From Bernardetiaceae bacterium (lineage in GTDB: Bacteria > Bacteroidota > Bacteroidia > Cytophagales > Thermoflexibacteraceae): a DNA stretch of 64,000 nucleotides. The stretch lies in NCBI GenBank assembly GCA_025057115.1, contig JANWWZ010000004.1, positions 124,001 through 188,000 of the forward strand, written 5' to 3'. Made by a program: the position numbers and the translations under genes. Below, piece after piece: positions 1-64,000 of the stretch. Each line of letters begins with the position of its first letter. Position 1 is the first letter of the stretch. The notes beneath the pieces are model-generated. The model was not told where the DNA came from. It did not search any database and saw nothing but the letters and a program-made list of their open reading frames with translations.

Positions 1-1356
<1,356 letters not shown>

Positions 1357-1367
1357 TCAGTGGCAAA

Positions 1368-1641
1368 CAAGATGGCTTGCAAACCTTGCTCTGGTACCAA
1401 AACAAAGCTGCCTACTAATAAATAGCAGGCAGCTTTTCATTTCTCTGCCTTTGTTCTTGTTCTAGCAAACAACCTCTCGTGATTAAAAACGCAAAAAGCA
1501 AGGAAGAGCCTAAAAAGCACAATTTTATTGTAACTCGCTGCCACGCTGCTAAGTAGTGTTAGGTTGTTCATGAAAACACGAGCAGTGGCAAAAAACTCAG
1601 GCAACTACAAGTTCATCAGCAAGCAAGATGGCTTGCAAACC
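1368..1641. repeat. Repeat-bearing spacer between gyrB and dcp
   Basis: The 332-base spacer carries an exact 18-base direct repeat, CAAGATGGCTTGCAAACC, at 1368-1385 and 1624-1641. The repeat contains a small GCAAG/CTTGC dyad. Positions 1564-1589 hold a diverged copy of the short palindromic element found at 10.1-10.3 kb (TTGTTCATG, four A, CACGAGCAG, TGGC). Positions 1446-1473 resemble its inverted form. No coding sequence was recognised here. Confidence 0.6.
1404..1437 (+). terminator. Rho-independent terminator of gyrB
   Basis: A perfect 10-bp inverted repeat, AAAGCTGCCT at 1404-1413 and AGGCAGCTTT at 1427-1436, with a 13-nt loop. It ends in a short T run. Confidence 0.8.
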
Positions 1642-1688
1642 CTACTACTCCTTATTTAGCTTTTTAATCCTGTTTTGCAATTGAGCTG

Positions 1689-3821
1689 TCAAGGGTTGGC
1701 AAGCAATCCTGAGCGACGCAATAAGGCTTTAGGAGAGGGCTCTCCTCCGCGGAAGCGCTTGTAGAGCGTCATGGGATGTTCACTGCCTCCTTTGGAGAGA
1801 ATGTGCTCTCTGAAGGCATTAGCTACTTCTTTATTAAAGATGCCTTTTTCTTTGAAGACTTCAAAGGCATCTGCTTCTAACACAGCAGCCCATTTGTAGC
1901 TATAGTAACCCGCCGAATAGCCACCAGCGAAGATATGGCTAAAAGAAACGCTAGTGTTAATGCCTTCTACTTCAGGGAAAAGGTTCGTTTTAGCGATGGC
2001 TGCCCGTTCAAATGCGTCTACATCGTCAATGGGTTGAGGCTTGTCGTGATATGCCATATCCAGCATGCCAAAGCTAAGTTGCCGCAAAGTGGCATAGCCT
2101 TCCATAAAATTGGCACTGGCAACGATTTTTTCAATAAACTCTTGCGGAATAGGTTCTCCTGTTTGGTAGTGGTGTGCAAATAAGTCTAGCGCTTCTTTTT
2201 GATAACACCAGTTTTCCATAATCTGGGAGGGCAACTCTACAAAATCCCAATACACGCTAGTGCCTGAAGTAGCTTGGTACTTACAACGGGAAAGCATCCC
2301 ATGTAAAGCATGACCAAACTCGTGGAAAAGGGTAGTTACCTCTTCAAAGGTCAGCAAAGAAGGTTGGGTTTCGGTAGGTCTGGTAAAATTGCAAACAATA
2401 GACACATGGGGGCGAAGGTCTTTTCCATTTCTTACGTGCTGATCGCGATAGGTAGTCATCCATGCACCAGCGCGTTTGCCTTCGCGAGGGAAAAAGTCGG
2501 CATAGTACACAGCAACAAAATTGCCCTGCTCATCGAAGACTTCATAGGCTTTTACTTCAGGGTGATAGACTGGAATGGAAGGATTTTCTTTAAATACAAG
2601 TCCGTACAGTTTATTGGCAATTGCAAAAGTGCCCTCGATGACTTTTTCCAATCTGAAATAAGGCTTTAGCACTTGGCTGCTAATGCCAAACTTTTCCTGC
2701 TTGAGCTTTTCGGCATAATAAGCGTAATCCCAGCGCTGCAAGCGGTCTTCTGGAAAGCCATTTTTCTGGGCATATGCCAACAATTCTGCCATTTGTCGGT
2801 CTGCGACGGGCTTGGCATAGCGGTAGAGTTCGTCTAAAAATTCATTGACGCGCTTGGGAGAGCCTGCCATTCGCTCCTCTAGCACAAAGTGAGCATGAGA
2901 AGGATAGCCTAGCAATTGAGCGCGCTGGTGCCTCAGTTGCACAATCTCCTTTACGATGGCTTGATTGTCATTTTCGTTGCCTTTGAAAGCACGCGAAGAA
3001 AAAGCCATGAACATCTTTTTGCGCAATGATCGGTTATCGCTATAGGTCATAAAGGGCACGTAGCTAGGCTGATGCAAAGTAAATACCCACCCTTCTAGAT
3101 TTCTTTGCTTGGCAGCAAGCCGCGCCGCTTCGCGGACAAAATCGGGCAGCCCTGCCAGATCTTTTTCTTCAGTGATGTGCAAGACAAAGTCATTGGTTTC
3201 TTTTAGCACGTTTTCGCTAAAGCGCAAGGAGAGCTCTGCAAGGCGCTTGTCGATTTCCCTCAAGCGAGCTTTTTCCTGAGAGGGTAAATTAGCCCCATTG
3301 CGGGCAAACTGGCGATAAGTTTTCTCCAACAAAGTAGCGCCTTCAGGGTCTAAGGAGAGTTTATTGCGCTGCTGGTAAAGTTGTTTAATGCGGTCGAAGA
3401 GTTTTTCGTTTAGCAAAATATCGTTCTGGTACTCAGTAATTAGCGGTGAGGCTTCTCGCACAATGCGCTGTAATTCAGGGCTGGTTTCAGCGCTGTTGAG
3501 GTTAAACATCACTGCTTGCACGATGCTGAGCAGTTCGCCAGCTTGGTCTAAAGCTACAATAGTGTTTTCAAAGGTAGGAGGTTGAGGGTTGTTTGCAATA
3601 GCTTCTATTTCCTTTCTGCCTTGTGCTAAGGCTTCTTCAAGAGCTGGCATCAGATGCTCAAGCCGAATTTTATCGAAAGGAATGGTTTGATGAGGCGTCT
3701 CAAAAGGCGCAAGCAAAGGATTAGAGCTATTTGTCATAGTTTGTTGGGCTTTGGTTAGCATGTGTGACAAGAAAATGCCTACTGCAAGGAGCAGGCATAG
3801 CGTTTTTGATGGTCTTGTCAT
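1689..3821 (-). CDS. dcp: M3-family peptidyl-dipeptidase (Dcp-like), exported
   Basis: A 710-residue zinc metallopeptidase of family M3 (thimet oligopeptidase, OpdA and Dcp group) that trims peptides. The zinc motif HEFGHALHG lies near residues 497-505, followed by the conserved EL-SQIMENW block that supplies the third ligand region. Length fits Dcp. The N-terminus (MTRPSKTLCLLLAVGIFLSH) looks like a signal peptide ending near AQQ, so a periplasmic role is likely, as for Bacteroidota Dcp. It starts 44 bases after the membrane fusion protein gene on the same strand and may be read through from the efflux operon. OpdA is the alternative name. Confidence 0.88.
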   Translation of the reverse strand: MTRPSKTLCLLLAVGIFLSHMLTKAQQTMTNSSNPLLAPFETPHQTIPFDKIRLEHLMPALEEALAQGRKEIEAIANNPQPPTFENTIVALDQAGELLSIVQAVMFNLNSAETSPELQRIVREASPLITEYQNDILLNEKLFDRIKQLYQQRNKLSLDPEGATLLEKTYRQFARNGANLPSQEKARLREIDKRLAELSLRFSENVLKETNDFVLHITEEKDLAGLPDFVREAARLAAKQRNLEGWVFTLHQPSYVPFMTYSDNRSLRKKMFMAFSSRAFKGNENDNQAIVKEIVQLRHQRAQLLGYPSHAHFVLEERMAGSPKRVNEFLDELYRYAKPVADRQMAELLAYAQKNGFPEDRLQRWDYAYYAEKLKQEKFGISSQVLKPYFRLEKVIEGTFAIANKLYGLVFKENPSIPVYHPEVKAYEVFDEQGNFVAVYYADFFPREGKRAGAWMTTYRDQHVRNGKDLRPHVSIVCNFTRPTETQPSLLTFEEVTTLFHEFGHALHGMLSRCKYQATSGTSVYWDFVELPSQIMENWCYQKEALDLFAHHYQTGEPIPQEFIEKIVASANFMEGYATLRQLSFGMLDMAYHDKPQPIDDVDAFERAAIAKTNLFPEVEGINTSVSFSHIFAGGYSAGYYSYKWAAVLEADAFEVFKEKGIFNKEVANAFREHILSKGGSEHPMTLYKRFRGGEPSPKALLRRSGLLANP

Positions 3822-3865
3822 AAGATGGAAAAGGTTTCCACAAAAATAGACAAAAGGTTAAGCTG

Positions 3866-5053
3866 TTACTCACTGCCTACATTCATACCGCTGACCTGAC
3901 GCCGATAGGTTTCCAGTGCCATCACATTGCTGCGAGCCACGAGTATTGCCGGCGGTGCACCGTTGGGAAAGACAATTTCAGTAAGGGTATCATTTGCGTG
4001 CCCTGTGCTTACTTTATAGCGGACAATTCTAAGTTTGCCTTCTGAGTTTTTTTTGCCGTCGCTTACAAAAACATACGTTTGGTCATCTTCGCGCATCAGG
4101 GCGGAAAGGGGTACAGTAATGGCTCCTTTAATGCCTTCTTTCCTCATCACTACAGCGCGGACGTTCATTCCTGGCAGGATAAGGTCGCCTTTGCGGGCAG
4201 CAAATTGCACAAATGCCGTAATAGCCCTAGTTTCGGGATTGATGGTGCGGGATACGCTCACTACCTTTCCCATCACGTTTTCAAAAGCATTGTTGATAAA
4301 ATCAATTTCCACTTCTTGTCCTTCACTGATGAGGTCGAGGTCTTTTTCATAGATAAAAATTTCGGCATAAAGTTGGCTATTATCTACAATTTCAGCTAAT
4401 TTAGTTTGTACAGAGGCTAACATTCCGATGGTAACGGGCAAATCAGTAATATACCCCTCTATGGGCGAGCGAATGGTAACCGTCGGGGTAATGACAGAAG
4501 TCTTGGGGTTTTTAAACTGCTCGGGATCGATATCCAAAAGTTGCAACTTTGCCCGCAGCGCCTTCTCGCGACTAATGGCAGCATTATACTTAGCTTCCGT
4601 AACTTGAAAATCCGCCAGCGCTCCTACATTGTTTTTGAGCAGTTCTTCCTGGCGTTTATACTCAACAGCGTAAAAATCTACTTCAGATTTAGCAGCAAGG
4701 TACTCATTTTGCAACTCGATCAGTTGCATGCTGCTTAGTTGCATGAGAGGTTGCCCTTTCCGCACTAGACTGCCTTTGCTGACGAAAATTTTTTCTACTT
4801 TGCCTTCAATATTACTACTAACGCTTGCGCTCAGATTAGGCAGAGAAGTTACCTTGCCATTAAGGTACACATAAGAGGTAATCGACTGACGACTAGGGGG
4901 TTGGAAATGAATTTCCATTGCTTGCAACTGCTCAGGGGTCAATTCAATAGTTTCTACTTGGCGGATTTGAGACATTTGCAGCGTGCTATCCTCTGGGCTA
5001 CTACATCCCCAAAGGAATAGCACAACAATAAAGTAATGCACCAGGCGGTTCAT
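3866..5053 (-). CDS. RND efflux periplasmic adaptor (membrane fusion lipoprotein, CusB/CzcB type)
   Basis: A 395-residue membrane fusion protein that bridges the inner-membrane RND pump to the outer-membrane channel. A lipobox ending at Cys17 (VLFLWGC) predicts a lipoprotein anchor. The HlyD/CusB pattern is clear: a lipoyl/barrel-sandwich half (GKVEKIFVSKGSLVRKGQPL, about residues 88-107), an alpha-helical hairpin, the second half-motif (RSPIEGYITDLPVTIGM), then beta-barrel and membrane-proximal parts. It begins 34 bases after the pump gene, so the two are co-transcribed. No His/Met-rich N-terminal metal-binding extension is obvious. The metal specificity cannot be read from the sequence. Confidence 0.9.
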   Translation of the reverse strand: MNRLVHYFIVVLFLWGCSSPEDSTLQMSQIRQVETIELTPEQLQAMEIHFQPPSRQSITSYVYLNGKVTSLPNLSASVSSNIEGKVEKIFVSKGSLVRKGQPLMQLSSMQLIELQNEYLAAKSEVDFYAVEYKRQEELLKNNVGALADFQVTEAKYNAAISREKALRAKLQLLDIDPEQFKNPKTSVITPTVTIRSPIEGYITDLPVTIGMLASVQTKLAEIVDNSQLYAEIFIYEKDLDLISEGQEVEIDFINNAFENVMGKVVSVSRTINPETRAITAFVQFAARKGDLILPGMNVRAVVMRKEGIKGAITVPLSALMREDDQTYVFVSDGKKNSEGKLRIVRYKVSTGHANDTLTEIVFPNGAPPAILVARSNVMALETYRRQVSGMNVGSE

Positions 5054-5087
5054 TTTTTAGTGTTATTTAAGGTGTAAGACATAGCCA

Positions 5088-8000
5088 CTACTGTTCGCCG
5101 CGCAGGTATTTAAGGTAAATGATGGAGTAATTATAGTCGCGCAGCGTAGTGAGATAGTTCATTTCTATTTGGAAAGCTAGCTCGAGGTTTTGTAGGTACT
5201 GGTAATAAGTGATGCTACCTAGTCGGTAACTAGTGCGCGCATCGCGTACAATTTCTTGTGCTTCGCGCAGCCCAACGGTTTCAAAGTAGTTGAGGTTTTC
5301 CTTCGCTTGGCGATAAAGAGCTACCGCCTTTGCATATTCGGCACTAAGTTGCAGGTTTGTAATTTGGGCTTGCAGTTGAGAGATAATAACTCCTTTTCTG
5401 GCTGCCTTGATGTTAGCTTTGTAACTCCATAACCCAAAAGGCAGGGTAAGCCCTAGACGAAAACGGGAAGCCATCGGGGTGCCTCCCATCACTTCGCTGC
5501 CTGGAGTGCCTTGATTGAGAAAACCTACCTGTAAACCAGGAAGGAGTTTATTTCGCTCTATGCGCAACAGGCTTTGTTGTAAGCTCACGTTGCGCAAGTT
5601 GTAGTTTAAGATGGGATTGGTGGCAAAAGCGAGGGTATCGCTGGCATAGAGAATTCCCAAATCAGGAAGTTTAGCAAGGGGCTTATCAGGCAAGAGCGTT
5701 GTATCGCCTGCGCGTCCCAAAAGGGCTGCTAGCATCGCCCTGCCTCCTCTTAACTCTGCTTCTGCTTGCTTGAGGTTGTATTGTATGCGTTTATATTGGC
5801 TCTCTCCGTTGATGCGTTCTAAGTTGCTAATTTGCCCTACGCGATAGCGCACCTCATTGATGCGCAAAATATCATCGTAAATAGTATCTTGCCGAGTTAG
5901 CAAGAGGTATTTGGCAAGTAGAAACTGCAGTTCGTTAAAGGTTACTTTGGTCCTGAATACTAGCCCGTTAATGGTAATATCTTTTTCGGCTTTGGCTAGT
6001 GCTACGCGCCTTTGCTGGGCTTGAGCCTGAAAGGCGTACACAGTGGGAAACTCAAAAGTTTGCAACAGACCTGGGCGCAGGTCTTCTCCAGTGGGAGCTT
6101 CAAAGAGCAAATCCAAATTGGATACGTTGAATGCAGCAGGTTTGAGCAGTTGTTGTTGCTCAATGCGATAATCTGCTTGGCGTATTTCTGGATTTTTTGC
6201 CAGTGCAAGGCTAACAGCCTCTTCCATGCTTAAAGTAACTGCATTGCGAAATAACGGCGCTTGTGCTTGGGCAATTCCACCGAATATAACCAGAAATAAA
6301 GTCACAGTTAGCACTTTGGTGTTGATGTGTACATGTTCTATTTCTTCGTCTGCCTCTGGCGAAATATTCTTTGTGCGGTTTTTATTGACAATGCTGTAGA
6401 GCACAGGCAGCACGATGAGAGTCAAAATAGTAGCAGTAAACAACCCGCCAATTACTACTGTAGCTAAGGGCTTTTGCACCTCCGCTCCTACGCTGGTAGA
6501 AAGAGCCATGGGCAAAAACCCTAGTGCTGCCACTGCAGAAGTCATCAACACGGGTCGGAAACGTTCTTGCAAGCCTTTGATAACAGCATCTTCGGCACTC
6601 ATGCCGCGTCTGACCAGTTGATTAAAATGACTCACCAGCAAAATGCCATTCAGTACCGCGATGCCAAAGAGAGCAATAAAGCCCACTCCTGCGGAAATGC
6701 TAAAGTTCATATCTCGTAACAGGAGAGAGAAAACTCCTCCTACTGCTGAAAGGGGAACTACGGCGTAAATCAGTAGACTATCCCGTACATTGCCAAAAGA
6801 GGCAAATAAGAGCCCAAAGATGATGGATAAGGCAATAGGCACGACAATGCCTAGGCGTTCTTTGGCGCGGCGCAAATTTTCAAACTCGCCTCCAAACTCG
6901 AGCCGATAGCCAGGAGGTAACACTACATTTTTGTTGATTTTGTCTATTGCTTCGTAAACAAGGGACTCTATGTCGCGCCCGCGGACATTGAAGCCAATAT
7001 TAGCGCGGCGTCCTAAGTTTTCGTGCCCAATTTCAGAAGGTCCAATGTTTTCTTGAATGTCTGCCAGTTCTTTCAAAGGAACGGGATTGCCGTCTTTGCT
7101 TTCGATGAGCAGGTTTTTAATGTTTTCTGGGCGTACGCGGTCAGCATCTGAAAGGCGCAGCGTTAAATCAAAACGCTTGTCTTTTTCATATACCAGCCCT
7201 GCGGTAGCGCCTGCAAAGGCAATTTGTATGGCGCGATTCATTTGCTCTACTGTAATGCCGTAGGTAGCCATCTGCCGACGGTCGTACTTGATATTAATTT
7301 GGGGCAAGCCAAAAATTTTGCTTTCTTGTACATCTACTGCCCCAGGAATGGTGCGCAACAGGCGAATGATTTCATTAGATTTTTTTACAAGAGTATCCAA
7401 ATCATATCCATAGAGCTTTACGACAATATCTGTCCGCGCCCCTGCCATTAATTCATTAACTCGATTTTCAATAGGTTGCTGAATGGAAAGGACCAACCCA
7501 GGAAACCTGCGCATTTGTTCAGCTACCATTTCAGCGAGTTCTTCCTGCTTTTTGGTTTTTTTCCAGACTTCTTTGGGTTTGAGTACAACAATAGTTTCCA
7601 TTGCCTCCATCGCCTGGGGGTCGGTAGGTACTTCAGAAGTGCCAATTTTGGAAACTACGCGCTCTACTTCATCGGGGAATTTTTCCAGTAACATTTTTTC
7701 CACCTTAGTGGCAAGTTTGATGGATTCAGTCATAGAAGTGCCTACAGGAAGGTTCATTTCTACTACAAGGTCGCCTTCTTGCAGTTTGGGAACAAACTCT
7801 CCCCCGATGATTTTAAATCCTCCAATTCCCGCCGCCAAAATGCCAACGGCAAAAACAATAGTAGCGGGTTTGTATTTAAGGGCTAAGGTGATTAATGGCT
7901 TGAAAAGTTTGTAAGCGGCTTGGACAATTTTTTCAGAAAATCCGTGATCATGAGGGTCTTTAGGAGGACGCAAAACAAGAGCGCTCATCATGGGCACGTA

Positions 8001-9512
8001 AGTAATTGCCAGCAACAGCGCTCCCAAAATGGCAAAGCTCACCGTTTGCGCCATAGGAGTGAACATTTTTCCTTCAATGCCTTGTAAGGTCATAATGGGG
8101 AAGTACACTATCAAAATAATCGCTCCCCCAAAGACCACTGATTTTTTTACCTCTGAGGCTGCTTGAATGACTATTTCTTGACGCTCGCGATAAGTGAGCT
8201 TTGTGGGTTCCTGACTTTTGCCATTGAAGTTAATCCGTTGTTGAAAAGCCAGTGCCAAAAACAATACTACTGACTCTACGACAATGATGGCAGGATCGAC
8301 CAACAAGCCAAAGTCTATAGCTCCCAAACTCATGATATTTCCCACCACCCCGAAGTAGCGCATTAAAATAAAGGCAAAAAGCATTGCCAGAGGAATGACT
8401 GAAGCAGCCAGCAAACTTGCACGCCAGTTGCCCAAAAACAGGATAATGACAGCAACAACAATCAAAGCCCCTTCGATGAGGTTGGTGGCTACGGTCCTGA
8501 TGGCATTGTTTACAATTTTGGACCGATCGATAAACGGCTCAATAACCAACGAAGGAGGTAATTGCTTTTCTATTTCTGCCATTTTGGCTTTTACTCGCTG
8601 AATGACCTCATTGCCATTGCCTCCTTTTACCATCATAATAATGCCTCCCACTACCTCGCCTTGTCCGTTCATCGTCATGGCGCCGTAGCGGATAGCGCTG
8701 CCAAATTCTACCTCTGCCACGTCTTTGACCAACACGGGCACTCTGCCATTGTTTTTAACTACTGTGTTAGCAATATCTTCCAAACTGGTAGCTAACCCAA
8801 TGCCGCGAATGGTAAAGGCTTTGTTTTCTTTTTCGATGTAGGCACCGCCAGTGTTGCTGTTGCCTTCTGCTAGTGCTTTGTACACATCTTCAATAGTTAC
8901 CCCTAGGGAGCGCATTTGGTCTAGCTTCAGTTTGGCTTGGTATTCCTTTTTGTACCCTCCGAAGCCACTTACTTCTGCTACTCCTGGCACCCCAAGCAGT
9001 TGCTTGCGAATAAACCAATCTTGCAAGGTGCGCAATTCCATGGGCGAAAAAGATTTGTCTTTCAGGTCGCGAGGGCGGATAACGTACTGGTATACTTCTC
9101 CCAATCCCGTAGAAACGGGACCTAAGTAAGGTTCACCAGCGGCTTGAGGGATTTCATTTTTGATTTGTTGCAAACGTTCAAAAACTTGTTGGCGCGCCCA
9201 GTAAATATCCGTGTCATCCGTGAAAACCAGCTTGACCACCGACAAACCAAATTTTGAAATGGAACGGGTTTGCACCAAGCCAGGAATATTGGACATAGCC
9301 ATTTCGATAGGCGAGGTTACAAACATTTCCATTTCCAAAGACGCCAAGCTAGGGGTATAGGTAATGATATCTACCTGATTGTTAGTTACATCTGGTACGG
9401 CGTCGATGGGCAGATTTTTTAGCGAATATCCGCCAGCAATTGCCATAAGAAGCGTCAGGGCGCCAATGGTTAAAGGATTGCGCACACTGTAAGTAATGAT
9501 TTTGTCAATCAT
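5088..9512 (-). CDS. cusA: CusA/CzcA heavy-metal RND pump fused to a TolC-like outer-membrane factor
   Basis: A 1474-residue protein, about 430 longer than a normal CusA/CzcA. Residues 1-1045 are a complete HME-type RND transporter. PIDAVPDVTNNQ near residue 35 is typical, and the proton-relay acids D400, D406 and E413 in TM4 match the D/D/E of CzcA. After TM12 comes an acidic linker (EADEEIEHVHIN), a hydrophobic stretch near 1062-1078 ending in an AQA site that looks like an internal signal peptide, and then about 395 residues of TolC/CzcC-type outer-membrane factor (MEEAVSLALAKNPEIR). The fusion puts pump and channel in one reading frame, followed by the adaptor gene. Such fusions are known in Bacteroidota. 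Whether the protein is cleaved is not visible. Confidence 0.92.
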   Translation of the reverse strand: MIDKIITYSVRNPLTIGALTLLMAIAGGYSLKNLPIDAVPDVTNNQVDIITYTPSLASLEMEMFVTSPIEMAMSNIPGLVQTRSISKFGLSVVKLVFTDDTDIYWARQQVFERLQQIKNEIPQAAGEPYLGPVSTGLGEVYQYVIRPRDLKDKSFSPMELRTLQDWFIRKQLLGVPGVAEVSGFGGYKKEYQAKLKLDQMRSLGVTIEDVYKALAEGNSNTGGAYIEKENKAFTIRGIGLATSLEDIANTVVKNNGRVPVLVKDVAEVEFGSAIRYGAMTMNGQGEVVGGIIMMVKGGNGNEVIQRVKAKMAEIEKQLPPSLVIEPFIDRSKIVNNAIRTVATNLIEGALIVVAVIILFLGNWRASLLAASVIPLAMLFAFILMRYFGVVGNIMSLGAIDFGLLVDPAIIVVESVVLFLALAFQQRINFNGKSQEPTKLTYRERQEIVIQAASEVKKSVVFGGAIILIVYFPIMTLQGIEGKMFTPMAQTVSFAILGALLLAITYVPMMSALVLRPPKDPHDHGFSEKIVQAAYKLFKPLITLALKYKPATIVFAVGILAAGIGGFKIIGGEFVPKLQEGDLVVEMNLPVGTSMTESIKLATKVEKMLLEKFPDEVERVVSKIGTSEVPTDPQAMEAMETIVVLKPKEVWKKTKKQEELAEMVAEQMRRFPGLVLSIQQPIENRVNELMAGARTDIVVKLYGYDLDTLVKKSNEIIRLLRTIPGAVDVQESKIFGLPQINIKYDRRQMATYGITVEQMNRAIQIAFAGATAGLVYEKDKRFDLTLRLSDADRVRPENIKNLLIESKDGNPVPLKELADIQENIGPSEIGHENLGRRANIGFNVRGRDIESLVYEAIDKINKNVVLPPGYRLEFGGEFENLRRAKERLGIVVPIALSIIFGLLFASFGNVRDSLLIYAVVPLSAVGGVFSLLLRDMNFSISAGVGFIALFGIAVLNGILLVSHFNQLVRRGMSAEDAVIKGLQERFRPVLMTSAVAALGFLPMALSTSVGAEVQKPLATVVIGGLFTATILTLIVLPVLYSIVNKNRTKNISPEADEEIEHVHINTKVLTVTLFLVIFGGIAQAQAPLFRNAVTLSMEEAVSLALAKNPEIRQADYRIEQQQLLKPAAFNVSNLDLLFEAPTGEDLRPGLLQTFEFPTVYAFQAQAQQRRVALAKAEKDITINGLVFRTKVTFNELQFLLAKYLLLTRQDTIYDDILRINEVRYRVGQISNLERINGESQYKRIQYNLKQAEAELRGGRAMLAALLGRAGDTTLLPDKPLAKLPDLGILYASDTLAFATNPILNYNLRNVSLQQSLLRIERNKLLPGLQVGFLNQGTPGSEVMGGTPMASRFRLGLTLPFGLWSYKANIKAARKGVIISQLQAQITNLQLSAEYAKAVALYRQAKENLNYFETVGLREAQEIVRDARTSYRLGSITYYQYLQNLELAFQIEMNYLTTLRDYNYSIIYLKYLRGEQ

Positions 9513-9596
9513 TTTTTATGCTAGATCAGTTTTTCGAGAAACGCGCTAAACGATAATGCAGGTATAAAGGTTGAAGTAGCTCTTAAAGCGGCAACA

Positions 9597-9965
9597 TCAA
9601 AGGCGAAGCTGGCAAGCACAAATAAAAATTTTTCTACAAAAGTCAGTGGTGTTTTTGGTGAAATATGCGTTGCTGGAGGTAGAAATTAATAATGCTTGCA
9701 CGAAAGGTACGAGCATGAGAACGTGATTGCAGGACTGCCAGCGAGTATTCTGCTGTAAGAAGCGATGCCTTTTTTCGATTCGGTTAGTGCTGAGTTGATG
9801 ATTCTGATGTTCTAGCCATGAGATAGGCACGGAAGGAGGGAGATCTTCCTGCCAAGAGCAATTTTCGCAACTAGCCAGTTGATGTACCCAGTGAAACTTG
9901 TAATGCCCTGTGTGGAAAAAACACACTAGACACCCCCAGCTGATAATAACAAACAGAATCCGCAA
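9597..9965 (-). CDS. Small His/Cys-rich exported protein at head of metal-efflux operon
   Basis: A 122-residue frame, not recognised as a named family. It starts with TTG about 15 bases after the predicted transcription start; no ATG is available until about residue 84. The N-terminus (RILFVIISWGCLVCFF) is hydrophobic like a signal peptide or membrane anchor. The rest is unusually rich in His and Cys (HTGHYKFHWVHQ, CENCSW, and a C-terminal CRKIFICAC). It ends 84 bases before the CusA-type pump and lies behind a promoter matching the Bacteroidota consensus. This supports a real gene whose product may bind or sense the exported metal (inference). The alternative is a non-coding leader. Confidence 0.55.
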   Translation of the reverse strand: MRILFVIISWGCLVCFFHTGHYKFHWVHQLASCENCSWQEDLPPSVPISWLEHQNHQLSTNRIEKRHRFLQQNTRWQSCNHVLMLVPFVQALLISTSSNAYFTKNTTDFCRKIFICACQLRL

Positions 9966-9987
9966 GACTGATGTTAATTCAACGGTG

Positions 9988-10019
9988 CAAAATTAGCTAG
10001 AATACAAGTTATAACAAAA
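9988..10019 (-). promoter_or_regulatory. Bacteroidota-type promoter of the metal-efflux operon
   Basis: On the minus strand, TTTTTG (its TTG is the complement of 10015-10017) is followed after exactly 19 bases by TAATTTTG (complement of 9988-9995), which fits TAnnTTTG. Transcription would start near 9981 and run into the His/Cys-rich ORF and the CusA fusion gene. Confidence 0.65.
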
Positions 10020-10116
10020 AGGCTAAAAGAGAGCCCTTTACATTCGAAAGATGGCTTAGCGTTGGGAAAACTCCTTACAATTTTGAGTACTTTCAACCAT
10101 TGCCTTTGCATTCCCC

Positions 10117-10178
10117 GCCGTTGTTTGTGTCCTTGCAAACAACCCCTCTCTGCCGTTGTTCGTGTCCTCACGAACAAC
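10117..10178. repeat. Two inverted-orientation copies of a short palindromic repeat
   Basis: Copies at 10117-10143 and 10152-10178 begin GCCGTTGTT. The second holds a perfect 9-bp dyad, TTGTTCGTG at 10156-10164 and CACGAACAA at 10169-10177, around a 4-base loop. A partial third copy follows (CCCCACGAACAAAG, 10197-10210). They are reverse complements of the units at 10261-10332. Confidence 0.7.
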
Positions 10179-10260
10179 TTTCCTACTATTTCATGTCCCC
10201 ACGAACAAAGAAAATACTCGCCGCCGTGCTGTCGGGTTGTTTTTCAAGGCGTGAGTAAAG

Positions 10261-10332
10261 TACATTGTTCGTGAAGACACGAACAATGGCTAAAAGTACA
10301 TTGTCCGTGAAGACACCAACAATGGCTAAAAG
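10261..10332. repeat. Two tandem 36-bp units carrying the same palindrome
   Basis: Units 10261-10296 and 10297-10332 differ at only two positions. The first has the perfect dyad TTGTTCGTG/CACGAACAA around AAGA and is followed by TGGCTAAAAG. The second unit has one mismatch in each arm. Confidence 0.8.
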
Positions 10333-10446
10333 AGAGCCCTTTGCATTCGAAAGATGGCTTGGTGTTGGCAAAATTCCTTCAATTTTGAGTACTTTCAACC
10401 ATTGCCTTAAAGCGTTTCCAATCAGCAAGGGGAAGTGTTTAAGCAT

Positions 10447-10454
10447 TAACTTTG
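10447..10454 (+). promoter_or_regulatory. Possible -7 element of dnaE
   Basis: TAACTTTG fits TAnnTTTG and lies 22 bases before the dnaE ATG, a good distance for a short leader. No TTG is found at the matching -33 spacing, so the call is tentative. Confidence 0.35.
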
Positions 10455-10476
10455 TTTTTAGATAGTTCCTTCTTTT

Positions 10477-13400
10477 ATGCAATCCTTCTCCCATTTGCAT
10501 TGCCATACCCAGTTTTCTCTCCTTGACGGAGCAGCGAGCATCTCTGGGATGATGAAAAAAGCCCTCGCCGATGGCATGAAGGCAGTAGCCATTACCGACC
10601 ATGGCAACATGTTTGGCGTGTTTAAATTTGTCGCCGAAGCCGAAAAACATGGCATCAAACCCATCGTGGGATGCGAATTTTATCTAGTAGAAGACCGCCA
10701 TCGCAAAGAGTTTGGTAGGGATAGCAAAGATGTCAGATATCACCAATTGCTACTGGCTAAAAATCCCGAAGGTTATCGCAACCTTTCTAAACTTTGTTCT
10801 TTGGGCTACATCGAAGGCTTTTACGGCAAATATCCACGCATCGACAAAAAACTCATCGCCCAATACCACAAAGGACTTATTGCTACTTCCTGCTGCATTG
10901 GGGCAGAAATTCCCCAGGCTATTTTGCATAAGGGACCAGAAGAAGCCGAAAAACTACTCCGTTGGTGGATAGACCTTTTTGGAGAGGACTATTACATTGA
11001 ACTACAGCGGCATCACATTGAGAACATAGACCATACTGGCATGAGCCAAGAAGAGGTCAATCAAATCCTTCTTGGCTTTGCCCGAAAATACAACCTGAAA
11101 ATTATTGCTACTAATGATAGCCACTACATTGACCGAAAAGATGCCGAACCCCATGATATTTTGCTCTGCATCAACACAGGGGAAAAAAAATCTACTCCCA
11201 TTGGCGAGGGCAAGGGATTTCGCTTCGGATTCCCCAACAGGGAGTTTTTCTTTAAAACGCAGGCGGAAATGAATCAACTCTTTAGCGACCTGCCCCAAGC
11301 ACTGGACAATACCAATGAGATTGTCGATAAAGTAGAAAAGCTCAAACTTAAACGCGATATATTGCTTCCCAACTTTCCCTTGCCTGAAGGCTTCCGTACA
11401 CAAGACGAGTACCTTCGCTACTTGACCTTTGAAGGCGCAAAGAAGAGATACAGCACTATTACGCCTTTGATAGAGGAACGCCTCAGCTACGAACTAGAAA
11501 TTATACAAAAAATGGGATTTTCGGGCTACTTCCTCATCGTACAAGACTTTATTGCTGCGGCACGCCGCTTGGGAGTCTCAGTAGGACCTGGGCGCGGTTC
11601 GGCAGCAGGATCGGCAGTGGCTTACTGCATCGGCATTACTAATATAGACCCTATTCAATACAATTTGCTCTTTGAACGCTTCCTCAACCCTGAGCGCGTT
11701 TCCATGCCTGATATCGACGTAGACTTTGACGATGTAGGTCGCCAACGGGTAATTGACTATGTAGTAGAAAAATACGGTAGAAATCAAGTAGCGCAAATTA
11801 TTACTTATGGCAGCATGGCAGCTAAAATGTCGGTAAAAGACGTGGGACGCGTGTTGGATTTCCCTTTAGAGGAAACCAATCAACTAGCTAAACTCATTCC
11901 AGAAAAGCCCGGCATTACGCTGGCAAAAGCTTATGAAGAAGTACCCGAGTTAGCTGCCATTCGAAAAGGCAATGACATGCGAGCAGAAATCCTTAAAAAT
12001 GCAGAAATACTAGAAGGATCAGTGCGCAACACGGGCATTCATGCTGCAGGCATCATTATCGCTCCCAATGACCTGACAGAGTACATTCCCGTTTGCACTG
12101 CCAAGGAATCTAACTTGCTCATTGCTCAATTTGAGGGCAAGGTCATTGAAGAAGCAGGCATGCTGAAGATGGATTTTTTGGGACTGAAAACCTTGACCAT
12201 CATTCAGGATGCCCTCAAACTCATCGAAAAAAATCACAACAAAAAAATTGACATAGATAATATTCCCTTAGACGATCCCAAAACCTACCAACTCTACCAA
12301 CGCGGTGAAACCATTGGCACGTTTCAATTTGAGTCGGAGGGGATGCGCACCTACCTGCGCGAGCTCAAGCCCACTAACATTGAAGACCTCATAGCCATGA
12401 ATGCCCTGTATCGCCCTGGCCCGATGCAGTTTATTCCCAACTACATTGCTCGAAAGCACGGTCGCGAAAAGGTAGAGTATCCTCATCCCCTTTTAGAGCC
12501 CATCTTGAACTACACCTTTGGCATTATGGTGTACCAAGAGCAAATCATGCAGACGGCACAAGTGCTAGCAGGCTACTCCTTAGGCGGTGCAGACTTGCTT
12601 CGCCGAGCAATGGGCAAAAAGGACAAAGAAAAAATGGCAAAAGAAAAAGATAAATTCATCGCTGGGGCTAAAAAATTGCACAACATTCCAGAAAGCAAAG
12701 CCGAAGAAATTTTCGGCATTATGGAAAAATTTGCTGAATATGGTTTTAACCGCTCTCACTCAGCTGCTTATTCTATTTTAGCTTATCAGACCGCCTACTT
12801 AAAAGCCCACTATCCAGCCGAGTACATGGCTGCGGTGCTTACTCATTCCATGGGTAAGATGGAAGAAATTAGCTTGTTTTTAGAGGAATGCCGCCGCATG
12901 GAGCTTACTGTGCTCGGTCCAGATATTAACGAGTCCGATGCTACTTTTAGCGTTAATAAAAAAGGTCAAATTCGCTTTGGACTGGCTGCTATTAAAGGCA
13001 CTGGCGAGGCGGCTGTAGAAGCCATCATCCAAGAACGAACCAAAAACGGACCTTTTAAAAGCATGTGGGATTTTGCCCAGCGGATTAACTTGCGCCTTGT
13101 AAACAAAAAAACCTTTGAAAGCCTTGCATATGCAGGTGCATTCGACTGTTTTAGCGATATTCACCGCGCACAGTATTTTTACACGCCCGAAGGAGAAGGT
13201 TCCGGCATTGAAAAAATTATGCGCTATGGGCAGACAGTCCAAGCCTTGCACCTTTCAGCGCAAGCCTCGCTTTTCGGTAGCGCTACTGCAGCAGTGCCTC
13301 AGCCTAAAATGCCTTCCTGCCCGCCTTGGACAGAGTTGGAAAAACTCAAATTTGAAAAAGAAGTAGTGGGATTTTACCTCTCAGGTCATCCTCTCGACCC

Positions 13401-13968
13401 ATTCAGTCAAGAAGTGAAAGCCGTTTGCACATGCAGCCTTGCAGAAGTTCAACAGTTTAAAAATCAAGAAATTAAAATTGCTGGGGTGGTTACTGCCGCC
13501 AGCAATCGCACTAGCAAAAACGGCAAGCCATTTGGCATTTTTTCTATTGAGGACTACAATGGCACCCTTGAAATAGCTCTTTTTGGAGAAGATTATTACA
13601 AATACCGCGATTGGTTTTCAGTAGGCAATCTTTTGTTTTTAAAAGGCAAAGTGCAAGAGCGTTATGGGCAAGCCAACTCGTGGGAGTTCCGACCTACCCA
13701 AGTGATGCCACTCCAAGAAGTGCGAGAAAAAATGACGCGTTCTTTGGAAATTCATATTTATCCTTTACAACTATCACCTCAAACAATAGCAACCCTTCAC
13801 CAAGTTATTCAACAACACAAAGGTAGTTGTCCTTTGCAAGTGGTTTTCTTTGATTACGTACAACAAATACAAGCAGTAAGCACATCGCGCAAGTATAGCG
13901 TAAGTCCTACCAATGAGCTGTTGAAAAAACTAACTGAATTAAACCTTTCATTTCGCTTAGTGATGTAA
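10477..13968 (+). CDS. dnaE: DNA polymerase III subunit alpha
   Basis: A full-length, 1163-residue DnaE-type replicative polymerase. The PHP domain opens the protein (HLHCHTQFSLLDGA, residues 6-19, and AITDHGNM). The polymerase core shows GPGRGSAAGS near residue 368 and the catalytic PDIDVDFDD near residues 410-418. The fingers and helix-hairpin-helix regions follow, then an OB-fold near residues 985-1060 (IKIAGVVTAASNRTSKNGKP). There is no 3'-5' exonuclease insertion, so it is not PolC. The ATG is directly followed by the PHP motif, so the start is secure. A terminator lies 33 bases after the stop. Confidence 0.96.
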   Translation: MQSFSHLHCHTQFSLLDGAASISGMMKKALADGMKAVAITDHGNMFGVFKFVAEAEKHGIKPIVGCEFYLVEDRHRKEFGRDSKDVRYHQLLLAKNPEGYRNLSKLCSLGYIEGFYGKYPRIDKKLIAQYHKGLIATSCCIGAEIPQAILHKGPEEAEKLLRWWIDLFGEDYYIELQRHHIENIDHTGMSQEEVNQILLGFARKYNLKIIATNDSHYIDRKDAEPHDILLCINTGEKKSTPIGEGKGFRFGFPNREFFFKTQAEMNQLFSDLPQALDNTNEIVDKVEKLKLKRDILLPNFPLPEGFRTQDEYLRYLTFEGAKKRYSTITPLIEERLSYELEIIQKMGFSGYFLIVQDFIAAARRLGVSVGPGRGSAAGSAVAYCIGITNIDPIQYNLLFERFLNPERVSMPDIDVDFDDVGRQRVIDYVVEKYGRNQVAQIITYGSMAAKMSVKDVGRVLDFPLEETNQLAKLIPEKPGITLAKAYEEVPELAAIRKGNDMRAEILKNAEILEGSVRNTGIHAAGIIIAPNDLTEYIPVCTAKESNLLIAQFEGKVIEEAGMLKMDFLGLKTLTIIQDALKLIEKNHNKKIDIDNIPLDDPKTYQLYQRGETIGTFQFESEGMRTYLRELKPTNIEDLIAMNALYRPGPMQFIPNYIARKHGREKVEYPHPLLEPILNYTFGIMVYQEQIMQTAQVLAGYSLGGADLLRRAMGKKDKEKMAKEKDKFIAGAKKLHNIPESKAEEIFGIMEKFAEYGFNRSHSAAYSILAYQTAYLKAHYPAEYMAAVLTHSMGKMEEISLFLEECRRMELTVLGPDINESDATFSVNKKGQIRFGLAAIKGTGEAAVEAIIQERTKNGPFKSMWDFAQRINLRLVNKKTFESLAYAGAFDCFSDIHRAQYFYTPEGEGSGIEKIMRYGQTVQALHLSAQASLFGSATAAVPQPKMPSCPPWTELEKLKFEKEVVGFYLSGHPLDPFSQEVKAVCTCSLAEVQQFKNQEIKIAGVVTAASNRTSKNGKPFGIFSIEDYNGTLEIALFGEDYYKYRDWFSVGNLLFLKGKVQERYGQANSWEFRPTQVMPLQEVREKMTRSLEIHIYPLQLSPQTIATLHQVIQQHKGSCPLQVVFFDYVQQIQAVSTSRKYSVSPTNELLKKLTELNLSFRLVM

Positions 13969-14001
13969 CAAGGGGAGTTGCGCTTGCAAACCAGAAGCAG
14001 C

Positions 14002-14027
14002 AGAGGCAGCTTTCCTGCCTCTCTTTT
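14002..14027 (+). terminator. Rho-independent terminator of dnaE
   Basis: A perfect 8-bp stem AGAGGCAG (14002-14009) and CTGCCTCT (14015-14022), loop CTTTC, followed by CTTTT. Confidence 0.75.
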
Positions 14028-14327
14028 GACTATCATCGAGGCTCTAACCAAACTATTTTATTGCTAGCAATTCAACTCGTGCATACCTGCTGGAGGGCGG
14101 TAGTGTACCATATACGTATCGGGAATCTAACAAAATCAAACAAACTAAGGCAAATAAATGCGGGTTGATATGCGGATGTCAATTTTACCAAAAGCGTTTA
14201 AAAGATGCATGTAGTTTTTTGTCAAAAATAAACACGCCACACTTGCTTGCTCAAAAGAATTCTTCTTTCCACCAAACTACTTTTTACAGCTAACTTTGCT
14301 GCAAACACATGCAAGTACTCCACAAAC
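14028..14327. other. Spacer between dnaE terminator and thiolase gene
   Basis: About 300 bases upstream of the thiolase. It is AT-rich near the gene. No RNA gene, repeat or convincing TTG/TAnnTTTG pair was seen, although the thiolase promoter must lie here. Confidence 0.5.
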
Positions 14328-15506
14328 ATGAAAGAGGTTTATATCGTTTCAGCCGTAAGAACGCCCATAGGAAGTTTTGGCGGTAGTTTATCTAGTCTGA
14401 CGGCTACTCAACTAGGAGCAGAAGCAGTTAAGGCTGCCGTAGCGCGTGCTGGGCTAATAGGAGAGCAAATACAAGAAGTGTTCATGGGCAATGTAATTGC
14501 CGCTGGTTTAGGACAAGCTCCTGCAAAGCAAACAGCTATTTACGCTGGTTTGGGATATCACATTCCATGCACTACTGTTAATAAAGTGTGTGCTTCGGGC
14601 ATGAAAGCCGTTATGCTAGCCGCACAAAGCATCATGAGCGGGCAAAATGACATTGTCGTTGCTGGAGGAATGGAGAGCATGAGCAATGTACCTTACTACA
14701 TTCCCAAGGCGCGCTACGGCTATCGCTATGGACACGGCGAACTGCTCGACGGACTTGTTCACGACGGACTTACTGACCGCTACCATGGTTGTGCAATGGG
14801 AGTGTGTGCTGATGCAACTGCTGCTAAATATCAAATCAGCCGACAGGAGCAAGATGATTATGCCATCCAATCCTATAAACGCGCAGCAGAAGCTACTGCC
14901 AATGGCTATTTTAATGCCGAAATTATTCCAGTGAGCGTTCCGCAAAAAAAGGGCGAACCCATTGTAGTTCATCAAGACGAAGAATATAGAAACGTCATTT
15001 TTGAAAAAATTCCAACGCTAAAACCCGTATTTACCAAAGATGGGACAGTTACGCCAGCCAATGCCAGCACTATCAATGATGGAGCGGCGGCGCTGGCTGT
15101 GGTTAGTGGAGAGCAGGTAAAAGCGCTTGGTTTGAAGCCTTTGGCGCGCATTGTATCCTTTGCCGATGCTGCCCAAGAGCCTGAATGGTTTACTACAGCT
15201 CCCGTTCCAGCAACCCGCAAAGCCTTGCAGATAGCAGGTCTTCGCCTTGAGGAGATTGATTATTTTGAAGTCAATGAAGCCTTTGCAGTAGTGGCTTTGG
15301 CATTTATCAAATTGCTAGGACTCGACCCCTCTAAAGTGAATGTCAATGGCGGGGCAGTATCCTTAGGGCACCCTATTGGCTGCTCAGGAGCGCGCATTTT
15401 GACCACGTTAGTGCACATCCTCCACCAGCGAAATGGAAAATATGGGCTAGCTGCTATTTGCAACGGAGGAGGAGGAGCTTCAGCAATGATCGTGGAGCGA
15501 GTTTGA
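14328..15506 (+). CDS. atoB: Acetyl-CoA C-acetyltransferase (thiolase)
   Basis: A 392-residue thiolase II catalysing the reversible condensation of two acetyl-CoA to acetoacetyl-CoA. The nucleophile is Cys88 (NKVCASGMKAV). The second catalytic region is GHPIGCSGAR (His near 348), and the C-terminal CNGGGGASAM supplies the third residue (Cys near 378). ATG 14328 is chosen because MKEVYIVSAVRTPIGSFGG is the family N-terminus; a start 27 codons upstream would add an unrelated tail. It converges with the TPR gene, whose stop is 36 bases away. Degradative FadA is possible, but the length and sequence favour acetyl-CoA acetyltransferase. Confidence 0.92.
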   Translation: MKEVYIVSAVRTPIGSFGGSLSSLTATQLGAEAVKAAVARAGLIGEQIQEVFMGNVIAAGLGQAPAKQTAIYAGLGYHIPCTTVNKVCASGMKAVMLAAQSIMSGQNDIVVAGGMESMSNVPYYIPKARYGYRYGHGELLDGLVHDGLTDRYHGCAMGVCADATAAKYQISRQEQDDYAIQSYKRAAEATANGYFNAEIIPVSVPQKKGEPIVVHQDEEYRNVIFEKIPTLKPVFTKDGTVTPANASTINDGAAALAVVSGEQVKALGLKPLARIVSFADAAQEPEWFTTAPVPATRKALQIAGLRLEEIDYFEVNEAFAVVALAFIKLLGLDPSKVNVNGGAVSLGHPIGCSGARILTTLVHILHQRNGKYGLAAICNGGGGASAMIVERV

Positions 15507-15542
15507 TGTGCCGCATTGCCGACAACTGCATTGAAATTTAGC

Positions 15543-17012
15543 TTACTCCAATTGGGCAAGGGCAAGAACTGCTTTGCGTTCGATGCTTTTTTTATAGGGA
15601 TGGTGTTGATATTGTAGGGCTTGTTGAAAATAAAAACGCGCTTTTTGACAGTCTTTTTGGCAATCGCGGTAAAGATAACCCAACTGCAAGGCAGCATTGG
15701 GCAAAAAATACCAACTGGCACCTTTGGCTTGTGCAAGGCATTGATGGTAGTAAAAAATAGCCTTTTGCCATTGCTCTCCTCGATGGGCATTCCTGGCAAG
15801 GCGATAGAAAAACTCGCTGCGGTTCATTGCGTCTAAATCATGCCAGTTGACGCTTTTTAGCACTTGTTCTGATTTTTCTAAATAACCTCCGTCGGTGAAC
15901 AATCTGGCTTGCAATAGGCGCTTGTCGGGCAAAGGTCGCAGAGTAGCAAAGTAGGCGGCATGGCGGTCGGCTTCTGTTTGTAGCCTGCCGAGAGTAGCAA
16001 TGCTTTCCAAGGCGCTTTGGGCTTGTGCGTGCTGGTCAAGTAGCCATAGGCACCAAAAGCGTTTCAAACAGGCATCCTTTCGCAAATCTGCTCCGCGATG
16101 CCGCTTTTCAAACAAGTCTAACCAATAGAGAGCTTCTTGGTAGCTACCGCTGTACATCAATGCAGTAGCTTTTTCCCAGCAAAGCCATGCTGGCGCATCT
16201 GACGGCAAATCCTTGAGCAGTTCCAGTGCCTTGCTGCTGTTGCCTGCCTTTCTAAAAGCCGCTGCTACTATCCATTTTCCTACAAAATGGTTGTCAATAC
16301 TAATTGCTGGCACGGTTTCTTTTAAGTGAACATGTAAAACAAAAAGCCAGAGGCGTGCTTCCCATGCAAAAGGAGAGGTGCCATTGGCTGCTTGTTGCAA
16401 CATGTCAAATCCTTCGGTCAGGTTGCCAGAGACTCCCCAAAGAGAAAGGAGCCATTTGTATTGAGCAGGTACCACTCCTAGCAGTATCTTAAGAACCCCT
16501 AAAGATTTTAGCGTGCCTTCAAAGGAAGGGAATAATTGGTAATTTTGCTCCAAGAGGCCAAAGGCATGGCGCACATTCCAAGCAGCTGACCAGAGCTCTC
16601 CGCAAACTATCTGTGCAAGTGCCCATTGCAAGGTAATTTCGGCTTGCAAGAAAAGCTGATAAGGCGAACCTGCTAAGTGCTTTTTTAGGCTTTGCAAGCG
16701 TTGGTCTTTTTTCTGCACATAGTTGGCGTACAGCACTTTGTCCTGATTGGCTGCCACTTCTAGCACTTCAGCCCAGTTTTCCAGATAGAGGCGCAATAAG
16801 TTTTCTGAGGGAATGCGGTAGATACTAGCGCGGGCTTGCGATAGCTGCAAGTTGAGCAGGTGGCAATAGGCTTGGCGTTCAGCTGCCTCAAAAGTGCAAT
16901 AAGGCTGGTGAGCTTGGAGGAAACGAGGAAAAATACCTGAAAATGAACATAATAAGCAAAAAAAATAGCCTTTTACCCAAAGATTTTCCCCAAAAAAGCG
17001 TACTTTTAGCAT
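15543..17012 (-). CDS. Exported tetratricopeptide-type repeat protein
   Basis: A protein of about 489 residues, not assigned to a named family. The N-terminus from ATG 17012 is hydrophobic (GYFFCLLCSFSGIFPRFLQA) and looks like a signal peptide. The rest is a chain of amphipathic helical pairs, with recognisable TPR-like units toward the C-terminus (KAIFYYHQCLAQAK, LQLGYLYRDCQKDCQKARFY, FQQALQY). The frame stays open upstream to 17237, but that would overlap the divergent MerR gene at 17046. The start at 17012 leaves a 33-base shared promoter gap and gives a sensible signal sequence. It probably mediates protein contacts in the periplasm or outer membrane. Confidence 0.7.
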   Translation of the reverse strand: MLKVRFFGENLWVKGYFFCLLCSFSGIFPRFLQAHQPYCTFEAAERQAYCHLLNLQLSQARASIYRIPSENLLRLYLENWAEVLEVAANQDKVLYANYVQKKDQRLQSLKKHLAGSPYQLFLQAEITLQWALAQIVCGELWSAAWNVRHAFGLLEQNYQLFPSFEGTLKSLGVLKILLGVVPAQYKWLLSLWGVSGNLTEGFDMLQQAANGTSPFAWEARLWLFVLHVHLKETVPAISIDNHFVGKWIVAAAFRKAGNSSKALELLKDLPSDAPAWLCWEKATALMYSGSYQEALYWLDLFEKRHRGADLRKDACLKRFWCLWLLDQHAQAQSALESIATLGRLQTEADRHAAYFATLRPLPDKRLLQARLFTDGGYLEKSEQVLKSVNWHDLDAMNRSEFFYRLARNAHRGEQWQKAIFYYHQCLAQAKGASWYFLPNAALQLGYLYRDCQKDCQKARFYFQQALQYQHHPYKKSIERKAVLALAQLE

Positions 17013-17045
17013 CACCCAAAGGGCTGCAAAAACTGTGCACTGCCA

Positions 17046-17405
17046 ATGAAAACCAAGCCAGACCAGCCAGAAAAGCGCTACTATAGCATAGGAGAGGTAG
17101 CTCAAATGCTTGGCATAGCTCCTTCTAAGATTCGCTTTTGGGAAACGCAGTTTGAAAGCATTCGCCCACGCAAAACTCGAAGCGGCGTGCGCCAATACAC
17201 TAAAACTGAAATAGAAAACCTCAGAAAAATTTATCACCTGGTGACAGTGGAAGGCTATACCCTACAGGGTGCTAGAGATGCCTTAATGAACAAAAACAAA
17301 TCCGTTTCTCTTCCCACTTTATCTGCCTCAGAAATCCACCACATCATGGACCAACTTCAACAAGTGCGCCACTTTTTAGTGGCTTTGAAAGAATACCTCG
17401 ATTAA
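17046..17405 (+). CDS. MerR-family transcriptional regulator
   Basis: A 119-residue single-domain MerR protein. The winged helix-turn-helix is at residues 11-78 (YYSIGEVAQMLGIAPSKIRFWE, then RPRKTRSGVRQYTKTEIENL). A short C-terminal coiled coil follows, with no cysteine-rich or drug-binding effector domain. Small MerR proteins of this kind are common in Bacteroidota. It sits 27 bases before metG on the same strand, so the two may be co-transcribed. It is divergent from the TPR gene. The effector and target are not visible. Confidence 0.85.
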   Translation: MKTKPDQPEKRYYSIGEVAQMLGIAPSKIRFWETQFESIRPRKTRSGVRQYTKTEIENLRKIYHLVTVEGYTLQGARDALMNKNKSVSLPTLSASEIHHIMDQLQQVRHFLVALKEYLD

Positions 17406-17431
17406 CTTTTTTTGCAATCATTTCAACATCT

Positions 17432-19465
17432 ATGAGCTCTTTTAAGCGATATACTGTTACAGCAGCACTTCCCTATGCCAACGGACCTTTGCACATCGGG
17501 CATATTGCAGGGGCTTATCTTCCAGCAGATACCTATGTTCGTTACTTGCGCTTAAAAGGCAGAGACGTGGTATTTATATGTGGAAGCGATGAATACGGAG
17601 CTGCCATTACTATCCGGGCTAAGAAAGAAGGCGTTACTCCGCGCCAAATCATAGACAAATACCATGCTATCAACAAAAACGCCTTTGCGCGCTTTGGAAT
17701 TAGCTTTGACATCTATCACCGCACTTCCGAACCTATTCACACAGAAACTTCTCAGGCATTTTTTCTTCGCTTGCATGAAAAGGGCTTGTTTGAGGTGCAA
17801 GAAAGCGAACAGTACTACGACGAGCAAGCCCAGCAGTTCTTAGCAGACCGCTACATCACAGGCACTTGCCCTAAATGTGGTTATTCTAGAGCCTATGGCG
17901 ACCAGTGCGAACGATGTGGAAGCAGCCTCAGCTCTCTGGAGTTGATTAATCCCATTTCTACCCTTACGGGAACTACCCCTGTTTTGCGGCGCACAAAACA
18001 CTGGTATTTACCTATGCAACAGTTTGAGCCTTGGTTGCGCAGCTGGATTGTGGAAGAAAAACAATATCAGTGGAAGCCTAATGTATATGGGCAATGCAAA
18101 TCCTGGATTGAGCAAGGGTTGCAACCCCGCGCCATGACTCGAGACCTAGACTGGGGCGTTCCCGTACCTCTACCCGAAGCAGAAGGAAAAGTCCTTTACG
18201 TGTGGTTAGACGCTCCCATTGGCTATATTTCCGCTACTAAAGAATGGGCAAAAAACGTTGGCAAAAATTGGGAAGATTATTGGAAAAAAAGCGATACAAA
18301 ACTGGTGCATTTCATTGGAAAGGACAATATTGTTTTTCATTGCATCATATTTCCCATCTTGCTAAAAGCACATGGTGAATTTATTTTACCTACAGATGTG
18401 CCCGCCAACGAATTTTTAAACTTAGAAGGTGATAAAATTAGCACTTCGCGCAATTGGGCTGTTTGGCTCGATGAATACATGGATGACTTTCAAGACCGCA
18501 CCGATGAACTCCGCTACGTGCTAACGACCATTAGCCCAGAAACTGGAGACAGCGAATTTACCTGGCGCGATTTTCAGGCAAAAGTTAATAACGAACTTGT
18601 AGCAGTATTGGGCAATTTTATTAACCGTGTATGGATACTTTCTCATAAATATTTTGCAGGAAAACTCGCCGGTGAAGGAAAAATTGACTTTACGGAAGAA
18701 TATCTCCAAAAGGCAGTTGAACAGGCCCGCCAACACATTAGCGATTGCCTAGAAAACTACAAGTTCAAAAATGGATTAGCTGCCCTGATGGATCTGGTTC
18801 GGGTAGGCAATAAGTACCTGACCGAGTCCGAACCTTGGAAGAAAGCCACCGATCAGCCAGAGGAAGTAGCTAATGTTATTAACAATTGTATCCTTTTGTC
18901 AGCCTATTCGGCAATTTTTATGCAACCTTATTTGCCCAAAACTGCTGAAAAGATTTTTAACATGCTTAACTTTTCTCAACAGTTTCATTTATGGGACCAA
19001 CCGCCTTTGCTTGTGGGTGGGCATCTACTCAAAGAGCCGCAGTTGCTCTTTGGCAAGATAGAAGACAGAGAAATACAATATCAAATTGGAAAATTAGAGC
19101 GAAGTAAACTCATGCAGCAGCCCCCTCCACCACAAAAAGAGGAGATTGCCTATGAAGATTTCCAAAAACTCGACTTACGCATAGCCACTGTAGTGGCGTG
19201 TCAGAAAGTGCCTCAAGCCAAAAAATTGCTTCAATTGACTTTGGACACGGGTTTAGACCAACGCACTGTAGTCAGTGGCATTGCTGAGTATTATCAGCCA
19301 GAGGAACTCATCGGTAAGCAAGTACTTTTAGTGGCTAACTTAGCTCCTCGCCACATGCGCGGCATTTTGAGCCAAGGAATGATACTCACCGCCCAAGACC
19401 GCGACGGAAGATTTGTATTAGTGAGCCCTCAAAACACGGTAGTAAATGGTTCGCAAGTGAGTTGA
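17432..19465 (+). CDS. metG: Methionyl-tRNA synthetase
   Basis: A 677-residue class I aminoacyl-tRNA synthetase that charges tRNA-Met. The HIGH motif is PLHIGHIAGAY near residue 17 and the KMSKS equivalent is DKISTS near 334. A zinc-binding knob has two CxxC pairs (CPKCGYSRAYGDQCERC, near residues 147-164). The C-terminal 100 residues form the EMAPII/Trbp111-like tRNA-binding domain (FQKLDLRIATVVACQKVPQA), as in the dimeric MetG1 class. It is preceded by the MerR gene. Confidence 0.96.
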   Translation: MSSFKRYTVTAALPYANGPLHIGHIAGAYLPADTYVRYLRLKGRDVVFICGSDEYGAAITIRAKKEGVTPRQIIDKYHAINKNAFARFGISFDIYHRTSEPIHTETSQAFFLRLHEKGLFEVQESEQYYDEQAQQFLADRYITGTCPKCGYSRAYGDQCERCGSSLSSLELINPISTLTGTTPVLRRTKHWYLPMQQFEPWLRSWIVEEKQYQWKPNVYGQCKSWIEQGLQPRAMTRDLDWGVPVPLPEAEGKVLYVWLDAPIGYISATKEWAKNVGKNWEDYWKKSDTKLVHFIGKDNIVFHCIIFPILLKAHGEFILPTDVPANEFLNLEGDKISTSRNWAVWLDEYMDDFQDRTDELRYVLTTISPETGDSEFTWRDFQAKVNNELVAVLGNFINRVWILSHKYFAGKLAGEGKIDFTEEYLQKAVEQARQHISDCLENYKFKNGLAALMDLVRVGNKYLTESEPWKKATDQPEEVANVINNCILLSAYSAIFMQPYLPKTAEKIFNMLNFSQQFHLWDQPPLLVGGHLLKEPQLLFGKIEDREIQYQIGKLERSKLMQQPPPPQKEEIAYEDFQKLDLRIATVVACQKVPQAKKLLQLTLDTGLDQRTVVSGIAEYYQPEELIGKQVLLVANLAPRHMRGILSQGMILTAQDRDGRFVLVSPQNTVVNGSQVS

Positions 19466-19646
19466 TGTGCAGGATGTGCAAAACGCTGGTAAAAAGTCAG
19501 GGGAAATGAAATGGAAAGGTTGGCAAGGCAAATTTTATTGCGTTGATAGCCAAACATTTACTTGTTTTTTTAACTTTTTTAAGAAATGTGGGTTACCTTT
19601 TGGCTGTTTTAGGTATTAATTGCGGAAATTAAAACGACTTGCTACT

Positions 19647-19838
19647 ATGAAAACCCTGAAACTATTCATTCTTGCTAGTGTGGTTGGCATGATGGCTGCC
19701 TGCGGTGGTCCCAAAACTGAAGAAACTCAACAACAAACTACCCCTGCAGCTACCGAAGCTCCAGCTGCTCCTGCTCCTGCTCCGCAAGATACAACAGCTG
19801 TTAAGCAAGATAGCGCAGCCGCTCCTGCGAAGCACTAA
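19647..19838 (+). CDS. Small Ala/Pro/Gln-rich lipoprotein
   Basis: A 63-residue protein. The signal peptide MKTLKLFILASVVGMMAAC ends in a lipobox with Cys19, so it is predicted to be lipidated and trimmed. The mature part is a low-complexity chain of Ala, Pro, Thr, Gln and acidic residues (APAAPAPAPQ). There is no catalytic motif. ATG 19647 is chosen over an upstream TTG because it gives the clean signal peptide. A terminator follows 32 bases after the stop, so it is a single-gene unit. Short lipoproteins like this are often abundant envelope proteins. The function is unknown. Confidence 0.7.
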   Translation: MKTLKLFILASVVGMMAACGGPKTEETQQQTTPAATEAPAAPAPAPQDTTAVKQDSAAAPAKH

Positions 19839-19870
19839 TTCAAAGCGTAAACCTATTAAAACGGCTCCTT

Positions 19871-19901
19871 CCCGTACTGCAGCAATGCAGGCGGGCTTTT
19901 T
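19871..19901 (+). terminator. Terminator of the small lipoprotein gene
   Basis: CCCG and CTGCA (19871-19881) pair with TGCAG and CGGG (19886-19895) around a GCAA tetraloop, with a small internal loop. A CTTTTT tail follows. Confidence 0.7.
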
Positions 19902-20195
19902 ATTTATGTCCTTTACTCCTCGAGCTGTTTTTCCTCTTCGGTGGGCTGGCTCAAATGAAATCATGCAATTTTGCTAACCTGCTACTTTGGAAGCATTAAT
20001 CAAAACTGAAATTGAGCCAACAAGAAGGTTTTAACTCTTTACTTTTCAATTGGCTAAGTTATGCACCTTGCTTTAAACCTCAAGCAAATGGCAGCTCTGC
20101 TGAGAAAAATTTGAAAGCACGAGGTCTTTTGGAGGTTTCTTTAGCACGTGCCATTGAAGCAAGAGGCAAGAAATGGTAATGTTATTCTTGGCACT
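19902..20195. other. Spacer before the Gfo/Idh/MocA gene
   Basis: About 290 bases without a supported gene. The frame of the downstream oxidoreductase extends to 20148 but starts best at 20196. No repeat, RNA or clear promoter was recognised. Confidence 0.5.
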
Positions 20196-21185
20196 ATGGA
20201 AGTTATTCGCTGGGGCATTGCAGGACTAGGAAAAATTGCTAGCCGCTTTGCTGAAGATCTACAATTGCTGCCAGGAAATGTATTGATGGCAGTAGCTTCG
20301 CGCAGCGCAGAAAATGCTCGACAGTTTGCTGCAAAATACCGCGCCACTTACTGGTTTAATACTTTTGAAGCCCTCCTTACTTGCCAAGAAGTAGATGCTG
20401 TCTATGTAGCTGCTCCTCACTCTGATCATTTTCCCATTACTATGCTAGCCCTGCAACACGGCAAGCACGTCCTTTGTGAAAAACCCATGGGCATCAATAG
20501 CATGCAAGTAGCTGCAATGCAGCAATTAGCCCTTCAAAAAGGCTTGTTTTTAATGGAAGCCCTGTGGACGCGTTACATGCCTTCTTTTCAAAAAGTGCTG
20601 GAGTGGTTACCCTTGATTGAACCCATAGGAGAAATCACTGCAGATTTTGGTTTTGCTGCTCAGGTAGATGAAGGACATCGCTTGCTAAACAAAGCCAAAG
20701 GAGGCGGTGCGCTGCTGGATGTTGGCATTTATCCAGTATTTCTGGCGCTGCAGTTGTTACACGTTCCCGAACACATTTTCGCTGAGGCTACTTTTACCGC
20801 TACAGGTGTAGATGCCTCTTGCCGAATTCGCTTTGAATATCCTCAAAAAGCTGCTTTTGCTTCTCTTTCTTGCAGCATTGTAGAACACACCCCTTCTCAA
20901 GCCTTAATTAAAGGTCAGCGAGGAACTATTCACCTGGCAAAGCCATGGCATGGCTGGGGAAGCGTTACCCTGCATTTAAATGACAGAGAGCCTATTGTAT
21001 TTGTACCCGAAAAGCAAGGCAACGGGCTGTGGCTGGAAACGAAAGCCGCTTCTTTAGCCATCCGCACTGGCAAAATAGAAGAACCCCTTATGCCTCACTG
21101 GTTTACACTCCAACTTGCTCAAACGTTAGATGCCATCCGCCAGTTAATAGGTCTAAAGTATGAGCAAGATAGGATTTCTTTTTAA
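20196..21185 (+). CDS. Gfo/Idh/MocA-family NAD(P)-dependent oxidoreductase
   Basis: A 329-residue dehydrogenase. The Rossmann motif IRWGIAGLGKIASRFAEDL is at the N-terminus. AAPHSDHFPITMLALQHGKHVLCEKPMG carries the EKP signature with the catalytic lysine. The C-terminal half is the GFO/IDH/MocA alpha-beta substrate domain (KAKGGGALLDVGIYPVFLAL). This arrangement resembles the dihydrodiol dehydrogenase/xylose dehydrogenase branch, so a sugar or cyclic diol is the likely substrate, but the neighbours give no clue. ATG 20196 was chosen because it precedes the Rossmann strand directly. It converges with the S33 hydrolase gene. Confidence 0.85.
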   Translation: MEVIRWGIAGLGKIASRFAEDLQLLPGNVLMAVASRSAENARQFAAKYRATYWFNTFEALLTCQEVDAVYVAAPHSDHFPITMLALQHGKHVLCEKPMGINSMQVAAMQQLALQKGLFLMEALWTRYMPSFQKVLEWLPLIEPIGEITADFGFAAQVDEGHRLLNKAKGGGALLDVGIYPVFLALQLLHVPEHIFAEATFTATGVDASCRIRFEYPQKAAFASLSCSIVEHTPSQALIKGQRGTIHLAKPWHGWGSVTLHLNDREPIVFVPEKQGNGLWLETKAASLAIRTGKIEEPLMPHWFTLQLAQTLDAIRQLIGLKYEQDRISF

Positions 21186-21348
21186 TGTCTGGCTTGTGTG
21201 CTTAGCGCAAATGGTGAGAGGAGAGAATTAAAATAAAGGCTCTGAACGCATCAACTTACCGCAGGTCAGTGATTGCGAAAGTTTCAGGGTTGAAAAACAG
21301 GCAAGTAAAGACAAAAAGCAAGCCTGCCTACTTGAATGCAATAATGCC

Positions 21349-22368
21349 TTAGGGTTTCATTTTTACTCCTGCTTCTACATCTTTGATAAAGGAAATCAAG
21401 CCAGGAAAGTAGTGTTCTTGGTCGTCCCACATGGCGCAGTGGCTTCCATTAGGGCAAATAAGCGCTCTTCCTTCAGGGAGCATATCAGCCATTTTTTGCA
21501 TGAAGGCAGGGTCCATAGTGTCATGCGTAGCCCCAATGACTAAGGTAGGCACTCGGATAGAAGGCAAGTCAGCAGTGCGTTCCCAGCGAGCAAGCCGTCC
21601 AGCAATGCCAAACTCACTAGGTCCTTGCATGATGCGGTAAATATCTCCATTGATTAGTTCTAAGGCGCGTTGGAGAGAAAAAGGCCATTCTTCCAGCCTG
21701 CAAACGTGTTTTTTATAAAAATGCGGAATAAGTAGCTCCATGTAGCGCGGATTTGCAAAATCGCCTTTGGCTTCTATGGCTCTAATTTCTGCAAGAACCG
21801 CTGGAGGCATCTGAGGGGCTAACACTTGTTGGGCGTAGCGGTCGTATTGGATACAGCTGCTCATCATATTGCTGATAATCAATCCCTTAATGTGCTCTTG
21901 ATACTTAAGAGCATACTCCATTGCCAAAATACCGCCCCAGCTGTGCCCCAGCAGGTAAAAGTTGTCTTTATTGAGTCCTAATGCTTGGCGCACTTGTTCA
22001 ACTTCTTCTACAAAGCGCTCTATAGTCCACAAGCTTGAATCTGTAGGTTTGTCTGAAAGATAGGAGCCTAACTGGTCGTAGTAATAAAATTCAATTTCGT
22101 GTTCTGGCAAAAAGCTCTCAAAAGGTTCAAAAAAGAGATGGCTGCCTCCAGGTCCTCCATGAAGAAGCAGTAATTTGACTTTGGGATTATTGCCAATGCG
22201 TTTGGTGTAAACATGAAACTTGCCAATGGGAGTTTGGATGGGTATTATCCGAACTCCTCCTGTACGCACCCCTGTTTCAGGACTTTTGAGGTATTCGGAA
22301 GTAGTCTTGCTTTGCTGACAAGCAATCAAAACCAACAGAAGTAATCCTAAAATGATTCGCACAAGCAT
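21349..22368 (-). CDS. Proline iminopeptidase-like alpha/beta hydrolase, lipoprotein
   Basis: A 339-residue S33-family alpha/beta hydrolase. The lipobox LLVLIAC with Cys17 predicts envelope anchoring. HGGPGGSH (residues 70-77) forms the oxyanion hole and GHSWGG (141-146) holds nucleophile Ser143. The acid is in THDTMDP and the histidine in GSHCAMWDD near the C-terminus. The layout fits proline iminopeptidase and related amide or ester hydrolases. The exact substrate is not clear. It is monocistronic on the minus strand, with the terminator of the preceding gene just upstream. Confidence 0.85.
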   Translation of the reverse strand: MLVRIILGLLLLVLIACQQSKTTSEYLKSPETGVRTGGVRIIPIQTPIGKFHVYTKRIGNNPKVKLLLLHGGPGGSHLFFEPFESFLPEHEIEFYYYDQLGSYLSDKPTDSSLWTIERFVEEVEQVRQALGLNKDNFYLLGHSWGGILAMEYALKYQEHIKGLIISNMMSSCIQYDRYAQQVLAPQMPPAVLAEIRAIEAKGDFANPRYMELLIPHFYKKHVCRLEEWPFSLQRALELINGDIYRIMQGPSEFGIAGRLARWERTADLPSIRVPTLVIGATHDTMDPAFMQKMADMLPEGRALICPNGSHCAMWDDQEHYFPGLISFIKDVEAGVKMKP

Positions 22369-22391
22369 AGCGCTGTTGATTTGAGCAGAAA

Positions 22392-22426
22392 AATAAAAAA
22401 AACCGCATCGTTTTAGGATGCGGTTT
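22392..22426 (-). terminator. Terminator of the secreted-protein gene
   Basis: A perfect 10-bp stem, AAACCGCATC (22400-22409) and GATGCGGTTT (22417-22426), loop of 7. Read on the minus strand it ends in a run of T. Confidence 0.85.
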
Positions 22427-22446
22427 GAAAAAATTATTCTTTTTGG

Positions 22447-23250
22447 CTACTGGTGCTTGGAAAGCGGCTCAATTTGGTGGTCATACACTAGACGATACTC
22501 TCCTTCTTTCAAACGACTCATGTCTAATGTATAGCCCCTGCCTTTGAGCACTATGTTAAAATACTGATCCAATAACTGGTATTCGGTTTCTTGGCTAAAT
22601 TCAATTTTACCTGATGGATGTTGCGTTTTTGTGATTTTTATTGCATGTGGCAGGAATTCTAACTGATTGGAATACTGAGATTCACCCGTAAGGCTGTTGT
22701 AGTACTTAATCCGATACAAGCAATTATTTCCCATATGAGTAACAGGCACGGAATAATAATGATTGCCTGCTGTACCATCGCATTGTTTAGTGGCAATAGT
22801 ATGCCATGTATTATTCCGATATACTTCGACAAAATATTTGCTATCTTTTTGCTCGCCTCTTCCTACCCATTCTATGGTATGAGCTGTAACTTCACTAAAT
22901 CTAAATTGAAAATTTTCTCTTTCCGCCACTGCAGAGGGGTTGATTACCTTAGGCTGGCAATCTTCGTTGTGAATAATGCGAAGTTCTACTTTTTCCCTGA
23001 GTTTTAAGTGAGAAAGGTCTATTTCTATAGCTGAAGACTTAGGCGCTGGCAATGGTTGATCGTTGAGGTAAATGCCACTAATACAAGTACTAGCCCCCTT
23101 CACAGGATTGTGAATGTACAAATTTTTGCCGTTGTAAACTCCTGTAAGCACAATTTCACCCCCTATGCAGTAAGTAGGCAAAGAAATACCTACCATCATC
23201 AAGGCACTCAATCTCTTAGCAAATCCAACAAGTAATCTTTTTACTTTCAT
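22447..23250 (-). CDS. Conserved secreted protein of unknown function
   Basis: A protein of about 267 residues with a signal peptide (MKVKRLLVGFAKRLSALMMV, then GISLPTYCIGG). ATG 23250 is preferred to one 63 bases upstream because it has an AGGAG ribosome-binding site, unusual in this window, 6 bases before it. The mature part is beta-rich (EIVLTGVYNGKNLYIHNP, then a cysteine pair region, then a fibronectin III-like segment with YRIKYYNSLTG). It resembles a Bacteroidota family of secreted proteins without known function, by memory only. A strong terminator follows. Confidence 0.65.
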   Translation of the reverse strand: MKVKRLLVGFAKRLSALMMVGISLPTYCIGGEIVLTGVYNGKNLYIHNPVKGASTCISGIYLNDQPLPAPKSSAIEIDLSHLKLREKVELRIIHNEDCQPKVINPSAVAERENFQFRFSEVTAHTIEWVGRGEQKDSKYFVEVYRNNTWHTIATKQCDGTAGNHYYSVPVTHMGNNCLYRIKYYNSLTGESQYSNQLEFLPHAIKITKTQHPSGKIEFSQETEYQLLDQYFNIVLKGRGYTLDMSRLKEGEYRLVYDHQIEPLSKHQ

Positions 23251-23542
23251 AGACCGCTCCTGTTTGGCGTACTTTGCAATATAAAGAGACAAAAAAGTGA
23301 GTTTTATCATCAAATACTTCTAAAAAAAATCGTGCCACAAACTTACTAGCTAAAAGAATATTTTGCTTGTTTTTTAAACGTTTTTTGTTTGCAAATTACA
23401 TGCAAATAATCCGGCACCTTTTGCCGTGCTTGCATTTGAAACACCAGTCAAAAGAGCTAACCAACCCCAAGCATTTAACAACTTTGCAACTGAATTATCC
23501 TTATAAGCTAATTAATTTGCAGCTTAATAAATCCTTTCGCTG

Positions 23543-24940
23543 ATGCAGTACATAGACTTAATTAAACAGACTTTCCACTTTCCCACTGAAAACTTTCGCG
23601 TGGAAAATAACCAGCTCTACTTTAACGACGTACCTTTAATGGACTTGATTAAGCAGTATGGAACACCGTTGAAAATCAACTACTTGCCAAAGATAGGACA
23701 GCAAATAGAACGCGCAAGAAACTACTTTAAGACAGCCATGGAAAAATGCGGCTATCAAGGCAGCTACACTTATTGCTATTGCACCAAATCTTCCCACTTT
23801 AAGTTTGTGTTAGAGCAAACGCTCAAGCATGGAGCCCATATAGAAACTTCCTCCGCCTACGATATCGAACTGATCAAGAAACTCTATCAAGACCGCCTAA
23901 TAGACAAAAATATCTTGGTTATTTGCAACGGCTTTAAACGAAAATCTTACACCGATGGCATCAAAGAACTCATTCGGGCGGGTTTTAGCAACGTAATTCC
24001 TGTTTTGGACAATATTGAAGAAATTCATGCGTATGATGACCTAGAAATGCCTTTTCCAATAGGCATTCGCGTAGCCTCTGATGAAAAGCCCAATTTTGCC
24101 TTCTATACTTCGCGACTGGGTATTCGCTATAATGATGTAGTAGACTTTTACAAAGAAAAAATTGCCACTCACCCCAAAGCCCAGCTCAAGCTCCTGCATT
24201 TTTTTATCAACTCTGGCATTCGGGATGCTGCTTATTACTGGGCAGAACTCAATCGATTCATATATAAGTATTGCGACCTAAAAAAAATTTGCCCCAATTT
24301 AAATGATATCGACATTGGAGGAGGATTACCTATTCAAACTTCTCTCCACCATGATTTCCCTTACCAAGAAATCATTACCGAAATTGTTCGCACTATTAAA
24401 TACGTGTGCGATAAAAATTTTGTCTCAACGCCCAATATTATCACCGAATTTGGCAATTTTACTGTCGGTGAAAGCGGTGCCATCCTGTTTTCTGTTCTAG
24501 GACAAAAACTCCAGAACGAGCGCGAGCGCTGGTACATGATTGATGGCTCTTTTATCACGCACCTTCCCGATACCTGGGGCACGGGGCAACGTTTCATTAT
24601 GCTGCCCATTAACAATTGGGACCACGAATATCAGCAAGTCAATTTAGGCGGGATGACCTGCGACAGTGATGACTACTACAACTCTGACACGGTAACCATC
24701 AACATCTACTTGCCCAAAATTGAAGATGAGCACGGCAACCCTACTAAGCAGTACATTGGATTTTTCCATACAGGAGCTTATCAAGACACTATTGGAGGAT
24801 ATGGAGGATTGCAACACTGCCTTATCCCTTGCGCCAGACATGTGCTAATTGACCGCGATGAAAATGGCAACCTAGTTACTCGCCTTTTCCGAGAAGAACA
24901 AAGCAGCGAATCCATGCTTTCTATTTTGGGTTATAACTGA
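23543..24940 (+). CDS. speA: Arginine decarboxylase-type PLP enzyme (fold III)
   Basis: A 465-residue fold-type III (alanine racemase-like) decarboxylase. The PLP lysine is Lys82 in YCYCTKSSHF. The glycine-rich phosphate-binding stretch is NDIDIGGGLP and the C-terminal catalytic block is CDSDDYYN. The length and sequence match the short arginine decarboxylase of Bacteroidota, distinct from the 630-residue proteobacterial SpeA. It would make agmatine, the first step of polyamine synthesis. The aroB start lies 8 bases after its stop, so the two are co-transcribed. Diaminopimelate or ornithine decarboxylase are less likely given the pattern. Confidence 0.8.
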   Translation: MQYIDLIKQTFHFPTENFRVENNQLYFNDVPLMDLIKQYGTPLKINYLPKIGQQIERARNYFKTAMEKCGYQGSYTYCYCTKSSHFKFVLEQTLKHGAHIETSSAYDIELIKKLYQDRLIDKNILVICNGFKRKSYTDGIKELIRAGFSNVIPVLDNIEEIHAYDDLEMPFPIGIRVASDEKPNFAFYTSRLGIRYNDVVDFYKEKIATHPKAQLKLLHFFINSGIRDAAYYWAELNRFIYKYCDLKKICPNLNDIDIGGGLPIQTSLHHDFPYQEIITEIVRTIKYVCDKNFVSTPNIITEFGNFTVGESGAILFSVLGQKLQNERERWYMIDGSFITHLPDTWGTGQRFIMLPINNWDHEYQQVNLGGMTCDSDDYYNSDTVTINIYLPKIEDEHGNPTKQYIGFFHTGAYQDTIGGYGGLQHCLIPCARHVLIDRDENGNLVTRLFREEQSSESMLSILGYN

Positions 24941-24948
24941 AAATAATA

Positions 24949-26049
24949 ATGCAACTCCCTGATTACGTGCGCATTGGTCAGGTCCAGAAAGGACTAGCCG
25001 AGCTGTTGCAGCACTCATTTTCTGCCATTGCTGTTCTTGTAGATGAAAATACTTACCAGTATTGTTATCCCATTGTGGCGCCGATACTTCCGCAAGGGCA
25101 TCAAATCATTGCCATTCCCTCAGGAGAGCAACACAAAAACTTGCAAACCTGCCAACAAATATGGCAAGCCCTTACTAACATGCAAGCCGACCGAAATGCC
25201 CTGCTGATTAACTTGGGCGGCGGCGTGATTAGCGATATGGGAGGCTTTTGCGCAGCTACCTATAAGCGAGGCATACGCTTTGTGCAAATTCCCACTACCT
25301 TGCTAGCCCAAGTAGATGCCAGCATAGGCGGAAAACTAGGCATTGATTTTCAGGGATTTAAAAATCACATTGGCGTTTTTCAGCTTCCTTTTTGCGTACT
25401 GATAGACACCAGTTTTCTTGCTACGTTACCATGGCGCCAACTGCGCTCCGGCTTTGCCGAACTGCTCAAACATAGCCTCATTGCCGACTGGCAAGCGTGG
25501 CACGAACTGACTCGGGCTCATCACCTGCAAGACGTGGACTGGCAAAAAGTCGTACACCACTCTATTGCCATTAAGGAGCGCATCGTATCCCAAGATCCCC
25601 ATGAAAAAGGATTGCGCAAAATTCTCAATTTTGGTCATACGCTGGGGCATGCTATTGAAACTTACTTTCTCGAAAATCGCCCTGCTGAACAAGGATTGTT
25701 GCACGGGGAAGCCATCGCAGCAGGCATGATAGCCGAGGCATGGCTAGCAGTGCGCAAAACAGGACTTCCTCAGCAAGAATTTGAAGAAATCAAATGGCAT
25801 TTACTCCAGCTTTATGGCAAGATAGCTATTAGCCAGCACGAAATTGCCTCTATCGCTCAACTTGCTTTGCAAGACAAAAAAAATCAAAACGGCATCATCC
25901 AACTGAGTTTGATCGAAGCTATCGGCGCTTGCAAGTATAACGTACCAGCAACGGTGAAAGAACTAAAAGAAGCCTTGCTAGCCTATTGTCAAATGCCTGC
26001 AGAAATTCATGACAACAATGGTACTTCCATTGACCAAGTTGGCATGTAG
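24949..26049 (+). CDS. aroB: 3-Dehydroquinate synthase
   Basis: A 366-residue enzyme of the shikimate pathway converting DAHP to 3-dehydroquinate with NAD and a divalent metal. The NAD-binding and active-site block LGGGVISDMGGFCAATYKRG is present. The metal ligands lie in GFAELLKH, FGHTLGHAIE and LHGEAIAAGM. It follows speA by 8 bases. The first enzyme of the same pathway (DAHP synthase) is in this window at 34 kb. Confidence 0.95.
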   Translation: MQLPDYVRIGQVQKGLAELLQHSFSAIAVLVDENTYQYCYPIVAPILPQGHQIIAIPSGEQHKNLQTCQQIWQALTNMQADRNALLINLGGGVISDMGGFCAATYKRGIRFVQIPTTLLAQVDASIGGKLGIDFQGFKNHIGVFQLPFCVLIDTSFLATLPWRQLRSGFAELLKHSLIADWQAWHELTRAHHLQDVDWQKVVHHSIAIKERIVSQDPHEKGLRKILNFGHTLGHAIETYFLENRPAEQGLLHGEAIAAGMIAEAWLAVRKTGLPQQEFEEIKWHLLQLYGKIAISQHEIASIAQLALQDKKNQNGIIQLSLIEAIGACKYNVPATVKELKEALLAYCQMPAEIHDNNGTSIDQVGM

Positions 26050-26111
26050 AGCAGATTTGTAGACGACTACCCCATGGCAGCAGAATATTTTTCTGCAAGC
26101 AACAAGGTTAG

Positions 26112-26783
26112 CTAGTCTACGGGAGGCAACATATTTACTTTTTTTACCCATGGCAAACTGCCAATGTAGTCGATGGTCAGTGAGCGTGGTGCTGAATCCA
26201 TTTCTATGAAATGGCAAGCCAGGTCGTTTTTGGCTTTTCGGGAAACGGACATGTTGGCAATATTGCAGTTTTCATTTGCCAAGATGCTGGCAATGAAGGC
26301 AATAGCTCCTTTGATATCCTCTGCAAGCACAATGAGAGTATGCAAAGTAGCACTTAAGTTAGCCACAAAACCATTGACCCGCTCAATAGCAATCATGCCG
26401 CCGCCTTTGCTTACACCAATGACTTCCACCGTCTCTTGTCCATGTTGTAGCTTGAGTTGGATAGTATTAGGATGAAAAATAGAGGCGTTGGCTATACTCT
26501 TAAAACTATACTGGAGACCTTGTTGTTGAGCATACTGGAAGGAATCGCGAATGCGGATGTCGTCGGTGGAAAAATCCAATAAGCCAGCTATAATGGCGCG
26601 GTCGCTGCCGTGTCCTTCATAAGTGCGGGCAAAGGAATTGTAAAAGATAATTTCTGCCTTTTGTGGGATATGTCCTAAAATGCGCATGGCAGTGCGCCCA
26701 ATCCGCACCACGCCCGCCGTGTGAGAACTGGAAGGACCAATCATGATAGGTCCTATCATGTCGAAAATGCTGCGTTGGGACAT
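26112..26783 (-). CDS. sdaAB: L-serine dehydratase, iron-sulfur-dependent, beta subunit
   Basis: A 223-residue beta chain of the two-subunit serine dehydratase. The N-terminal domain begins SIFDMIGPIMIGPSSSHT, the family hallmark. The C-terminal ACT domain starts near TLIVLAEDIKGAIAFIASIL and often binds L-serine. The iron-sulfur alpha chain is not in the window, so it must be encoded elsewhere. ATG 26783 is preferred over a TTG 9 bases upstream. The gene starts 5 bases after the acyl-CoA dehydrogenase stop, so the pair is one transcript. Confidence 0.88.
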   Translation of the reverse strand: MSQRSIFDMIGPIMIGPSSSHTAGVVRIGRTAMRILGHIPQKAEIIFYNSFARTYEGHGSDRAIIAGLLDFSTDDIRIRDSFQYAQQQGLQYSFKSIANASIFHPNTIQLKLQHGQETVEVIGVSKGGGMIAIERVNGFVANLSATLHTLIVLAEDIKGAIAFIASILANENCNIANMSVSRKAKNDLACHFIEMDSAPRSLTIDYIGSLPWVKKVNMLPPVD

Positions 26784-26788
26784 AGAAC

Positions 26789-28003
26789 TCAAATTTTTAA
26801 GCCGTAATTTTTCAATACTTGGCGCGCTACAACGTACTTATGCACCTCATCAGGTCCGTCGTAAATGCGAGCACCGCGTTCATGGCGATACCAAAAGGCA
26901 AGAATAGTGTCATCAGTAATGCCTAAAGCTCCATGCACTTGAATTGCTCTGTCCAACACTTGCATTAAAGTTTGGGCGACGAAAAATTTAATAGCAGAAA
27001 TCTGGGCGCGCATTGCTTGGGCACCATATTGGTCTATGCCCATTGCTGTGTGCAGTACCATAAGGCGGGCAGCATCAATTTGGGCGCGCGATTCAGCAAT
27101 CCACTGTTGTACTATTTGTTTGCTGGCGATGGGTTCATTTTCTGTTAGGTTTCTGCTTACAGCATAGCGGCACATGAGGTCAAATGCTCTTTCGCAAATG
27201 CCAATCCAACGCATGCAGTGGTGAATGCGTCCTGGTCCGAGTCTTTCTTGTGCCAGTTGAAAGCCTTCTCCCTCCTTGCCGATGAGGTATTCCACTGGAA
27301 CGGTGCAATTTTCATAGCGTATTTCGCTGTGGCTCATGTATCCGCTTCCTGTTTCGCCCATGACGGGAATGCGGCGCAAAAAGACAAATCCAGGGGTATC
27401 CGTTGGGACTAAAATCATGCTAGCACGTCGGTGGGGCGGTGCCTCGGAATTGGTAACAGCCATGACAATGGCAAAGGCAGCCCCTTCTGCTGAAGAAGTA
27501 AACCACTTGTGTCCATTGATGACGTACTGATTGCCAATTTTCTTTGCAGTAGTCGCCAAGCGCACTGGGTTAGAGCCTGCAAATGCTGGCTCAGTCATGG
27601 AGAAGCAAGACCGAATTTGACCTTTTACCAGAGGCTTGAGGTAGCGCTCTTGTAACATGGCAGAGGCATGCCGTTGTAGCAATTCCATGTTTCCAATGTC
27701 GGGGGCTTGGCAGTTAAAAGCATAATGCCCTAAAGGTGAAGTACCTAAAAGTTGGCTAACCAGACCAAATTCAGTAAGAGTAAGCCCCATGCCTCCATCC
27801 TTTTCAGGCAAATGAGGGGTCCACCATCCAGCTGATTTAACTTTTTGCCGAAGGGTTGCCAGTTCATTCTTTTCTAAATCGGCGAAAGGGCGCGAAAAAA
27901 GTAGCTTTTCCAAAGGATATACCTCTTGATGGAGGAATTCTTCCAGCAGAGGCAAAAAAGACCGAAGGCGCGGCGTAACAAACAAAGAGGGAATCGTTTG
28001 CAT
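26789..28003 (-). CDS. Acyl-CoA dehydrogenase family protein
   Basis: A flavoprotein of about 404 residues that oxidises acyl-CoA thioesters at the alpha-beta bond. Visible signatures are CFSMTEPAFAGSNP (FAD region) and IQVHGALGITDDT. The C-terminal RGARIYDGPDEVHK is typical of the ACAD10/11-like branch, which accepts longer or modified acyl chains. ATG 28003 is chosen; the frame runs to a TTG at 28042. It is followed within 5 bases by sdaAB. The substrate is not decided by the context. Confidence 0.85.
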   Translation of the reverse strand: MQTIPSLFVTPRLRSFLPLLEEFLHQEVYPLEKLLFSRPFADLEKNELATLRQKVKSAGWWTPHLPEKDGGMGLTLTEFGLVSQLLGTSPLGHYAFNCQAPDIGNMELLQRHASAMLQERYLKPLVKGQIRSCFSMTEPAFAGSNPVRLATTAKKIGNQYVINGHKWFTSSAEGAAFAIVMAVTNSEAPPHRRASMILVPTDTPGFVFLRRIPVMGETGSGYMSHSEIRYENCTVPVEYLIGKEGEGFQLAQERLGPGRIHHCMRWIGICERAFDLMCRYAVSRNLTENEPIASKQIVQQWIAESRAQIDAARLMVLHTAMGIDQYGAQAMRAQISAIKFFVAQTLMQVLDRAIQVHGALGITDDTILAFWYRHERGARIYDGPDEVHKYVVARQVLKNYGLKI

Positions 28004-28065
28004 TGCTGTTTGGAATAACACTTTACCGTACAATCGTAGCAATTGAAACGAGGTTTGAACAGGAA

Positions 28066-28082
28066 TGCCTTTGGCAAAGGCA
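28066..28082. terminator. Hairpin between the TMEM260-like gene and the acyl-CoA dehydrogenase gene
   Basis: Perfect TGCCTTT/AAAGGCA dyad with a 3-base centre. Neither side has a good T tract, so termination is uncertain; it could equally be a processing site. Confidence 0.35.
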
Positions 28083-28124
28083 CTCCTTACTTTGGCTTAC
28101 GCAGACCTGTTTTTGCTGTTTTTG

Positions 28125-31100
28125 CTAATCTTCATACAGCAGCTCATAGTAGCGTTTGAAAGCCTCTTCGTATTCTTCAAACTTTTTCTTAAAGAATTCG
28201 TGGCGCTCTTTGGCTTTTTGAACGTCTTCGGACTGGATATTAGTAAAGGTTGGGGAAGCTTTTTGAAGAGCAGCAAAAGTATCTGCTAATTTTTTTTGCC
28301 GTTCTGCTTCTTCGGCGTACAAACTGCGGAGTTGGTTGAGCATCACCATGCTGCGATCTTTAAGAGAAGAATGCTGGAAATCGTCTAAATGGTAGCGCAA
28401 GAGGTAGTCGAGGTTTTCTTTGGCGCGCCTGCCTAGGGTATCAGCAAGTCCGTTAGCGCGTTCGTATTCATTAAGAGCGTAAAATAGCTTCGCGTAACGC
28501 GGAGTGTAATAATCGTAGGGAATAGTTTTGTCTGGGATGAGTTTCAGGCTAGTTTCTAAAATTTCTTTGGCTTTGTCGTCTTGCTTGTCTAGGTAAAACT
28601 GCATGGCAAGGCGATAGTAGGCATTGCGCGTATTAGCGGCGAATTTGCGATATTCCTCATCGTGATACACCTTGGGATTATCAAAACCGCGAAATTGAAA
28701 CTTCTGAACGTTTTGGTACATGACTTCCTTGTTTACCTCGCCTAAATCGCCGCGGTTGTCTGCTCGCACTGGCATGAGGCGGTAGGTCATGCCTTCCATG
28801 TGTAGCCATTCGCGCAGTTCTATGGCTGTGGTATTGGCGGAGGTATTGTTGAAATAAATAGGTCGCTCCCAATTGTTAGTAGCAATCAGGTCCAGTAGCA
28901 TTAAATCGCCCTTGTAGAGAGCTCCCATTCCTGGGCGGAGCCCAAACTCCATGCGGCGCACTACTTTGTGAGCCTTGCCTTTGGGAATCCATGGTTTTTG
29001 TGCTAAGGCAGCGCTATCTACCTCTATGAACACGCGCTTGGTTGGAATAGCCGACGTGGTGCCTCCTCCTTGCAGTTCTACCTGAATGGCGGGATTGTTT
29101 TCTTTGACTAGCTTGAGAAAGTTCTTCAAATTAATTGCTTCGGTCTTGAGGGCGGGATTTTCTACGTAGGGCACAAAGTCGTTCACGCCGCTTTTGTAAT
29201 TGTCGTAAGTAAGGCTAAAAGGCAAGGGGTCAGATTGATAAACTTTGCGGCGCATCTGCTCAATGTACCAATCGGTGTTGAAATAACTCAAAACGATAAC
29301 GCGGACGTCGGTGCGGAAGTTTTCCACTTCTTGCACGTACCAAAGCGGAAAAGTATCGTTATCGCCTCCAGTAAACAAAATCGCATTGGGGGCACAACTT
29401 GCTAGCATGTTACGGGCTTGGTCCACTGAATGATAGCGCCCTGAGCGATCGTGATTGTCCCATCCTTTCACCCCCATGATAGTAGGCACGACGGAACCGA
29501 TGACGGTAGCCACGGCAGTAGCTGGAAAGAGATTTTTTATCAATCGCGTTAGGGCTTCAGCTATGGAGAGCACGCCGAAACCTATCCACATTGCAAAAGC
29601 GTAAAAAGAGCCTACGTAGATGTAGTCCCGCTCGCGGGGTTCTACCGGAGGCGAGTTCATGTATATCACCAGGGCTACACCCATTAAAATGAAAAGCAGC
29701 CCTACAAAAGCAAATCCCTTTTCATCTTTTTTGAGTTGGTAGAGCAAACCAACAATGCCGAGCAGCAAAGGCAGCATGTAAAAGTTATCGCGGGCTTTAT
29801 CGCGGGCTACTTCTTCGGGCAAGCCTCGGGAAGGCGACCAAGGCAACAGCCAGCCTGATTCCTTTTCATCTCCATCGCGGCCGGCGAAGTTCCACAAAAA
29901 ATAGCGGAAATACATATGCCCTATTTGGTAGCGAATCATGTAATACATGTGGTCCCAAAAGGTAGGATCTTTGCCTTCGGGAATGTTTGCCCATTGTCGG
30001 TAGAGTTCAGGATGATCCTCGCTGTTGCTGTACATGCGCGGCAGTAAAATTTCTTTGGTGTACTTAATCTTTAATTTATAGTCATACACTTCGTACTTGT
30101 CCTTGCCTTTGCGGTAAATGGGCTCGCCTTGTTCTACGGATTCGCGCTCAGAAACGAAAGTTCTTCCGTAGAGCAAGGGTCGATCGCCGTACTGCTCGCG
30201 TTTGAGGTAAGAGACAAAGCTCATTACATCGGAAGGATCGTTTTCGTCGATGGGAGGGTTGAAGTTGGAGCGAATAATGATTAGGGCATAGGAGGAATAA
30301 CCGATGAGAATAAAGGCAAAACAAAGCAAGACAGTGTTGAGCAATGGTTTTTGCTCGCGGATAGAGTACCGAATGCCCCATACTAGTGCGGCTATTAAAG
30401 CAAAGGCAAAAAATAAGGCTCCCGATCCGAAGGGCAGCCGCAAGGAATTAACAAAAAATACCTCAAAATCTCCCGCGATGGAAGGCAGTCCAGGGATGAT
30501 GCCTACCATGATAACCCCAATAATGAAAAGCCCCACTGCAAGGGTTGCAAATACTCCTCTTTCACTGGGCCTGGGGTATTTTTTGAAGTAGTAAATAAGG
30601 GCCAAAGCGGGAATGGTCACTAAGTTGAGCAAATGAACCCCTATGGAAAGCCCCATGATGTAGGCTATTAAAATCAACCAGCGGTTTTCTTCTGCTTCAT
30701 CGCTGAGGGTTTCCCACTTGAGCATTGCCCAAACTACTACGGCTGTAAAAAAAGATGACATGCCGTAGACTTCTGCCTCTACAGCCGAAAACCAGAAGGA
30801 ATCGGAAAAAGTATAAGCAAGTGAACCGATGGCAGCTGATGCCAGCAAGCCAAAGGTCTGGACAGGGGTAGGGGTGTCCGTAGGATTGAGCCCCATCATT
30901 TTGCGCCCCAGCAAAGTCATTGACCAGAACATAAACAAAATGGTCAAGGCACTGCTGAGGGCAGAGAGCATATTGATCCAAAAAGCAACTTTTAAGTTAT
31001 CTCCCAATGCAAGGAAGGAGAACATCCGTCCTAACATCAAAAACAGGGGTGCGCCAGGGGGATGAGGTACCATCAACTTGTAAGAAACTGCTATAAACTC

Positions 31101-31208
31101 GCCGCAGTCCCAGAAACTAGCCGTATCTTCTACCGTAAGTCCATACACCGTAAATGCTACCAAGAAAACGACCCAGCCAGTTGCATTGTTAAGTGTCTTA
31201 TAGTTCAT
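28125..31208 (-). CDS. DUF2723/TMEM260-like membrane protein (probable protein O-mannosyltransferase)
   Basis: A 1027-residue protein. About 10 to 11 membrane helices fill the first 560 residues, followed by a large soluble part with TPR-like helices near the C-terminus. The first extramembrane loop holds TASFWDCGEFI and LMVPHPPGAPLF, the conserved acidic and proline motifs of the PF11028 family. The human member TMEM260 is a protein O-mannosyltransferase, so transfer of a sugar from a lipid carrier to exported proteins is the likely role. The acceptors in Bacteroidota are unknown. The gene follows thrC after a hairpin terminator. Confidence 0.85.
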   Translation of the reverse strand: MNYKTLNNATGWVVFLVAFTVYGLTVEDTASFWDCGEFIAVSYKLMVPHPPGAPLFLMLGRMFSFLALGDNLKVAFWINMLSALSSALTILFMFWSMTLLGRKMMGLNPTDTPTPVQTFGLLASAAIGSLAYTFSDSFWFSAVEAEVYGMSSFFTAVVVWAMLKWETLSDEAEENRWLILIAYIMGLSIGVHLLNLVTIPALALIYYFKKYPRPSERGVFATLAVGLFIIGVIMVGIIPGLPSIAGDFEVFFVNSLRLPFGSGALFFAFALIAALVWGIRYSIREQKPLLNTVLLCFAFILIGYSSYALIIIRSNFNPPIDENDPSDVMSFVSYLKREQYGDRPLLYGRTFVSERESVEQGEPIYRKGKDKYEVYDYKLKIKYTKEILLPRMYSNSEDHPELYRQWANIPEGKDPTFWDHMYYMIRYQIGHMYFRYFLWNFAGRDGDEKESGWLLPWSPSRGLPEEVARDKARDNFYMLPLLLGIVGLLYQLKKDEKGFAFVGLLFILMGVALVIYMNSPPVEPRERDYIYVGSFYAFAMWIGFGVLSIAEALTRLIKNLFPATAVATVIGSVVPTIMGVKGWDNHDRSGRYHSVDQARNMLASCAPNAILFTGGDNDTFPLWYVQEVENFRTDVRVIVLSYFNTDWYIEQMRRKVYQSDPLPFSLTYDNYKSGVNDFVPYVENPALKTEAINLKNFLKLVKENNPAIQVELQGGGTTSAIPTKRVFIEVDSAALAQKPWIPKGKAHKVVRRMEFGLRPGMGALYKGDLMLLDLIATNNWERPIYFNNTSANTTAIELREWLHMEGMTYRLMPVRADNRGDLGEVNKEVMYQNVQKFQFRGFDNPKVYHDEEYRKFAANTRNAYYRLAMQFYLDKQDDKAKEILETSLKLIPDKTIPYDYYTPRYAKLFYALNEYERANGLADTLGRRAKENLDYLLRYHLDDFQHSSLKDRSMVMLNQLRSLYAEEAERQKKLADTFAALQKASPTFTNIQSEDVQKAKERHEFFKKKFEEYEEAFKRYYELLYED

Positions 31209-31226
31209 TTTTCGCTTGGTTTATAG

Positions 31227-31261
31227 AAAAAAACTCACGCAGCAAATATTCCGCTGCTGTG
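31227..31261 (-). terminator. Probable terminator of thrC
   Basis: On the minus strand CAC-A-GCAGC pairs with GCTGC-GTG around a 9-base loop, with one bulged base, and is followed by AGTTTTTTTC. It lies between thrC and the DUF2723 gene. Confidence 0.55.
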
Positions 31262-31309
31262 CTTTCTATCGCGAAACTACAACGATTTTTCTGAATACGG
31301 CATGGGGTT

Positions 31310-32626
31310 CTACTTTTCATAGTACTGCATTAGGAAGTTTTTGAAAGTGGCAAAGTCCTTAGGCAGGGGGATGGACAATTTGGGCAGTGTCATTAAATGT
31401 TGAAGCCGTTCAGGGACGGTGGGCGTTTGCCCCAGCGTTTGAGTTACTACCTCGCTAAACTTCACTGGGTGCGCTGTTTCTAGAATAATCCCCACAGCAT
31501 TGGCAGGTTGGTATTCTTGACAAAAGGCTTCCCATGCCAGATATCCCACTGCGCCGTGAGGGTCCATCATATAGCCATACTGTTGGTACACTCGGCGCAT
31601 AGCTTGGCGAGTTTGTTCATCAGTAAAAGCATAGCCGTACAGGTTTTGCCGCATGGCTTCCCAGGTCGGGAACCATTCCGCCAGGCGTGCAAAGTTACTC
31701 GGATTGCCAACGTCCATTGCATTAGAAATAGTGGGTATAGAGGGGCGCGGCTCGTACTTTCCCGTTTGCAAATATCTAGGTACCACGTCGTTGACATTAG
31801 TGGCAGCTATAAAACCCGCAACAGGCAGCCCCATTTGGCGGGCAAGAACTCCTGCTGTAAGGTTGCCAAAATTCCCACTGGGAACGACAAAGTATATCTT
31901 CTCCTGCTTTCTTGTCCGAACTGCTTGTGCCCAAGCATATACGTAATAAAAGGCTTGTGGAATAAGCCTTGAAATGTTAATGGAATTTGCTGAGGAAAGC
32001 CTCAACTTTTGGTTGAGTTCTTTGTCCAAAAATGCTTGTTTTACAAGAGCTTGGCAGTGGTCAAAGGTGCCATCGATCTCCAAAGCAGTAATGTTTCGCC
32101 CTAACGTAGCAAACTGCTTTTCTTGAAAGGGGCTTACTTTTCCTTTGGGGTATAACACAGCTACGGTGATGCCTTCTACTCCTAAAAAGCCGTGAGCCAC
32201 AGCGCTGCCCGTATCTCCTGAGGTGGCTACTAAAATGTGCAATGGACGTCCGTCACCAGGCAGGAAGTATGACATTGCTTGCGCCATAAACCTTGCCCCA
32301 AAGTCTTTGAAAGCTAACGTAGGACCGTGAAATAACTCTAAGATGCCTGTTTGCTGAGAAAGCCATACTACTGGTGCATCAAACCCCAGCGTTTTTTGCA
32401 CCATGCGCCTTAACTCTTCAGGGGGAATATCTTCTCCTAATAAAGCGGAGGCAACCCCGTAGGCAATTTCTTCAAAAGAAAGCGAAGGCAATTGTTCGAT
32501 GAATTGGCTTGAGAGTTGGGGCAAGCGCTCAGGCATGTAGAGCCCGTTGTCTTCTGGCAATCCTTTTAATACTGCTTCGGCAAGGCTAACCAAAGGGGAT
32601 TGGCGGCGTGTACTGTAGTAGCGCAC
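31310..32626 (-). CDS. thrC: Threonine synthase
   Basis: A 438-residue PLP enzyme of fold type II that converts O-phosphohomoserine to threonine. The PLP lysine is Lys107 in GPTLAFKDFGARF. The phosphate-binding loop is TSGDTGSAVAHGF near residue 134. The start is GTG at 32626, supported by the family N-terminus RYYSTRRQSPLVSL directly after it. It is divergent from the DAO-type oxidase gene, with a 39-base gap. Confidence 0.93.
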   Translation of the reverse strand: MRYYSTRRQSPLVSLAEAVLKGLPEDNGLYMPERLPQLSSQFIEQLPSLSFEEIAYGVASALLGEDIPPEELRRMVQKTLGFDAPVVWLSQQTGILELFHGPTLAFKDFGARFMAQAMSYFLPGDGRPLHILVATSGDTGSAVAHGFLGVEGITVAVLYPKGKVSPFQEKQFATLGRNITALEIDGTFDHCQALVKQAFLDKELNQKLRLSSANSINISRLIPQAFYYVYAWAQAVRTRKQEKIYFVVPSGNFGNLTAGVLARQMGLPVAGFIAATNVNDVVPRYLQTGKYEPRPSIPTISNAMDVGNPSNFARLAEWFPTWEAMRQNLYGYAFTDEQTRQAMRRVYQQYGYMMDPHGAVGYLAWEAFCQEYQPANAVGIILETAHPVKFSEVVTQTLGQTPTVPERLQHLMTLPKLSIPLPKDFATFKNFLMQYYEK

Positions 32627-32652
32627 TTTGAAAAAGTTTATCTACTTTGGCG

Positions 32653-32660
32653 CAAAAGTA
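32653..32660 (-). promoter_or_regulatory. Possible -7 element of thrC
   Basis: TACTTTTG on the minus strand fits TAnnTTTG and lies 26 bases before the GTG start. No good -33 TTG was seen at the expected spacing. Confidence 0.35.
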
Positions 32661-32665
32661 ACTCA

Positions 32666-33715
32666 ATGGCGCATTATCTCATCATAGGGCAAGGCATTGC
32701 AGGAACGGTGCTTGCTTACACGTTGCTTCAGCGTGGACATCAGGTTCAAATTATTGACAACGACCAACCACAAACAGCTTCCAAAGTAGCTGCGGGGCTT
32801 TTTAATCCCGTAACGGGCTATCGCATGGTCAAAACGTGGCTCGCTGACCAACTCTTTCCATTTCTGCAGGCGTTTTACCCCGCTTTAGAGGCGTACCTGG
32901 AAGCAAAATTTTTTTACCCCTTGCCCATGTACCGACCTTTCGAGTCCGTCGCTCAGCAAAATGAAGTTTTAGCAGAAATATCAGACGAAAAATTTGCCGC
33001 TTATGTAGAAAAAACCTTCTTCCCTAACGAATATGGCAAAAAAATTAAGGATCCTTTCGGAGGAGTGTTGCTCAAAAAAAGCGGCTATGTAAACTTGCCC
33101 GTGATGCTATCCGCTGCGCGAAAAAAATGGCAAGCCGATAATATTCTCCACAATGCAACATTTTCAGAAGCGCAAGTAGAATTGGACAAAGAAAAAGTGC
33201 ACTATCAGGGCATGGCAGTTGATTATTTAGTTTTATGTCGTGGCTGGCAGGAAACCCAGAGTTCATGGTTTGCACTCCCTTTTCGACCTGTGAAAGGAGA
33301 AATACTACAGGTGCGATTTACGGATGAAACATATGGGCACATCATCAACCGAAGTTGTTGGATTTTGCCTCAACCTGACCAATCTTATCGCATCGGAGCA
33401 ACGTATTATCCGCAGGATGTGAGTTTGGAACCTTCTTTAAAAGGTAGGCAAGAACTCACCGCTAAACTGCATTCTTTAACTGGTGCTAAGTGGGAGATTA
33501 TGGGTCACTTAGCTGGCGTTCGCCCTGCCACCTTTGACCGACGTCCTTTCATCGGCTTGCATCCAGTTTATCGGCGCGTATGCATCTTTAATGGATTGGG
33601 CTCTAAAGGTGTTTCCCTAGCCCCTTACTTTGCTGCCGTATTGGCTGATTTTTTGGAAGGGAAAACGCAATTCTTGCCCAAAGAAGTAGATATTGCTCGT
33701 TGTGGTAGGATTTGA
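32666..33715 (+). CDS. FAD-dependent oxidoreductase, D-amino acid oxidase family
   Basis: A 349-residue flavoprotein. The Rossmann FAD motif YLIIGQGIAGTVLAYTLLQRG opens the protein, and the GxG region RPFIGLHPVYRRVCIFNGLGSKGVSLAP closes it, as in DAO/glycine oxidase/ThiO proteins. The mid-region VDYLVLCRGW is the second dinucleotide-contact strand. The substrate is probably a secondary or primary amine, but no thiamine genes are nearby to support ThiO. ATG 32666 is chosen because the flavin motif begins at once; the frame extends upstream over the divergent thrC start. Confidence 0.82.
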   Translation: MAHYLIIGQGIAGTVLAYTLLQRGHQVQIIDNDQPQTASKVAAGLFNPVTGYRMVKTWLADQLFPFLQAFYPALEAYLEAKFFYPLPMYRPFESVAQQNEVLAEISDEKFAAYVEKTFFPNEYGKKIKDPFGGVLLKKSGYVNLPVMLSAARKKWQADNILHNATFSEAQVELDKEKVHYQGMAVDYLVLCRGWQETQSSWFALPFRPVKGEILQVRFTDETYGHIINRSCWILPQPDQSYRIGATYYPQDVSLEPSLKGRQELTAKLHSLTGAKWEIMGHLAGVRPATFDRRPFIGLHPVYRRVCIFNGLGSKGVSLAPYFAAVLADFLEGKTQFLPKEVDIARCGRI

Positions 33716-33952
33716 ATGTTGTTCTTGCTAAAGAAGGGATAACAAGTAACTAACTCGTTGCCCTTCTCCCAAAGTGGCAGTGGCGTCAAGAAAAAACGGC
33801 GCGGCTTATGCTAGATTAGCGAAAAATTCTTGACTAAGCAGTTTGTTTTGCGTATTTTGGCTCAATTTTAACAACTTTGCAAAGAGGTGCGTTTTTATAT
33901 AGAGAAACGTTAGCCAAACAACATTTTAGCCGCGTAGTTGATAATTTTTGCT

Positions 33953-35059
33953 ATGAAAATTGAACCTTTGGAAAATTGGGGCATGCCCTCGACAGCGGAG
34001 ATAGAAGTGGCAGTAGCCAGCCGCAAAAAGCCTTTCATCATTGCAGGTCCTTGCAGTGCAGAAACGCCAGAGCAGTTATTGGAAACCTGTAGAGCTCTGG
34101 CTCACACGGGAATTAATGCTCTTCGCGCAGGAATTTGGAAGCCTCGCACGCGACCCAACAGCTTTGAAGGAGTAGGAGAAATAGGGCTACAATGGTTTAA
34201 AGAGGTGCGCGATGAACTAGGCATTCCCATCGCTACCGAAGTGGCAACGGCAACCCATGTAGAGCTGGCTCTCAAGTACGGAGTGGACCTCCTCTGGATT
34301 GGCGCTCGCAGTACAGTCAATCCCTTTACTGTCCAAGAAATAGCCGATGCCCTGCGCGGAGTGGATATTCCCGTCATAGTTAAAAATCCGCTTAATCCAG
34401 AATTAGCTTTGTGGATAGGAGCTCTAGAGCGAGTGGCTAATGCAGGAATTACAAAGCTGGCAGCCATGCATCGGGGCTTTTCTACCTTTGAAAAGACAAA
34501 ATACCGCAATCAACCTATGTGGCAAGTGGCAATAGAGCTGCGCAGCCAAATGCCTGAACTTCCCTTGTTCTTTGACCCTAGCCATACTGGAGGCAAACGC
34601 GAGTACATCTATCCCCTTGCACAAAAAGCTCTCGACCTAGACTACGATGGACTCATGATAGAAGCCCACATCGACCCTGATAAGGCATGGAGCGATGCAG
34701 CCCAACAAGTTACCCCAGCCATGTTTGCCCAGATCCTTGGTCAGCTAAAAATTCGCGAGGCGACTTCTGATAACGTAGAATTTCAAAATGCAATAGAGGA
34801 AATGCGCAGCAAAATCGATGCGATAGATAGAGAAATTGTGGAATTGCTAGCTGCGCGAATGAACATTGTTGAAAAACTAGGTGTTTACAAGCGCGAAAAC
34901 AACGTGGCAGCCTTTCAAGTAGATAGATGGATTAAAATTTTCCAGTCTCGTCCAGAGTGGGGGCAAAAAATGGGCTTGAACAAAGATTTTGTAGGGCTTG
35001 TCTTTAAAGTTATTCACGATGAGTCCATTCGCATCCAAACTGCTAAAATAAGCGATTAA
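33953..35059 (+). CDS. aroG: Bifunctional DAHP synthase / chorismate mutase (type II AroQ)
   Basis: A 368-residue fusion. Residues 1-260 are a KDPG-type 3-deoxy-7-phosphoheptulonate synthase (GPCSAET, RAGIWKPRTRPNSFEG, FFDPSHTGGKREYI). Residues 275-360 are an AroQ chorismate mutase (MRSKIDAIDREIVELLAARM and KRENN). One polypeptide would thus carry the first shikimate step and the first step toward Phe and Tyr. The fused mutase is known in this family to act as an allosteric sensor. ATG 33953 is chosen over an in-frame start 15 bases upstream. Confidence 0.93.
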   Translation: MKIEPLENWGMPSTAEIEVAVASRKKPFIIAGPCSAETPEQLLETCRALAHTGINALRAGIWKPRTRPNSFEGVGEIGLQWFKEVRDELGIPIATEVATATHVELALKYGVDLLWIGARSTVNPFTVQEIADALRGVDIPVIVKNPLNPELALWIGALERVANAGITKLAAMHRGFSTFEKTKYRNQPMWQVAIELRSQMPELPLFFDPSHTGGKREYIYPLAQKALDLDYDGLMIEAHIDPDKAWSDAAQQVTPAMFAQILGQLKIREATSDNVEFQNAIEEMRSKIDAIDREIVELLAARMNIVEKLGVYKRENNVAAFQVDRWIKIFQSRPEWGQKMGLNKDFVGLVFKVIHDESIRIQTAKISD

Positions 35060-35269
35060 GCCTGTGCGCTCTTCTGCTCAATAGCAATCCACTTCGAATA
35101 CAACCCTTGCTTTCATAGTACTTGCGCAAGCAGTAGCTTCTTTAGGGTGGTAATCCTTCGCGAAAGGGTAATATTTTTGCGCTTAGTTCCGTAAAACGAC
35201 CCTGTTAGGTGGAGGCAAGTATAAAAGCACTTATTTTGCGGCAAAAAATTGAGGGGAAGCAAAGTTTGC

Positions 35270-35920
35270 ATGCACTGGATCAATACATGGGCTCTAAAAG
35301 GGCTGCTACTGCTTGCCATACAAGTACAAGGGCAGACCTTTTCACGCGACATGTGGCACGAGGGAGAAGCCAATTTGTTTTCAGGAGAAACCCTGCGCGG
35401 AAAACTGAAGTATGATTTGGACAACAATTCTTTACAGATAAGTACAGCGGGAGTAGTGCGCTCGTTCAGCTCGTATCAAGTAGAATCCTTTGAAATATTT
35501 GATGAGCTTCAAAAAGTGCCTCGCACATTTTTTACCTTGCCATACCGAAAGTCGGGCAATTATGAAGCACCTTTCTTTTTTGAGCTGCTGTATGAAGGTA
35601 AAAAACTCACCTTGCTCAATCGCGAAGTGTTCGTACAACGCATCATAAGTGGTCCTACGATGTGGGGATGGTGGGGACCTCGCGTAGCGATGGGCACTAC
35701 TACCGTCCAAGCAGATAGTTACTACTTGCTAGATATGCAAAAAGAACAAGTGATTAAAGTAGGTCAGCAGCGTTCTGATTGGCTGGCGTTAATGAAGGAT
35801 TTTCGCGATGAAATGAATGAGTTTATACGAACCAATAAACTCTCCTTCACTCAAAGAGCAGATGTACTGAAAATCATTGCCTATTACGATCAGCTTGTTC
35901 AAACTACAACAACTAAGTAA
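35270..35920 (+). CDS. Exported protein of unknown function
   Basis: A 216-residue protein with a signal peptide (MHWINTWALKGLLLLAIQVQG, cleaved near GQT). The mature part is beta-rich (GETLRGKLKYDLDNNSLQI) with a Trp-rich turn (GPTMWGWWGPR) and a helical C-terminus. No enzyme motif was seen. A TATTTTTG element at 35172-35179 could be its -7 box. It is followed by an A13 tract and the arsR promoter, so it may be separate from the sulfide module. Confidence 0.6.
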   Translation: MHWINTWALKGLLLLAIQVQGQTFSRDMWHEGEANLFSGETLRGKLKYDLDNNSLQISTAGVVRSFSSYQVESFEIFDELQKVPRTFFTLPYRKSGNYEAPFFFELLYEGKKLTLLNREVFVQRIISGPTMWGWWGPRVAMGTTTVQADSYYLLDMQKEQVIKVGQQRSDWLALMKDFRDEMNEFIRTNKLSFTQRADVLKIIAYYDQLVQTTTTK

Positions 35921-35947
35921 AGCAAAAAAAAAAAAACTACTAACTTA

Positions 35948-35977
35948 TTGATATATGAAAATATGTTAATACATTTG
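35948..35977 (+). promoter_or_regulatory. Promoter and overlapping operator of the sulfide module
   Basis: TTG (35948-35950), a 19-base spacer and TACATTTG (35970-35977) match the Bacteroidota promoter. The spacer is an imperfect dyad, ATTGATATAT/ATATGTTAAT around GAAA (35947-35970, 8 of 10 pairs). It is placed so that a bound repressor would cover both promoter elements. Confidence 0.65.
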
Positions 35978-35997
35978 CGGCAACGTTGAACTTAGTC

Positions 35998-36312
35998 ATG
36001 AGCACTGAAGTAATGACTTTGCGAGTAGATGCAACTAAACTGGAAAAGGTAGCATACATGCTTAAGGCGGTTGCTCATCCGGTACGCATTGCAATTATAG
36101 ATTTGTTAGACCAGTGTGGGCGGCTCAATGTGAGTGAATTGCAAACCAAGTTAAACATAGAGCAAGCGCTCCTTTCCCATCATCTAACTAATATGCGCGA
36201 TCGAGGCATCTTAACCGCTTCTAGGGAAGGGAAATGCATGTATTATGCCCTCGCTGATGCAGCCATTACCAATATTATTCACTGTATCAACAACTGCGCT
36301 AAAAAATTATGA
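35998..36312 (+). CDS. ArsR-family repressor, probable persulfide sensor (SqrR/BigR-like)
   Basis: A 104-residue winged-helix ArsR protein (AVAHPVRIAIIDLL, then the recognition helix IEQALLSHHLTNMRDRGIL). It lacks the ELCVCDL metal-site motif of ArsR/SmtB metal sensors. Instead it has Cys40 in the second helix and Cys96/Cys100 at the C-terminus. These positions correspond to the two cysteines of BigR (42/108) and SqrR (41/107) that form a polysulfide bridge. The next genes are a persulfide dioxygenase and an SQR, the known targets of those regulators. It probably represses its own promoter and that of sqr (inference). ATG 35998 is chosen over a TTG 12 bases upstream. Confidence 0.75.
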   Translation: MSTEVMTLRVDATKLEKVAYMLKAVAHPVRIAIIDLLDQCGRLNVSELQTKLNIEQALLSHHLTNMRDRGILTASREGKCMYYALADAAITNIIHCINNCAKKL

Positions 36313-36334
36313 AAAGATGATGTAAGTCATCTTT
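36313..36334 (+). terminator. Hairpin just after arsR
   Basis: AAAGATGA/TCATCTTT, 8-bp stem with loop TGTAAG, beginning directly after the arsR stop. The stem is AU-rich and the T run (ATTTTTTC) is 10 bases further on. It may attenuate read-through into the persulfide dioxygenase gene rather than stop it. Confidence 0.35.
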
Positions 36335-36391
36335 ATCAGCTTTGATTTTTTCAACATTTACGTGTGTTTATTTTTTAAACTTCTTACTGTG

Positions 36392-37783
36392 ATGAAAGTA
36401 GAGCAGTTGTACACAGGTTGCTTAGCGGAAGCAGCCTACTTCATTGAGTCTGCTGGAGAGGCAGCAGTTATCGACCCTATCCGGGAAATTGAACCTTACT
36501 TGAAACTGGCTCGGGAACGCGGGGTAAAAATCAAGTACATTTTTGAAACGCATTTCCACGCGGATTTTGTATCAGGTCATTTGGACTTGTCTCGCGCTAC
36601 GGGAGCCCCTATTGTGTTTGGTCCTACTGCAAAAGCGAATTTTGATTTCATTGAAGCCAAAGACGGACAAATTTTCGAAGTAGGTAATGTAGCCCTTAAA
36701 GTGCTTCATACTCCTGGTCATACGCCTGAATCCATGTGTTTGCTACTTTACGACGAAAATGGAAAAGAACATGCTATCTTCACTGGTGACACGCTCTTTG
36801 TAGGGGATGTAGGACGCCCTGACCTGCTAGATGGAGTTATTATCTCCAAAGAAGAGCAAGTAAGCAATCTCTACGACAGTCTTAACAAAAAGATCAAGAC
36901 ATTGCCTGATGATGTAATTGTTTACCCAGGTCATGGTCCAGGTTCCTTGTGCGGCAAGAGCATTGGCAAAGAGACCCAGTCCACCATTGGAAGGGAAAAA
37001 ATGTACAATTACGCTCTTCAGCCTATGAGTCGGGAAGAGTTCATGAAGCTAATTTTGGAAGACCAACCACCAGCTCCCCAGTATTTTGTCAAAAATGCCA
37101 TGATTAATCGCATGGGATACGAGCCCATCGATGAAGTATTAGAACGAAATGTACGTCCCCTTAGCGTAACAGCCCTTGAATTGGAAGCCGAAGCGGGTGC
37201 TCTAATTTTGGACACTCGGAATGCCAACGATTTTGCAGCAGGTCATATTCCCAATTCTATGAACATCGGGCTGGATGGTTCCTATGCAGTTTGGGTAGGT
37301 ACTTTAGTGAGCGATATTAAGCAGCGCATAGTGGTGGTAGCAGAAAAAGGACGTGAACGCGAAGCAATTTTGCGCCTGGCACGCGTAGGCTACGAAAACG
37401 TAGCAGGTTACTTAGAAGGCGGTTTTGATACTTGGAAAAATGCAGGCAAGCCCACTGCTACCATTAATTGCATTAGTGCCACTGAATTAGCTGAGATCTA
37501 CCAACCCGAAATGCCCATTTTAGACGTGCGCCGGGTAAACGAGTTTAGAAACGGGCACCTTCCCAATGCAATTAACATTCCCCTGCGCGACTTAGAGCAA
37601 AATCTCCATCAACTTAATCCCAATCAGCTCTATTACGTTCACTGTGCAGGTGGCTACCGCTCTATGATTGCTGCTTCTATCCTTGTGCGCAATGGCTACC
37701 ACAAGGTAGTAAATGTCAATGGAGGAATGGATGCTATCGCCAAGACCCAGTTGCCCGTAGTAAAAGAGGCAAAAGTTGCCTAA
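36392..37783 (+). CDS. Persulfide dioxygenase (ETHE1/Blh-like) with two rhodanese domains
   Basis: A 463-residue protein. The metallo-beta-lactamase domain (residues 1-240) has THFHADFVSGH at 53-63, HTPGHTPESM and TGDTLFVGDVGRPDLL, the iron-binding pattern of ETHE1-type enzymes that oxidise glutathione or other persulfide to sulfite. Two rhodanese domains follow. The first has VAEKGRERE where the catalytic cysteine loop should be, so it should be inactive. The second keeps the active loop HCAGGYRS. This architecture is typical of Blh-type proteins. A terminator follows the stop; no separate promoter was seen, so it is probably transcribed with arsR. Confidence 0.88.
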   Translation: MKVEQLYTGCLAEAAYFIESAGEAAVIDPIREIEPYLKLARERGVKIKYIFETHFHADFVSGHLDLSRATGAPIVFGPTAKANFDFIEAKDGQIFEVGNVALKVLHTPGHTPESMCLLLYDENGKEHAIFTGDTLFVGDVGRPDLLDGVIISKEEQVSNLYDSLNKKIKTLPDDVIVYPGHGPGSLCGKSIGKETQSTIGREKMYNYALQPMSREEFMKLILEDQPPAPQYFVKNAMINRMGYEPIDEVLERNVRPLSVTALELEAEAGALILDTRNANDFAAGHIPNSMNIGLDGSYAVWVGTLVSDIKQRIVVVAEKGREREAILRLARVGYENVAGYLEGGFDTWKNAGKPTATINCISATELAEIYQPEMPILDVRRVNEFRNGHLPNAINIPLRDLEQNLHQLNPNQLYYVHCAGGYRSMIAASILVRNGYHKVVNVNGGMDAIAKTQLPVVKEAKVA

Positions 37784-37814
37784 AAGTTGCCTAAAAAGTG
37801 TGAATTGAAACAGG

Positions 37815-37847
37815 GAGGCAGCAAAATAAAAGCTGCCTCAAATTTTT
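37815..37847 (+). terminator. Terminator between persulfide dioxygenase and sqr
   Basis: A perfect 8-bp stem GAGGCAGC (37815-37822) and GCTGCCTC (37832-37839), loop AAAATAAAA, then a T5 run. Confidence 0.75.
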
Positions 37848-37859
37848 CTTAATAAACTT

Positions 37860-37890
37860 TTGTACATATGAGTATATATTTTTATTTTAG
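37860..37890 (+). promoter_or_regulatory. sqr promoter with operator-like spacer
   Basis: TTG (37860-37862), 20 bases, TATTTTAG (37883-37890; one mismatch to TAnnTTTG). The spacer holds ACATATGAGTATATATT (37864-37880), which agrees at 13 of 17 positions with 35951-35967 in the arsR promoter and sits in the same place between the two elements. Confidence 0.55.
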
Positions 37891-37922
37891 GGGGTCTCAA
37901 TCACACCAGTAAATAATGTCAT

Positions 37923-39137
37923 ATGAAAACCAACTACAAATCGCACTATCAAGTGCTCATTGCAGGCGGCGGAAATGCAGGTATTTCGGTGGCCGCTCAA
38001 CTGTTGCGCAAGGATTCCAAGCTAGATCTGGCTATCATCGAGCCCTCTGACAAACACTACTATCAACCCGCGTGGACTTTGGTAGGCGGTGGCGACTACG
38101 ACATTAATGACACTGTTCGCAACGAAGCAGACTTTATCCCCAAAAAAGCAACGTGGATTAAAGATAAAGTTACAAAATTTGACCCCGATAATAACAGAGT
38201 AGTTATCGGCAATGGTGATGCTATTACGTATGACTGGCTGGTGGTATGCATTGGCATTCAGCTCAATTGGTCAGCTATCAAAGGACTAGAAGGCAACTTA
38301 GGTAAAAATGGCATTACTAGCAACTACACCTTCCAAACAGCTCCCTATACCTTTGAGTGCATCAAAAACTTTAAAGGTGGGAAAGCCATTTTTACTAACC
38401 CCAACACACCCATTAAGTGCGGTGGCGCCCCTCAAAAAATTATGTATCTAGCGGCAGACTATTTCCGCAAACACGGAATTTTGGACAAAGCAGATATCCA
38501 TTACTACTCGGGTGGAGCGGTAATCTTTGGCGTGAAAAAGTACGCTGAAACTCTTAACAAAGTCATCCAACGCTACGGCATTAAAACCCATTACAAGCAC
38601 AACCTCGTAGAAATTCGCGCAGACCGCAAAGAGGCTGTCTTTGAAACAGAACAAGACGGACAGAAAAAGTACGTAGTGCAAAGCTATGACTTTATCCATG
38701 TTACTCCACCGCAATCCGCTCCTGATGTTATTCGAAATAGTCCGCTTGCTGTGCCTGATTCTCCGGGAGGTTGGGTGGACGTAGATAAGCATACCTTGCG
38801 CCACAATCGCTACAAAAACGTCTTTGGCATCGGCGACAATACCAGCACTCCTAATGCCAAAACAGGAGCAGCCATCCGCAAGCAAGCTCCTATATTGGTA
38901 GAAAATCTCTACCGCAGCATTAATGGACAAGAAATTTCAGCTATGTATAATGGATATGGCTCTTGTCCACTAGTTACAGGATACGGCAAGCTAGTGCTGG
39001 CAGAGTTTGACTACAGCAACGAACCTATCGAAACCTTCCCATTTGACCAAGGCAAAGAACGCTGGACTATGTATCAACTCAAAAAGCGCATCTTGCCTTG
39101 GTTGTATTGGAATAAGATTTTAAGAGGAACAGCTTAA
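37923..39137 (+). CDS. sqr: Sulfide:quinone oxidoreductase (type II-like)
   Basis: A 404-residue FAD protein that oxidises sulfide and passes electrons to quinone, yielding sulfane sulfur. The FAD motif is QVLIAGGGNAGISVAAQLL. The active-site cysteines appear in NTPIKCGGAPQKIMYLA and YGSCPLVTGYGK, and the second flavin strand in KNVFGIGDNTSTPNAKTG. The mitochondrial-like KCGGAPQK motif points to the type II (SQOR) branch, which hands sulfur to an acceptor such as glutathione. The upstream persulfide dioxygenase would use that product. It has its own promoter and is followed without a gap by the DUF6132 frame. Confidence 0.9.
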   Translation: MKTNYKSHYQVLIAGGGNAGISVAAQLLRKDSKLDLAIIEPSDKHYYQPAWTLVGGGDYDINDTVRNEADFIPKKATWIKDKVTKFDPDNNRVVIGNGDAITYDWLVVCIGIQLNWSAIKGLEGNLGKNGITSNYTFQTAPYTFECIKNFKGGKAIFTNPNTPIKCGGAPQKIMYLAADYFRKHGILDKADIHYYSGGAVIFGVKKYAETLNKVIQRYGIKTHYKHNLVEIRADRKEAVFETEQDGQKKYVVQSYDFIHVTPPQSAPDVIRNSPLAVPDSPGGWVDVDKHTLRHNRYKNVFGIGDNTSTPNAKTGAAIRKQAPILVENLYRSINGQEISAMYNGYGSCPLVTGYGKLVLAEFDYSNEPIETFPFDQGKERWTMYQLKKRILPWLYWNKILRGTA

Positions 39138-39343
39138 TATCTACGCTAACCAAGCATAGAAAGCAACTGTTTGCGTTAGGAGGAATCTTAAGAGGAGGTG
39201 TCAGTGGTTGGGCATACTGGTACTACATCGGTTGCGAAAGTGGTACCTGCCCAATCACTTCTAACCCTTATGTGAGTACTCTGTACGGAGCTTTCATCGG
39301 ATTGCTGTTATTCTTTCCCGCAAAAACAGGTAAGTCCCTTTAA
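39137..39343 (+). CDS. DUF6132-like small membrane protein, no standard start codon
   Basis: A frame of about 68 residues directly after sqr. It encodes GGILRGGVSGWAYWYYIGC, then ESGTCPITSNPYVSTLYG and a hydrophobic tail, a clear match to the DUF6132 pattern of Bacteroidota (two short membrane helices around GCxSGxCPITSNP). No ATG, GTG or TTG precedes the conserved part in frame; the frame is open only from 39116. The best start by alignment is ATA at 39137, overlapping the sqr stop by one base (TAATA, where TAATG would be usual). CTG at 39167 is an alternative. The link with sqr suggests a sulfur-related membrane role (inference). Confidence 0.65.
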   Translation: MSTLTKHRKQLFALGGILRGGVSGWAYWYYIGCESGTCPITSNPYVSTLYGAFIGLLLFFPAKTGKSL

Positions 39344-39589
39344 AATATCTACTAAACTCCTCCAACTTCAATTCTCTAGACTTTCTCCTCCTTTATCCCT
39401 GAAAGACACACAGCGCAAATTGCATTGAAGCTATCTAAAAGTTAGCTCAGCGCACGTATACACAAAGCAAAGAGAGAGCAACTGCTATCTTTAGGAAAGT
39501 TGCGTGCCTGGCGTGTAGGTAACCTCTTCTTAAGTAGTTTGCATTTGGTATACTTGGAGTGCGAATTACTCGAAAGCCAAGCTATTATT

Positions 39590-40333
39590 ATGATGCTGCT
39601 AATAGCCCACTGGGACAAACAAATATCCACTTGTGAGCCAATAGACATCTCCTTGCCTCTGGTTCCCAACGGAAAAAATGTTAATTGTTACAATGCCGAA
39701 GAGCCCACTGCAGAAACTATTCGTTTAGGGAATTTTATAGGCAGTGTGGCAGAAGGAGGGAGTTGCAACTACCAGCGCTTGCATCTTACTCCGCATGGCA
39801 ACGGAACACATACCGAATGCTACGGGCATATTTCAGATGATGGAGCGACCATTCACCAATGTTTAAGAAAATTTTTGTTCATGGCTCGGCTAGTGAGCAT
39901 AGCTCCTCTTCCTCAATCCAATGGCGACTGTTGCATTATGCCAGAGCAACTAGCCCCAGTGATTGAGAAAAATCCTCCCGAGGCGCTTTTAGTTAGGACT
40001 TTGCCCAATCCAGAGGAAAAGAAAACGCGGCGCTATTCAGGTACTAACCCGCCTTATTTTCACCCTGAATGCGGCAAGCAACTAGCGGCAGCCAAAGTAG
40101 AGCATTTGCTTTGCGATTTGCCTTCAGTGGACAAAGAACAGGACGGCGGCAAGCTACTCATGCACCGCTATTTTTGGCAGTATCCTCATGCTACTCGTAG
40201 CCATTGTACGATTACCGAGCTCATCTACGTGCCTGACTGCATTCCCGATGGCGAATATTTACTCCAGCTGAATATCATGAGCCTTATGTTGGATGCCTCG
40301 CCCAGCAAGCCCGTGCTATATGCTTTAAAGTGA
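39590..40333 (+). CDS. Cyclase-family (kynurenine formamidase-like) metal hydrolase
   Basis: A protein of about 247 residues of the PF04199 cyclase family, which hydrolyses cyclic or N-formyl amides and related bonds. The motif is HGNGTHTECYGHISDDG, in which the second metal-site acid is Glu rather than the Asp of HxGTHxD in KynB. ATG 39590 (or 39593) is chosen; an open extension of 30 codons upstream has no family similarity. It is convergent with the eight-gene operon ending at 40375, 41 bases away, and may act in the same pathway, though the shared direction of regulation is not shown. Confidence 0.75.
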   Translation: MMLLIAHWDKQISTCEPIDISLPLVPNGKNVNCYNAEEPTAETIRLGNFIGSVAEGGSCNYQRLHLTPHGNGTHTECYGHISDDGATIHQCLRKFLFMARLVSIAPLPQSNGDCCIMPEQLAPVIEKNPPEALLVRTLPNPEEKKTRRYSGTNPPYFHPECGKQLAAAKVEHLLCDLPSVDKEQDGGKLLMHRYFWQYPHATRSHCTITELIYVPDCIPDGEYLLQLNIMSLMLDASPSKPVLYALK

Positions 40334-40374
40334 GCTAGTCCATGCTTTTGCTTACTTACTCGCTCCACACGTTG

Positions 40375-42477
40375 CTAATTTCTCGCATCGTTGAAAGAAC
40401 ACTCAAGCAAGTCGATGACGATGTTGCGAAAGTCATCTACGTATGCGCTGGCATGGCTACCCACAATAGTAGTTGATTCCATTTCTTCAATCACTGCTGG
40501 ACCTTGCAAATTGTCTCCTGGCTGAAGCATATAGCGATTATAAACAGGGCACTGACGCGCTACAGGCTTGTTCTCCTCCATAAAATACACGGTGCGGTAA
40601 CCTTTCAAAGCCTGCATGCCCCTTGTCTCTACTGCCTGACGCGGCTGCAATGAAGGAGAGGGAACGCTCACTATCACGCGCCAGGTGACAACTTCTATGC
40701 CAATATCGTCTATGCTTCTACCATATCGCTGGCGATAGGCTTCTGTAAAGCGATGGTAGATTTCTGGTATGCTTTCCTCAGACAACCTACCGTTGGGCAT
40801 ACTAACGGCAATTTCATGTCCTTGCCCTGAGTAGCGCATGTCTGCAAGGCGCGCAATTTGTGCACAAGCTCGGTTGAAGCCTGCTTTTTCTACAAAGCGC
40901 ATGCCTTCTTCTTCCATTTCAGCCAGCAAGTCATTGAGTTGTTGCCAATTTATTTCTTTTATAGGACAAACCCAACTGCGGATTTGCTCACTGGCTACGG
41001 GGGAAACCAAAAAGCCGAGCGCGGAAACTACTCCCGCCCCTACGGGAATGATCAAACGCGGCACGTTGAGCAGGCGCGCCACTTGAAAGGCATGCACGGG
41101 TCCAGCACCTCCAAAAGCTAGCATGGCATAATGGCGCGGGTCGCGACCTTTTTCTAAAATATGCACCCGAGCGGCATTAGCCATATTTTCATTTACTATG
41201 CGGTGCACACCCATGGCCGCTTCTTCTACAGTAATTCCTAAAGGGCGGGCAAGATGCATTTCTATGGCTGTGCGAGCTGCTTGCAAGTCAAGTGGCATTT
41301 TGCCGCCTAAGAAATAAGTTGGGTTTAAATAGCCCAGTACTAAATCGCAATCGGTAACAGTTGGGCGAGTACCTCCGCGTCCGTAGCAAGCTGGTCCAGG
41401 CTCAGAAGCGGCACTTTCTGGACCTACTTTGAGCAATCCCAAAGCATCTATGTAAGCAATGCTGCCACCACCTGCCCCAATTTCAATTAAATCTATTACG
41501 GGAATTCGCACTGGCAAGCCGCTGCCTTTTTTGAAGCGCCTTACTCGCGCTGCTTCAAACTGGTTTGTGATCTCTGGCTGGTAATGGTTGATGAGGCATG
41601 TTTTGGCTGTAGTGCCGCCCATGTCAAAGGCTATTAGATTGGGTTGATTCATCAATTTGCCGTAAAAAACCCCTGCCATAGCTCCACCTGCTGGACCAGA
41701 CTCTAACAACTGAATGGGATTTTGACGCGCTCCCTCAACGGTGGTCAGCTTGCCGCTGGAAACCATGATGTGTACCGTGCCCCTAAAGCCCATCTGCCGC
41801 AATCGATTTTCTAAGTTAGCTAAGTACTGGTCTGTAATGGGCTGTACGTAGGCATTCATTGCTGTGGCAGAAGTGCGTTCATACTCGCGAATCTCAGGCA
41901 TTATTTGGCAAGAGAGGCTTACATAAATGTTGGAATGGTGTTTTTTAATATACTCGCCTACTGCTTTTTCATGCACGGGATTGACAAAGGAATGCAGAAA
42001 ACAAACGGCAATAGACTGCACGCCAGCCTTTACTAACTCATCCACCACTTGGGCTATTTCTGCTTCCTTGATAGGGGTAATCACTTCGCCTTTGTAGTTG
42101 ATGCGCTCTGTGATGCCTTTACGCAAAGATCGAGGCACTAAAGGTTCTGGCATGGCAATGTGGAGGTCGTAAATATCGTAGCGCAATTCGCGCCCAATTT
42201 CTAGGACATCTTCAAAGCCTTTGGTGGTAATCAAGCCAGTAAGGGCACCGCGTCGCTCAATGACGGCATTTGTTACCAGGGTAGTGCCGTGTACGATAGT
42301 AGTCAGTTGAGAGGGACCTACTCCTACGCGCTCTAACAGTTCAGTCATTCCTTTGATGATGCCGTTGGAAGGATCGTCGTAGGTAGTCAAAGTTTTGCCG
42401 AAGTGAAGTTGGCCTGTTTGTTCATCCAGTAGAACAAGGTCAGTAAAAGTGCCACCGATATCTATGCCGAGTTTCAT
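40375..42477 (-). CDS. Hydantoinase/oxoprolinase-type hydrolase, HyuA-like
   Basis: A 700-residue ASKHA-fold protein. The first phosphate-binding motif MKLGIDIGGTFTDLVLL is at the N-terminus and the second, LIAFDMGGTTAKTC, near residue 280. It fits HyuA (N-methylhydantoinase A) and the beta chain of acetone carboxylase. Such enzymes use ATP to activate a carbonyl or cyclic amide. HyuA normally works with HyuB, but no HyuB gene is found in the window, so a solo or different partner is implied. It is the last gene of the minus-strand operon, 98 bases after the SDR gene. Confidence 0.85.
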   Translation of the reverse strand: MKLGIDIGGTFTDLVLLDEQTGQLHFGKTLTTYDDPSNGIIKGMTELLERVGVGPSQLTTIVHGTTLVTNAVIERRGALTGLITTKGFEDVLEIGRELRYDIYDLHIAMPEPLVPRSLRKGITERINYKGEVITPIKEAEIAQVVDELVKAGVQSIAVCFLHSFVNPVHEKAVGEYIKKHHSNIYVSLSCQIMPEIREYERTSATAMNAYVQPITDQYLANLENRLRQMGFRGTVHIMVSSGKLTTVEGARQNPIQLLESGPAGGAMAGVFYGKLMNQPNLIAFDMGGTTAKTCLINHYQPEITNQFEAARVRRFKKGSGLPVRIPVIDLIEIGAGGGSIAYIDALGLLKVGPESAASEPGPACYGRGGTRPTVTDCDLVLGYLNPTYFLGGKMPLDLQAARTAIEMHLARPLGITVEEAAMGVHRIVNENMANAARVHILEKGRDPRHYAMLAFGGAGPVHAFQVARLLNVPRLIIPVGAGVVSALGFLVSPVASEQIRSWVCPIKEINWQQLNDLLAEMEEEGMRFVEKAGFNRACAQIARLADMRYSGQGHEIAVSMPNGRLSEESIPEIYHRFTEAYRQRYGRSIDDIGIEVVTWRVIVSVPSPSLQPRQAVETRGMQALKGYRTVYFMEENKPVARQCPVYNRYMLQPGDNLQGPAVIEEMESTTIVGSHASAYVDDFRNIVIDLLECSFNDARN

Positions 42478-42575
42478 GGATGAAAAATTTCGAGTAATGA
42501 CAAAACCAATTATGAGCGACCTTTTTCCAGAGACGGCAAAGGTCGTAAGGTAGAAAATGTTTCCAAAGTAAAGAT

Positions 42576-43418
42576 TTAATGGTATTCTTCTCCGCCGCTG
42601 ACATTCATTGCCTCGCCTGTGATGTAGGCTGCCATGTCGGAAGCCAAGAACAAACAGGCTTTGGCGATGTCTTCCACCATGCCCGTGCGCCCGAGTGGAT
42701 TGCGGTCGCGGATGCCTTGCAGATAGGTATCGTAGTCCAAGCCAAATTTTTCGCTAAAAAACTGATTTTGCCAGTGCCCAAGCCCTGTAGTGATGTGATT
42801 AGGACAAACGGCATTGACGCGAATGCCATATTTCCCTAGTTCAACTGCATTTGAGCGAGTAAGACCTACTAGTCCATGCTTAGAAGCTGTGTAAGCAGCC
42901 GCGTAAGGAAACCCCGATTTAGCTGCCTGACTGGCAATGTTGATGATGCAACCACCTTTACCTTGCTCTATCATGCGGATAGCCGCTTGCTGGCTGCACA
43001 GGAAAGCGCCTTTGAGATTGACATCCAACACAGCATCCCAGCTAGATTCTTTGAATTCAGTAAAAGGCTCCATCAAATAGCCTACGCCAGCATTGTTGAT
43101 GAGCACGTCAATACTGCCGAAGGTTTCAACTGCTTTGTCAATTAAATTTTTACAATCAGCGGCGATGCGTACATCACAAGGCACGGCGATGGCTTTTGCC
43201 CCGCGAGCTATGCAATCTTGAACAATGGCATTCATCTCTTCAGTAGTGCCAATGTGTTCAGCACTAAACTGCTCACCTTTGGGTTGCCCTAAGTCAGAAA
43301 TGACTATGTTGGAACCCATTTCAGCAAAGGCATAGGCAATGGCTTCACCGATCCCTTTTCGCCTGCCTGAGCCTGTAATAACCACAGTTTTGCCTTTTAA
43401 ATCTTCAAAAGGTTTCAT
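42576..43418 (-). CDS. Short-chain dehydrogenase/reductase
   Basis: A 280-residue NAD(P)-dependent SDR. The cofactor motif is TGSGRRKGIGEA, with two extra residues compared with the usual TGxxxGIG. NNAG is present, and the catalytic residues are Ser in NIASQAAKSG and YTASK near residues 178-182. It ends in MNVSGGEEYH, the classical C-terminus. Its start overlaps the end of the SpoIIAA-like gene by 4 bases, so the two are translationally coupled. Within the operon it is the likely alcohol/ketone redox step. Confidence 0.88.
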   Translation of the reverse strand: MKPFEDLKGKTVVITGSGRRKGIGEAIAYAFAEMGSNIVISDLGQPKGEQFSAEHIGTTEEMNAIVQDCIARGAKAIAVPCDVRIAADCKNLIDKAVETFGSIDVLINNAGVGYLMEPFTEFKESSWDAVLDVNLKGAFLCSQQAAIRMIEQGKGGCIINIASQAAKSGFPYAAAYTASKHGLVGLTRSNAVELGKYGIRVNAVCPNHITTGLGHWQNQFFSEKFGLDYDTYLQGIRDRNPLGRTGMVEDIAKACLFLASDMAAYITGEAMNVSGGEEYH

Positions 43419-43855
43419 ACTCCTTTGCCATTTGGGATGGGAAAACTATTCAGGTCAGATAATAACCAAGCGCGCGCATCTTCCAAAGTAGTAAAATAGC
43501 GCACTTGGAGGTTGCCCGATTGAGCCAGCCGCTGGTTTTCTATCTTGACAGAAAACTCACTAAAAAGGTTTTTCGCTGGAATAATGGCAACTTTTCTACT
43601 ACAGGGCATTGCCTTATCGAATGAAGGTTGCCAGTGTTGGTAAAACCATTGGTGGTCATGGGGATGTAAGTTCATGTTTCGTTGGTCCAATAGCCAGCGG
43701 CGCACTTTGTGAGCAATGGCAAACTCTCCTGCTTTGCAGGTAGCTGCTTTAAATTCTTCCGATTTTGTGATGATGCCAAAATAAGACACTGCGATAATTT
43801 CACTTTGTGGTTCAAAGCATATCTGTAAAGTCGTTCCTTTAAAGATGATTTCCAT
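43415..43855 (-). CDS. Small SpoIIAA/STAS-like protein
   Basis: A 146-residue protein of alternating strands and helices (IAVSYFGIITKSEEFKAATC, VRRWLLDQRNMN, VAIIPAKNLFSEFSVKI, YFTTLEDARAWLLSD) that fits a SpoIIAA-like fold. Proteins of this type are common in Bacteroidota and have no known reaction. The assignment rests on pattern only. Its stop overlaps the SDR start by 4 bases. It could be a small binding or scaffold protein of the operon. Confidence 0.55.
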   Translation of the reverse strand: MEIIFKGTTLQICFEPQSEIIAVSYFGIITKSEEFKAATCKAGEFAIAHKVRRWLLDQRNMNLHPHDHQWFYQHWQPSFDKAMPCSRKVAIIPAKNLFSEFSVKIENQRLAQSGNLQVRYFTTLEDARAWLLSDLNSFPIPNGKGV

Positions 43856-43895
43856 GCAAAAAGTTCGTCCTCTGGGTTAGATACAGGTGTAAAAG

Positions 43896-44207
43896 CTAAA
43901 TTTCTTCCGTGATAATGAAAATGGGATTATCTGCAAATTGGCGAAATTTTGCTGGAATTTCTGCCATTTTGGGCTCGGCTTGGATATCTGCCAGGAGATT
44001 TTCCACCGAATCAAAATGAATCACTTCAAAATACTTGTAGGGCGGTGTGCCCTCTGCTCCGAAGAGTCCTGAAGCTTTGTACACTTTAAAGTCGCTAACA
44101 GACTTTAAGCCTTTTACTGTGGGAATGTCTAATTCCCGTGCAAACTGTTCGTAGTCAGCTTCTGATACGCCTTCTTTCAGGTTAAAGAGCACGATAAGGG
44201 TTTTCAT
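43896..44207 (-). CDS. REDY-like (HapK-type) small protein
   Basis: A 103-residue protein of the dimeric alpha-beta barrel type (MKTLIVLFNLKEGVSEADYE, then LDIPTVKGLKSVSDFKVYKASG). The pattern recalls REDY-like HapK from the prodigiosin-type clusters, which has no proven catalytic role. The same fold includes monooxygenase-like and EthD proteins. ATG 44207 is chosen over an upstream in-frame start 48 bases away, because the family begins there. It lies between the aldolase and the SpoIIAA-like gene. Confidence 0.65.
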   Translation of the reverse strand: MKTLIVLFNLKEGVSEADYEQFARELDIPTVKGLKSVSDFKVYKASGLFGAEGTPPYKYFEVIHFDSVENLLADIQAEPKMAEIPAKFRQFADNPIFIITEEI

Positions 44208-44251
44208 AGAGGTGTGATTTTTATGGATGAGAAGAATAAAAAATTCTTTGC

Positions 44252-45013
44252 TCACTTGCCTGCGGCGGCAAAGGCTTTGGCAGCAGCTCCTAGCATAGCG
44301 CCAGTGTAGTGCATGATTATTTTTGCGCCTTTGGAAATGAGAGCTTTGGCTTGCTCAGCATTACCAGCAGTAGTGCCTATAACGAGATGGTGAGCAAGGA
44401 CTATTTCTATGATGCGGTCAATGGTTTGTTGGACTGCAGGGTGGTTCGGTCCATCGTAATAGCCCATGCTCATGGCAAGGTCTCGCGGACCAATAATAAA
44501 GCCATCAATGCCTGCGACGTTGCACATTTGGGGCAAATTTTCGACGGCTTTGAGATCTTCTATTTGAGGCAATACAAGGATCTGCTGGTTGGCGAATCGT
44601 ATGTAATCGGCTTGGGACATGGGTCCTATTCCAAACTCCCAGGCGCGCACTGGACCTAGCCCGCGCTCTCCTTCTGGAGGGTATTTCACCGCCTTTACTA
44701 AGGCTTCTACTTGGGCTGCCGTGCTTACCCCAGGCATCATCACGCCTACAATGCCAGCATCTAAAAACTGCAAAATCAGTTTAGGGTCTATGCTTCTGAT
44801 GCGCGCCATAGGGGCAATACCCGCTGCTTGGCAAGCTCTAATAATTGGCAAGGCTTCTGCAGGAGTAATTGCCCCGTGCTCGGCATCTATGATGTAGAAA
44901 TCCAAACCAGCATAGGCGCAAATTTCTGCTACCATAGGGTCGGAAAAATTGGAAATGACTCCTATGGCGGCTTGCCCTTGTTGAATTTTGGACTTGACAG
45001 GATTAATTTTCAT
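44252..45013 (-). CDS. HpcH/HpaI-family class II aldolase
   Basis: A 253-residue TIM-barrel enzyme that cleaves or forms 4-hydroxy-2-oxo acids using pyruvate and a divalent metal. Characteristic stretches are IDAEHGAITPAEALPIIRA, PMARIRSIDP, GIVGVMMPGV, LPQIEDLKAVENL (metal-binding Glu) and GPRDLAMSMG. It resembles 2-keto-3-deoxy-rhamnonate and 2,4-dihydroxyheptanedioate aldolases, but the residues that set the aldehyde are not diagnostic. In the operon it follows the hydro-lyase subunits, which suggests hydration or dehydration followed by C-C cleavage. Confidence 0.85.
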   Translation of the reverse strand: MKINPVKSKIQQGQAAIGVISNFSDPMVAEICAYAGLDFYIIDAEHGAITPAEALPIIRACQAAGIAPMARIRSIDPKLILQFLDAGIVGVMMPGVSTAAQVEALVKAVKYPPEGERGLGPVRAWEFGIGPMSQADYIRFANQQILVLPQIEDLKAVENLPQMCNVAGIDGFIIGPRDLAMSMGYYDGPNHPAVQQTIDRIIEIVLAHHLVIGTTAGNAEQAKALISKGAKIIMHYTGAMLGAAAKAFAAAGK

Positions 45014-45040
45014 AAACCATGTGTTGGCATAAAATTAACC

Positions 45041-45583
45041 CTAACGCAACAAATGAGCTGTGCCGTCGGCGATTTTTCGCTTGATAAATTCAACCAATCC
45101 TCCCGCTTCTGCAATTTCTAGCACGAAGGGGGCAAGAGGAGCCGTCTCCTTTACCTGACCAGTGCGAAGGTTTTTTACCGTATTGGCTTGCATGTCGTAT
45201 TCGAGTTCATCGCCAGTTTGGCAAATGGAAACTAAATCTTTGACGGTAATAAAAGGCAAGCCGTAGTTAGTAGCATTTCGAAATTGCAAGCGCGAAAAAG
45301 AATCGGCAAAGACAGCTTTAATGCCCGCTCCCATCAGTCCTGTTACTACGTGTTCGATGCTCTTGCCTCCTCCTGCAAAGTTGTGACCTGCTACGATGAA
45401 CGTGTAACCCGCATTTTTGAAGGCATTGTCAGCCTCAAACTCGGGAGCAACTCCACTCATGATATAACGGCTGTTGAGTTGCTTATCTACGGGGTCTGTC
45501 CAATACTTTTGGACTACCATGTCATAAGCCATTACGTAGCCAGAAGCGACCCAGCATTTTCCGCGAATAATTTTTTCCCTCAT
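45041..45583 (-). CDS. Aconitase-superfamily hydro-lyase, small subunit (LeuD-like)
   Basis: A 180-residue swivel-domain subunit of the LeuD/homoaconitase type. The equivalent of the substrate loop GxGSSREH reads AGGGKSIEH near residues 70-78. The Ser and Arg that bind the substrate in isopropylmalate isomerase are therefore changed, so the substrate is probably not isopropylmalate. ATG 45583 is chosen over an upstream TTG. It lies 77 bases after the large subunit gene and 27 before the aldolase gene. Confidence 0.82.
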   Translation of the reverse strand: MREKIIRGKCWVASGYVMAYDMVVQKYWTDPVDKQLNSRYIMSGVAPEFEADNAFKNAGYTFIVAGHNFAGGGKSIEHVVTGLMGAGIKAVFADSFSRLQFRNATNYGLPFITVKDLVSICQTGDELEYDMQANTVKNLRTGQVKETAPLAPFVLEIAEAGGLVEFIKRKIADGTAHLLR

Positions 45584-45660
45584 AGGAAGATGCAACTTTG
45601 TCTGGTTTTTGTAAATATGTCAATTGAGGAGAATTGCTCAAGAGTTGAGTTACAGCTGGC

Positions 45661-46926
45661 TCACAACAAACGAGGGTCAGTAATGACGCCTGTAAGGGCT
45701 GAGGCGGCTACCACTGCTGGCGAAGTGAGGTAGATTTGAGCATTTTTGCTACCCATGCGCCCTTTCATATTGCGGTTACCAGCGCTTAGGATAATGTCGC
45801 CATCGCCTGCCACGCCTGTGTGAATGCCTGCACAAGAAGCGCAACTGGGCGTATCTACGGCTACTCCTGCTTCTATCAAGTCAGCAATGTAACCAGCTTT
45901 CACTGCTTCTAAATACACCTGCTGACTTGCTGGCACAAGGATAAAGTTTACTTCCGGGTGCACTTGCTTGCCGCGCAAGATTTGCGCTACTATGGCAATA
46001 TCTTCTACCCTGCCATTAGTGCAAGTGCCCACAAAGGCTTTGTTGAACTTTCTTCCTACTACCTTTTCTATAGGCACTACGTCATCGAGCTTATCAGGCA
46101 GGGCTACAGTTGGACCTAAATTGGTAATATCTATTTCGTAAATGGCTTCATACTGGGCATCGGGGTCGCTGGCAATCATTTCCCAGTTGTCTTTTTGAAC
46201 GGGTCGAAGGTATTCTACCGTTTTTTGGTCTGGAGCGACGATGCCATTTTTAGCTCCTAGATCTACGGTCATATTGCAAAGGGTCATGCGCCCAGCTATA
46301 TCTAACGCTTCGATGGCAGGACCAGCAAACTCAAGGGCTTTGTAAATTAAATGTCCGTTCCAGTGCATCATGCCCATGATATGTAGGCTGAGGTCTTTCG
46401 CCATGACATAGGGTTGCCACCGACCTGTAACGTAAAATTTCACCGATTCAGGTACTCGAAACCAACACTTGCCAATAGCCATTGCCACTGCCGCATCGGT
46501 TACCGACACAGCATTACCCACGGCTCCTACTGCTCCGTAGGTATTGGCGTGGCTATCGGTTCCAATGCTAATTTTGCCAGGCAATACGTGTCCATTTTCT
46601 ACCATCACTTGGTGGGCAATGCCTTGCCTGCCTAAATCGTAGAAGTACTTGATGTGGTGTTGCCTAACCAGTTGCCGCCATTGGTTGAGCATGGTAGCAA
46701 AAGCAGGGGTAGGCGGGGGCACCAGATGGTCAGAAACGCAAATTACGCGTTGGCGGTCGAACACCTCGGTTTTGCCTAATTCATGTAAGGTTTTAAAAGT
46801 GGACTGTCCCAGATAGTCCATTGTCATGACCGAGTACACATCAGCCCATACCAGCTCGCCAGGCTTGACTTTATCCCGACCGCTGTTGTAAGCCATGATC
46901 TTTTCGGTGATGGTCATTCCTGCCAT
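45661..46926 (-). CDS. Aconitase-superfamily hydro-lyase, large subunit (LeuC-like)
   Basis: A protein of about 421 residues of the archaeal-type LeuC/homoaconitase branch, containing a [4Fe-4S] cluster for stereospecific hydration or dehydration. The three cluster cysteines are in GTCTNGR (near residue 300) and CASCAG (near 360 and 363). GTDSHANTYGAVG and SDHLVPP are also typical. Possible substrates are those of isopropylmalate isomerase, homoaconitase, dimethylmaleate hydratase or methylaconitate-type enzymes. No leuA or leuB is near, which argues against leucine synthesis. Start 46926 is chosen; 46917 is possible. Confidence 0.85.
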   Translation of the reverse strand: MAGMTITEKIMAYNSGRDKVKPGELVWADVYSVMTMDYLGQSTFKTLHELGKTEVFDRQRVICVSDHLVPPPTPAFATMLNQWRQLVRQHHIKYFYDLGRQGIAHQVMVENGHVLPGKISIGTDSHANTYGAVGAVGNAVSVTDAAVAMAIGKCWFRVPESVKFYVTGRWQPYVMAKDLSLHIMGMMHWNGHLIYKALEFAGPAIEALDIAGRMTLCNMTVDLGAKNGIVAPDQKTVEYLRPVQKDNWEMIASDPDAQYEAIYEIDITNLGPTVALPDKLDDVVPIEKVVGRKFNKAFVGTCTNGRVEDIAIVAQILRGKQVHPEVNFILVPASQQVYLEAVKAGYIADLIEAGVAVDTPSCASCAGIHTGVAGDGDIILSAGNRNMKGRMGSKNAQIYLTSPAVVAASALTGVITDPRLL

Positions 46927-46972
46927 AGGCACCAGTTAAGTTTAGTGTTTTCATTTTCAGATGCATAGACTA

Positions 46973-47473
46973 TTAAACCGCCACAGGAGCTTGGCGTATT
47001 TCGCTTGGGAGTTTGTATTGCGCTATGGCGTCGTAATCAGTTTGTTCTTGGGTGGTTACTTGCCGTTCTTCGATCATGGTGAGCCCTTCAAATTGACCGT
47101 TGCGGCTCCATTGCCATACGCGCATGCGATGACCAGGCTCAAGCAGGTTAATGAGTTCATAAAGTTGGGTACCAGGTTCAGCTTTGTAGGTCCATTGCAG
47201 AACAATCGAACCATTGCTTTCCCATGCCTTGCCATAGATGCGGTCATTGTCGAAGGTCATCACGCCATTTTCATCAAAATAGCTCTGACCGAAGTTATGC
47301 CGTTCATAGCGTCCGTTATCCCAGAAGTACTCATTCATCTGTTCCCAGCAGTTGCCTTGTAGTCTTAGCGTCAAGCGGCTTTTGTGGTGGTCTATGATTT
47401 TGCCTTCAGGGCTGATGCGAGTATAAGTACCTTCCCATACCCCTGTGTGAAGCGGAAAGAGTTTGAGTTCCAT
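46973..47473 (-). CDS. DUF3598/lipocalin-like protein, first gene of the operon
   Basis: A 166-residue beta-barrel-type protein (LFPLHTGVWEGTYTRISPEG, then GNCWEQMNEYFWDNGRYE, QSYFDENGVMTFDNDRIYGK). This is the pattern of DUF3598-type lipocalin-like proteins, known mostly from cyanobacteria and often thought to bind small hydrophobic ligands. ATG 47473 is used rather than the upstream TTG at 47512, as it lies about 20 bases after the predicted transcription start. It heads the eight-gene operon, 46 bases before the LeuC-like gene. Confidence 0.65.
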   Translation of the reverse strand: MELKLFPLHTGVWEGTYTRISPEGKIIDHHKSRLTLRLQGNCWEQMNEYFWDNGRYERHNFGQSYFDENGVMTFDNDRIYGKAWESNGSIVLQWTYKAEPGTQLYELINLLEPGHRMRVWQWSRNGQFEGLTMIEERQVTTQEQTDYDAIAQYKLPSEIRQAPVAV

Positions 47474-47499
47474 GTTACTTTGCGGTTTTGTTGCACTTT

Positions 47500-47532
47500 C
47501 AAATGTACTCAATTAGTTAATTCAATTAACTA
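47500..47532 (-). promoter_or_regulatory. Promoter region with a perfect 19-bp palindrome
   Basis: The minus strand carries TACATTTG (complement of 47500-47507), a perfect TAnnTTTG. Just upstream lies TAGTTAATTCAATTAACTA (47514-47532), a perfect 9-bp dyad with a single central base. It covers the region where the polymerase would sit, so a bound dimeric regulator should block or control the eight-gene operon. The form resembles MarR-type operators (inference). No MarR gene is in the window. Confidence 0.65.
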
Positions 47533-47555
47533 TTAAACTCGAAAAAAGTTTAGCT

Positions 47556-48587
47556 TTAGCGGGCATACTGGCGATTATAAGCCTCCAGCAGTACCAGAAA
47601 GTAAGAAATGAGCAGCGGACCAATGACTAGCCCAAGAATACCGAAAAAATTGACGCCGAAAATAACCCCTAACACTGTAATGAGCGGATGGATATTTCCG
47701 ATTTGGCGCGCAATTAAAAACCTCAACAAATTGTCAATGTTTAGAACTAAAATAGCTCCATAGATGATCAATCCTATTCCGCCTACCGTATTTCCTTGAC
47801 CGATAGCTGTTAGTCCTGCAGGTACCCAGACCAAAGGCGTTCCCAGCACTGGAATGAAAGCCAACAAAGCGCTAATAACTCCCCAAAAGAGCCCGTCGTT
47901 AATGCCGAATATTTCAAATCCCAACCAAACTAAACTGCCTTGTACCAAAGCAATCATTCCCTGCCCCAGCACATTGGTTTTTACGTTGTTTTCCAGTTCC
48001 GCAAACATCTTCTCTACAGTCTCCTTTTCGAAAGGAAGGTAATAGTAGAGGCTTTTGATTACGTTGGATTGATTGACAAGTAGGTAATACAAAACAAAGT
48101 ACATGATAGTAATGCCCACGAATAAGTTTAAAGTGCCAGAGACCAGTGGGGTAAACAAACGCGTGGCAAACTCGCCAATCTTGCTGACTACTTTTTGCAA
48201 TAGTTCTGGATTGTGCAAATCTATCCCCGTAAACCTTTGAAACTGAACAATAGCTGCACTTTTTAGCAATTGGTTGATATAATTGACAAAAGTGGAGGTA
48301 TAAGTAGCGTAAAATATCGCTTTTCGGGCTATCATGATAGTGGTGGCTACCAAAGGCAAAATGATGATAAACAAAGAAACAACGATGATCAAAAAAGCGC
48401 TAGCTTGTGGTTTCCATTTGCACTTTTCGGTAAGAAAGGTATGCAAGCGGCGAAAAAGGACATATAAAATGATACTGCCTATAAAAGCAGGGAAGTAATC
48501 TGCTAAGCCATAAAAAATAGCTCCTCCCAGCATTAGCAGAAGAATGATATGTAATGCAAAACGCTGCTGCGGCGTGTATATTTGCAT
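47556..48587 (-). CDS. AI-2E-family permease (PerM/YdiK type)
   Basis: A 343-residue membrane protein with about eight predicted helices. Hydrophobic segments include HIILLLMLGGAIFYGLADYF at the start and IGLIIYGAILVLNIDNLL and HPLITVLGVIFGVNFFGILG in the second half, the most conserved region of the family (PF01594). A long soluble segment lies between helices 3 and 4. Members have been linked to AI-2 export (TqsA) and sodium/proton exchange, so the transported species is not decided. No LuxS gene is in the window. Confidence 0.85.
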   Translation of the reverse strand: MQIYTPQQRFALHIILLLMLGGAIFYGLADYFPAFIGSIILYVLFRRLHTFLTEKCKWKPQASAFLIIVVSLFIIILPLVATTIMIARKAIFYATYTSTFVNYINQLLKSAAIVQFQRFTGIDLHNPELLQKVVSKIGEFATRLFTPLVSGTLNLFVGITIMYFVLYYLLVNQSNVIKSLYYYLPFEKETVEKMFAELENNVKTNVLGQGMIALVQGSLVWLGFEIFGINDGLFWGVISALLAFIPVLGTPLVWVPAGLTAIGQGNTVGGIGLIIYGAILVLNIDNLLRFLIARQIGNIHPLITVLGVIFGVNFFGILGLVIGPLLISYFLVLLEAYNRQYAR

Positions 48588-48702
48588 GGCTCACCAAGCA
48601 AGGTTACTTTATCAAACGCAATTTAAAAAATAGCAAAACAAGGAAACAGAACACAAGCAAAGTATCACCAAGTGGTTTGAAAAGGTAATCATTCAAACAA
48701 AG

Positions 48703-49746
48703 ATGCATACCATGCAATGGCTGTTTTACCCAGCAGTGCTTTTCTTGTTACTACTAATGGGGTGTTCTGACAAAGCTGAGCGAGCTAAGCGCCAAGCGAG
48801 TAGTTTTTTTCTTCGCGGCAAAAGGGCACTCCAACAAAAAAACTACGAAGAAGCCATTCGCTTTTTTAAAGAAGCAATAAACAAAGACAGCGCTTTTGCC
48901 GAAGCATGGAATAATTGGGGCGTAGCAGAGGCTGCTTTGGGGCACTACCAAATAGCCCTCCAAGCCTATGAAGGAGCCCTTAAGGCAGATAGCCATTTCA
49001 CCGATGCTTACTACAACCGCTCTAACGCCTTTTTTGAGTTAGGTCAGTTCAAAGAAGCTCTTGCAGATATAGAACGCGTAGCGGCTGTTTATCGCGACTC
49101 AGCTTACGTGTTTGTCAGCCGAGGCATTGTCCTTTCTCGTTTAGGACAAACTCAAAAAGCGCAGCGAGATTTTATCACTGCTATTGCCCTGGATAGCAGC
49201 AATACTGACGCTTACATTAACTTGGGCGTGTTATTTTTCGAGCAAAAAGACTACGCAAAAGCCTTGCAAAATTTTGAGAAGGCATTGGCTTTGCAACCCG
49301 ATAGCGATTTTGCTCTCAATAATTTAGCTATGGTGCAAATAGCACAAGGAGCCTATAAGGAGGCATTGGAAAAACTCAATCGCGCCATTGCAAAGAACCC
49401 GCGCCAGCCTTATTACCTCAACAACCGCGCTTTTATCCATTTGATGAACGGTCATTTGCAAGCTGCTGAAGAAGACCTTCGGCTATCACTTTATTACGAC
49501 CCCGAAAACAGTTGGGCTATTCGCAACGCTGGCATTCTTGCCCTACAAAAAAACCTCCCTGACAGCGCTCTGAGAGCCTTCCAAAAAGCCTACCAAATAA
49601 ACCCCTCCACTGCTGACATTCACTATTACATGGGCATGGCTTACTTGGCTTTAGGCAATCGGCAACAAGCTTGCCAGCAGTGGAAAGCCTCTCTTACCAA
49701 AGGTGAACGAACCCGGATACCTGAACTGGTGCGTTATTGCCGTTAG
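48703..49746 (+). CDS. TPR-repeat lipoprotein
   Basis: A 347-residue protein with lipobox LLLLMGC near residue 21. It has about eight TPR units (for example YEEAIRFFKEAINKDSAFAEAWNNWG, then YYNRSNAFFELGQFKEAL, AYINLGVLFFEQKDYAKAL and IHYYMGMAYLALGNRQQAC). It is predicted to be anchored in a membrane and to serve as a protein-binding scaffold. It is convergent with the thioesterase gene and the two stops are adjacent. Start 48703 or the next ATG at 48712 are both possible. Confidence 0.8.
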   Translation: MHTMQWLFYPAVLFLLLLMGCSDKAERAKRQASSFFLRGKRALQQKNYEEAIRFFKEAINKDSAFAEAWNNWGVAEAALGHYQIALQAYEGALKADSHFTDAYYNRSNAFFELGQFKEALADIERVAAVYRDSAYVFVSRGIVLSRLGQTQKAQRDFITAIALDSSNTDAYINLGVLFFEQKDYAKALQNFEKALALQPDSDFALNNLAMVQIAQGAYKEALEKLNRAIAKNPRQPYYLNNRAFIHLMNGHLQAAEEDLRLSLYYDPENSWAIRNAGILALQKNLPDSALRAFQKAYQINPSTADIHYYMGMAYLALGNRQQACQQWKASLTKGERTRIPELVRYCR

Positions 49747-50163
49747 CTATAGATCGATAACAGCAAGGGTAAGCCGACTTACGCATACCAGCCGTTGCTC
49801 TTGGTCGTGGATTTTGATTTCCCACACGTGGGTGGTTTTGCCTATGTGGAGCGGCACCGCTTTTCCAAAAACATACCCCTGGCGCACACTTCTGATGTGG
49901 TTGGCATTAATTTCCAGCCCTACGCAGGCTTTCCCTTCAGGTAACATAAGGTAACCTGCAAGACTGCCTAAGGTTTCAGCTAAGGCAACAGAGGCTCCTC
50001 CGTGAAGCAAACCCAGAGGCTGACGCGTGCGCTCATCCACTGGCATTTTGGCTGCCAGCCAATTTTCTCCCACTTCCGTGAATTCTATTCCCAAATGCGT
50101 AGTCATATCAGGGTGGCGATGGGTGTTGAGCATTTCCACTGTTACTTGTTTGATAAATTGCAT
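49747..50163 (-). CDS. Hot-dog fold thioesterase (PaaI/YdiI/MenI type)
   Basis: A 138-residue single hot-dog domain. HGGASVALAETLGSLAG carries the catalytic Glu of the PaaI/YdiI subfamily. Length and motif fit enzymes that hydrolyse 1,4-dihydroxy-2-naphthoyl-CoA (MenI) or phenylacetyl/hydroxyphenylacetyl-CoA. The Bacteroidota usually make menaquinone, so a MenI role is reasonable but not shown by neighbours. It is a single gene converging tail to tail with the TPR lipoprotein gene. Confidence 0.85.
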   Translation of the reverse strand: MQFIKQVTVEMLNTHRHPDMTTHLGIEFTEVGENWLAAKMPVDERTRQPLGLLHGGASVALAETLGSLAGYLMLPEGKACVGLEINANHIRSVRQGYVFGKAVPLHIGKTTHVWEIKIHDQEQRLVCVSRLTLAVIDL

Positions 50164-50312
50164 GTTTGATTATTGGTTTTAGCGCGATACTGGCAAAGAT
50201 GTACATAAATTTGCGCCGCCTACAGCAAAAAGACAACAAAGCAGCGTATCAATCCGTTAAAGTAGCAAAATTCATCGGGGTGGTTTAATATAATTTTTAA
50301 AAAAGTTTACAA

Positions 50313-50990
50313 GTGGTTGCCAAAGAGCTTTACATTATTCGCCACGGCGAAACGGAATTTAACAAGCGCGGCTTCGTGCAAGGCAGCGGAATCGACTCCA
50401 ATCTAAACGATACTGGCAGGAGGCAAGCCCAAGCATTTTTCGAGCACTATCGCCATGTTCATTTCGACAAAATTTATGTTTCAGCCTTGCGAAGGACTTG
50501 GCAAAGTGTAGAACCTTTCTTTTTAAGGGGAGTTCCCATGCAAGTGTTGCATGGGCTTAATGAAATTAGCTGGGGGTACAAAGAAGGCAAAGTATTGAGT
50601 CCAGAAGATGACGAGCAGTATTTTGATATGCTCAAGTCGTGGCGCGAAGGAAATTTAGATGTAAAAGTCCCTGGAGGAGAGAGTCCTTTAGAAGTAGCAG
50701 CCAGGCAAAAAGTGGCTATTGATTACATCATGAGCCAAACTCACGAGTATCGGGTCTTGATTTGCATGCATGGGCGAGCTTTGCGCATCATGCTTTGCCA
50801 GCTACTGGGCACTCCTCTAAGCCAAATGGACGACTATCTCCACACGAATTTATGCTTGTACATCCTACACTACGATGGGGCTCAGTTCACTATCCAATTG
50901 GCTAACAACACTGACCATTTCATTCATTTGCCCCCTATGATTGTCAGCGATAAACCGCATGATTTTCATGCCCACCGAATCATTCCGTGA
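50313..50990 (+). CDS. Histidine phosphatase family protein
   Basis: A 225-residue phosphoglycerate mutase-like phosphatase. The phosphohistidine motif is IIRHGETEFN near residue 9, and the second histidine is in CMHGRALRIML. The start is GTG at 50313; the RHG motif follows after the usual short strand, and no ATG is nearby. Members act on sugar phosphates, phospholipid or nucleotide derivatives, including alpha-ribazole phosphate in cobalamin synthesis. A cobalamin adenosyltransferase lies 2 kb away, but this is only weak support. It is a single gene. Confidence 0.83.
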   Translation: MVAKELYIIRHGETEFNKRGFVQGSGIDSNLNDTGRRQAQAFFEHYRHVHFDKIYVSALRRTWQSVEPFFLRGVPMQVLHGLNEISWGYKEGKVLSPEDDEQYFDMLKSWREGNLDVKVPGGESPLEVAARQKVAIDYIMSQTHEYRVLICMHGRALRIMLCQLLGTPLSQMDDYLHTNLCLYILHYDGAQFTIQLANNTDHFIHLPPMIVSDKPHDFHAHRIIP

Positions 50991-51024
50991 TGAGCTGTTG
51001 AAACGCCCACCCACCGAACAAGAT

Positions 51025-51729
51025 TTACCAAGTGCCTAAAAGAAAAACGGCAGGTACTTTGCCCAAGTGGGGCTTTTGAGCTTGCCACTGGCTAATGGTT
51101 TTGGTGCAGATTAACTCCTCAGGTGCAGTAAGTTGGGCGGCAATGCACAAGAGGGTATGAGGGCGCAAATGAGCAAGCATGTCTTCGATGATGTGGTCAT
51201 TGCGATGAGGCGCCTCGATAAAAATCTGCGTTATGCCTTGTAAGGCTTCTTTTTCGAGGCGGCGCAGAGCTGATATTCTTTCCTGACGAGCCACCGGTAA
51301 ATACCCATGAAAAACAAACTGCTGTCCATTTAATCCAGAAGCCATAAGTGCCAAAACAATAGAGGAGGGTCCCACTAGAGGAACCACTCGTCTGCCTGTC
51401 TGGTGAGCATATTTTACTGCCCACTGTCCAGGGTCAGCAATGCCTGGACAGCCCGCCTCAGACATCAGACCTACGCTAGCTTGAGGAGGAATTTGCTGGA
51501 AATAACTGGCTACCTCTTCTGAAGAGGTGTTTTTATTGAGAAGGAAAAAATGCAACGCATCGATAGAACGCCCTGTTTTTAGCCATGCAATAAAACGCCG
51601 AGCTGTTCGCAGGTTTTCTACTAAATAGTAATCTGTAGTGGCAATGACCTGGCGCACTTGTGGTAAGATGAATTCATGAGCGTTTTGCAGGTCGGCAATT
51701 GGCAAAGGAATTAAATACAGGGCAGACAT
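51025..51729 (-). CDS. RsmI-like tetrapyrrole-methylase-family SAM methyltransferase
   Basis: A 234-residue protein of the tetrapyrrole methylase fold (LYLIPLPIADLQNAHEFILP, LMSEAGCPGIADPG, RRVVPLVGPSSIVLALMASG, IFIEAPHRNDHI). These match RsmI, which 2'-O-methylates C1402 of 16S rRNA. The sequence is shorter than RsmI and has LPIAD in place of the RsmI TPIGNL N-terminal motif. It is the second RsmI-like paralogue often seen in Bacteroidota. Start 51729 is used over 51735. It is divergent from the Na/Pi symporter gene. Confidence 0.82.
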   Translation of the reverse strand: MSALYLIPLPIADLQNAHEFILPQVRQVIATTDYYLVENLRTARRFIAWLKTGRSIDALHFFLLNKNTSSEEVASYFQQIPPQASVGLMSEAGCPGIADPGQWAVKYAHQTGRRVVPLVGPSSIVLALMASGLNGQQFVFHGYLPVARQERISALRRLEKEALQGITQIFIEAPHRNDHIIEDMLAHLRPHTLLCIAAQLTAPEELICTKTISQWQAQKPHLGKVPAVFLLGTW

Positions 51730-51873
51730 TTGCACTCACCATCAACGTTAACAATAATTTCAACAAAGAATTTGATTACCTCAAACAGCCTTGCCATACC
51801 TTTGAGCTTTAGAACTTTGCAAACTATCTTCTCTAAAGCTGCTAAAAAATCGCCAAATAACTGTCTTGGAAAC

Positions 51874-53025
51874 ATGTCCGTTGCTGCTGAAGGTAACCAT
51901 TCAACCAAAGCTAACCTGTTTCAGAGAGTATGGCAAAAGATACGCACCACTTCATTTTGGAAAATCTTTTGGCTTAGTGGACCAGCTTTGTTGTTCCTTT
52001 TTTCTCTTGAGCTGCTAAGCGCTGCTTGTGCCCACTTGAGCAAAGACTTGATAGAAAACGTATTGCATGCTACTAGCAATCCTTTCATAGGTTTGTTCAT
52101 TGGTTTGTTGCTCACTGCTATTATTCAAAGTAGTTCTACTACTACTTCTATGATGGTAGCAGTGGTTTCCAGCGGTGCCATCAGCCTTGAAACAGCCGTG
52201 CCTATCGTCATAGGAGCCAATATAGGTACTACCATTACTGCTACTGTAGTAGCCTTTAATCATATCTTTCGGCGGAAGGAGTTTCAGCGCGCCCTTTCTG
52301 CCGCTACCCTCAACGGCTTTTTTAATATTCTGACGGCTAGCATCGTTCTGCCTCTAGAATACTACACTCGTTTTCTAAGTCAGCTTTGTACTCAAATTAC
52401 TTCATGGCTTCTTCCTGAAAAAAATTTGTCCATCAGACAAGAGGATAATTTTACGCTCCATCACCTGGCAAAATACATAGCAGCACAATGGCCAGAGTAC
52501 GACCTTTTGCTAGTATTGCTAGCTATGGGGATGCTTTTTTGTGCCATTTACTGGCTAGTGGTAGTGCTCAAAAGTCTTTTTATGTACAACGTAGGCAAAA
52601 AAATGGAACAGGTGTTATTCGGCACTCAATATAAATCCCTATTCTGGGGCGTTTTTTCAACCACTTTGTTGCAATCTAGTTCAGTTACAACTTCTTTTAC
52701 CGTTCCGCTAGTAGCCAATAAAAAAGCCTCTTTGCGACAAGTATTTCCCTTTATCATGGGGGCTAACGTGGGCACTACTTTTACTGCCCTAATTGCCTCC
52801 TTGAACAATTTAGACGCCTCGGTAGGAATTGCTATTGCACACCTTTTGTTTAACCTAATTGGAGTAAGTATTTTCTTCTTCGTTCCAGGAATGAGGGAAA
52901 TTCCTCTTGCCTTTGCTCAATTGCTGGGCAAAACGGCTATGCGCTACCGACTGGCAGGCTTTCTGTACTTGTTGTTCACTTTCTTTGCTCTTCCTTTTTT
53001 GTTGATTTATTTTTCCGAAAAGTAA
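51874..53025 (+). CDS. Na+/phosphate cotransporter (NptA/PF02690 family)
   Basis: A membrane protein of about 383 residues with two inverted repeats, each carrying the QSSS signature of the Na/Pi-II family: TAIIQSSSTTTSM and TLLQSSSVTTSF. The paired GANIGTT and GANVGTT motifs follow. About eight to ten helices are predicted. It should import phosphate with sodium. There is no C-terminal PhoU-like domain, which many bacterial YjbB-type members have. ATG 51874 is preferred, since a longer frame from 51730 adds an unrelated tail. It is divergent from the RsmI-like gene. Confidence 0.87.
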   Translation: MSVAAEGNHSTKANLFQRVWQKIRTTSFWKIFWLSGPALLFLFSLELLSAACAHLSKDLIENVLHATSNPFIGLFIGLLLTAIIQSSSTTTSMMVAVVSSGAISLETAVPIVIGANIGTTITATVVAFNHIFRRKEFQRALSAATLNGFFNILTASIVLPLEYYTRFLSQLCTQITSWLLPEKNLSIRQEDNFTLHHLAKYIAAQWPEYDLLLVLLAMGMLFCAIYWLVVVLKSLFMYNVGKKMEQVLFGTQYKSLFWGVFSTTLLQSSSVTTSFTVPLVANKKASLRQVFPFIMGANVGTTFTALIASLNNLDASVGIAIAHLLFNLIGVSIFFFVPGMREIPLAFAQLLGKTAMRYRLAGFLYLLFTFFALPFLLIYFSEK

Positions 53026-53108
53026 AGCAGACACCGAAAAGCTTTGCCAGTGAAAAAATAGTTTGTATCTCTTCCCTTTTGCTTGGGTGCTGCTTCAAGT
53101 CAGTTGCT

Positions 53109-53657
53109 TTACGTTCTTGGCAGCCACTTGATTTCTTCAGCGCCTACTTCTTGAGCCATTTTTCGAGCAAGGACAAATAAATAATCCGAAAGGCGGTTTA
53201 AGTAGGGGATGATGAGAGGGTGTATTTCTATTTTTTCAGCAAAAGCAATTACGTTTCGCTCGGCGCGTCGGCAAACAGTGCGGGCAATATGGCAAAATGA
53301 AACGGAAGGATGTCCACCAGGCAGGACAAAGTGGCGCAAAGGTGGCAAGGCAGCTTCCATCTGGTCGATGGCTTGTTCTAGAGCTTGAATATCTTCTTCT
53401 TTCAAATCGGGGAGGACTTTTTTTTGTTGTTCGGGCTCAGCGGCAAGGTGGGCACCAATAGTAAAAAGTCTATCTTGTATTTGTTTGAGCAAACTGCGAG
53501 AGGATTCCTCTGTGTTTAGGTCGCGCACCAGCCCTATGTGGCTGTTGAGCTCATCTATGGTGCCATAGGCTTCGATGCGTAGGTCTGCTTTCGAAATGCG
53601 CGTGCCTCCTATTAGGGAAGTGTAACCTTTGTCGCCCGTTTTGGTATAGATTTTCAT
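53109..53657 (-). CDS. Cob(I)alamin adenosyltransferase (PduO type)
   Basis: A 182-residue PduO-type ATP:cob(I)alamin adenosyltransferase that makes adenosylcobalamin. The signature [17 protein letters not shown] is at the N-terminus, with [11 protein letters not shown] next. The C-terminal helix motif is [12 protein letters not shown]. Its ATG overlaps the end of the ABC ATPase gene by 4 bases, so they are translationally coupled. Confidence 0.93.
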
Positions 53658-54394
53658 TTTTCTTTTGCGGCTAAGGAGAGCTTCATTTCGGTGGGGTTGG
53701 TAATGTGAGGATTGGGTTGGTCGGATTCTATAAGTCCATCGCGCAGGCGTACAATTCGGTGCGCGTACCGAGCAATGTCATCCTCGTGAGTAACTACAAT
53801 GATGGTGTTGCCTTTTTTGTGCAACTGGTCGAAAAGTTCCATGATTTCGTAAGAAGTACGCGTATCTAGATTGCCTGTAGGTTCATCAGCCAAGATGATG
53901 CTAGGATGGTTCACTAAAGCGCGGGCAATAGCTACTCGCTGCCGCTGACCTCCAGAGAGCTCATTAGGCTTGTGTTTAGCGCGGTCGGCAAGCCCTACGC
54001 TAACAAGGGCTTGCATGGCTCTTTCCATGCGTTCAGCTCTGCTATAGCCTGCATAGACCAAGGGCAAGGCTACGTTTTCTAGAGCCGTGGAGCGAGGCAA
54101 TAGGTTAAAAGTTTGAAATACAAAGCCTATTTCGCGGTTGCGCACATCGGCAAGCTCATCTTCTGTCATATTGCTCACATCCTTGCCCGATAAAATGTAA
54201 GTGCCCCCACTGGGGGTATCTAAACAACCAATAATATTCATTAGAGTCGATTTGCCCGAGCCAGAAGGTCCCATAAAGGCTACGTACTCCCCTCGATGAA
54301 TGGTAATAGTAATAGACCTAAGAGCATGGATAATTTCGCTGCCCATTTTGTAGCGCTTGGAAATGTTATAGGTTCTAATGACTTCTTGCGCCAT
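53654..54394 (-). CDS. ABC transporter ATP-binding protein (MacB/LolD type)
   Basis: A 246-residue ATPase. Walker A is GPSGSGKST (residues 42-50), the Q-loop [11 protein letters not shown], the signature [15 protein letters not shown], Walker [13 protein letters not shown], and H-loop VVTHEDD. This is the MacB/LolD/FtsE-like class, which works with separate 4-helix permeases. No permease gene is adjacent in this window. Start 54394 is chosen; a longer frame would overlap the divergent ligase gene at 54439. It is read before, and coupled to, the cobalamin adenosyltransferase gene. Confidence 0.88.
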
Positions 54395-54438
54395 GCGTAA
54401 TTTTTTTAAATATCTTAGCTGCAAATTACAACAATTCG

Positions 54439-56352
54439 ATGAGAGTCGGTATCTTTTTCGGGGGTCCTTCGCGAGAGCGAGAAATTTCCTTTGCAGGTGG
54501 CAAAACAGTGTATTACCACTTAGACCGCACATTGTTTGAACCCGTTCCCGTATTTGTGGATAGCTTGGGCAATTTTATTATTACTGACAAAGATGTATTT
54601 GACTACCAGCGCATTTGGGATTTTTACCCGACTGAATCTTTTATCAAAAAGTGCGGCAAAAGTACTTTGTTTAAGATATACGCTGAATCATTGGGCAAAC
54701 TCTCTGCCGAGCAACTTATCGAACTGACTAACACCATCGGGCAACCTGTCCTGCCCCACGATTTTAAAAAATACTTTGACTTTGCTTTTTTAGCCTTACA
54801 CGGATTAGGAGGCGAAGATGGAAGTTTACAAGGCTTGCTAGAGTGGTATGGTATTCCCTATTCTGCTCCGGGCATTTTTGGTTCAGCAGTAGGCATAGAC
54901 AAAACGCTGCAAAACGAACTCATTCAGCGGATTACAGGTGTTGAAAAACATCAAATGACCATTCGCAAAGCTACGTGGGACACAGAAGCTAGAGAAGAAC
55001 TCTTTGAGCGCGTCAAATCCTTTTTAGGACTCCCCTTTGTAGTGAAAGCACCTCATGGAGGTTCTTCCATTGGAATGGCTGTGGTCAGGGAAGATGACCT
55101 TGCAAAGTTTATTCGCAGCGTAGAACAGTGCTTTTTTCGCCTGACTGTTACTAAATCTCAATGGGCTGCAATGAATAGGCAAGCTAAAATCGATTTTGTT
55201 CAAAAAATTGCCTATGTAGAGGAAAGTATTGGCTATCCGGTAGTCTTTGAAGCCGATTCTTTAGTAGATAAAGGGGAAATCGTCTACTTCCATCCGCAGG
55301 ATTTGCTGGATAAACTAGAAGACTACTTTTCTTACTCCGACACTAATGCCATTCTCACTTCCGTTCATAGCGAATCTTCGGTGTTAATTGAGGCTTTCAT
55401 AGAAGGCAAAGAATTTTCCTGCGGAGTGATTCAAGACCAGGAAGATCGCCCTATTGCCTTGCCTCCTACAGGAATAGAGTATTGCGCACCAACTTTTGAC
55501 TTTCAGGCAAAGTACCAAAGTCCTACAACGCGCAAGAAAGTGCCTGTAGAGGTTCCACTGGATCAATTGCGCGAAATTCATCGGCAAGTGAAAGCTGTTT
55601 CAGAAGCATTGCGATTTGGCGTGTGTGTCCGCATTGATGGCTTTGCTCGCCCCGATGGCAGTGTTGCCCTGCACGACCCGAACACTATTCCTGGCATGTC
55701 TCCCACTTCTTTGATTTTCAAACAGATGGCAGAAATTGGGCTCAATACTACCCAGTCCCTTACCTACCTGATTCGCGCTTCTTTGCAAGATCGCTGCAAA
55801 ACGGGCAAAAACACATGGCAGGCAGAAAAAATGCTCGCCAGGCTAGATTGGCAAATAGACAAGGCTACCGCACAACTGGCAGAAAAACCACGCGTAGCTA
55901 TTCTCTTCGGTGGATTTTTGGACAGCAACAGCGATTATTCTTTTTCTATAGCCCAGCGCTTGTATGCTCAAATCACTTCAGAAGGCAAATATTATCCTAT
56001 ACTCGTGCTGCTTTCTGGTAGTCCAGAAAAACACGTGCTGCACCAGATTCCTATTAACCTTTTTTTCAGGGAAAACATATCCGTCATCAAGCAAAACCTG
56101 TATGCTGAAAAACATCCTTTTATTGTAGAATGCATTAACCAAGCGGAAGCTATTATTGCCAAGTATGCTGGTTATTTTGACCAACAAGTACGTCAACTGT
56201 CCTATGAAGACCTTGCCCGTTCGGTAGTACGGGTGTATATAGCCACTTATGACTTGCCTGCAGGAACGGAGTACTCCCCACAAACTTATTTGCAAGCCTT
56301 AGAGCTGGAGTACATCGACGTGCAGCCTGAAAATTTTGGTATTTTTCTTTGA
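54439..56352 (+). CDS. ddl: D-alanine-D-alanine ligase-family ATP-grasp protein, extended
   Basis: A 637-residue protein, about twice the usual 310 to 360. Residues 1-450 form a Ddl core: the N-terminal [10 protein letters not shown] (Glu15 conserved), [40 protein letters not shown] and [10 protein letters not shown]. The metal motif reads DPNTIPG, with Asp413 in place of the usual Glu. An insertion of about 65 residues lies between 217 and 313. Residues 483-637 look like the start of a second Ddl-type N-terminal domain ([21 protein letters not shown]), possibly a truncated duplication. The catalytic residues suggest it still makes D-Ala-D-Ala for peptidoglycan. Confidence 0.82.
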
Positions 56353-56421
56353 TTATTTTGCAACATATTAAGGCTCTCTGCGTTATAGAAGGAAAAACCT
56401 AAACCTATAAATCCTAGAGCC

Positions 56422-58560
56422 ATGAAGAGAAATAGCAAAGAACATATATTCATTATTTTGCTAATAGCCTGCATCCTTATTCAATTCATTCATGCTTTTG
56501 CAAATGCGCAACCGCCTTCCAAAAGAGGAAAAACTAACATAAAGCCTTATAAAGAAGAGTTAAAGCGCGCCAGAAAAGGCGACGTAGCTGCCATGCTCAC
56601 CCTAGCAGCTGTTTATAGAGGGCAGATGCTCGATAGCGATCAGCAAAAAGATTACAAAAACGCTCTCAAATGGTATCAAAAAGCCCTTGCCAGCAATCCT
56701 ACTCCTGAACAATTGTTCGAAATTAAGTTAAACTTGTTTAGGCTTTACTTTACAGGAGGCTATGGCATTGAGCAAGATTTAACAGATGCCAAAACCTATC
56801 TTGCAGAAGCCACTGCTCTTAACCCCCTTCCTCTAATTAGCGAATATCAGCCTAATTTACATCTTGCGGAATTTTTCAACCTTTACCATCGAGCCCAAGC
56901 AGGAGATAAGTCGGCTGCTGTTCTAGCTGCTATGATGGCTTTCCGCTACCATATCGATTATCGCACTGCTATCCATTTACTCCAGCTTGCTGCTGATGAT
57001 CCCGATGCAGCTTATTTAAAGGAACGCTACGAAGCCGAAATGCTCAGATACAGGCAAAACGGCCATATGTACTTAGAGCGAAGTGCATTGTTACCCCTCT
57101 TACGCCGATATGCTCAGCAAGGCAGTATGCTTGCCAAAACTGAGTTTGCATACGAAGTGCTTCAACCTTCTCAGTACGTAGGTCCGCGTTTGAAATCAGA
57201 AGAAGTGAATGCATTCATGAGCGATATGAAGCAGTGGAAGGCTTCTTACGCAGTTGAAATGCAGCTCAAAGCCCTCTGCTTGCTGACTTACTACCAAACA
57301 GGCAATGAGAGAATCTTTACTTTGCAAAAAATAGCTGCAATCAATGCTGGTTTGCCAAGCGAGGAGCTCAAATTCGCCCAGCCTTTTATAAAAGAACTCC
57401 GCCAGTTTGAGCAAAAAGCTAGCACCGTGGAAGGCTTAGCTGAACTTCAGCAAACTCATCAGCTCACTGGGTTTAATATCGACTTGCAAGCATGGAATCA
57501 TCACTTCAATGGTGAAGTAAAACAACTTTTATCCCAAAAAGCCGAATTAGAAAAGCCTATCGTTGCCCAGCTAGTAGGTAATGCTAATGTGGAAAACTAC
57601 CGAGTGCAATTGCAGAGAAAAGCTATAGAGACGCTTGAACAAGCCACTAGCCCTCGTCGCTTGATTGCCTTTTATGATGAAATTAAGAAAAATACATGGT
57701 TACAAAGTATTCGCCCCTCGCTGCTATCGCAAGCGGAAGCGCAACTTTCTCAACTTGGCGTTGACCAAACCAATATGCTATTTTTCTATGCCCAGAGTAC
57801 TATAGAGGAAACTAAGTTCACCAGCCTTGCAGAAGGGCAGCAAGTAGTAAGTCGTTTGCTGGCGCAGTTGCCTCAGCCTCAGCCTGTTCCGTCTCATCTT
57901 TCCAAAGTGGAACGCCTTGCGCGGGAGCAGCAAAACCGCAAAATTGCCACCGAACAAGCGCGCCTTATTAGCTTTGCCAAAGTAAAAATTATTCGCGACC
58001 TACTGGGTGAAGCACCTACCGTAGAGCAAATAGAACGCGCCAAGTTCACTATTTTCTATGATCCCTGGTTGCAACCTGAAGGGGAGCAGATGTTCTTCTA
58101 CTACACTTCTAATAGCCCTAACTGGTTTTCTGGAGAGGTTAAGCGCGGCAATCTGTTTTACTACTACAAAGTAACTCGCATTGGCACGAGCGACCGCTTT
58201 AGGCTTGAAATTCAAGTAGTGGCTAATAATAAATCTAACTTAGTCTTTAACAGCATAATTAAAACCACTCACTCAGCAGATGGCACTATTGAGGTGGATA
58301 TCATGGGCTCGCGCATGACGGGTTATGCGTGGGATATTAGCGAGAACGATTACTTGACTTGCATTTTCCGACCTAATCAACCTACGTTAGATCTGCAGCC
58401 CTTTGGTTATGTAGCTCGTTGTGTGGATCGCAACCATGGCTATACACCAGATTTTCCGCGCCAGAAAGTGGACCCGAATGATTTTTCAGAGCGCAACGCC
58501 ATCAGGTCAGCTGTGAGAGCGTTTATTTTAGAATACCACAACGCCCTTAGACCTATCTGA
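56422..58560 (+). CDS. Exported Sel1/TPR-like repeat protein
   Basis: A 712-residue protein with a signal peptide (IFIILLIACILIQFIHAFANA, cleaved near NAQ). The N-terminal third has Sel1-like repeats (MLTLAAVYRGQMLDS, KNALKWYQKALASN, KLNLFRLYFTGGYGIEQDLTDAKTYL, written here as parts). The central part is helical and coiled. The last 200 residues are beta-rich with tryptophans (FFYYTSNSPNWFSGEVKRG). No enzyme motif was seen. It is probably periplasmic. It ends in a strong terminator. Confidence 0.65.
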   Translation: MKRNSKEHIFIILLIACILIQFIHAFANAQPPSKRGKTNIKPYKEELKRARKGDVAAMLTLAAVYRGQMLDSDQQKDYKNALKWYQKALASNPTPEQLFEIKLNLFRLYFTGGYGIEQDLTDAKTYLAEATALNPLPLISEYQPNLHLAEFFNLYHRAQAGDKSAAVLAAMMAFRYHIDYRTAIHLLQLAADDPDAAYLKERYEAEMLRYRQNGHMYLERSALLPLLRRYAQQGSMLAKTEFAYEVLQPSQYVGPRLKSEEVNAFMSDMKQWKASYAVEMQLKALCLLTYYQTGNERIFTLQKIAAINAGLPSEELKFAQPFIKELRQFEQKASTVEGLAELQQTHQLTGFNIDLQAWNHHFNGEVKQLLSQKAELEKPIVAQLVGNANVENYRVQLQRKAIETLEQATSPRRLIAFYDEIKKNTWLQSIRPSLLSQAEAQLSQLGVDQTNMLFFYAQSTIEETKFTSLAEGQQVVSRLLAQLPQPQPVPSHLSKVERLAREQQNRKIATEQARLISFAKVKIIRDLLGEAPTVEQIERAKFTIFYDPWLQPEGEQMFFYYTSNSPNWFSGEVKRGNLFYYYKVTRIGTSDRFRLEIQVVANNKSNLVFNSIIKTTHSADGTIEVDIMGSRMTGYAWDISENDYLTCIFRPNQPTLDLQPFGYVARCVDRNHGYTPDFPRQKVDPNDFSERNAIRSAVRAFILEYHNALRPI

Positions 58561-58573
58561 GTTGGTAAACATT

Positions 58574-58609
58574 AAGCCCGATTGGTGTTGCAATCAATCG
58601 GGCTTTTTT
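58574..58609 (+). terminator. Strong rho-independent terminator
   Basis: A perfect 11-bp stem AAGCCCGATTG (58574-58584) and CAATCGGGCTT (58595-58605), loop of 10, then a T run. Confidence 0.9.
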
Positions 58610-58756
58610 ATTGGCATGGAAAGAAATCGGACACTATCTAGCTTTAGTTTGATGAGGTAGATAGTTTTTTCCCTCGCTGCGTTTGATTGATGGCAGCTAC
58701 TTGCAGATGCTAACTTTAAGCCATTTGCCTTACAACATCGTACAAAAAAAGATTAG

Positions 58757-58787
58757 TTTGGCATTAAACTATCCTCGTTTTACTTTG
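58757..58787 (+). promoter_or_regulatory. Promoter of the beta-rich lipoprotein gene
   Basis: TTTG (58757-58760), 19 bases, TTACTTTG (58780-58787), one mismatch to TAnnTTTG. Transcription would start near 58794, 19 bases before the ATG. Confidence 0.5.
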
Positions 58788-58812
58788 TCCTACTTTAAAA
58801 CCCAAAAGAACT

Positions 58813-59640
58813 ATGCAAGCAACACAATGGTATGCAGTATGTTTAGTAGCTGGCCTGTTAGGGCTGATGGCTTGTAACAAAAACCAAGAAGCCGCAATAG
58901 AACCCGATGCAGAAGCAGTATCAATGCAAAATAGCGAGTCAGAAGATGTTGTGCAGGATGCCATTGATGCGGCAGAAGATGCCTTCGACGGAGTAGATGA
59001 CGGTCTGCGCAATGGACGCACTGAAGAGCCAGAGCGTTGCGCTACTATCCGCATCAACGAAAATGCACGTACTATTGTAGTGGAGTACGGAAATGGCTGC
59101 AATATTGGAGGTAACCGCACTCGCAAAGGAAAAATAACAATTACCTATCGCGGAGTGCGCAACTTTTTGGCAGAGCGCACTGTAGTGCTGGATAACTACA
59201 GCAATGGCATACACACCATTAGCGGCACCATTACCATTACTGAGCGCGTTATGTCGGGGAATGTGCTTAGCTACAACGTAGTAGGTAGCAATCTTGTCAT
59301 TACGCGCCCTAACGGCAAGCAAATTCGGATTAGTGAATGTCGCCGCACTGTACGGTATGATTTCGGCACTCGTTTGCTAGACGTTGCCGATGATCAAGTA
59401 CAAATTAACGGCTCTACGGTAGGCACTACCGATGAAGGACGCAACTTTAGGGCTACCATCGTTTCTCCTGTGATAATGAAAGGTTCATGCCTGCGAGCTG
59501 CTACCTTTTATCCTGTAAGTGGTCGCTATGAAATTCGCACTGGCGATTGGACCATTTTTGCCGACTGGGGAGAGGGTGAATGCGACAAAAAAATTAGCAT
59601 CACTGTAAACAATCGCACTGTAACGCGTACCTTGCCGTAG
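58813..59640 (+). CDS. Lipoprotein of unknown function, acidic linker plus beta domain
   Basis: A 275-residue lipoprotein; the lipobox is LLGLMAC with Cys21. An acidic linker (about residues 30-68) precedes a beta-rich domain with TIVVEYGNGCNIGGNRTRKG and ITITYRGVRNFLAE. The YGNGC, RTRKGKI and VLDNY pattern resembles a widespread Bacteroidota lipoprotein family with no assigned role, by memory only. It is convergent with smpB, 5 bases away. It has its own promoter. Confidence 0.7.
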   Translation: MQATQWYAVCLVAGLLGLMACNKNQEAAIEPDAEAVSMQNSESEDVVQDAIDAAEDAFDGVDDGLRNGRTEEPERCATIRINENARTIVVEYGNGCNIGGNRTRKGKITITYRGVRNFLAERTVVLDNYSNGIHTISGTITITERVMSGNVLSYNVVGSNLVITRPNGKQIRISECRRTVRYDFGTRLLDVADDQVQINGSTVGTTDEGRNFRATIVSPVIMKGSCLRAATFYPVSGRYEIRTGDWTIFADWGEGECDKKISITVNNRTVTRTLP

Positions 59641-59645
59641 TAGAG

Positions 59646-60104
59646 CTATTCTTCTGCGCGTTGTAAATCTCGCTCTTTAATTACTTGGCGCTTGTCATAG
59701 AGCTTCTTGCCTTTGGCAAGCGCAATTTCTATTTTCAAATATCCTCTTTCGTTAATAAAAATGCGCGTAGGAACGATAGTCAGTCCTACGTCTTTCACAC
59801 TAGTGCGGAGCTTGCGAAGTTCGCGCTTGGTGAGCAATAGCTTTCTATCAGCGCGGGGATCGTGGTTGTGAATGTTACCCTGCTCGTACTGAGCAATGTG
59901 AAGGTTGCGAATAATGAGCTCGCCTTTTTCATTGAAAAGACAATAAGCATCTTCCATGTTAAATTTTCCCATCCGCATGGATTTTATTTCCGTGCCGCGC
60001 AGCACAACGCCAGCGATGTATTTGTCTAAGAAAAAGTAGTCGTAAGCGGCGCGCCGATTGTAAACATTTAAGTTTTTAATGTACTTGTCTTTTTGCTTTG
60101 CCAT
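59646..60104 (-). CDS. smpB: SsrA-binding protein SmpB
   Basis: A 152-residue tmRNA partner that rescues stalled ribosomes. NRRAAYDYFFLDKYIAGVVL and GTEIKSMRMGKFNMEDAY are the family core, and the basic C-terminal tail (ALAKGKKLYDKRQVIKERD) is present. ATG 60104 is chosen over an upstream in-frame start that would overlap comB. It is the last gene of the argG operon by position. The tmRNA gene is not in the window. Confidence 0.95.
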   Translation of the reverse strand: MAKQKDKYIKNLNVYNRRAAYDYFFLDKYIAGVVLRGTEIKSMRMGKFNMEDAYCLFNEKGELIIRNLHIAQYEQGNIHNHDPRADRKLLLTKRELRKLRTSVKDVGLTIVPTRIFINERGYLKIEIALAKGKKLYDKRQVIKERDLQRAEE

Positions 60105-60145
60105 TATTGAAAAAAAATTACAGTTTGCTGTTGATTGATTTGCCA

Positions 60146-60856
60146 TCAAGCCAATATAATTTCGCCATTAGCCAGTATTGGCACTACGTGAAAGCGATCT
60201 ATTTCAAGGCAGAAGTGCAGGTCCTGTTGGGCTCCTAAATGCGCTAGCCGTTGATAGTGAGAAGAACTCTTGAGGTGTTCGTGCAAGTCTGCCCGCATGT
60301 GGGCATAAAGAGCCTTAGCAGCTAGCACTGAATCATCTTTCCAGGTGAAAAAATTTTCTAGCTTGTGAGCCAGTGCGCCAGCCAATAGCGTGTCTTCTAG
60401 ATTGACCTTCCCTCTCCAGCCAGCACAAATTACAACGGCAGACCGAGAGCGCTGCAGTAAGTAGGTAGCTACTGCTGAAAGGTTGAGAAAGGCACCGATG
60501 ACAATTTCACTAGCCGCAAGGGAGCGTTGAATTGCCTGCGTTCCATTGGTGGTGGTGGTAACTACTTTTTTGCCTTTTAAACAGGGCTGCATGTAGCTAA
60601 AAGGCGAGTTACCTAGAGGAAACCCTTCTACTTGCTTGCCTTCGCGCTCGCCCGCTCCAATGTAGCCTGCCGCCATCAATACTCGAGCTTCTTCAAGGGA
60701 AGCAACGGGGGTAATGCTTGCAATCCCACAAGCCAGCCCTGCTACTATGCAGGAAGTAGCGCGCAGCACATCTACTACCACAGCGGTTTTGCCCTCTAAA
60801 TTGTACAAATGCAGCAACTCAGGAGAAAGGCAAATTTCTAGGGTAAGTTCATTCAT
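60146..60856 (-). CDS. comB: 2-Phosphosulfolactate phosphatase
   Basis: A 236-residue ComB protein: VVVDVLRATSCIVAGLACG near the N-terminus, GEREGKQVEGFPLGNSP, VVTTTTNGTQAI and CAGWRGKVNLEDTLLAGAL. In methanogens it acts in coenzyme M synthesis; in bacteria the role may be sulfolactate formation or a different phosphatase step. Its 5' end overlaps xseB by 8 bases. Confidence 0.9.
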   Translation of the reverse strand: MNELTLEICLSPELLHLYNLEGKTAVVVDVLRATSCIVAGLACGIASITPVASLEEARVLMAAGYIGAGEREGKQVEGFPLGNSPFSYMQPCLKGKKVVTTTTNGTQAIQRSLAASEIVIGAFLNLSAVATYLLQRSRSAVVICAGWRGKVNLEDTLLAGALAHKLENFFTWKDDSVLAAKALYAHMRADLHEHLKSSSHYQRLAHLGAQQDLHFCLEIDRFHVVPILANGEIILA

Positions 60857-61055
60857 TTTCCTTCATCAGTTGCTCGAGTTGTTGTTCTGTAGCGCGAAGG
60901 CGTTCTTTGCAAAAGCGCAGCAAAAGATAAGCGCGCTCTACCTTAGTGGCTAGATCATCCATGCTCACTTGGTCGCTTTCTATGGCATGGTAGATTTCTT
61001 GCAATTCTTCTAGAGCTTTCTGATAAGTGAGTTTTTCAGTGCTGGTCAATTCCAT
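60849..61055 (-). CDS. xseB: Exodeoxyribonuclease VII small subunit
   Basis: A 68-residue protein of two helices (LTYQKALEELQEIYHAIES, then VERAYLLLRFCKERLRATEQ), the XseB pattern. It pairs with XseA to degrade single-stranded DNA. xseA is not adjacent. Its start overlaps the end of argG by 20 bases and its end overlaps comB by 8, so the frame is tightly packed in the operon. Confidence 0.85.
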   Translation of the reverse strand: MELTSTEKLTYQKALEELQEIYHAIESDQVSMDDLATKVERAYLLLRFCKERLRATEQQLEQLMKENE

Positions 61056-62235
61056 TGACTTGAAAATAGATTTTCATTTGGTTGCTAATAATTTTGGTAA
61101 AACCCTTGACATCTTCGCCCGTCCATGCATTGTTCATTTCTCCATACTGCCCAAAACGAGCTGCCATTAGGTCGTGGGGCGAACGGATGCCTTGGATTTC
61201 GAAGCGATAAGGCATGAGTTTGACATATACTTCTCCACTTACATTTTGTTGAGAGTCTTCTAAAAATACCTCAATGTTGCGCATGAGGGGTTCGAGGTAT
61301 TGTCCTTCGTGGAGCATCATGCCATACCAATTGCTTAGTTGCTCTTTCCAGTAGGCTTGCCATTTGGTAAGCACGTGTTTTTCTAGAGCGTGATGGGCTT
61401 TAATAATAATCAATGCAGCGGGAGCCTCAAATCCTACGCGCCCTTTGATGCCGATGATAGTGTCCCCTACGTGAATATCGCGCCCAATAGCATAGCGGCT
61501 TCCTAGCTGGTTCAGGGCTTTAATCACTCCTACGCTACCTCCATGCGACTCTCCATTAATTGCCACGGGCTCGCCTTTTGAGAAAGCAAGCGCAATAGTT
61601 TGAGGTTCTTTAGCTTCTAATTGGCTTGGAAAAGCTTCCTCTGGCAAGGGTAAATGGGAAGTAAGGGTTTCTTTGCCTCCTACGCTAGTGCCCCATATGC
61701 CTTGGTTGATCGAATAGCGCGCTTTTTCCCAATTGCCTTCTATGCCGTGTTGCTGTAAGTACTCAATTTCTGCTTGCCGAGAGAGCCTCAGGTCGCGTAT
61801 AGGGGTAAGGATTTCCCTATCAGGAGCGGCAATTTGAAAAACTAGGTCGAAGCGCACTTGGTCATTGCCAGCTCCCGTGCTGCCATGAGCTAAGTATTTA
61901 GCTCCAATTTTTTTGGCGTAGTTTACCACTGCCAATGCCTGAAAAACTCTCTCGGCACTTACCGAAAGGGGGTAGGTTTGGTTGCGCAGTACATTGCCAA
62001 AAATCATGTAGCGGATGCATTTTCGGTAGAAATTTTCTACTTCGTTCAGGCATACAAAGCTAGCCACGCCTAAAGAGCGGGCGCGGGCTTCTATCTGCTC
62101 AACTTCTTCGACCTTGAACCCGCCCGTATCCACTAAAGCAGCGTGCACCTCAAGCCCTCTTTCTGCGGCAAGATATTTAGCGCAAAAAGAAGTATCTAAG
62201 CCCCCACTAAAAGCTAGCACTACCTTTTCTTTCAT
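61036..62235 (-). CDS. argG: Argininosuccinate synthase
   Basis: A 399-residue enzyme joining citrulline and aspartate with ATP. The pyrophosphatase loop AFSGGLDTSFCAKYL is at the N-terminus, with AHGSTGAGNDQVRFD near residue 120. It overlaps the GNAT gene by 4 bases, a pattern known from the arginine operons of Bacteroidota. The usual followers argC, argD and argF' are not next; xseB is. Confidence 0.95.
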   Translation of the reverse strand: MKEKVVLAFSGGLDTSFCAKYLAAERGLEVHAALVDTGGFKVEEVEQIEARARSLGVASFVCLNEVENFYRKCIRYMIFGNVLRNQTYPLSVSAERVFQALAVVNYAKKIGAKYLAHGSTGAGNDQVRFDLVFQIAAPDREILTPIRDLRLSRQAEIEYLQQHGIEGNWEKARYSINQGIWGTSVGGKETLTSHLPLPEEAFPSQLEAKEPQTIALAFSKGEPVAINGESHGGSVGVIKALNQLGSRYAIGRDIHVGDTIIGIKGRVGFEAPAALIIIKAHHALEKHVLTKWQAYWKEQLSNWYGMMLHEGQYLEPLMRNIEVFLEDSQQNVSGEVYVKLMPYRFEIQGIRSPHDLMAARFGQYGEMNNAWTGEDVKGFTKIISNQMKIYFQVNGIDQH

Positions 62236-62960
62236 AAGCTTTTAACGGTTATGGTAGTTTTTTCAGGAGCCTGATTTACGTGGCTGCCATTTTTCTGCTG
62301 CTCGTAATTGTTTTTATCGCGGTCTTTGAGCAGAACAAAAGCCTTGAACCGCAACCAGCGCTCATAAATTTTTTCCTTGAGTTTGAAAACTTTTTTAGGT
62401 TCGGGTTCATCTTTTTTCTTTTCTTTTTCCCAGGCGGGGTCGTAGAGCATACCTGTGCAAAGGCAGTGCTTGCGGTTAGTGCGCGTTAAAATATCGTAAT
62501 TGACGCAGCTTTGGCATCCTTTCCAAAATTCCTCGTCGCTGGTGAGTTCGGAGAAGGTAACGGGTCGATAACCCAGTTCGGAGTTAATTTTCATTACAGG
62601 CAAACTGGTAGTAAGTCCAAAAATTTTAGCGTCAGGATACTTTTCGCGCGAAAGTTGAAAGGCTTTTTCCTTGATTTTTCTGGCAAGTCCATGTTGGCGA
62701 AACTCAGGTTTTACAATCAATCCTGAATTGGCTACATATTTAGCATGGCTCCATGTTTCTATGTAGCAAAACCCAGCAAACTCACCAGAGTCAGTAAGAG
62801 CAATGATGGCTTTGCCCTCGCGCATTTTTTGCCTGATATACTCCGGGTCGCGCTTGGCAATTCCTGTACCGCGTGCTTTGGCAGATTCTTCGATCTGGCG
62901 GCAAATTTCTTCGGCATACTTGAGGTGTTCTTGGCTAGCAACCTGAACAATAATTTCCAT
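62232..62960 (-). CDS. GNAT-family N-acetyltransferase of the arginine operon
   Basis: A 242-residue GNAT protein. The acetyl-CoA loop region reads VKPEFRQHGLARKIKEKA near residue 82. A cysteine-rich part follows (EFWKGCQSCVNYD, RKHCLCTGMLYDP) and then a charged C-terminus rich in Lys and Glu. The position directly before argG is typical of Bacteroidota, where this GNAT is proposed to supply the N-acylglutamate step missing in the absence of ArgA. ATG 62960 is chosen; a GTG 48 bases upstream is possible. A structured leader of about 220 nt precedes it. Confidence 0.8.
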   Translation of the reverse strand: MEIIVQVASQEHLKYAEEICRQIEESAKARGTGIAKRDPEYIRQKMREGKAIIALTDSGEFAGFCYIETWSHAKYVANSGLIVKPEFRQHGLARKIKEKAFQLSREKYPDAKIFGLTTSLPVMKINSELGYRPVTFSELTSDEEFWKGCQSCVNYDILTRTNRKHCLCTGMLYDPAWEKEKKKDEPEPKKVFKLKEKIYERWLRFKAFVLLKDRDKNNYEQQKNGSHVNQAPEKTTITVKSL

Positions 62961-63188
62961 TTTTTGACGATGATTTAAATGAGTGATAAAAAAACAAACC
63001 GAGCACACATGTCGAGATAGTATTTACACAGACGCGGCTAATGAAGTTACTGCAGCCCGTGGAGCAATTTCATTAACGACAGCCCTTTTCAGGGCCTGGG
63101 AAGGAAAGGAGGAGTGATCGCTTGCCTTGAACAAGGAAGCAGGAGGATAATTGGTGGAATATGGCCACTGACTGTTAACATGAGAGTG
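62961..63188 (-). ncRNA. Structured 5' leader of the GNAT-argG operon with a leader ORF
   Basis: Between the predicted transcription start (near 63182) and ATG 62960 three stems can form on the minus strand: GCTT-CCTT/AAGG-C-AAGC (63120-63140), GCCCT/AGGGC with GAAA loop (63082-63095), and TAATGAA/TTCATTA (63039-63045 and 63069-63075). A 30-codon ORF runs 63181-63089, starting almost at the transcription start, and its TGA begins at the loop edge of the second stem. A second GGGCTG downstream could compete for the same CCC. This looks like an attenuator or riboswitch-like leader, but it matches no class I know. Confidence 0.5.
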
Positions 63189-63220
63189 CAAAGATATACA
63201 CAATTGAAAATTTTATTCAA
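63189..63220 (-). promoter_or_regulatory. Promoter of the GNAT-argG operon
   Basis: On the minus strand TTG (complement of 63218-63220), 21 bases and TATCTTTG (complement of 63189-63196). It overlaps the stop codon of the upstream gene. Confidence 0.6.
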
Positions 63221-63651
63221 GTTTTTGCCTCATCTTTTTGTGGCTCTTGAGAGGACGCCGAGTGCGTTTGTGTGTTGCTGCTGAGACTTTGTATCAACAC
63301 TTCAAATAATTGATACAACTTGTCTTTGACAAAGCTCATTAGCAACAAAGCCAGCTGTTCTTTGAAAAAATCTATTATTGAAAACCTCGACTCTGCCCTA
63401 GGAGGGGGACTTGATTCAGTTGCACTGGCTGCGGAGGAAGTTTTTTTAGGAGTCTCTTTTTCAGTTAGCTGGTTAATTCCTTTTACTATCAAATAGCCCA
63501 GCAAGAGGGCTCCTACTCCAAAGGCAACCGCTTGAAGTTTGTTGCTCACGGCAGTGGTGGTCTCTTCTAATGAGGTGGCGATGGCGTTTTTGTACTCTTG
63601 CCTGCGCTGAGTGAGTAATTGGCGCTGCTGGTCAAGATTGAGCCTTTTCAT
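63217..63651 (-). CDS. Small membrane-associated protein of unknown function
   Basis: A protein of about 144 residues. A single membrane helix (VAFGVGALLLGYLIVKGI) lies in the first half after a Gln/Arg-rich helix (LDQQRQLLTQRRQEYKN). A Ser/Pro-rich linker and an amphipathic C-terminal helix follow. The frame also has an ATG at 63666. It overlaps the end of the holin-like gene by about 20 bases, so the two are coupled. Pairs of a DUF1469-type protein and a YtxH-like or unknown membrane protein are common in Bacteroidota. Confidence 0.65.
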   Translation of the reverse strand: MKRLNLDQQRQLLTQRRQEYKNAIATSLEETTTAVSNKLQAVAFGVGALLLGYLIVKGINQLTEKETPKKTSSAASATESSPPPRAESRFSIIDFFKEQLALLLMSFVKDKLYQLFEVLIQSLSSNTQTHSASSQEPQKDEAKT

Positions 63652-63988
63652 TGTTGAGTAGTTCATCGATAAGTTTTTGATTGTAAGGAATGTATTTTGC
63701 TACAATGCGCTCAAAAATTGGACGCAACTGCCTGCGGACAAGCATAAAAATAAAAGCAGCTAACAAGTAAACTGCTCCTACCAAGCTAAGACCGACGATA
63801 AAGCTCCCTGTGAGTTGGCTTATCCAAAAACTCAAAGCGATGCTAAGAAACACTACTCCCATGCTTACCAAAAAGCCCATAAAGACAAGTTTGACAACAT
63901 CCACGATGAGCTTGGCAGCAATTTCCTTCACATCTAGCTTGACTAGCTCTAAATTAATTTCCAAATACTTGATAAGGGTCTCAATCAT
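63632..63988 (-). CDS. Phage_holin_3_6/DUF1469-family membrane protein
   Basis: A 118-residue protein. An amphipathic N-terminal helix (IETLIKYLEINLELVKLDVK) is followed by two membrane helices (LVFMGFLVSMGVVFLSIAL and FIVGLSLVGAVYLLAAFIFM) and a basic tail. This is the PF07332 pattern; despite the family name, chromosomal members are not phage genes. No other phage gene is near. Its upstream partner may lie beyond the window end. Confidence 0.75.
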   Translation of the reverse strand: MIETLIKYLEINLELVKLDVKEIAAKLIVDVVKLVFMGFLVSMGVVFLSIALSFWISQLTGSFIVGLSLVGAVYLLAAFIFMLVRRQLRPIFERIVAKYIPYNQKLIDELLNNEKAQS

Positions 63989-64000
63989 ACGCCTCTAAAG

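Follow-up and report, generated by a model that had tools for sequence, protein, structure and literature searches.

An overlooked small gene at the head of a metal pump operon looks, by comparison with published systems, like a sensor leader that lacks the usual stalling signal. The gene lies in the 64,000-nucleotide stretch of Bernardetiaceae DNA analyzed here (the window) and consists of a 122-codon open reading frame (ORF) that ends 84 nt upstream of the start of the pump gene. This ORF is a real gene, conserved within its genus. The features of the locus are listed below.

9988 to 10017, minus strand: promoter TTG-N19-TAATTTTG of the Bacteroidota -33/-7 type, its arrangement kept in all four genus members
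9597 to 9965, stop included, minus strand: candidate leader gene, a 122-residue ORF with a TTG start and syntenic homologues in all three other genomes of the genus
9897 to 9962, minus strand: hydrophobic N-terminal segment (residues 2 to 23), signal peptide or anchor, from hydropathy and a modeled helix
9813 to 9896, minus strand: conserved N-terminal block (residues 24 to 51) ending in QED..PS..ISWL, the proposed sensor part, from alignment A2 and pN below pS
9858 to 9869, minus strand: CENC, a CXXC motif (residues 33 to 36) present in this genome only, where relatives have YEDF in alignment A2
9639 to 9743, minus strand: variable linker (residues 75 to 109), near-neutral and of almost constant length, from identity counts and pN
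9600 to 9638, minus strand: invariant C-terminal block (residues 110 to 122, CRKIFICACQLRL) running up to the stop, a proposed arrest-like element, from identity and pN
9513 to 9596, minus strand: intergenic stretch of 84 nt between leader and pump, with no unusual fold in the window or in relative G002
5088 to 9512, minus strand: RND metal pump of 1,474 residues fused to an outer-membrane efflux (OEP) domain, with the CzcA-like signature DFGLLVDPAIIVVES
3866 to 5053, minus strand: periplasmic adaptor of the CusB/HlyD type, the next gene after the pump

Six-frame protein searches retrieved full-length homologues from all three other genomes of the genus (E values of 1.2e-11, 2.0e-9, and 8.8e-9), each directly upstream of the orthologous pump; the pumps are 86 to 87% identical. 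A search for homologues at this place in related genomes had been proposed as a check in an earlier, sequence-only reading of the locus, and it thus came out in favor of the gene. The 122-residue frame with a TTG start described in that reading is present at 9597 to 9965 on the minus strand, and all four copies in the genus begin with TTG. The G002 frame extends upstream of its TTG by just one codon; thus, no other upstream start is possible in that genome. No plus-strand ORF of at least 60 residues overlaps 9597 to 9965. The window protein is 33 to 38% identical to its homologues, which are 46 to 64% identical among themselves, and is the most diverged of the four copies.

Differences between copies are distributed by codon position (first/second/third) as 35/19/54 for the G001/G003 pair and 53/44/74 for the window/G002 pair. 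Nonsynonymous change is lowest at the two ends of the protein, with pN of 0.06 to 0.39 versus pS of 0.46 to 0.86 in the N-terminal block and pN of 0.07 to 0.36 versus pS of 0.60 to 1.0 in the last 13 residues (0.07 versus 1.0 for G001/G003), while the middle part is nearer neutral (pN of 0.46 to 0.64 versus pS of 0.64 to 0.90). Because pS is saturated in pairs that include the window copy (0.76 to 0.90), no dN/dS is quoted for them. Lack of conservation and random codon use, named beforehand as grounds for dismissing the ORF, are excluded by the homologues, the codon-position differences, and pN below pS. Among the 98 genomes searched, the best ORF matches outside the genus had E values of 0.012 or worse. 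A profile of the family (A2) retrieved only the genus itself (4/148 genomes), along with seven further chance-like matches (E of 0.007 to 0.09). A tblastn search of plasmids with the ORF returned nothing, comparison with Pfam and NCBIfam gave chance matches only, and no copies were seen beside the two other RND pumps of the same genome.

The claim that a promoter leads into the ORF was upheld by fit to consensus and by conservation. The element TTG-N19-TAATTTTG fits the Bacteroidetes -33/-7 consensus reported as TTTG/TANNTTTG (PMC6847099), and each of the four genus members has TTG-N19/20-TANNTTTG shortly before the ORF start. Taken alone, the pattern is weak evidence, with six matches in the window versus 1.44 expected. 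A sigma-70 scan yielded no promoter and no terminator, as expected for this phylum.

The protein is 121 to 122 residues long in all four genus members despite a variable middle. Conserved features are the N-terminal hydrophobic segment, QED..PS..ISWL(D/E), KR.R, and a C-terminal KIFIxxCxLRL immediately before the stop, in which LRL is replaced by FRL in one relative. Within the last 13 residues, 7 to 9 are identical between the window copy and its relatives (7 to 12 over all genus pairs). The linker retains only 3 to 6 of 34 identical residues in pairs with the window copy (pN of 0.61 to 0.64), and across all genus pairs the middle retains 3 to 13 of 34 to 36. An AlphaFold model, built on only three sequences, has a mean pLDDT of 55; it places a helix at residues 2 to 23, with pLDDT of about 80 in the first 20 residues, and is poor elsewhere. 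The N terminus had been called signal-like, and the hydrophobic segment and modeled helix agree with this, but no clear cleavage site was seen.

The protein had also been described as His/Cys rich, which is true of this copy but peculiar to this genome. Of the 122 residues of the window protein, 8 are His and 8 are Cys (13%), a content reached by none of 34 nested spurious ORFs of 80 to 180 residues in the window (0/34) and above the maximum of 8.7% among the 34 window ORFs of at least 250 residues. Histidine alone makes up 6.6% (8/122), short of the tenth that had been estimated. The relatives have 9/121 (G002), 3/121 (G001), and 5/122 (G003) His plus Cys, or 2.5 to 7.4%; their segment matching the Cys/His cluster is acidic, and CENC aligns with YEDF.

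The downstream pump had been labeled CusA type. Its transmembrane helix IV, DFGLLVDPAIIVVES, has the CzcA-like arrangement DFG...D...VE, and its best solved relative is ZneA, which is CzcA-like, whereas CusA has GAMVDAAIVMIEN at the aligned place; the label does not imply copper. The motif DFGx3DGAx3VEN is reported as the mark of HME1/HME2 divalent-metal RND pumps (PMC3637150). Compared with it, DFGLLVDPAIIVVES keeps the charged residues, with DGA changed to DPA and VEN to VES. A divalent metal seems a likelier substrate than copper. The signature did not separate pumps with Cys-rich leaders from those with His-rich leaders, as all pumps read have DFG...D...VE.

The leader lies 84 nt from the pump in the window and 217, 366, and 265 nt from it in the relatives. 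Neither the window nor G002 shows an outstanding stem-loop at the start of the pump gene (z from -0.23 to 0.67). Folding of the whole intergenic stretch gave z of -2.2 and -3.0 in G001 and G003, which have a stretch of another length and sequence. In all four genus members, the start codon of the pump falls within an inverted repeat, AATGATT-GACAA-AATCATT (9495 to 9513 in the window), which the coded MIDKII of the pump may explain. Beyond these seven AATGATT/AATCATT pairs, no conserved hairpin hiding the pump start was found.

The same slot was surveyed across Cytophagales at 34 pump loci, 30 from one pump search and 4 of the 8 from another, the other four being already among the 30. At 23 of the 34 loci, a same-strand ORF of 80 to 180 residues with a hydrophobic N terminus lies within 400 nt of the pump, against 0.73 in shuffled sequences; these limits were fixed after some of the ORFs had been viewed. 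Two loci (L049 and L056) do not pass this filter although an ORF exists there. Most of the slot ORFs (15/23) end in PP, within the last 15 residues. Of the eight without a terminal PP, four belong to this genus, two to genus g6, and one to G005; the eighth, L038, passes the filter but probably represents part of a longer protein.

A family without a name, here termed family D, consists of small, apparently exported proteins encoded nearly always as leaders of CzcA-type pump operons. It was detected at 67 places, spread over 57 of 148 Cytophagales genomes, and has the consensus HYxEH...LSFxDFLxxHY...LPF...QPPK. At the 30 loci fetched, the next gene is a pump (n = 27), an outer-membrane efflux gene (n = 2), or neither within 1.5 kb (n = 1), and all 30 proteins end in PP. 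None of eight scanned members matched NCBIfam (best E of 0.55), and three scanned against Pfam gave chance matches only. Proteins of DUF6660 (PF20365), present in 19 of 98 genomes, precede a pump at 13 of 15 fetched loci and are related to family D (hhalign probability of 95). By their anatomy, family D and the DUF6660-like proteins are of a known kind, that of CutF-like proteins and CruR; a literature search found no experiment on either. Individual loci add some detail. The leader at L040 ends in WQPPKIS, and an ORF upstream of another pump (L045, 768 to 1280) carries RGPP followed by a final four residues; this sequence is described as prone to stalling (PMC12992588). Four genomes of the window's family (G008, G010, G011, and G012) carry a leader of family D at a second pump, and in G008 and G012 different pumps of one genome have different leaders.

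Family D and DUF6660 hold the slot that the window family holds, ahead of pumps of the same kind. Unlike the window family, those proteins end in PP, mostly as (W/F)QPP(K/R), and are His or Cys rich. Models of family D and DUF6660 matched nothing in the four genomes of this genus (G000 to G003), and hhalign gave no significant link between the window family and the PP-ended families (probabilities of 0.04 to 2.4). Profile comparison covered families D, E, B, C, and F, none of them with a significant result. In the pump tree, the window's clade has a support of 0.997 and includes Pseudarcicella (L058). Leaders in this clade end in LRL or FRL (this genus), LRC or LIC (g6), FRLTPF (G005 and L056), and FTPPPQV (L058), and two members of the clade have no visible ORF; the PP-less C termini differ by lineage, with KIFIxxCxLRL here and ...YCSLRC or ...ALIC and FLFRLTPF in sister lineages. 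The simplest reading of these endings is that a PP leader is ancestral and its C terminus changed later; independent recruitment may also account for them. Among nine genomes of the window's family with the orthologous pump, two (G009 and G011) show no ORF at this position. The distance from WL to the C-terminal motif is 69 to 70 residues in the window family, and that from FLxxHY to PP is mostly 70 to 84 in family D, where the anchors were picked by eye and, of 30 members, one gave 16 and five were not measurable; this likeness is only a hint.

Published leaders offer the closest comparison. The CutF-like set is described as comprising short proteins, exported by Sec, that carry PP close to the C terminus and have a same-strand neighbor within 1,000 nt; members precede OEP, ACR_tran, and other metal genes, with 40% in Bacteroidota after normalization (PMC9973294). 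For CutF itself, from Rhodobacter capsulatus, periplasmic copper binding is reported to delay export and favor translation of the next gene (PMC9973294), and the protein is reported to be degraded after export. The window protein resembles CutF in being short, with an export-like N terminus and first place in a metal operon, and resembles the CutF-like set in its special C terminus near the stop; that set, as described, includes Bacteroidota and ACR_tran/OEP neighbors. At 121 to 122 residues, all four genus proteins fall below the published limit of 150, and the pump begins 84, 217, 366, and 265 nt downstream, within the published 1,000. Unlike the CutF-like set, none of the four has PP in the last 15 residues (0/4), no distinctive stem-loop marks the downstream start in the window, and profile comparison with the PP-ended families of this order gave no significant link. 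A Cys/His motif is found in the window copy, with CENC and 16 His/Cys, but is not conserved in the three homologues. With neither the PP nor a profile link, membership in the CutF-like family is not claimed.

CruR, a DUF2946 protein from Bordetella pertussis, is reported to depend on a CXXC, on RAPP at its C terminus, and on sufficient spacing (PMC9426467), and its arrest has been demonstrated in vitro (PMC12992588). As described, it shares with the window protein the operon head, an export-like N-terminal segment, and the CXXC of the window copy, as well as near-constant spacing to a C-terminal motif and, in the relatives, a long intergenic stretch. It differs in that the window family lacks RAPP, does not conserve the CXXC in the genus, and has no DUF2946 match in Pfam.

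Given these likenesses, we consider the chances evenly balanced that the window protein is a nascent-chain metal-sensing leader resembling CutF and CruR in which the proline arrest motif has been replaced. By the logic of those systems, the C terminus would be an arrest-like element, the fixed-length linker a spacer, and the N-terminal block a sensor. A small exported protein, encoded first in a CzcA-type pump operon, would act in cis: metal would bind the N-terminal block during export of the chain and alter a ribosome pause at the C-terminal KIFIxxCxLRL, and the pause would set the amount of pump, either via Rho or by way of translation at the pump start. This pump clade would have replaced the ancestral proline pair, and this genome would have re-tuned its sensor by exchanging acidic ligands for Cys/His. 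This reading is supported by the small, apparently exported, PP-ended proteins that hold the slot elsewhere and by the near-constant length, near-neutral linker, and invariant C terminus at the stop. It is weakened by the absence of PP in all four proteins, the missing profile link, and putative ligands that are not conserved, as well as by the lack of a pump-start stem-loop in the window and G002 and of a visible slot ORF in G009 and G011.

The main alternative is a CzcI-like role, which we think less likely but still a good rival. In this case, a periplasmic protein would modulate the completed pump in trans; it might, for instance, quench the export of essential zinc or cobalt when these are scarce. 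CzcI of Cupriavidus metallidurans, a periplasmic protein whose gene opens czcICBA, reportedly quenches CzcCBA activity (PMC10127602); together with CzcI2, it is named as an exception without the proline motif (PMC9973294). The window protein is likewise a short, export-like product of the head of a CzcA-type operon with no C-terminal proline motif, and the downstream pump carries a CzcA-like signature. The likeness is one of position and anatomy; the ORF has no NCBIfam match beyond chance. A near-neutral middle of almost constant length and constrained last residues better fit a nascent-chain element than a folded binder, and the model is mostly of low confidence, although a mean pLDDT of 55 from only three sequences is a weak point.

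A metal-linked role had been proposed from the sequence, as either a chaperone or a sensor for the pump. Synteny, and analogy with the published leaders, speak for such a role, and a sensor fits better than a chaperone; the argument from His/Cys ligands finds no support. A periplasmic chaperone or buffer that uses His/Cys ligands to feed the pump would account for the 8 His, 8 Cys, and CXXC, above any nested spurious ORF of the window, and for the operon position, but we judge it improbable, as the ligands are absent or much reduced in all three homologues though gene and pump are kept. Riboswitches occur in slots just upstream of metal genes, so the conserved entity could be an RNA element rather than a protein; substitutions that follow codon structure and the absence of any Rfam match at an E of 1 or better over 9300 to 10600 make this very unlikely. 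We give equally little credence to the window copy being a decaying remnant of a gene that works in the relatives. It is the most diverged copy (34 to 38% identity versus 46 to 64% among the others), yet its 122 codons are open, and start, stop, length, promoter, and C-terminal block are kept, although pS is saturated.

Among the literature found, the metal-sensing leaders with a published mechanism, CutF and CruR, come from Proteobacteria. If the window protein works as a nascent-chain leader, such leaders would also head CzcA-type pumps in Bacteroidota, could lose the proline motif used to search for them (this one would escape the published filter), and could change their sensor ligands within one genus. 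Family D offers a large set for direct test of the leader idea. A wider proposal, which we hold only tentatively, is that of a metal-responsive leader able to stall with no proline pair. In one Bacteroidota clade of CzcA-type pumps, lineage-specific C termini would have taken the place of the PP arrest motif, while the sensor block exchanged acidic for Cys/His ligands between close species, which would allow quick re-tuning of metal preference.

The DNA upstream of the promoter carries repeats of its own. Between dnaE and the ORF promoter, a dispersed palindromic repeat, GTTCGTG-NNNN-CACGAAC, is clustered at 10124 to 10322. It has 89 exact places in this genome, versus 0 for a control pattern, mostly in small clusters, and a sequence close to it also lies between the ORF and the pump in G003. 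On either side of the cluster lies a direct copy of a sequence of about 85 nt (10018 to 10106 and 10321 to 10408); the two have diverged (86 to 88% identical), and an 18-nt probe from this sequence finds only those two places in the genome.

Follow-up and report, generated by a model that had tools for sequence, protein, structure and literature searches.

What substrate is served by an operon that combines a LeuCD-like hydro-lyase, an aldolase, a dehydrogenase and a HyuA-type subunit with small accessory proteins? The question is raised by positions 40375-47532 of the window, the 64,000-nucleotide stretch of a Bernardetiaceae genome (G000) that we analysed. The ORF check found eight intact ORFs there, all on the minus strand (Table 1), and adjacent genes overlap by 4 bases or are separated by gaps of at most about 100 bases, in agreement with the compact organisation described in an earlier note on this DNA. 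All proteins score above the curated Pfam cut-offs of their families, if barely for the SpoIIAA-like protein. Comparison with orthologs suggests that the starts of HapK, DUF3598, LeuD, and LeuC are shorter than those of the first-called ORFs. No minus-strand terminator-like sites were found inside the operon, a result that says little because the scan yields no more sites than shuffled sequence; the promoter scan of the region was also no better than shuffles. Two flanking genes, a cyclase (39500-40333) and a permease (47556-48587), were set aside as extra parts of the operon. Neither lies beside it in relatives, and the convergent cyclase mentioned in the earlier note is not supported as a core part.

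Table 1. Genes of the operon in the window. Starts given 'by comparison' were taken from orthologs.
Feature	Coordinates	Strand	Basis
HyuA, ATP-dependent hydantoinase/oxoprolinase-type subunit	40375..42477	-	Pfam PF01968/PF05378/PF19278
SDR dehydrogenase	42576..43418	-	PF13561
SpoIIAA/STAS-like protein	43415..43855	-	PF11964, 25.3 bits vs cut-off 25
HapK/REDY-like small protein	43896..44207 (ORF to 44255; ATG 44207 by comparison)	-	PF11639, 31.4 bits vs cut-off 25
HpaI-type class II aldolase	44252..45013	-	PF03328
LeuD-like small subunit	45041..45583 (ORF to 45595; ATG 45583 by comparison)	-	PF00694
LeuC-like large subunit	45661..46926 (ORF to 46932; ATG 46926 by comparison)	-	NF001614, 509 bits
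DUF3598	46973..47473 (ORF to 47512; ATG 47473 by comparison)	-	PF12204

The recurrence of the same gene order in other genomes, by which the earlier note had proposed to judge the operon, is extensive. The seven genes DUF3598-LeuC-LeuD-HpaI-HapK-SDR-HyuA are all present and in order in 46 out of 62 loci, and individual genes are in order in slightly more (51/62 for HyuA, 52/62 for both SDR and HapK). HyuB usually comes next after HyuA and is linked in 41 of the 62 loci. Chance would not explain an order that spans Bacteroidota, with Kapaibacteria at one end and Flavobacteriaceae at the other, and we regard the eight-gene operon as confirmed at the sequence level. The LeuC orthologs, found in Bacteroidota only, are 73-93% identical, and the next relatives outside their clade drop to 43% identity (versus at least 73% within). 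The LeuC tree mostly follows the orders, with Kapaibacteria falling among Cytophagales, which makes a history of both inheritance and some transfer likely. A search of plasmids for LeuD relatives returned only homologs below 40%. DUF3598 and HapK (the REDY protein of the earlier note) are conserved members. The SpoIIAA-like gene, listed with them as an accessory, is not supported as a core part: it occupies the operon position only in the four genomes of the genus and is a genus-specific insertion.

Other copies of the operon adjoin a second one, which encodes a TonB receptor, DUF1838, an HMG-CoA-lyase-like protein (HMGL), a second LeuCD (LeuCD2), a CpeT/CpcT-type protein of the phycobilin-lyase family, CaiB, a VOC protein, an aldehyde dehydrogenase (ALDH), and MFS carriers. 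In some copies HyuB is followed by methyltransferase and SnoaL genes, and some encode an isochorismatase-type hydrolase with a weak relationship to amidohydrolases. In a survey of 395 Bacteroidota genomes, a DUF1838 above the family cut-off occurs in six, and these are precisely the six that have this LeuC; in a two-group comparison it was found in 9/9 versus 0/31, and the CpeT family in 9/9 versus 5/31. The CpeT-family protein is present in the window's genome as well, where it is unlinked, and a homolog of the SpoIIAA-like protein (30%, G000:C66) lies there next to genes for DUF1838 and a flavin oxidase. We thus view the operon as one half of a pathway that also comprises TonB uptake and CpeT-like, DUF1838, HMG-CoA-lyase-like, and CaiB proteins, which is more than the window by itself would reveal. 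The partner of HyuA, seemingly missing from the window, also lies elsewhere in the same genome (G000:C5:23031-24590). This HyuB shares 76% identity with the HyuB that Kapaibacteria carry in linkage, and both subunit types are therefore present in the genome.

The nearest solved relatives of both hydro-lyase subunits are isopropylmalate/citramalate isomerases (4kp1/3vba). LeuC shares with them the Fe-S cysteines (C304, C364, C367) and the NRNxxGR motif (here NRNMKGR), which are invariant among nine orthologs aligned to 4kp1. The active site of the small subunit is changed: alignment of LeuD to 3vba places a lysine and an isoleucine at the positions of the catalytic serine and its arginine, and 64 out of 64 orthologs have GGGKSIEH, versus the GSSREH of isopropylmalate isomerases. 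The neighbouring LeuD2 of the second operon carries GCGSSREQ. The operon has no leuA or leuB partner, and none was recognised in the neighbourhoods of its homologs. Because the genome has a separate LeuC-type protein (G000:C55) and the LeuD motif is altered in all orthologs, this LeuCD is unlikely to serve leucine synthesis. The motif, together with the separate LeuC and aconitase-type genes, led us to reject lysine and citrate-cycle roles too, in line with the earlier doubt about a standard amino-acid function. A partial parallel is found in nicotinate fermentation, in which dimethylmaleate hydratase DmdAB and dimethylmalate lyase act: a LeuCD-type hydro-lyase works on an alkylated C4 dicarboxylate before C-C cleavage to pyruvate. 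However, dimethylmalate lyase belongs to a different family from HpaI, and we know of no HyuAB or SDR partners for the DmdAB step.

The remaining enzymes are consistent with the chemistry proposed in the earlier note (hydro-lyase, aldolase, dehydrogenase, and ATP-dependent opening of an amide, here taken to include lactams), as judged from their sequences. The best solved relatives of HyuA are N-methylhydantoinase (449 bits), 5-oxoprolinase (364), and acetophenone carboxylase (gamma, 308), and the scores of HyuB follow the same order (182, 167, and 104 bits). Both subunits thus score nearest to hydantoinase and oxoprolinase, not to ketone carboxylases. They have the same domains as the ATP-dependent cyclic-amide hydrolases (N-methylhydantoinase, 5-oxoprolinase, caprolactamase), which include their nearest solved structures, but the Hyu gene here sits within a hydro-lyase/aldolase operon, and the score against caprolactamase, 555 bits, is far under the equivalog cut-off of 1000. 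The SDR keeps the catalytic S and YxxxK residues, with YTaSKHG conserved in 57 homologs. The aldolase is assigned to the HpaI class II superfamily by PF03328 and the conserved EH, R, E, and D residues of its active-site blocks (D.EH, ARI, QIE, and GPRD in 59 homologs); its score against TIGR02311 (HpaI, 4-hydroxy-2-oxoheptanedioate aldolase), 166 bits, is below the equivalog cut-off of 368.8. Sequence searches found no PDB relative of HapK.

The DUF3598 model (pLDDT 93.6) is predicted with high confidence to be a calycin-type antiparallel beta barrel. It matches BFA1 (Z 16.5, rmsd 2.8, 136 aligned), the DUF3598 structure 2o62 (Z 14.7), nitrobindin (Z 13.9), and the CpeS lyase 4tq2 (Z 12.9, rmsd 3.2, 137 aligned), as well as fatty-acid-binding proteins and spirocyclases, and the protein is probably a ligand-binding calycin. 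The sole PDB match of the CpeT-like protein is the phycocyanobilin lyase CpcT, and it is weak (35 bits). The wider pathway thus has a CpeT-family member, and DUF3598 shares the calycin fold of the CpeT/CpcT and CpeS phycobilin lyases. In contrast with CpeT/CpcT, the protein studied here is longer, is predicted to be exported, and occurs in non-photosynthetic bacteria without a known phycobiliprotein target. Inspection by eye suggests signal peptides on the CpeT-like, DUF1838, and VOC proteins and, for the flavin oxidase, a Tat-like motif. DUF1838 itself gave only weak barrel matches in the fold search (best Z 8.1), and its neighbourhoods in Novosphingobium, Streptomyces, and Calothrix offered no clue to a pathway.

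Our preferred explanation, which we hold tentatively, is that these genes form the cytoplasmic part of a pathway by which Bacteroidota break down a bulky, hydrophobic lactam or imide N-heterocycle. The compound would most likely be a linear tetrapyrrole, either a phycobilin or a bilin or maleimide fragment that stems from chlorophyll or heme. Beyond the observed gene content, conserved order, co-occurrence, and altered LeuD motif, we infer the catabolic direction, the order of the reactions, and the compartments as follows. In full versions of the cluster, the TonB receptor would import the compound, the exported CpeT-like, DUF1838, VOC, and flavin oxidase proteins would bind and fragment it, and MFS carriers would take the fragments into the cell. 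There, HyuA and HyuB would spend ATP to open the lactam or imide ring, and the LeuCD [4Fe-4S] hydro-lyase, with its changed active site, would add or move water on the resulting unsaturated acid. The SDR may then convert an alcohol into a 2-oxo group, and the HpaI aldolase may cleave the 2-oxo product into pyruvate and a carbonyl compound, while DUF3598 and HapK would bind intermediates. The second module, LeuCD-CaiB-HMGL-ALDH, would deal with another fragment.

A tetrapyrrole substrate is a hypothesis with moderate support. It draws on the closeness of the DUF3598 barrel to the CpeS lyase and heme nitrobindin, on the CpeT-like partner matching CpcT, and on the origin of some hosts. The operon was found in dozens of Bacteroidota, some of them seaweed-living, and two hosts, strain 4-528 (locus L099; PMC12313589) and Maribacter algarum RZ26 (locus L104; PMC10942906), are red-alga isolates; oxidation of chlorophyll and heme is known to yield maleimides and hematinic acid (PMC7318184). 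Yet strain 4-528 was reported to be most abundant on green Ulva (PMC12313589), which is without phycobilins, and other host genomes come from sponge, sheep gut, and lake. Further points against bilins are that the neighbourhoods examined contain no recognisable gene for a heme oxygenase, bilin reductase, or phycobiliprotein, that calycin barrels are not specific to pigments of this kind, that HapK is little informative, and that the methyltransferase, SnoaL, and HMGL genes are hard to accommodate in the breakdown of a bilin. The complete bacterial route is doubtful as a whole. It would take linear tetrapyrroles (phycobilins, or bilins derived from chlorophyll or heme) to central metabolism via the opening of a lactam or maleimide, an aconitase-type hydration with changed catalytic residues, and an aldol cleavage, and would use phycobilin-lyase-related calycins as pigment carriers.

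The same catabolic logic could apply to another lactam, hydantoin, or imide, such as an alkaloid, an oxindole, a cyclic peptide, or a sunscreen compound of algae or cyanobacteria, with the calycins as general hydrophobic carriers. We consider this unlikely, if still a serious contender: the kinship of HyuA/HyuB with hydantoinases and oxoprolinase and the isochorismatase-type hydrolase of some copies would suit it, and calycin barrels take many ligands (fatty acids, retinoids, carotenoids), but the joint presence of CpeT-type and calycin-type proteins, with CpcT as the only PDB match of the former, favours pigment-type ligands over small hydantoins. Degradation of an N-free isoprenoid or carotenoid pigment (e.g., ionone-type ketones) seems improbable. 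HyuAB would then carboxylate ketones with ATP in the manner of acetophenone carboxylase, which HyuA does match, and HMGL and CaiB, present in the linked operon, would finish the branched acids; lipocalin-type carriers can bind carotenoids. Against it, both Hyu subunits score higher with hydantoinase and oxoprolinase. Very improbable, finally, is a biosynthetic operon that, like prodigiosin clusters, makes a secondary metabolite of pyrrole type, using HapK, the methyltransferase, the SDR, and the calycins. The HapK family (PF11639) takes its name from a prodigiosin cluster, and the methyltransferase and SnoaL genes of some copies would fit, but the copies examined show no recognisable synthase, carrier protein, or peptide-type ligase, and the aldolase, CaiB, HMGL, ALDH, TonB, and MFS proteins suit breakdown.

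In the part of the literature that we covered, which concerned DUF1838, DUF3598, and the catabolism of bilins or maleimides by way of a hydantoinase, no such cluster is described. We know of no established aerobic pathway that converts bilins into central metabolites, and the gene-level fate of N-rich algal and cyanobacterial pigments after cell death is poorly known. If the tetrapyrrole reading is true, the cluster would supply both the genes and cultured organisms (Maribacter algarum, M. vaceletii) for such a pathway. Even with another substrate, it defines a coherent, unnamed pathway, to which DUF1838, DUF3598, and the long CpeT form are tied by synteny and co-occurrence, and which includes an aconitase-family small subunit with Lys and Ile at the positions of the catalytic Ser and its Arg.

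The eight minus-strand ORFs described in the earlier note are present in the window, a portion of contig C44 of a 3.0-Mb genome (G000), and their family assignments hold; comparison with orthologs shifted four start codons inward (table). The SDR retains its catalytic residues. In the three sister genomes, a 437–441 aa protein of no clear family, with a hydrophobic stretch around residue 90, separates LeuC from LeuD; it is absent at this position in the window. A cyclase-family hydrolase (PF04199) converges on the operon and was not seen adjoining it in sister genomes; relatives in this family cleave cyclic amides such as isatin. Elsewhere in the window, three consecutive genes possibly form a sulfide oxidation set. 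By eye, one small ORF looks like a regulator of the ArsR kind and another, of 473 aa, like a metallo-beta-lactamase; the third is related to type III sulfide:quinone reductase (238 bits against a cut-off of 525).

Coordinates of operon starts, neighbouring genes, and unlinked genes (C, contig; L, fetched homologous locus; G000, the window's genome)
Feature	Location	Strand	Basis
DUF3598 start	window 47473	-	ortholog comparison
LeuC start	window 46926	-	ortholog comparison
LeuD start	window 45583	-	ortholog comparison
HapK start	window 44207	-	ortholog comparison
PF04199 cyclase	window 39500-40333		
Possible sulfide oxidation set	window 35986-39137	+	
437-441 aa protein	L028:9126-10451; L029:8616-9929; L030:8828-10141		
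HyuB	G000:C5:23031-24590		
Three genes 3' of HyuB	L034:16857-18844 and equivalents		
CpeT-like, adjoining TonB-receptor-like gene	G000:C22		
DUF1838	G000:C1		
Tat-type flavin oxidase, second DUF1838, second SpoIIAA-like gene	G000:C66 (L175:9964-12756)		
DUF1838 homolog, Calothrix sp. NIES-4101 plasmid	L171:9001-9564		

LeuC orthologs occur in all four genomes of the window's genus (90–93% identity), whereas the nine further genomes searched in the same family lack one. A LeuC-alignment scan across 84,980 species genomes gave 59 Bacteroidota loci at 73–93% identity and a next match at only 44%, the scan resting on two short peptide patterns that remoter relatives in other phyla may have escaped. 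Among 395 Bacteroidota genomes, an even draw, six carry the ortholog: the window's, three of genus g90, and two Kapaibacteria. Branching in the LeuC tree agrees for the most part with the orders, but Kapaibacteria group, strongly supported, among Cytophagales. When the genes of every fetched locus were clustered, a core emerged, DUF3598-LeuC-LeuD-HpaI-HapK-SDR-HyuA, usually followed by HyuB. The search for a shared gene order proposed in the earlier note found one: the seven core genes stand in order on one strand in 46 of the 62 loci (38 with HyuB too), and several incomplete loci stop at a contig edge. One sister genome (G002) has the operon divided between two contigs (L028 and L140).

The operon was correctly recognised, and the system is bigger than could be seen from the window alone: it is one half of a phylum-wide pathway, apparently without an established name. 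HyuB, overlooked at first reading, is present in the genome but unlinked, and shares 76% identity with the linked HyuB from a Kapaibacterium. Many copies have three genes 3' of HyuB, mostly together, encoding a protein of ~400 aa with a C-terminal methyltransferase domain, one of ~120 aa without family, and a SnoaL-like protein. In g90, a second operon diverges from the core, listing MFS, TonB receptor, DUF1838, HMG-CoA-lyase-like, LeuC2, MFS, LeuD2, CpeT-like, CaiB CoA-transferase, two-domain VOC, f28 (a small protein in which a CpeT-like motif was spotted by eye), and aldehyde dehydrogenase. In Flavobacteria, an inserted flavin amine-oxidase-like gene separates LeuC from LeuD, and one for a fumarate-reductase-like flavoprotein separates HyuA from HyuB; a CpeT-family gene lies beside their cluster, as do MFS carriers and 2-oxoacid dehydrogenase E1/E2 genes. 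The window's genome has its partners dispersed, not clustered. Its second SpoIIAA-like protein is 30% identical to the window's copy, and the gene adjoins the second DUF1838 and the flavin oxidase, which ties this unlinked locus to the operon.

DUF1838 reached at least its cut-off in 6/6 LeuC-positive genomes versus 0/389 others, an agreement expected by chance about 2 times in 10^13 by our arithmetic if genomes are independent, or about once in 800,000 counting just three genera among 171. In a second, partly overlapping set of 40 genomes, LeuC-positive genomes all had DUF1838 (9/9 versus 0/31) and the CpeT family (9/9 versus 5/31); the five other CpeT carriers have shorter open frames and higher scores. 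The window's genus has these genes unlinked, so the association there is more than shared synteny. A DUF1838 homolog also lies among transposase genes on a Calothrix plasmid.

By family, LeuCD is a [4Fe-4S] hydro-lyase. In LeuC the three cysteines are retained, as is the NRNxxGR carboxylate site. In LeuD, GKSIEH (64/64 orthologs) aligns with GSSREH of the isopropylmalate/citramalate isomerase 3vba, placing Lys and Ile where the motif has serine and arginine; in aconitase, the first serine of this motif acts as the catalytic base, assisted by the arginine. The paralogous LeuD2 of the linked operon carries GCGSSREQ. The standard leucine role doubted in the earlier note is rejected on the changed motif and on a separate LeuC-type protein on contig C55.

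The DUF3598 model (51 orthologs, pLDDT 93.6) predicts a calycin-type barrel, nearest among solved structures to BFA1 (Z 16.5), a Nostoc DUF3598 protein (14.7), nitrobindin (13.9), and the phycobilin lyase CpeS (12.9); fatty-acid-binding proteins also appear among the matches. This common fold is no proof of function. By sequence, the CpeT-like protein has a single PDB match, the phycocyanobilin lyase CpcT (35 bits), and the DUF1838 fold search gave only weak barrel matches.

HpaI-type aldolases cleave 4-hydroxy-2-oxo acids, giving pyruvate, and scores place HyuA/HyuB as putative ATP-dependent cyclic-amide enzymes, not ketone carboxylases. A compound would be taken up via the TonB receptor, then bound and fragmented in the periplasm; MFS carriers would import the fragments, and ring opening, hydration, oxidation, and aldol cleavage would follow in the cytoplasm. 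Chlorophyll and heme oxidation yields maleimides and hematinic acid (PMC7318184), so such fragments occur in nature, and Maribacter algarum RZ26 (L104) came from Gelidium amansii (PMC10942906). None of the genes recognised in the clusters encodes a bilin-specific enzyme, so we propose a tetrapyrrole (bilin)-type substrate tentatively, as a hypothesis somewhat less likely than not. The pathway is most likely catabolic, with a putative substrate, and across the phylum it extends well beyond the eight genes of the window.
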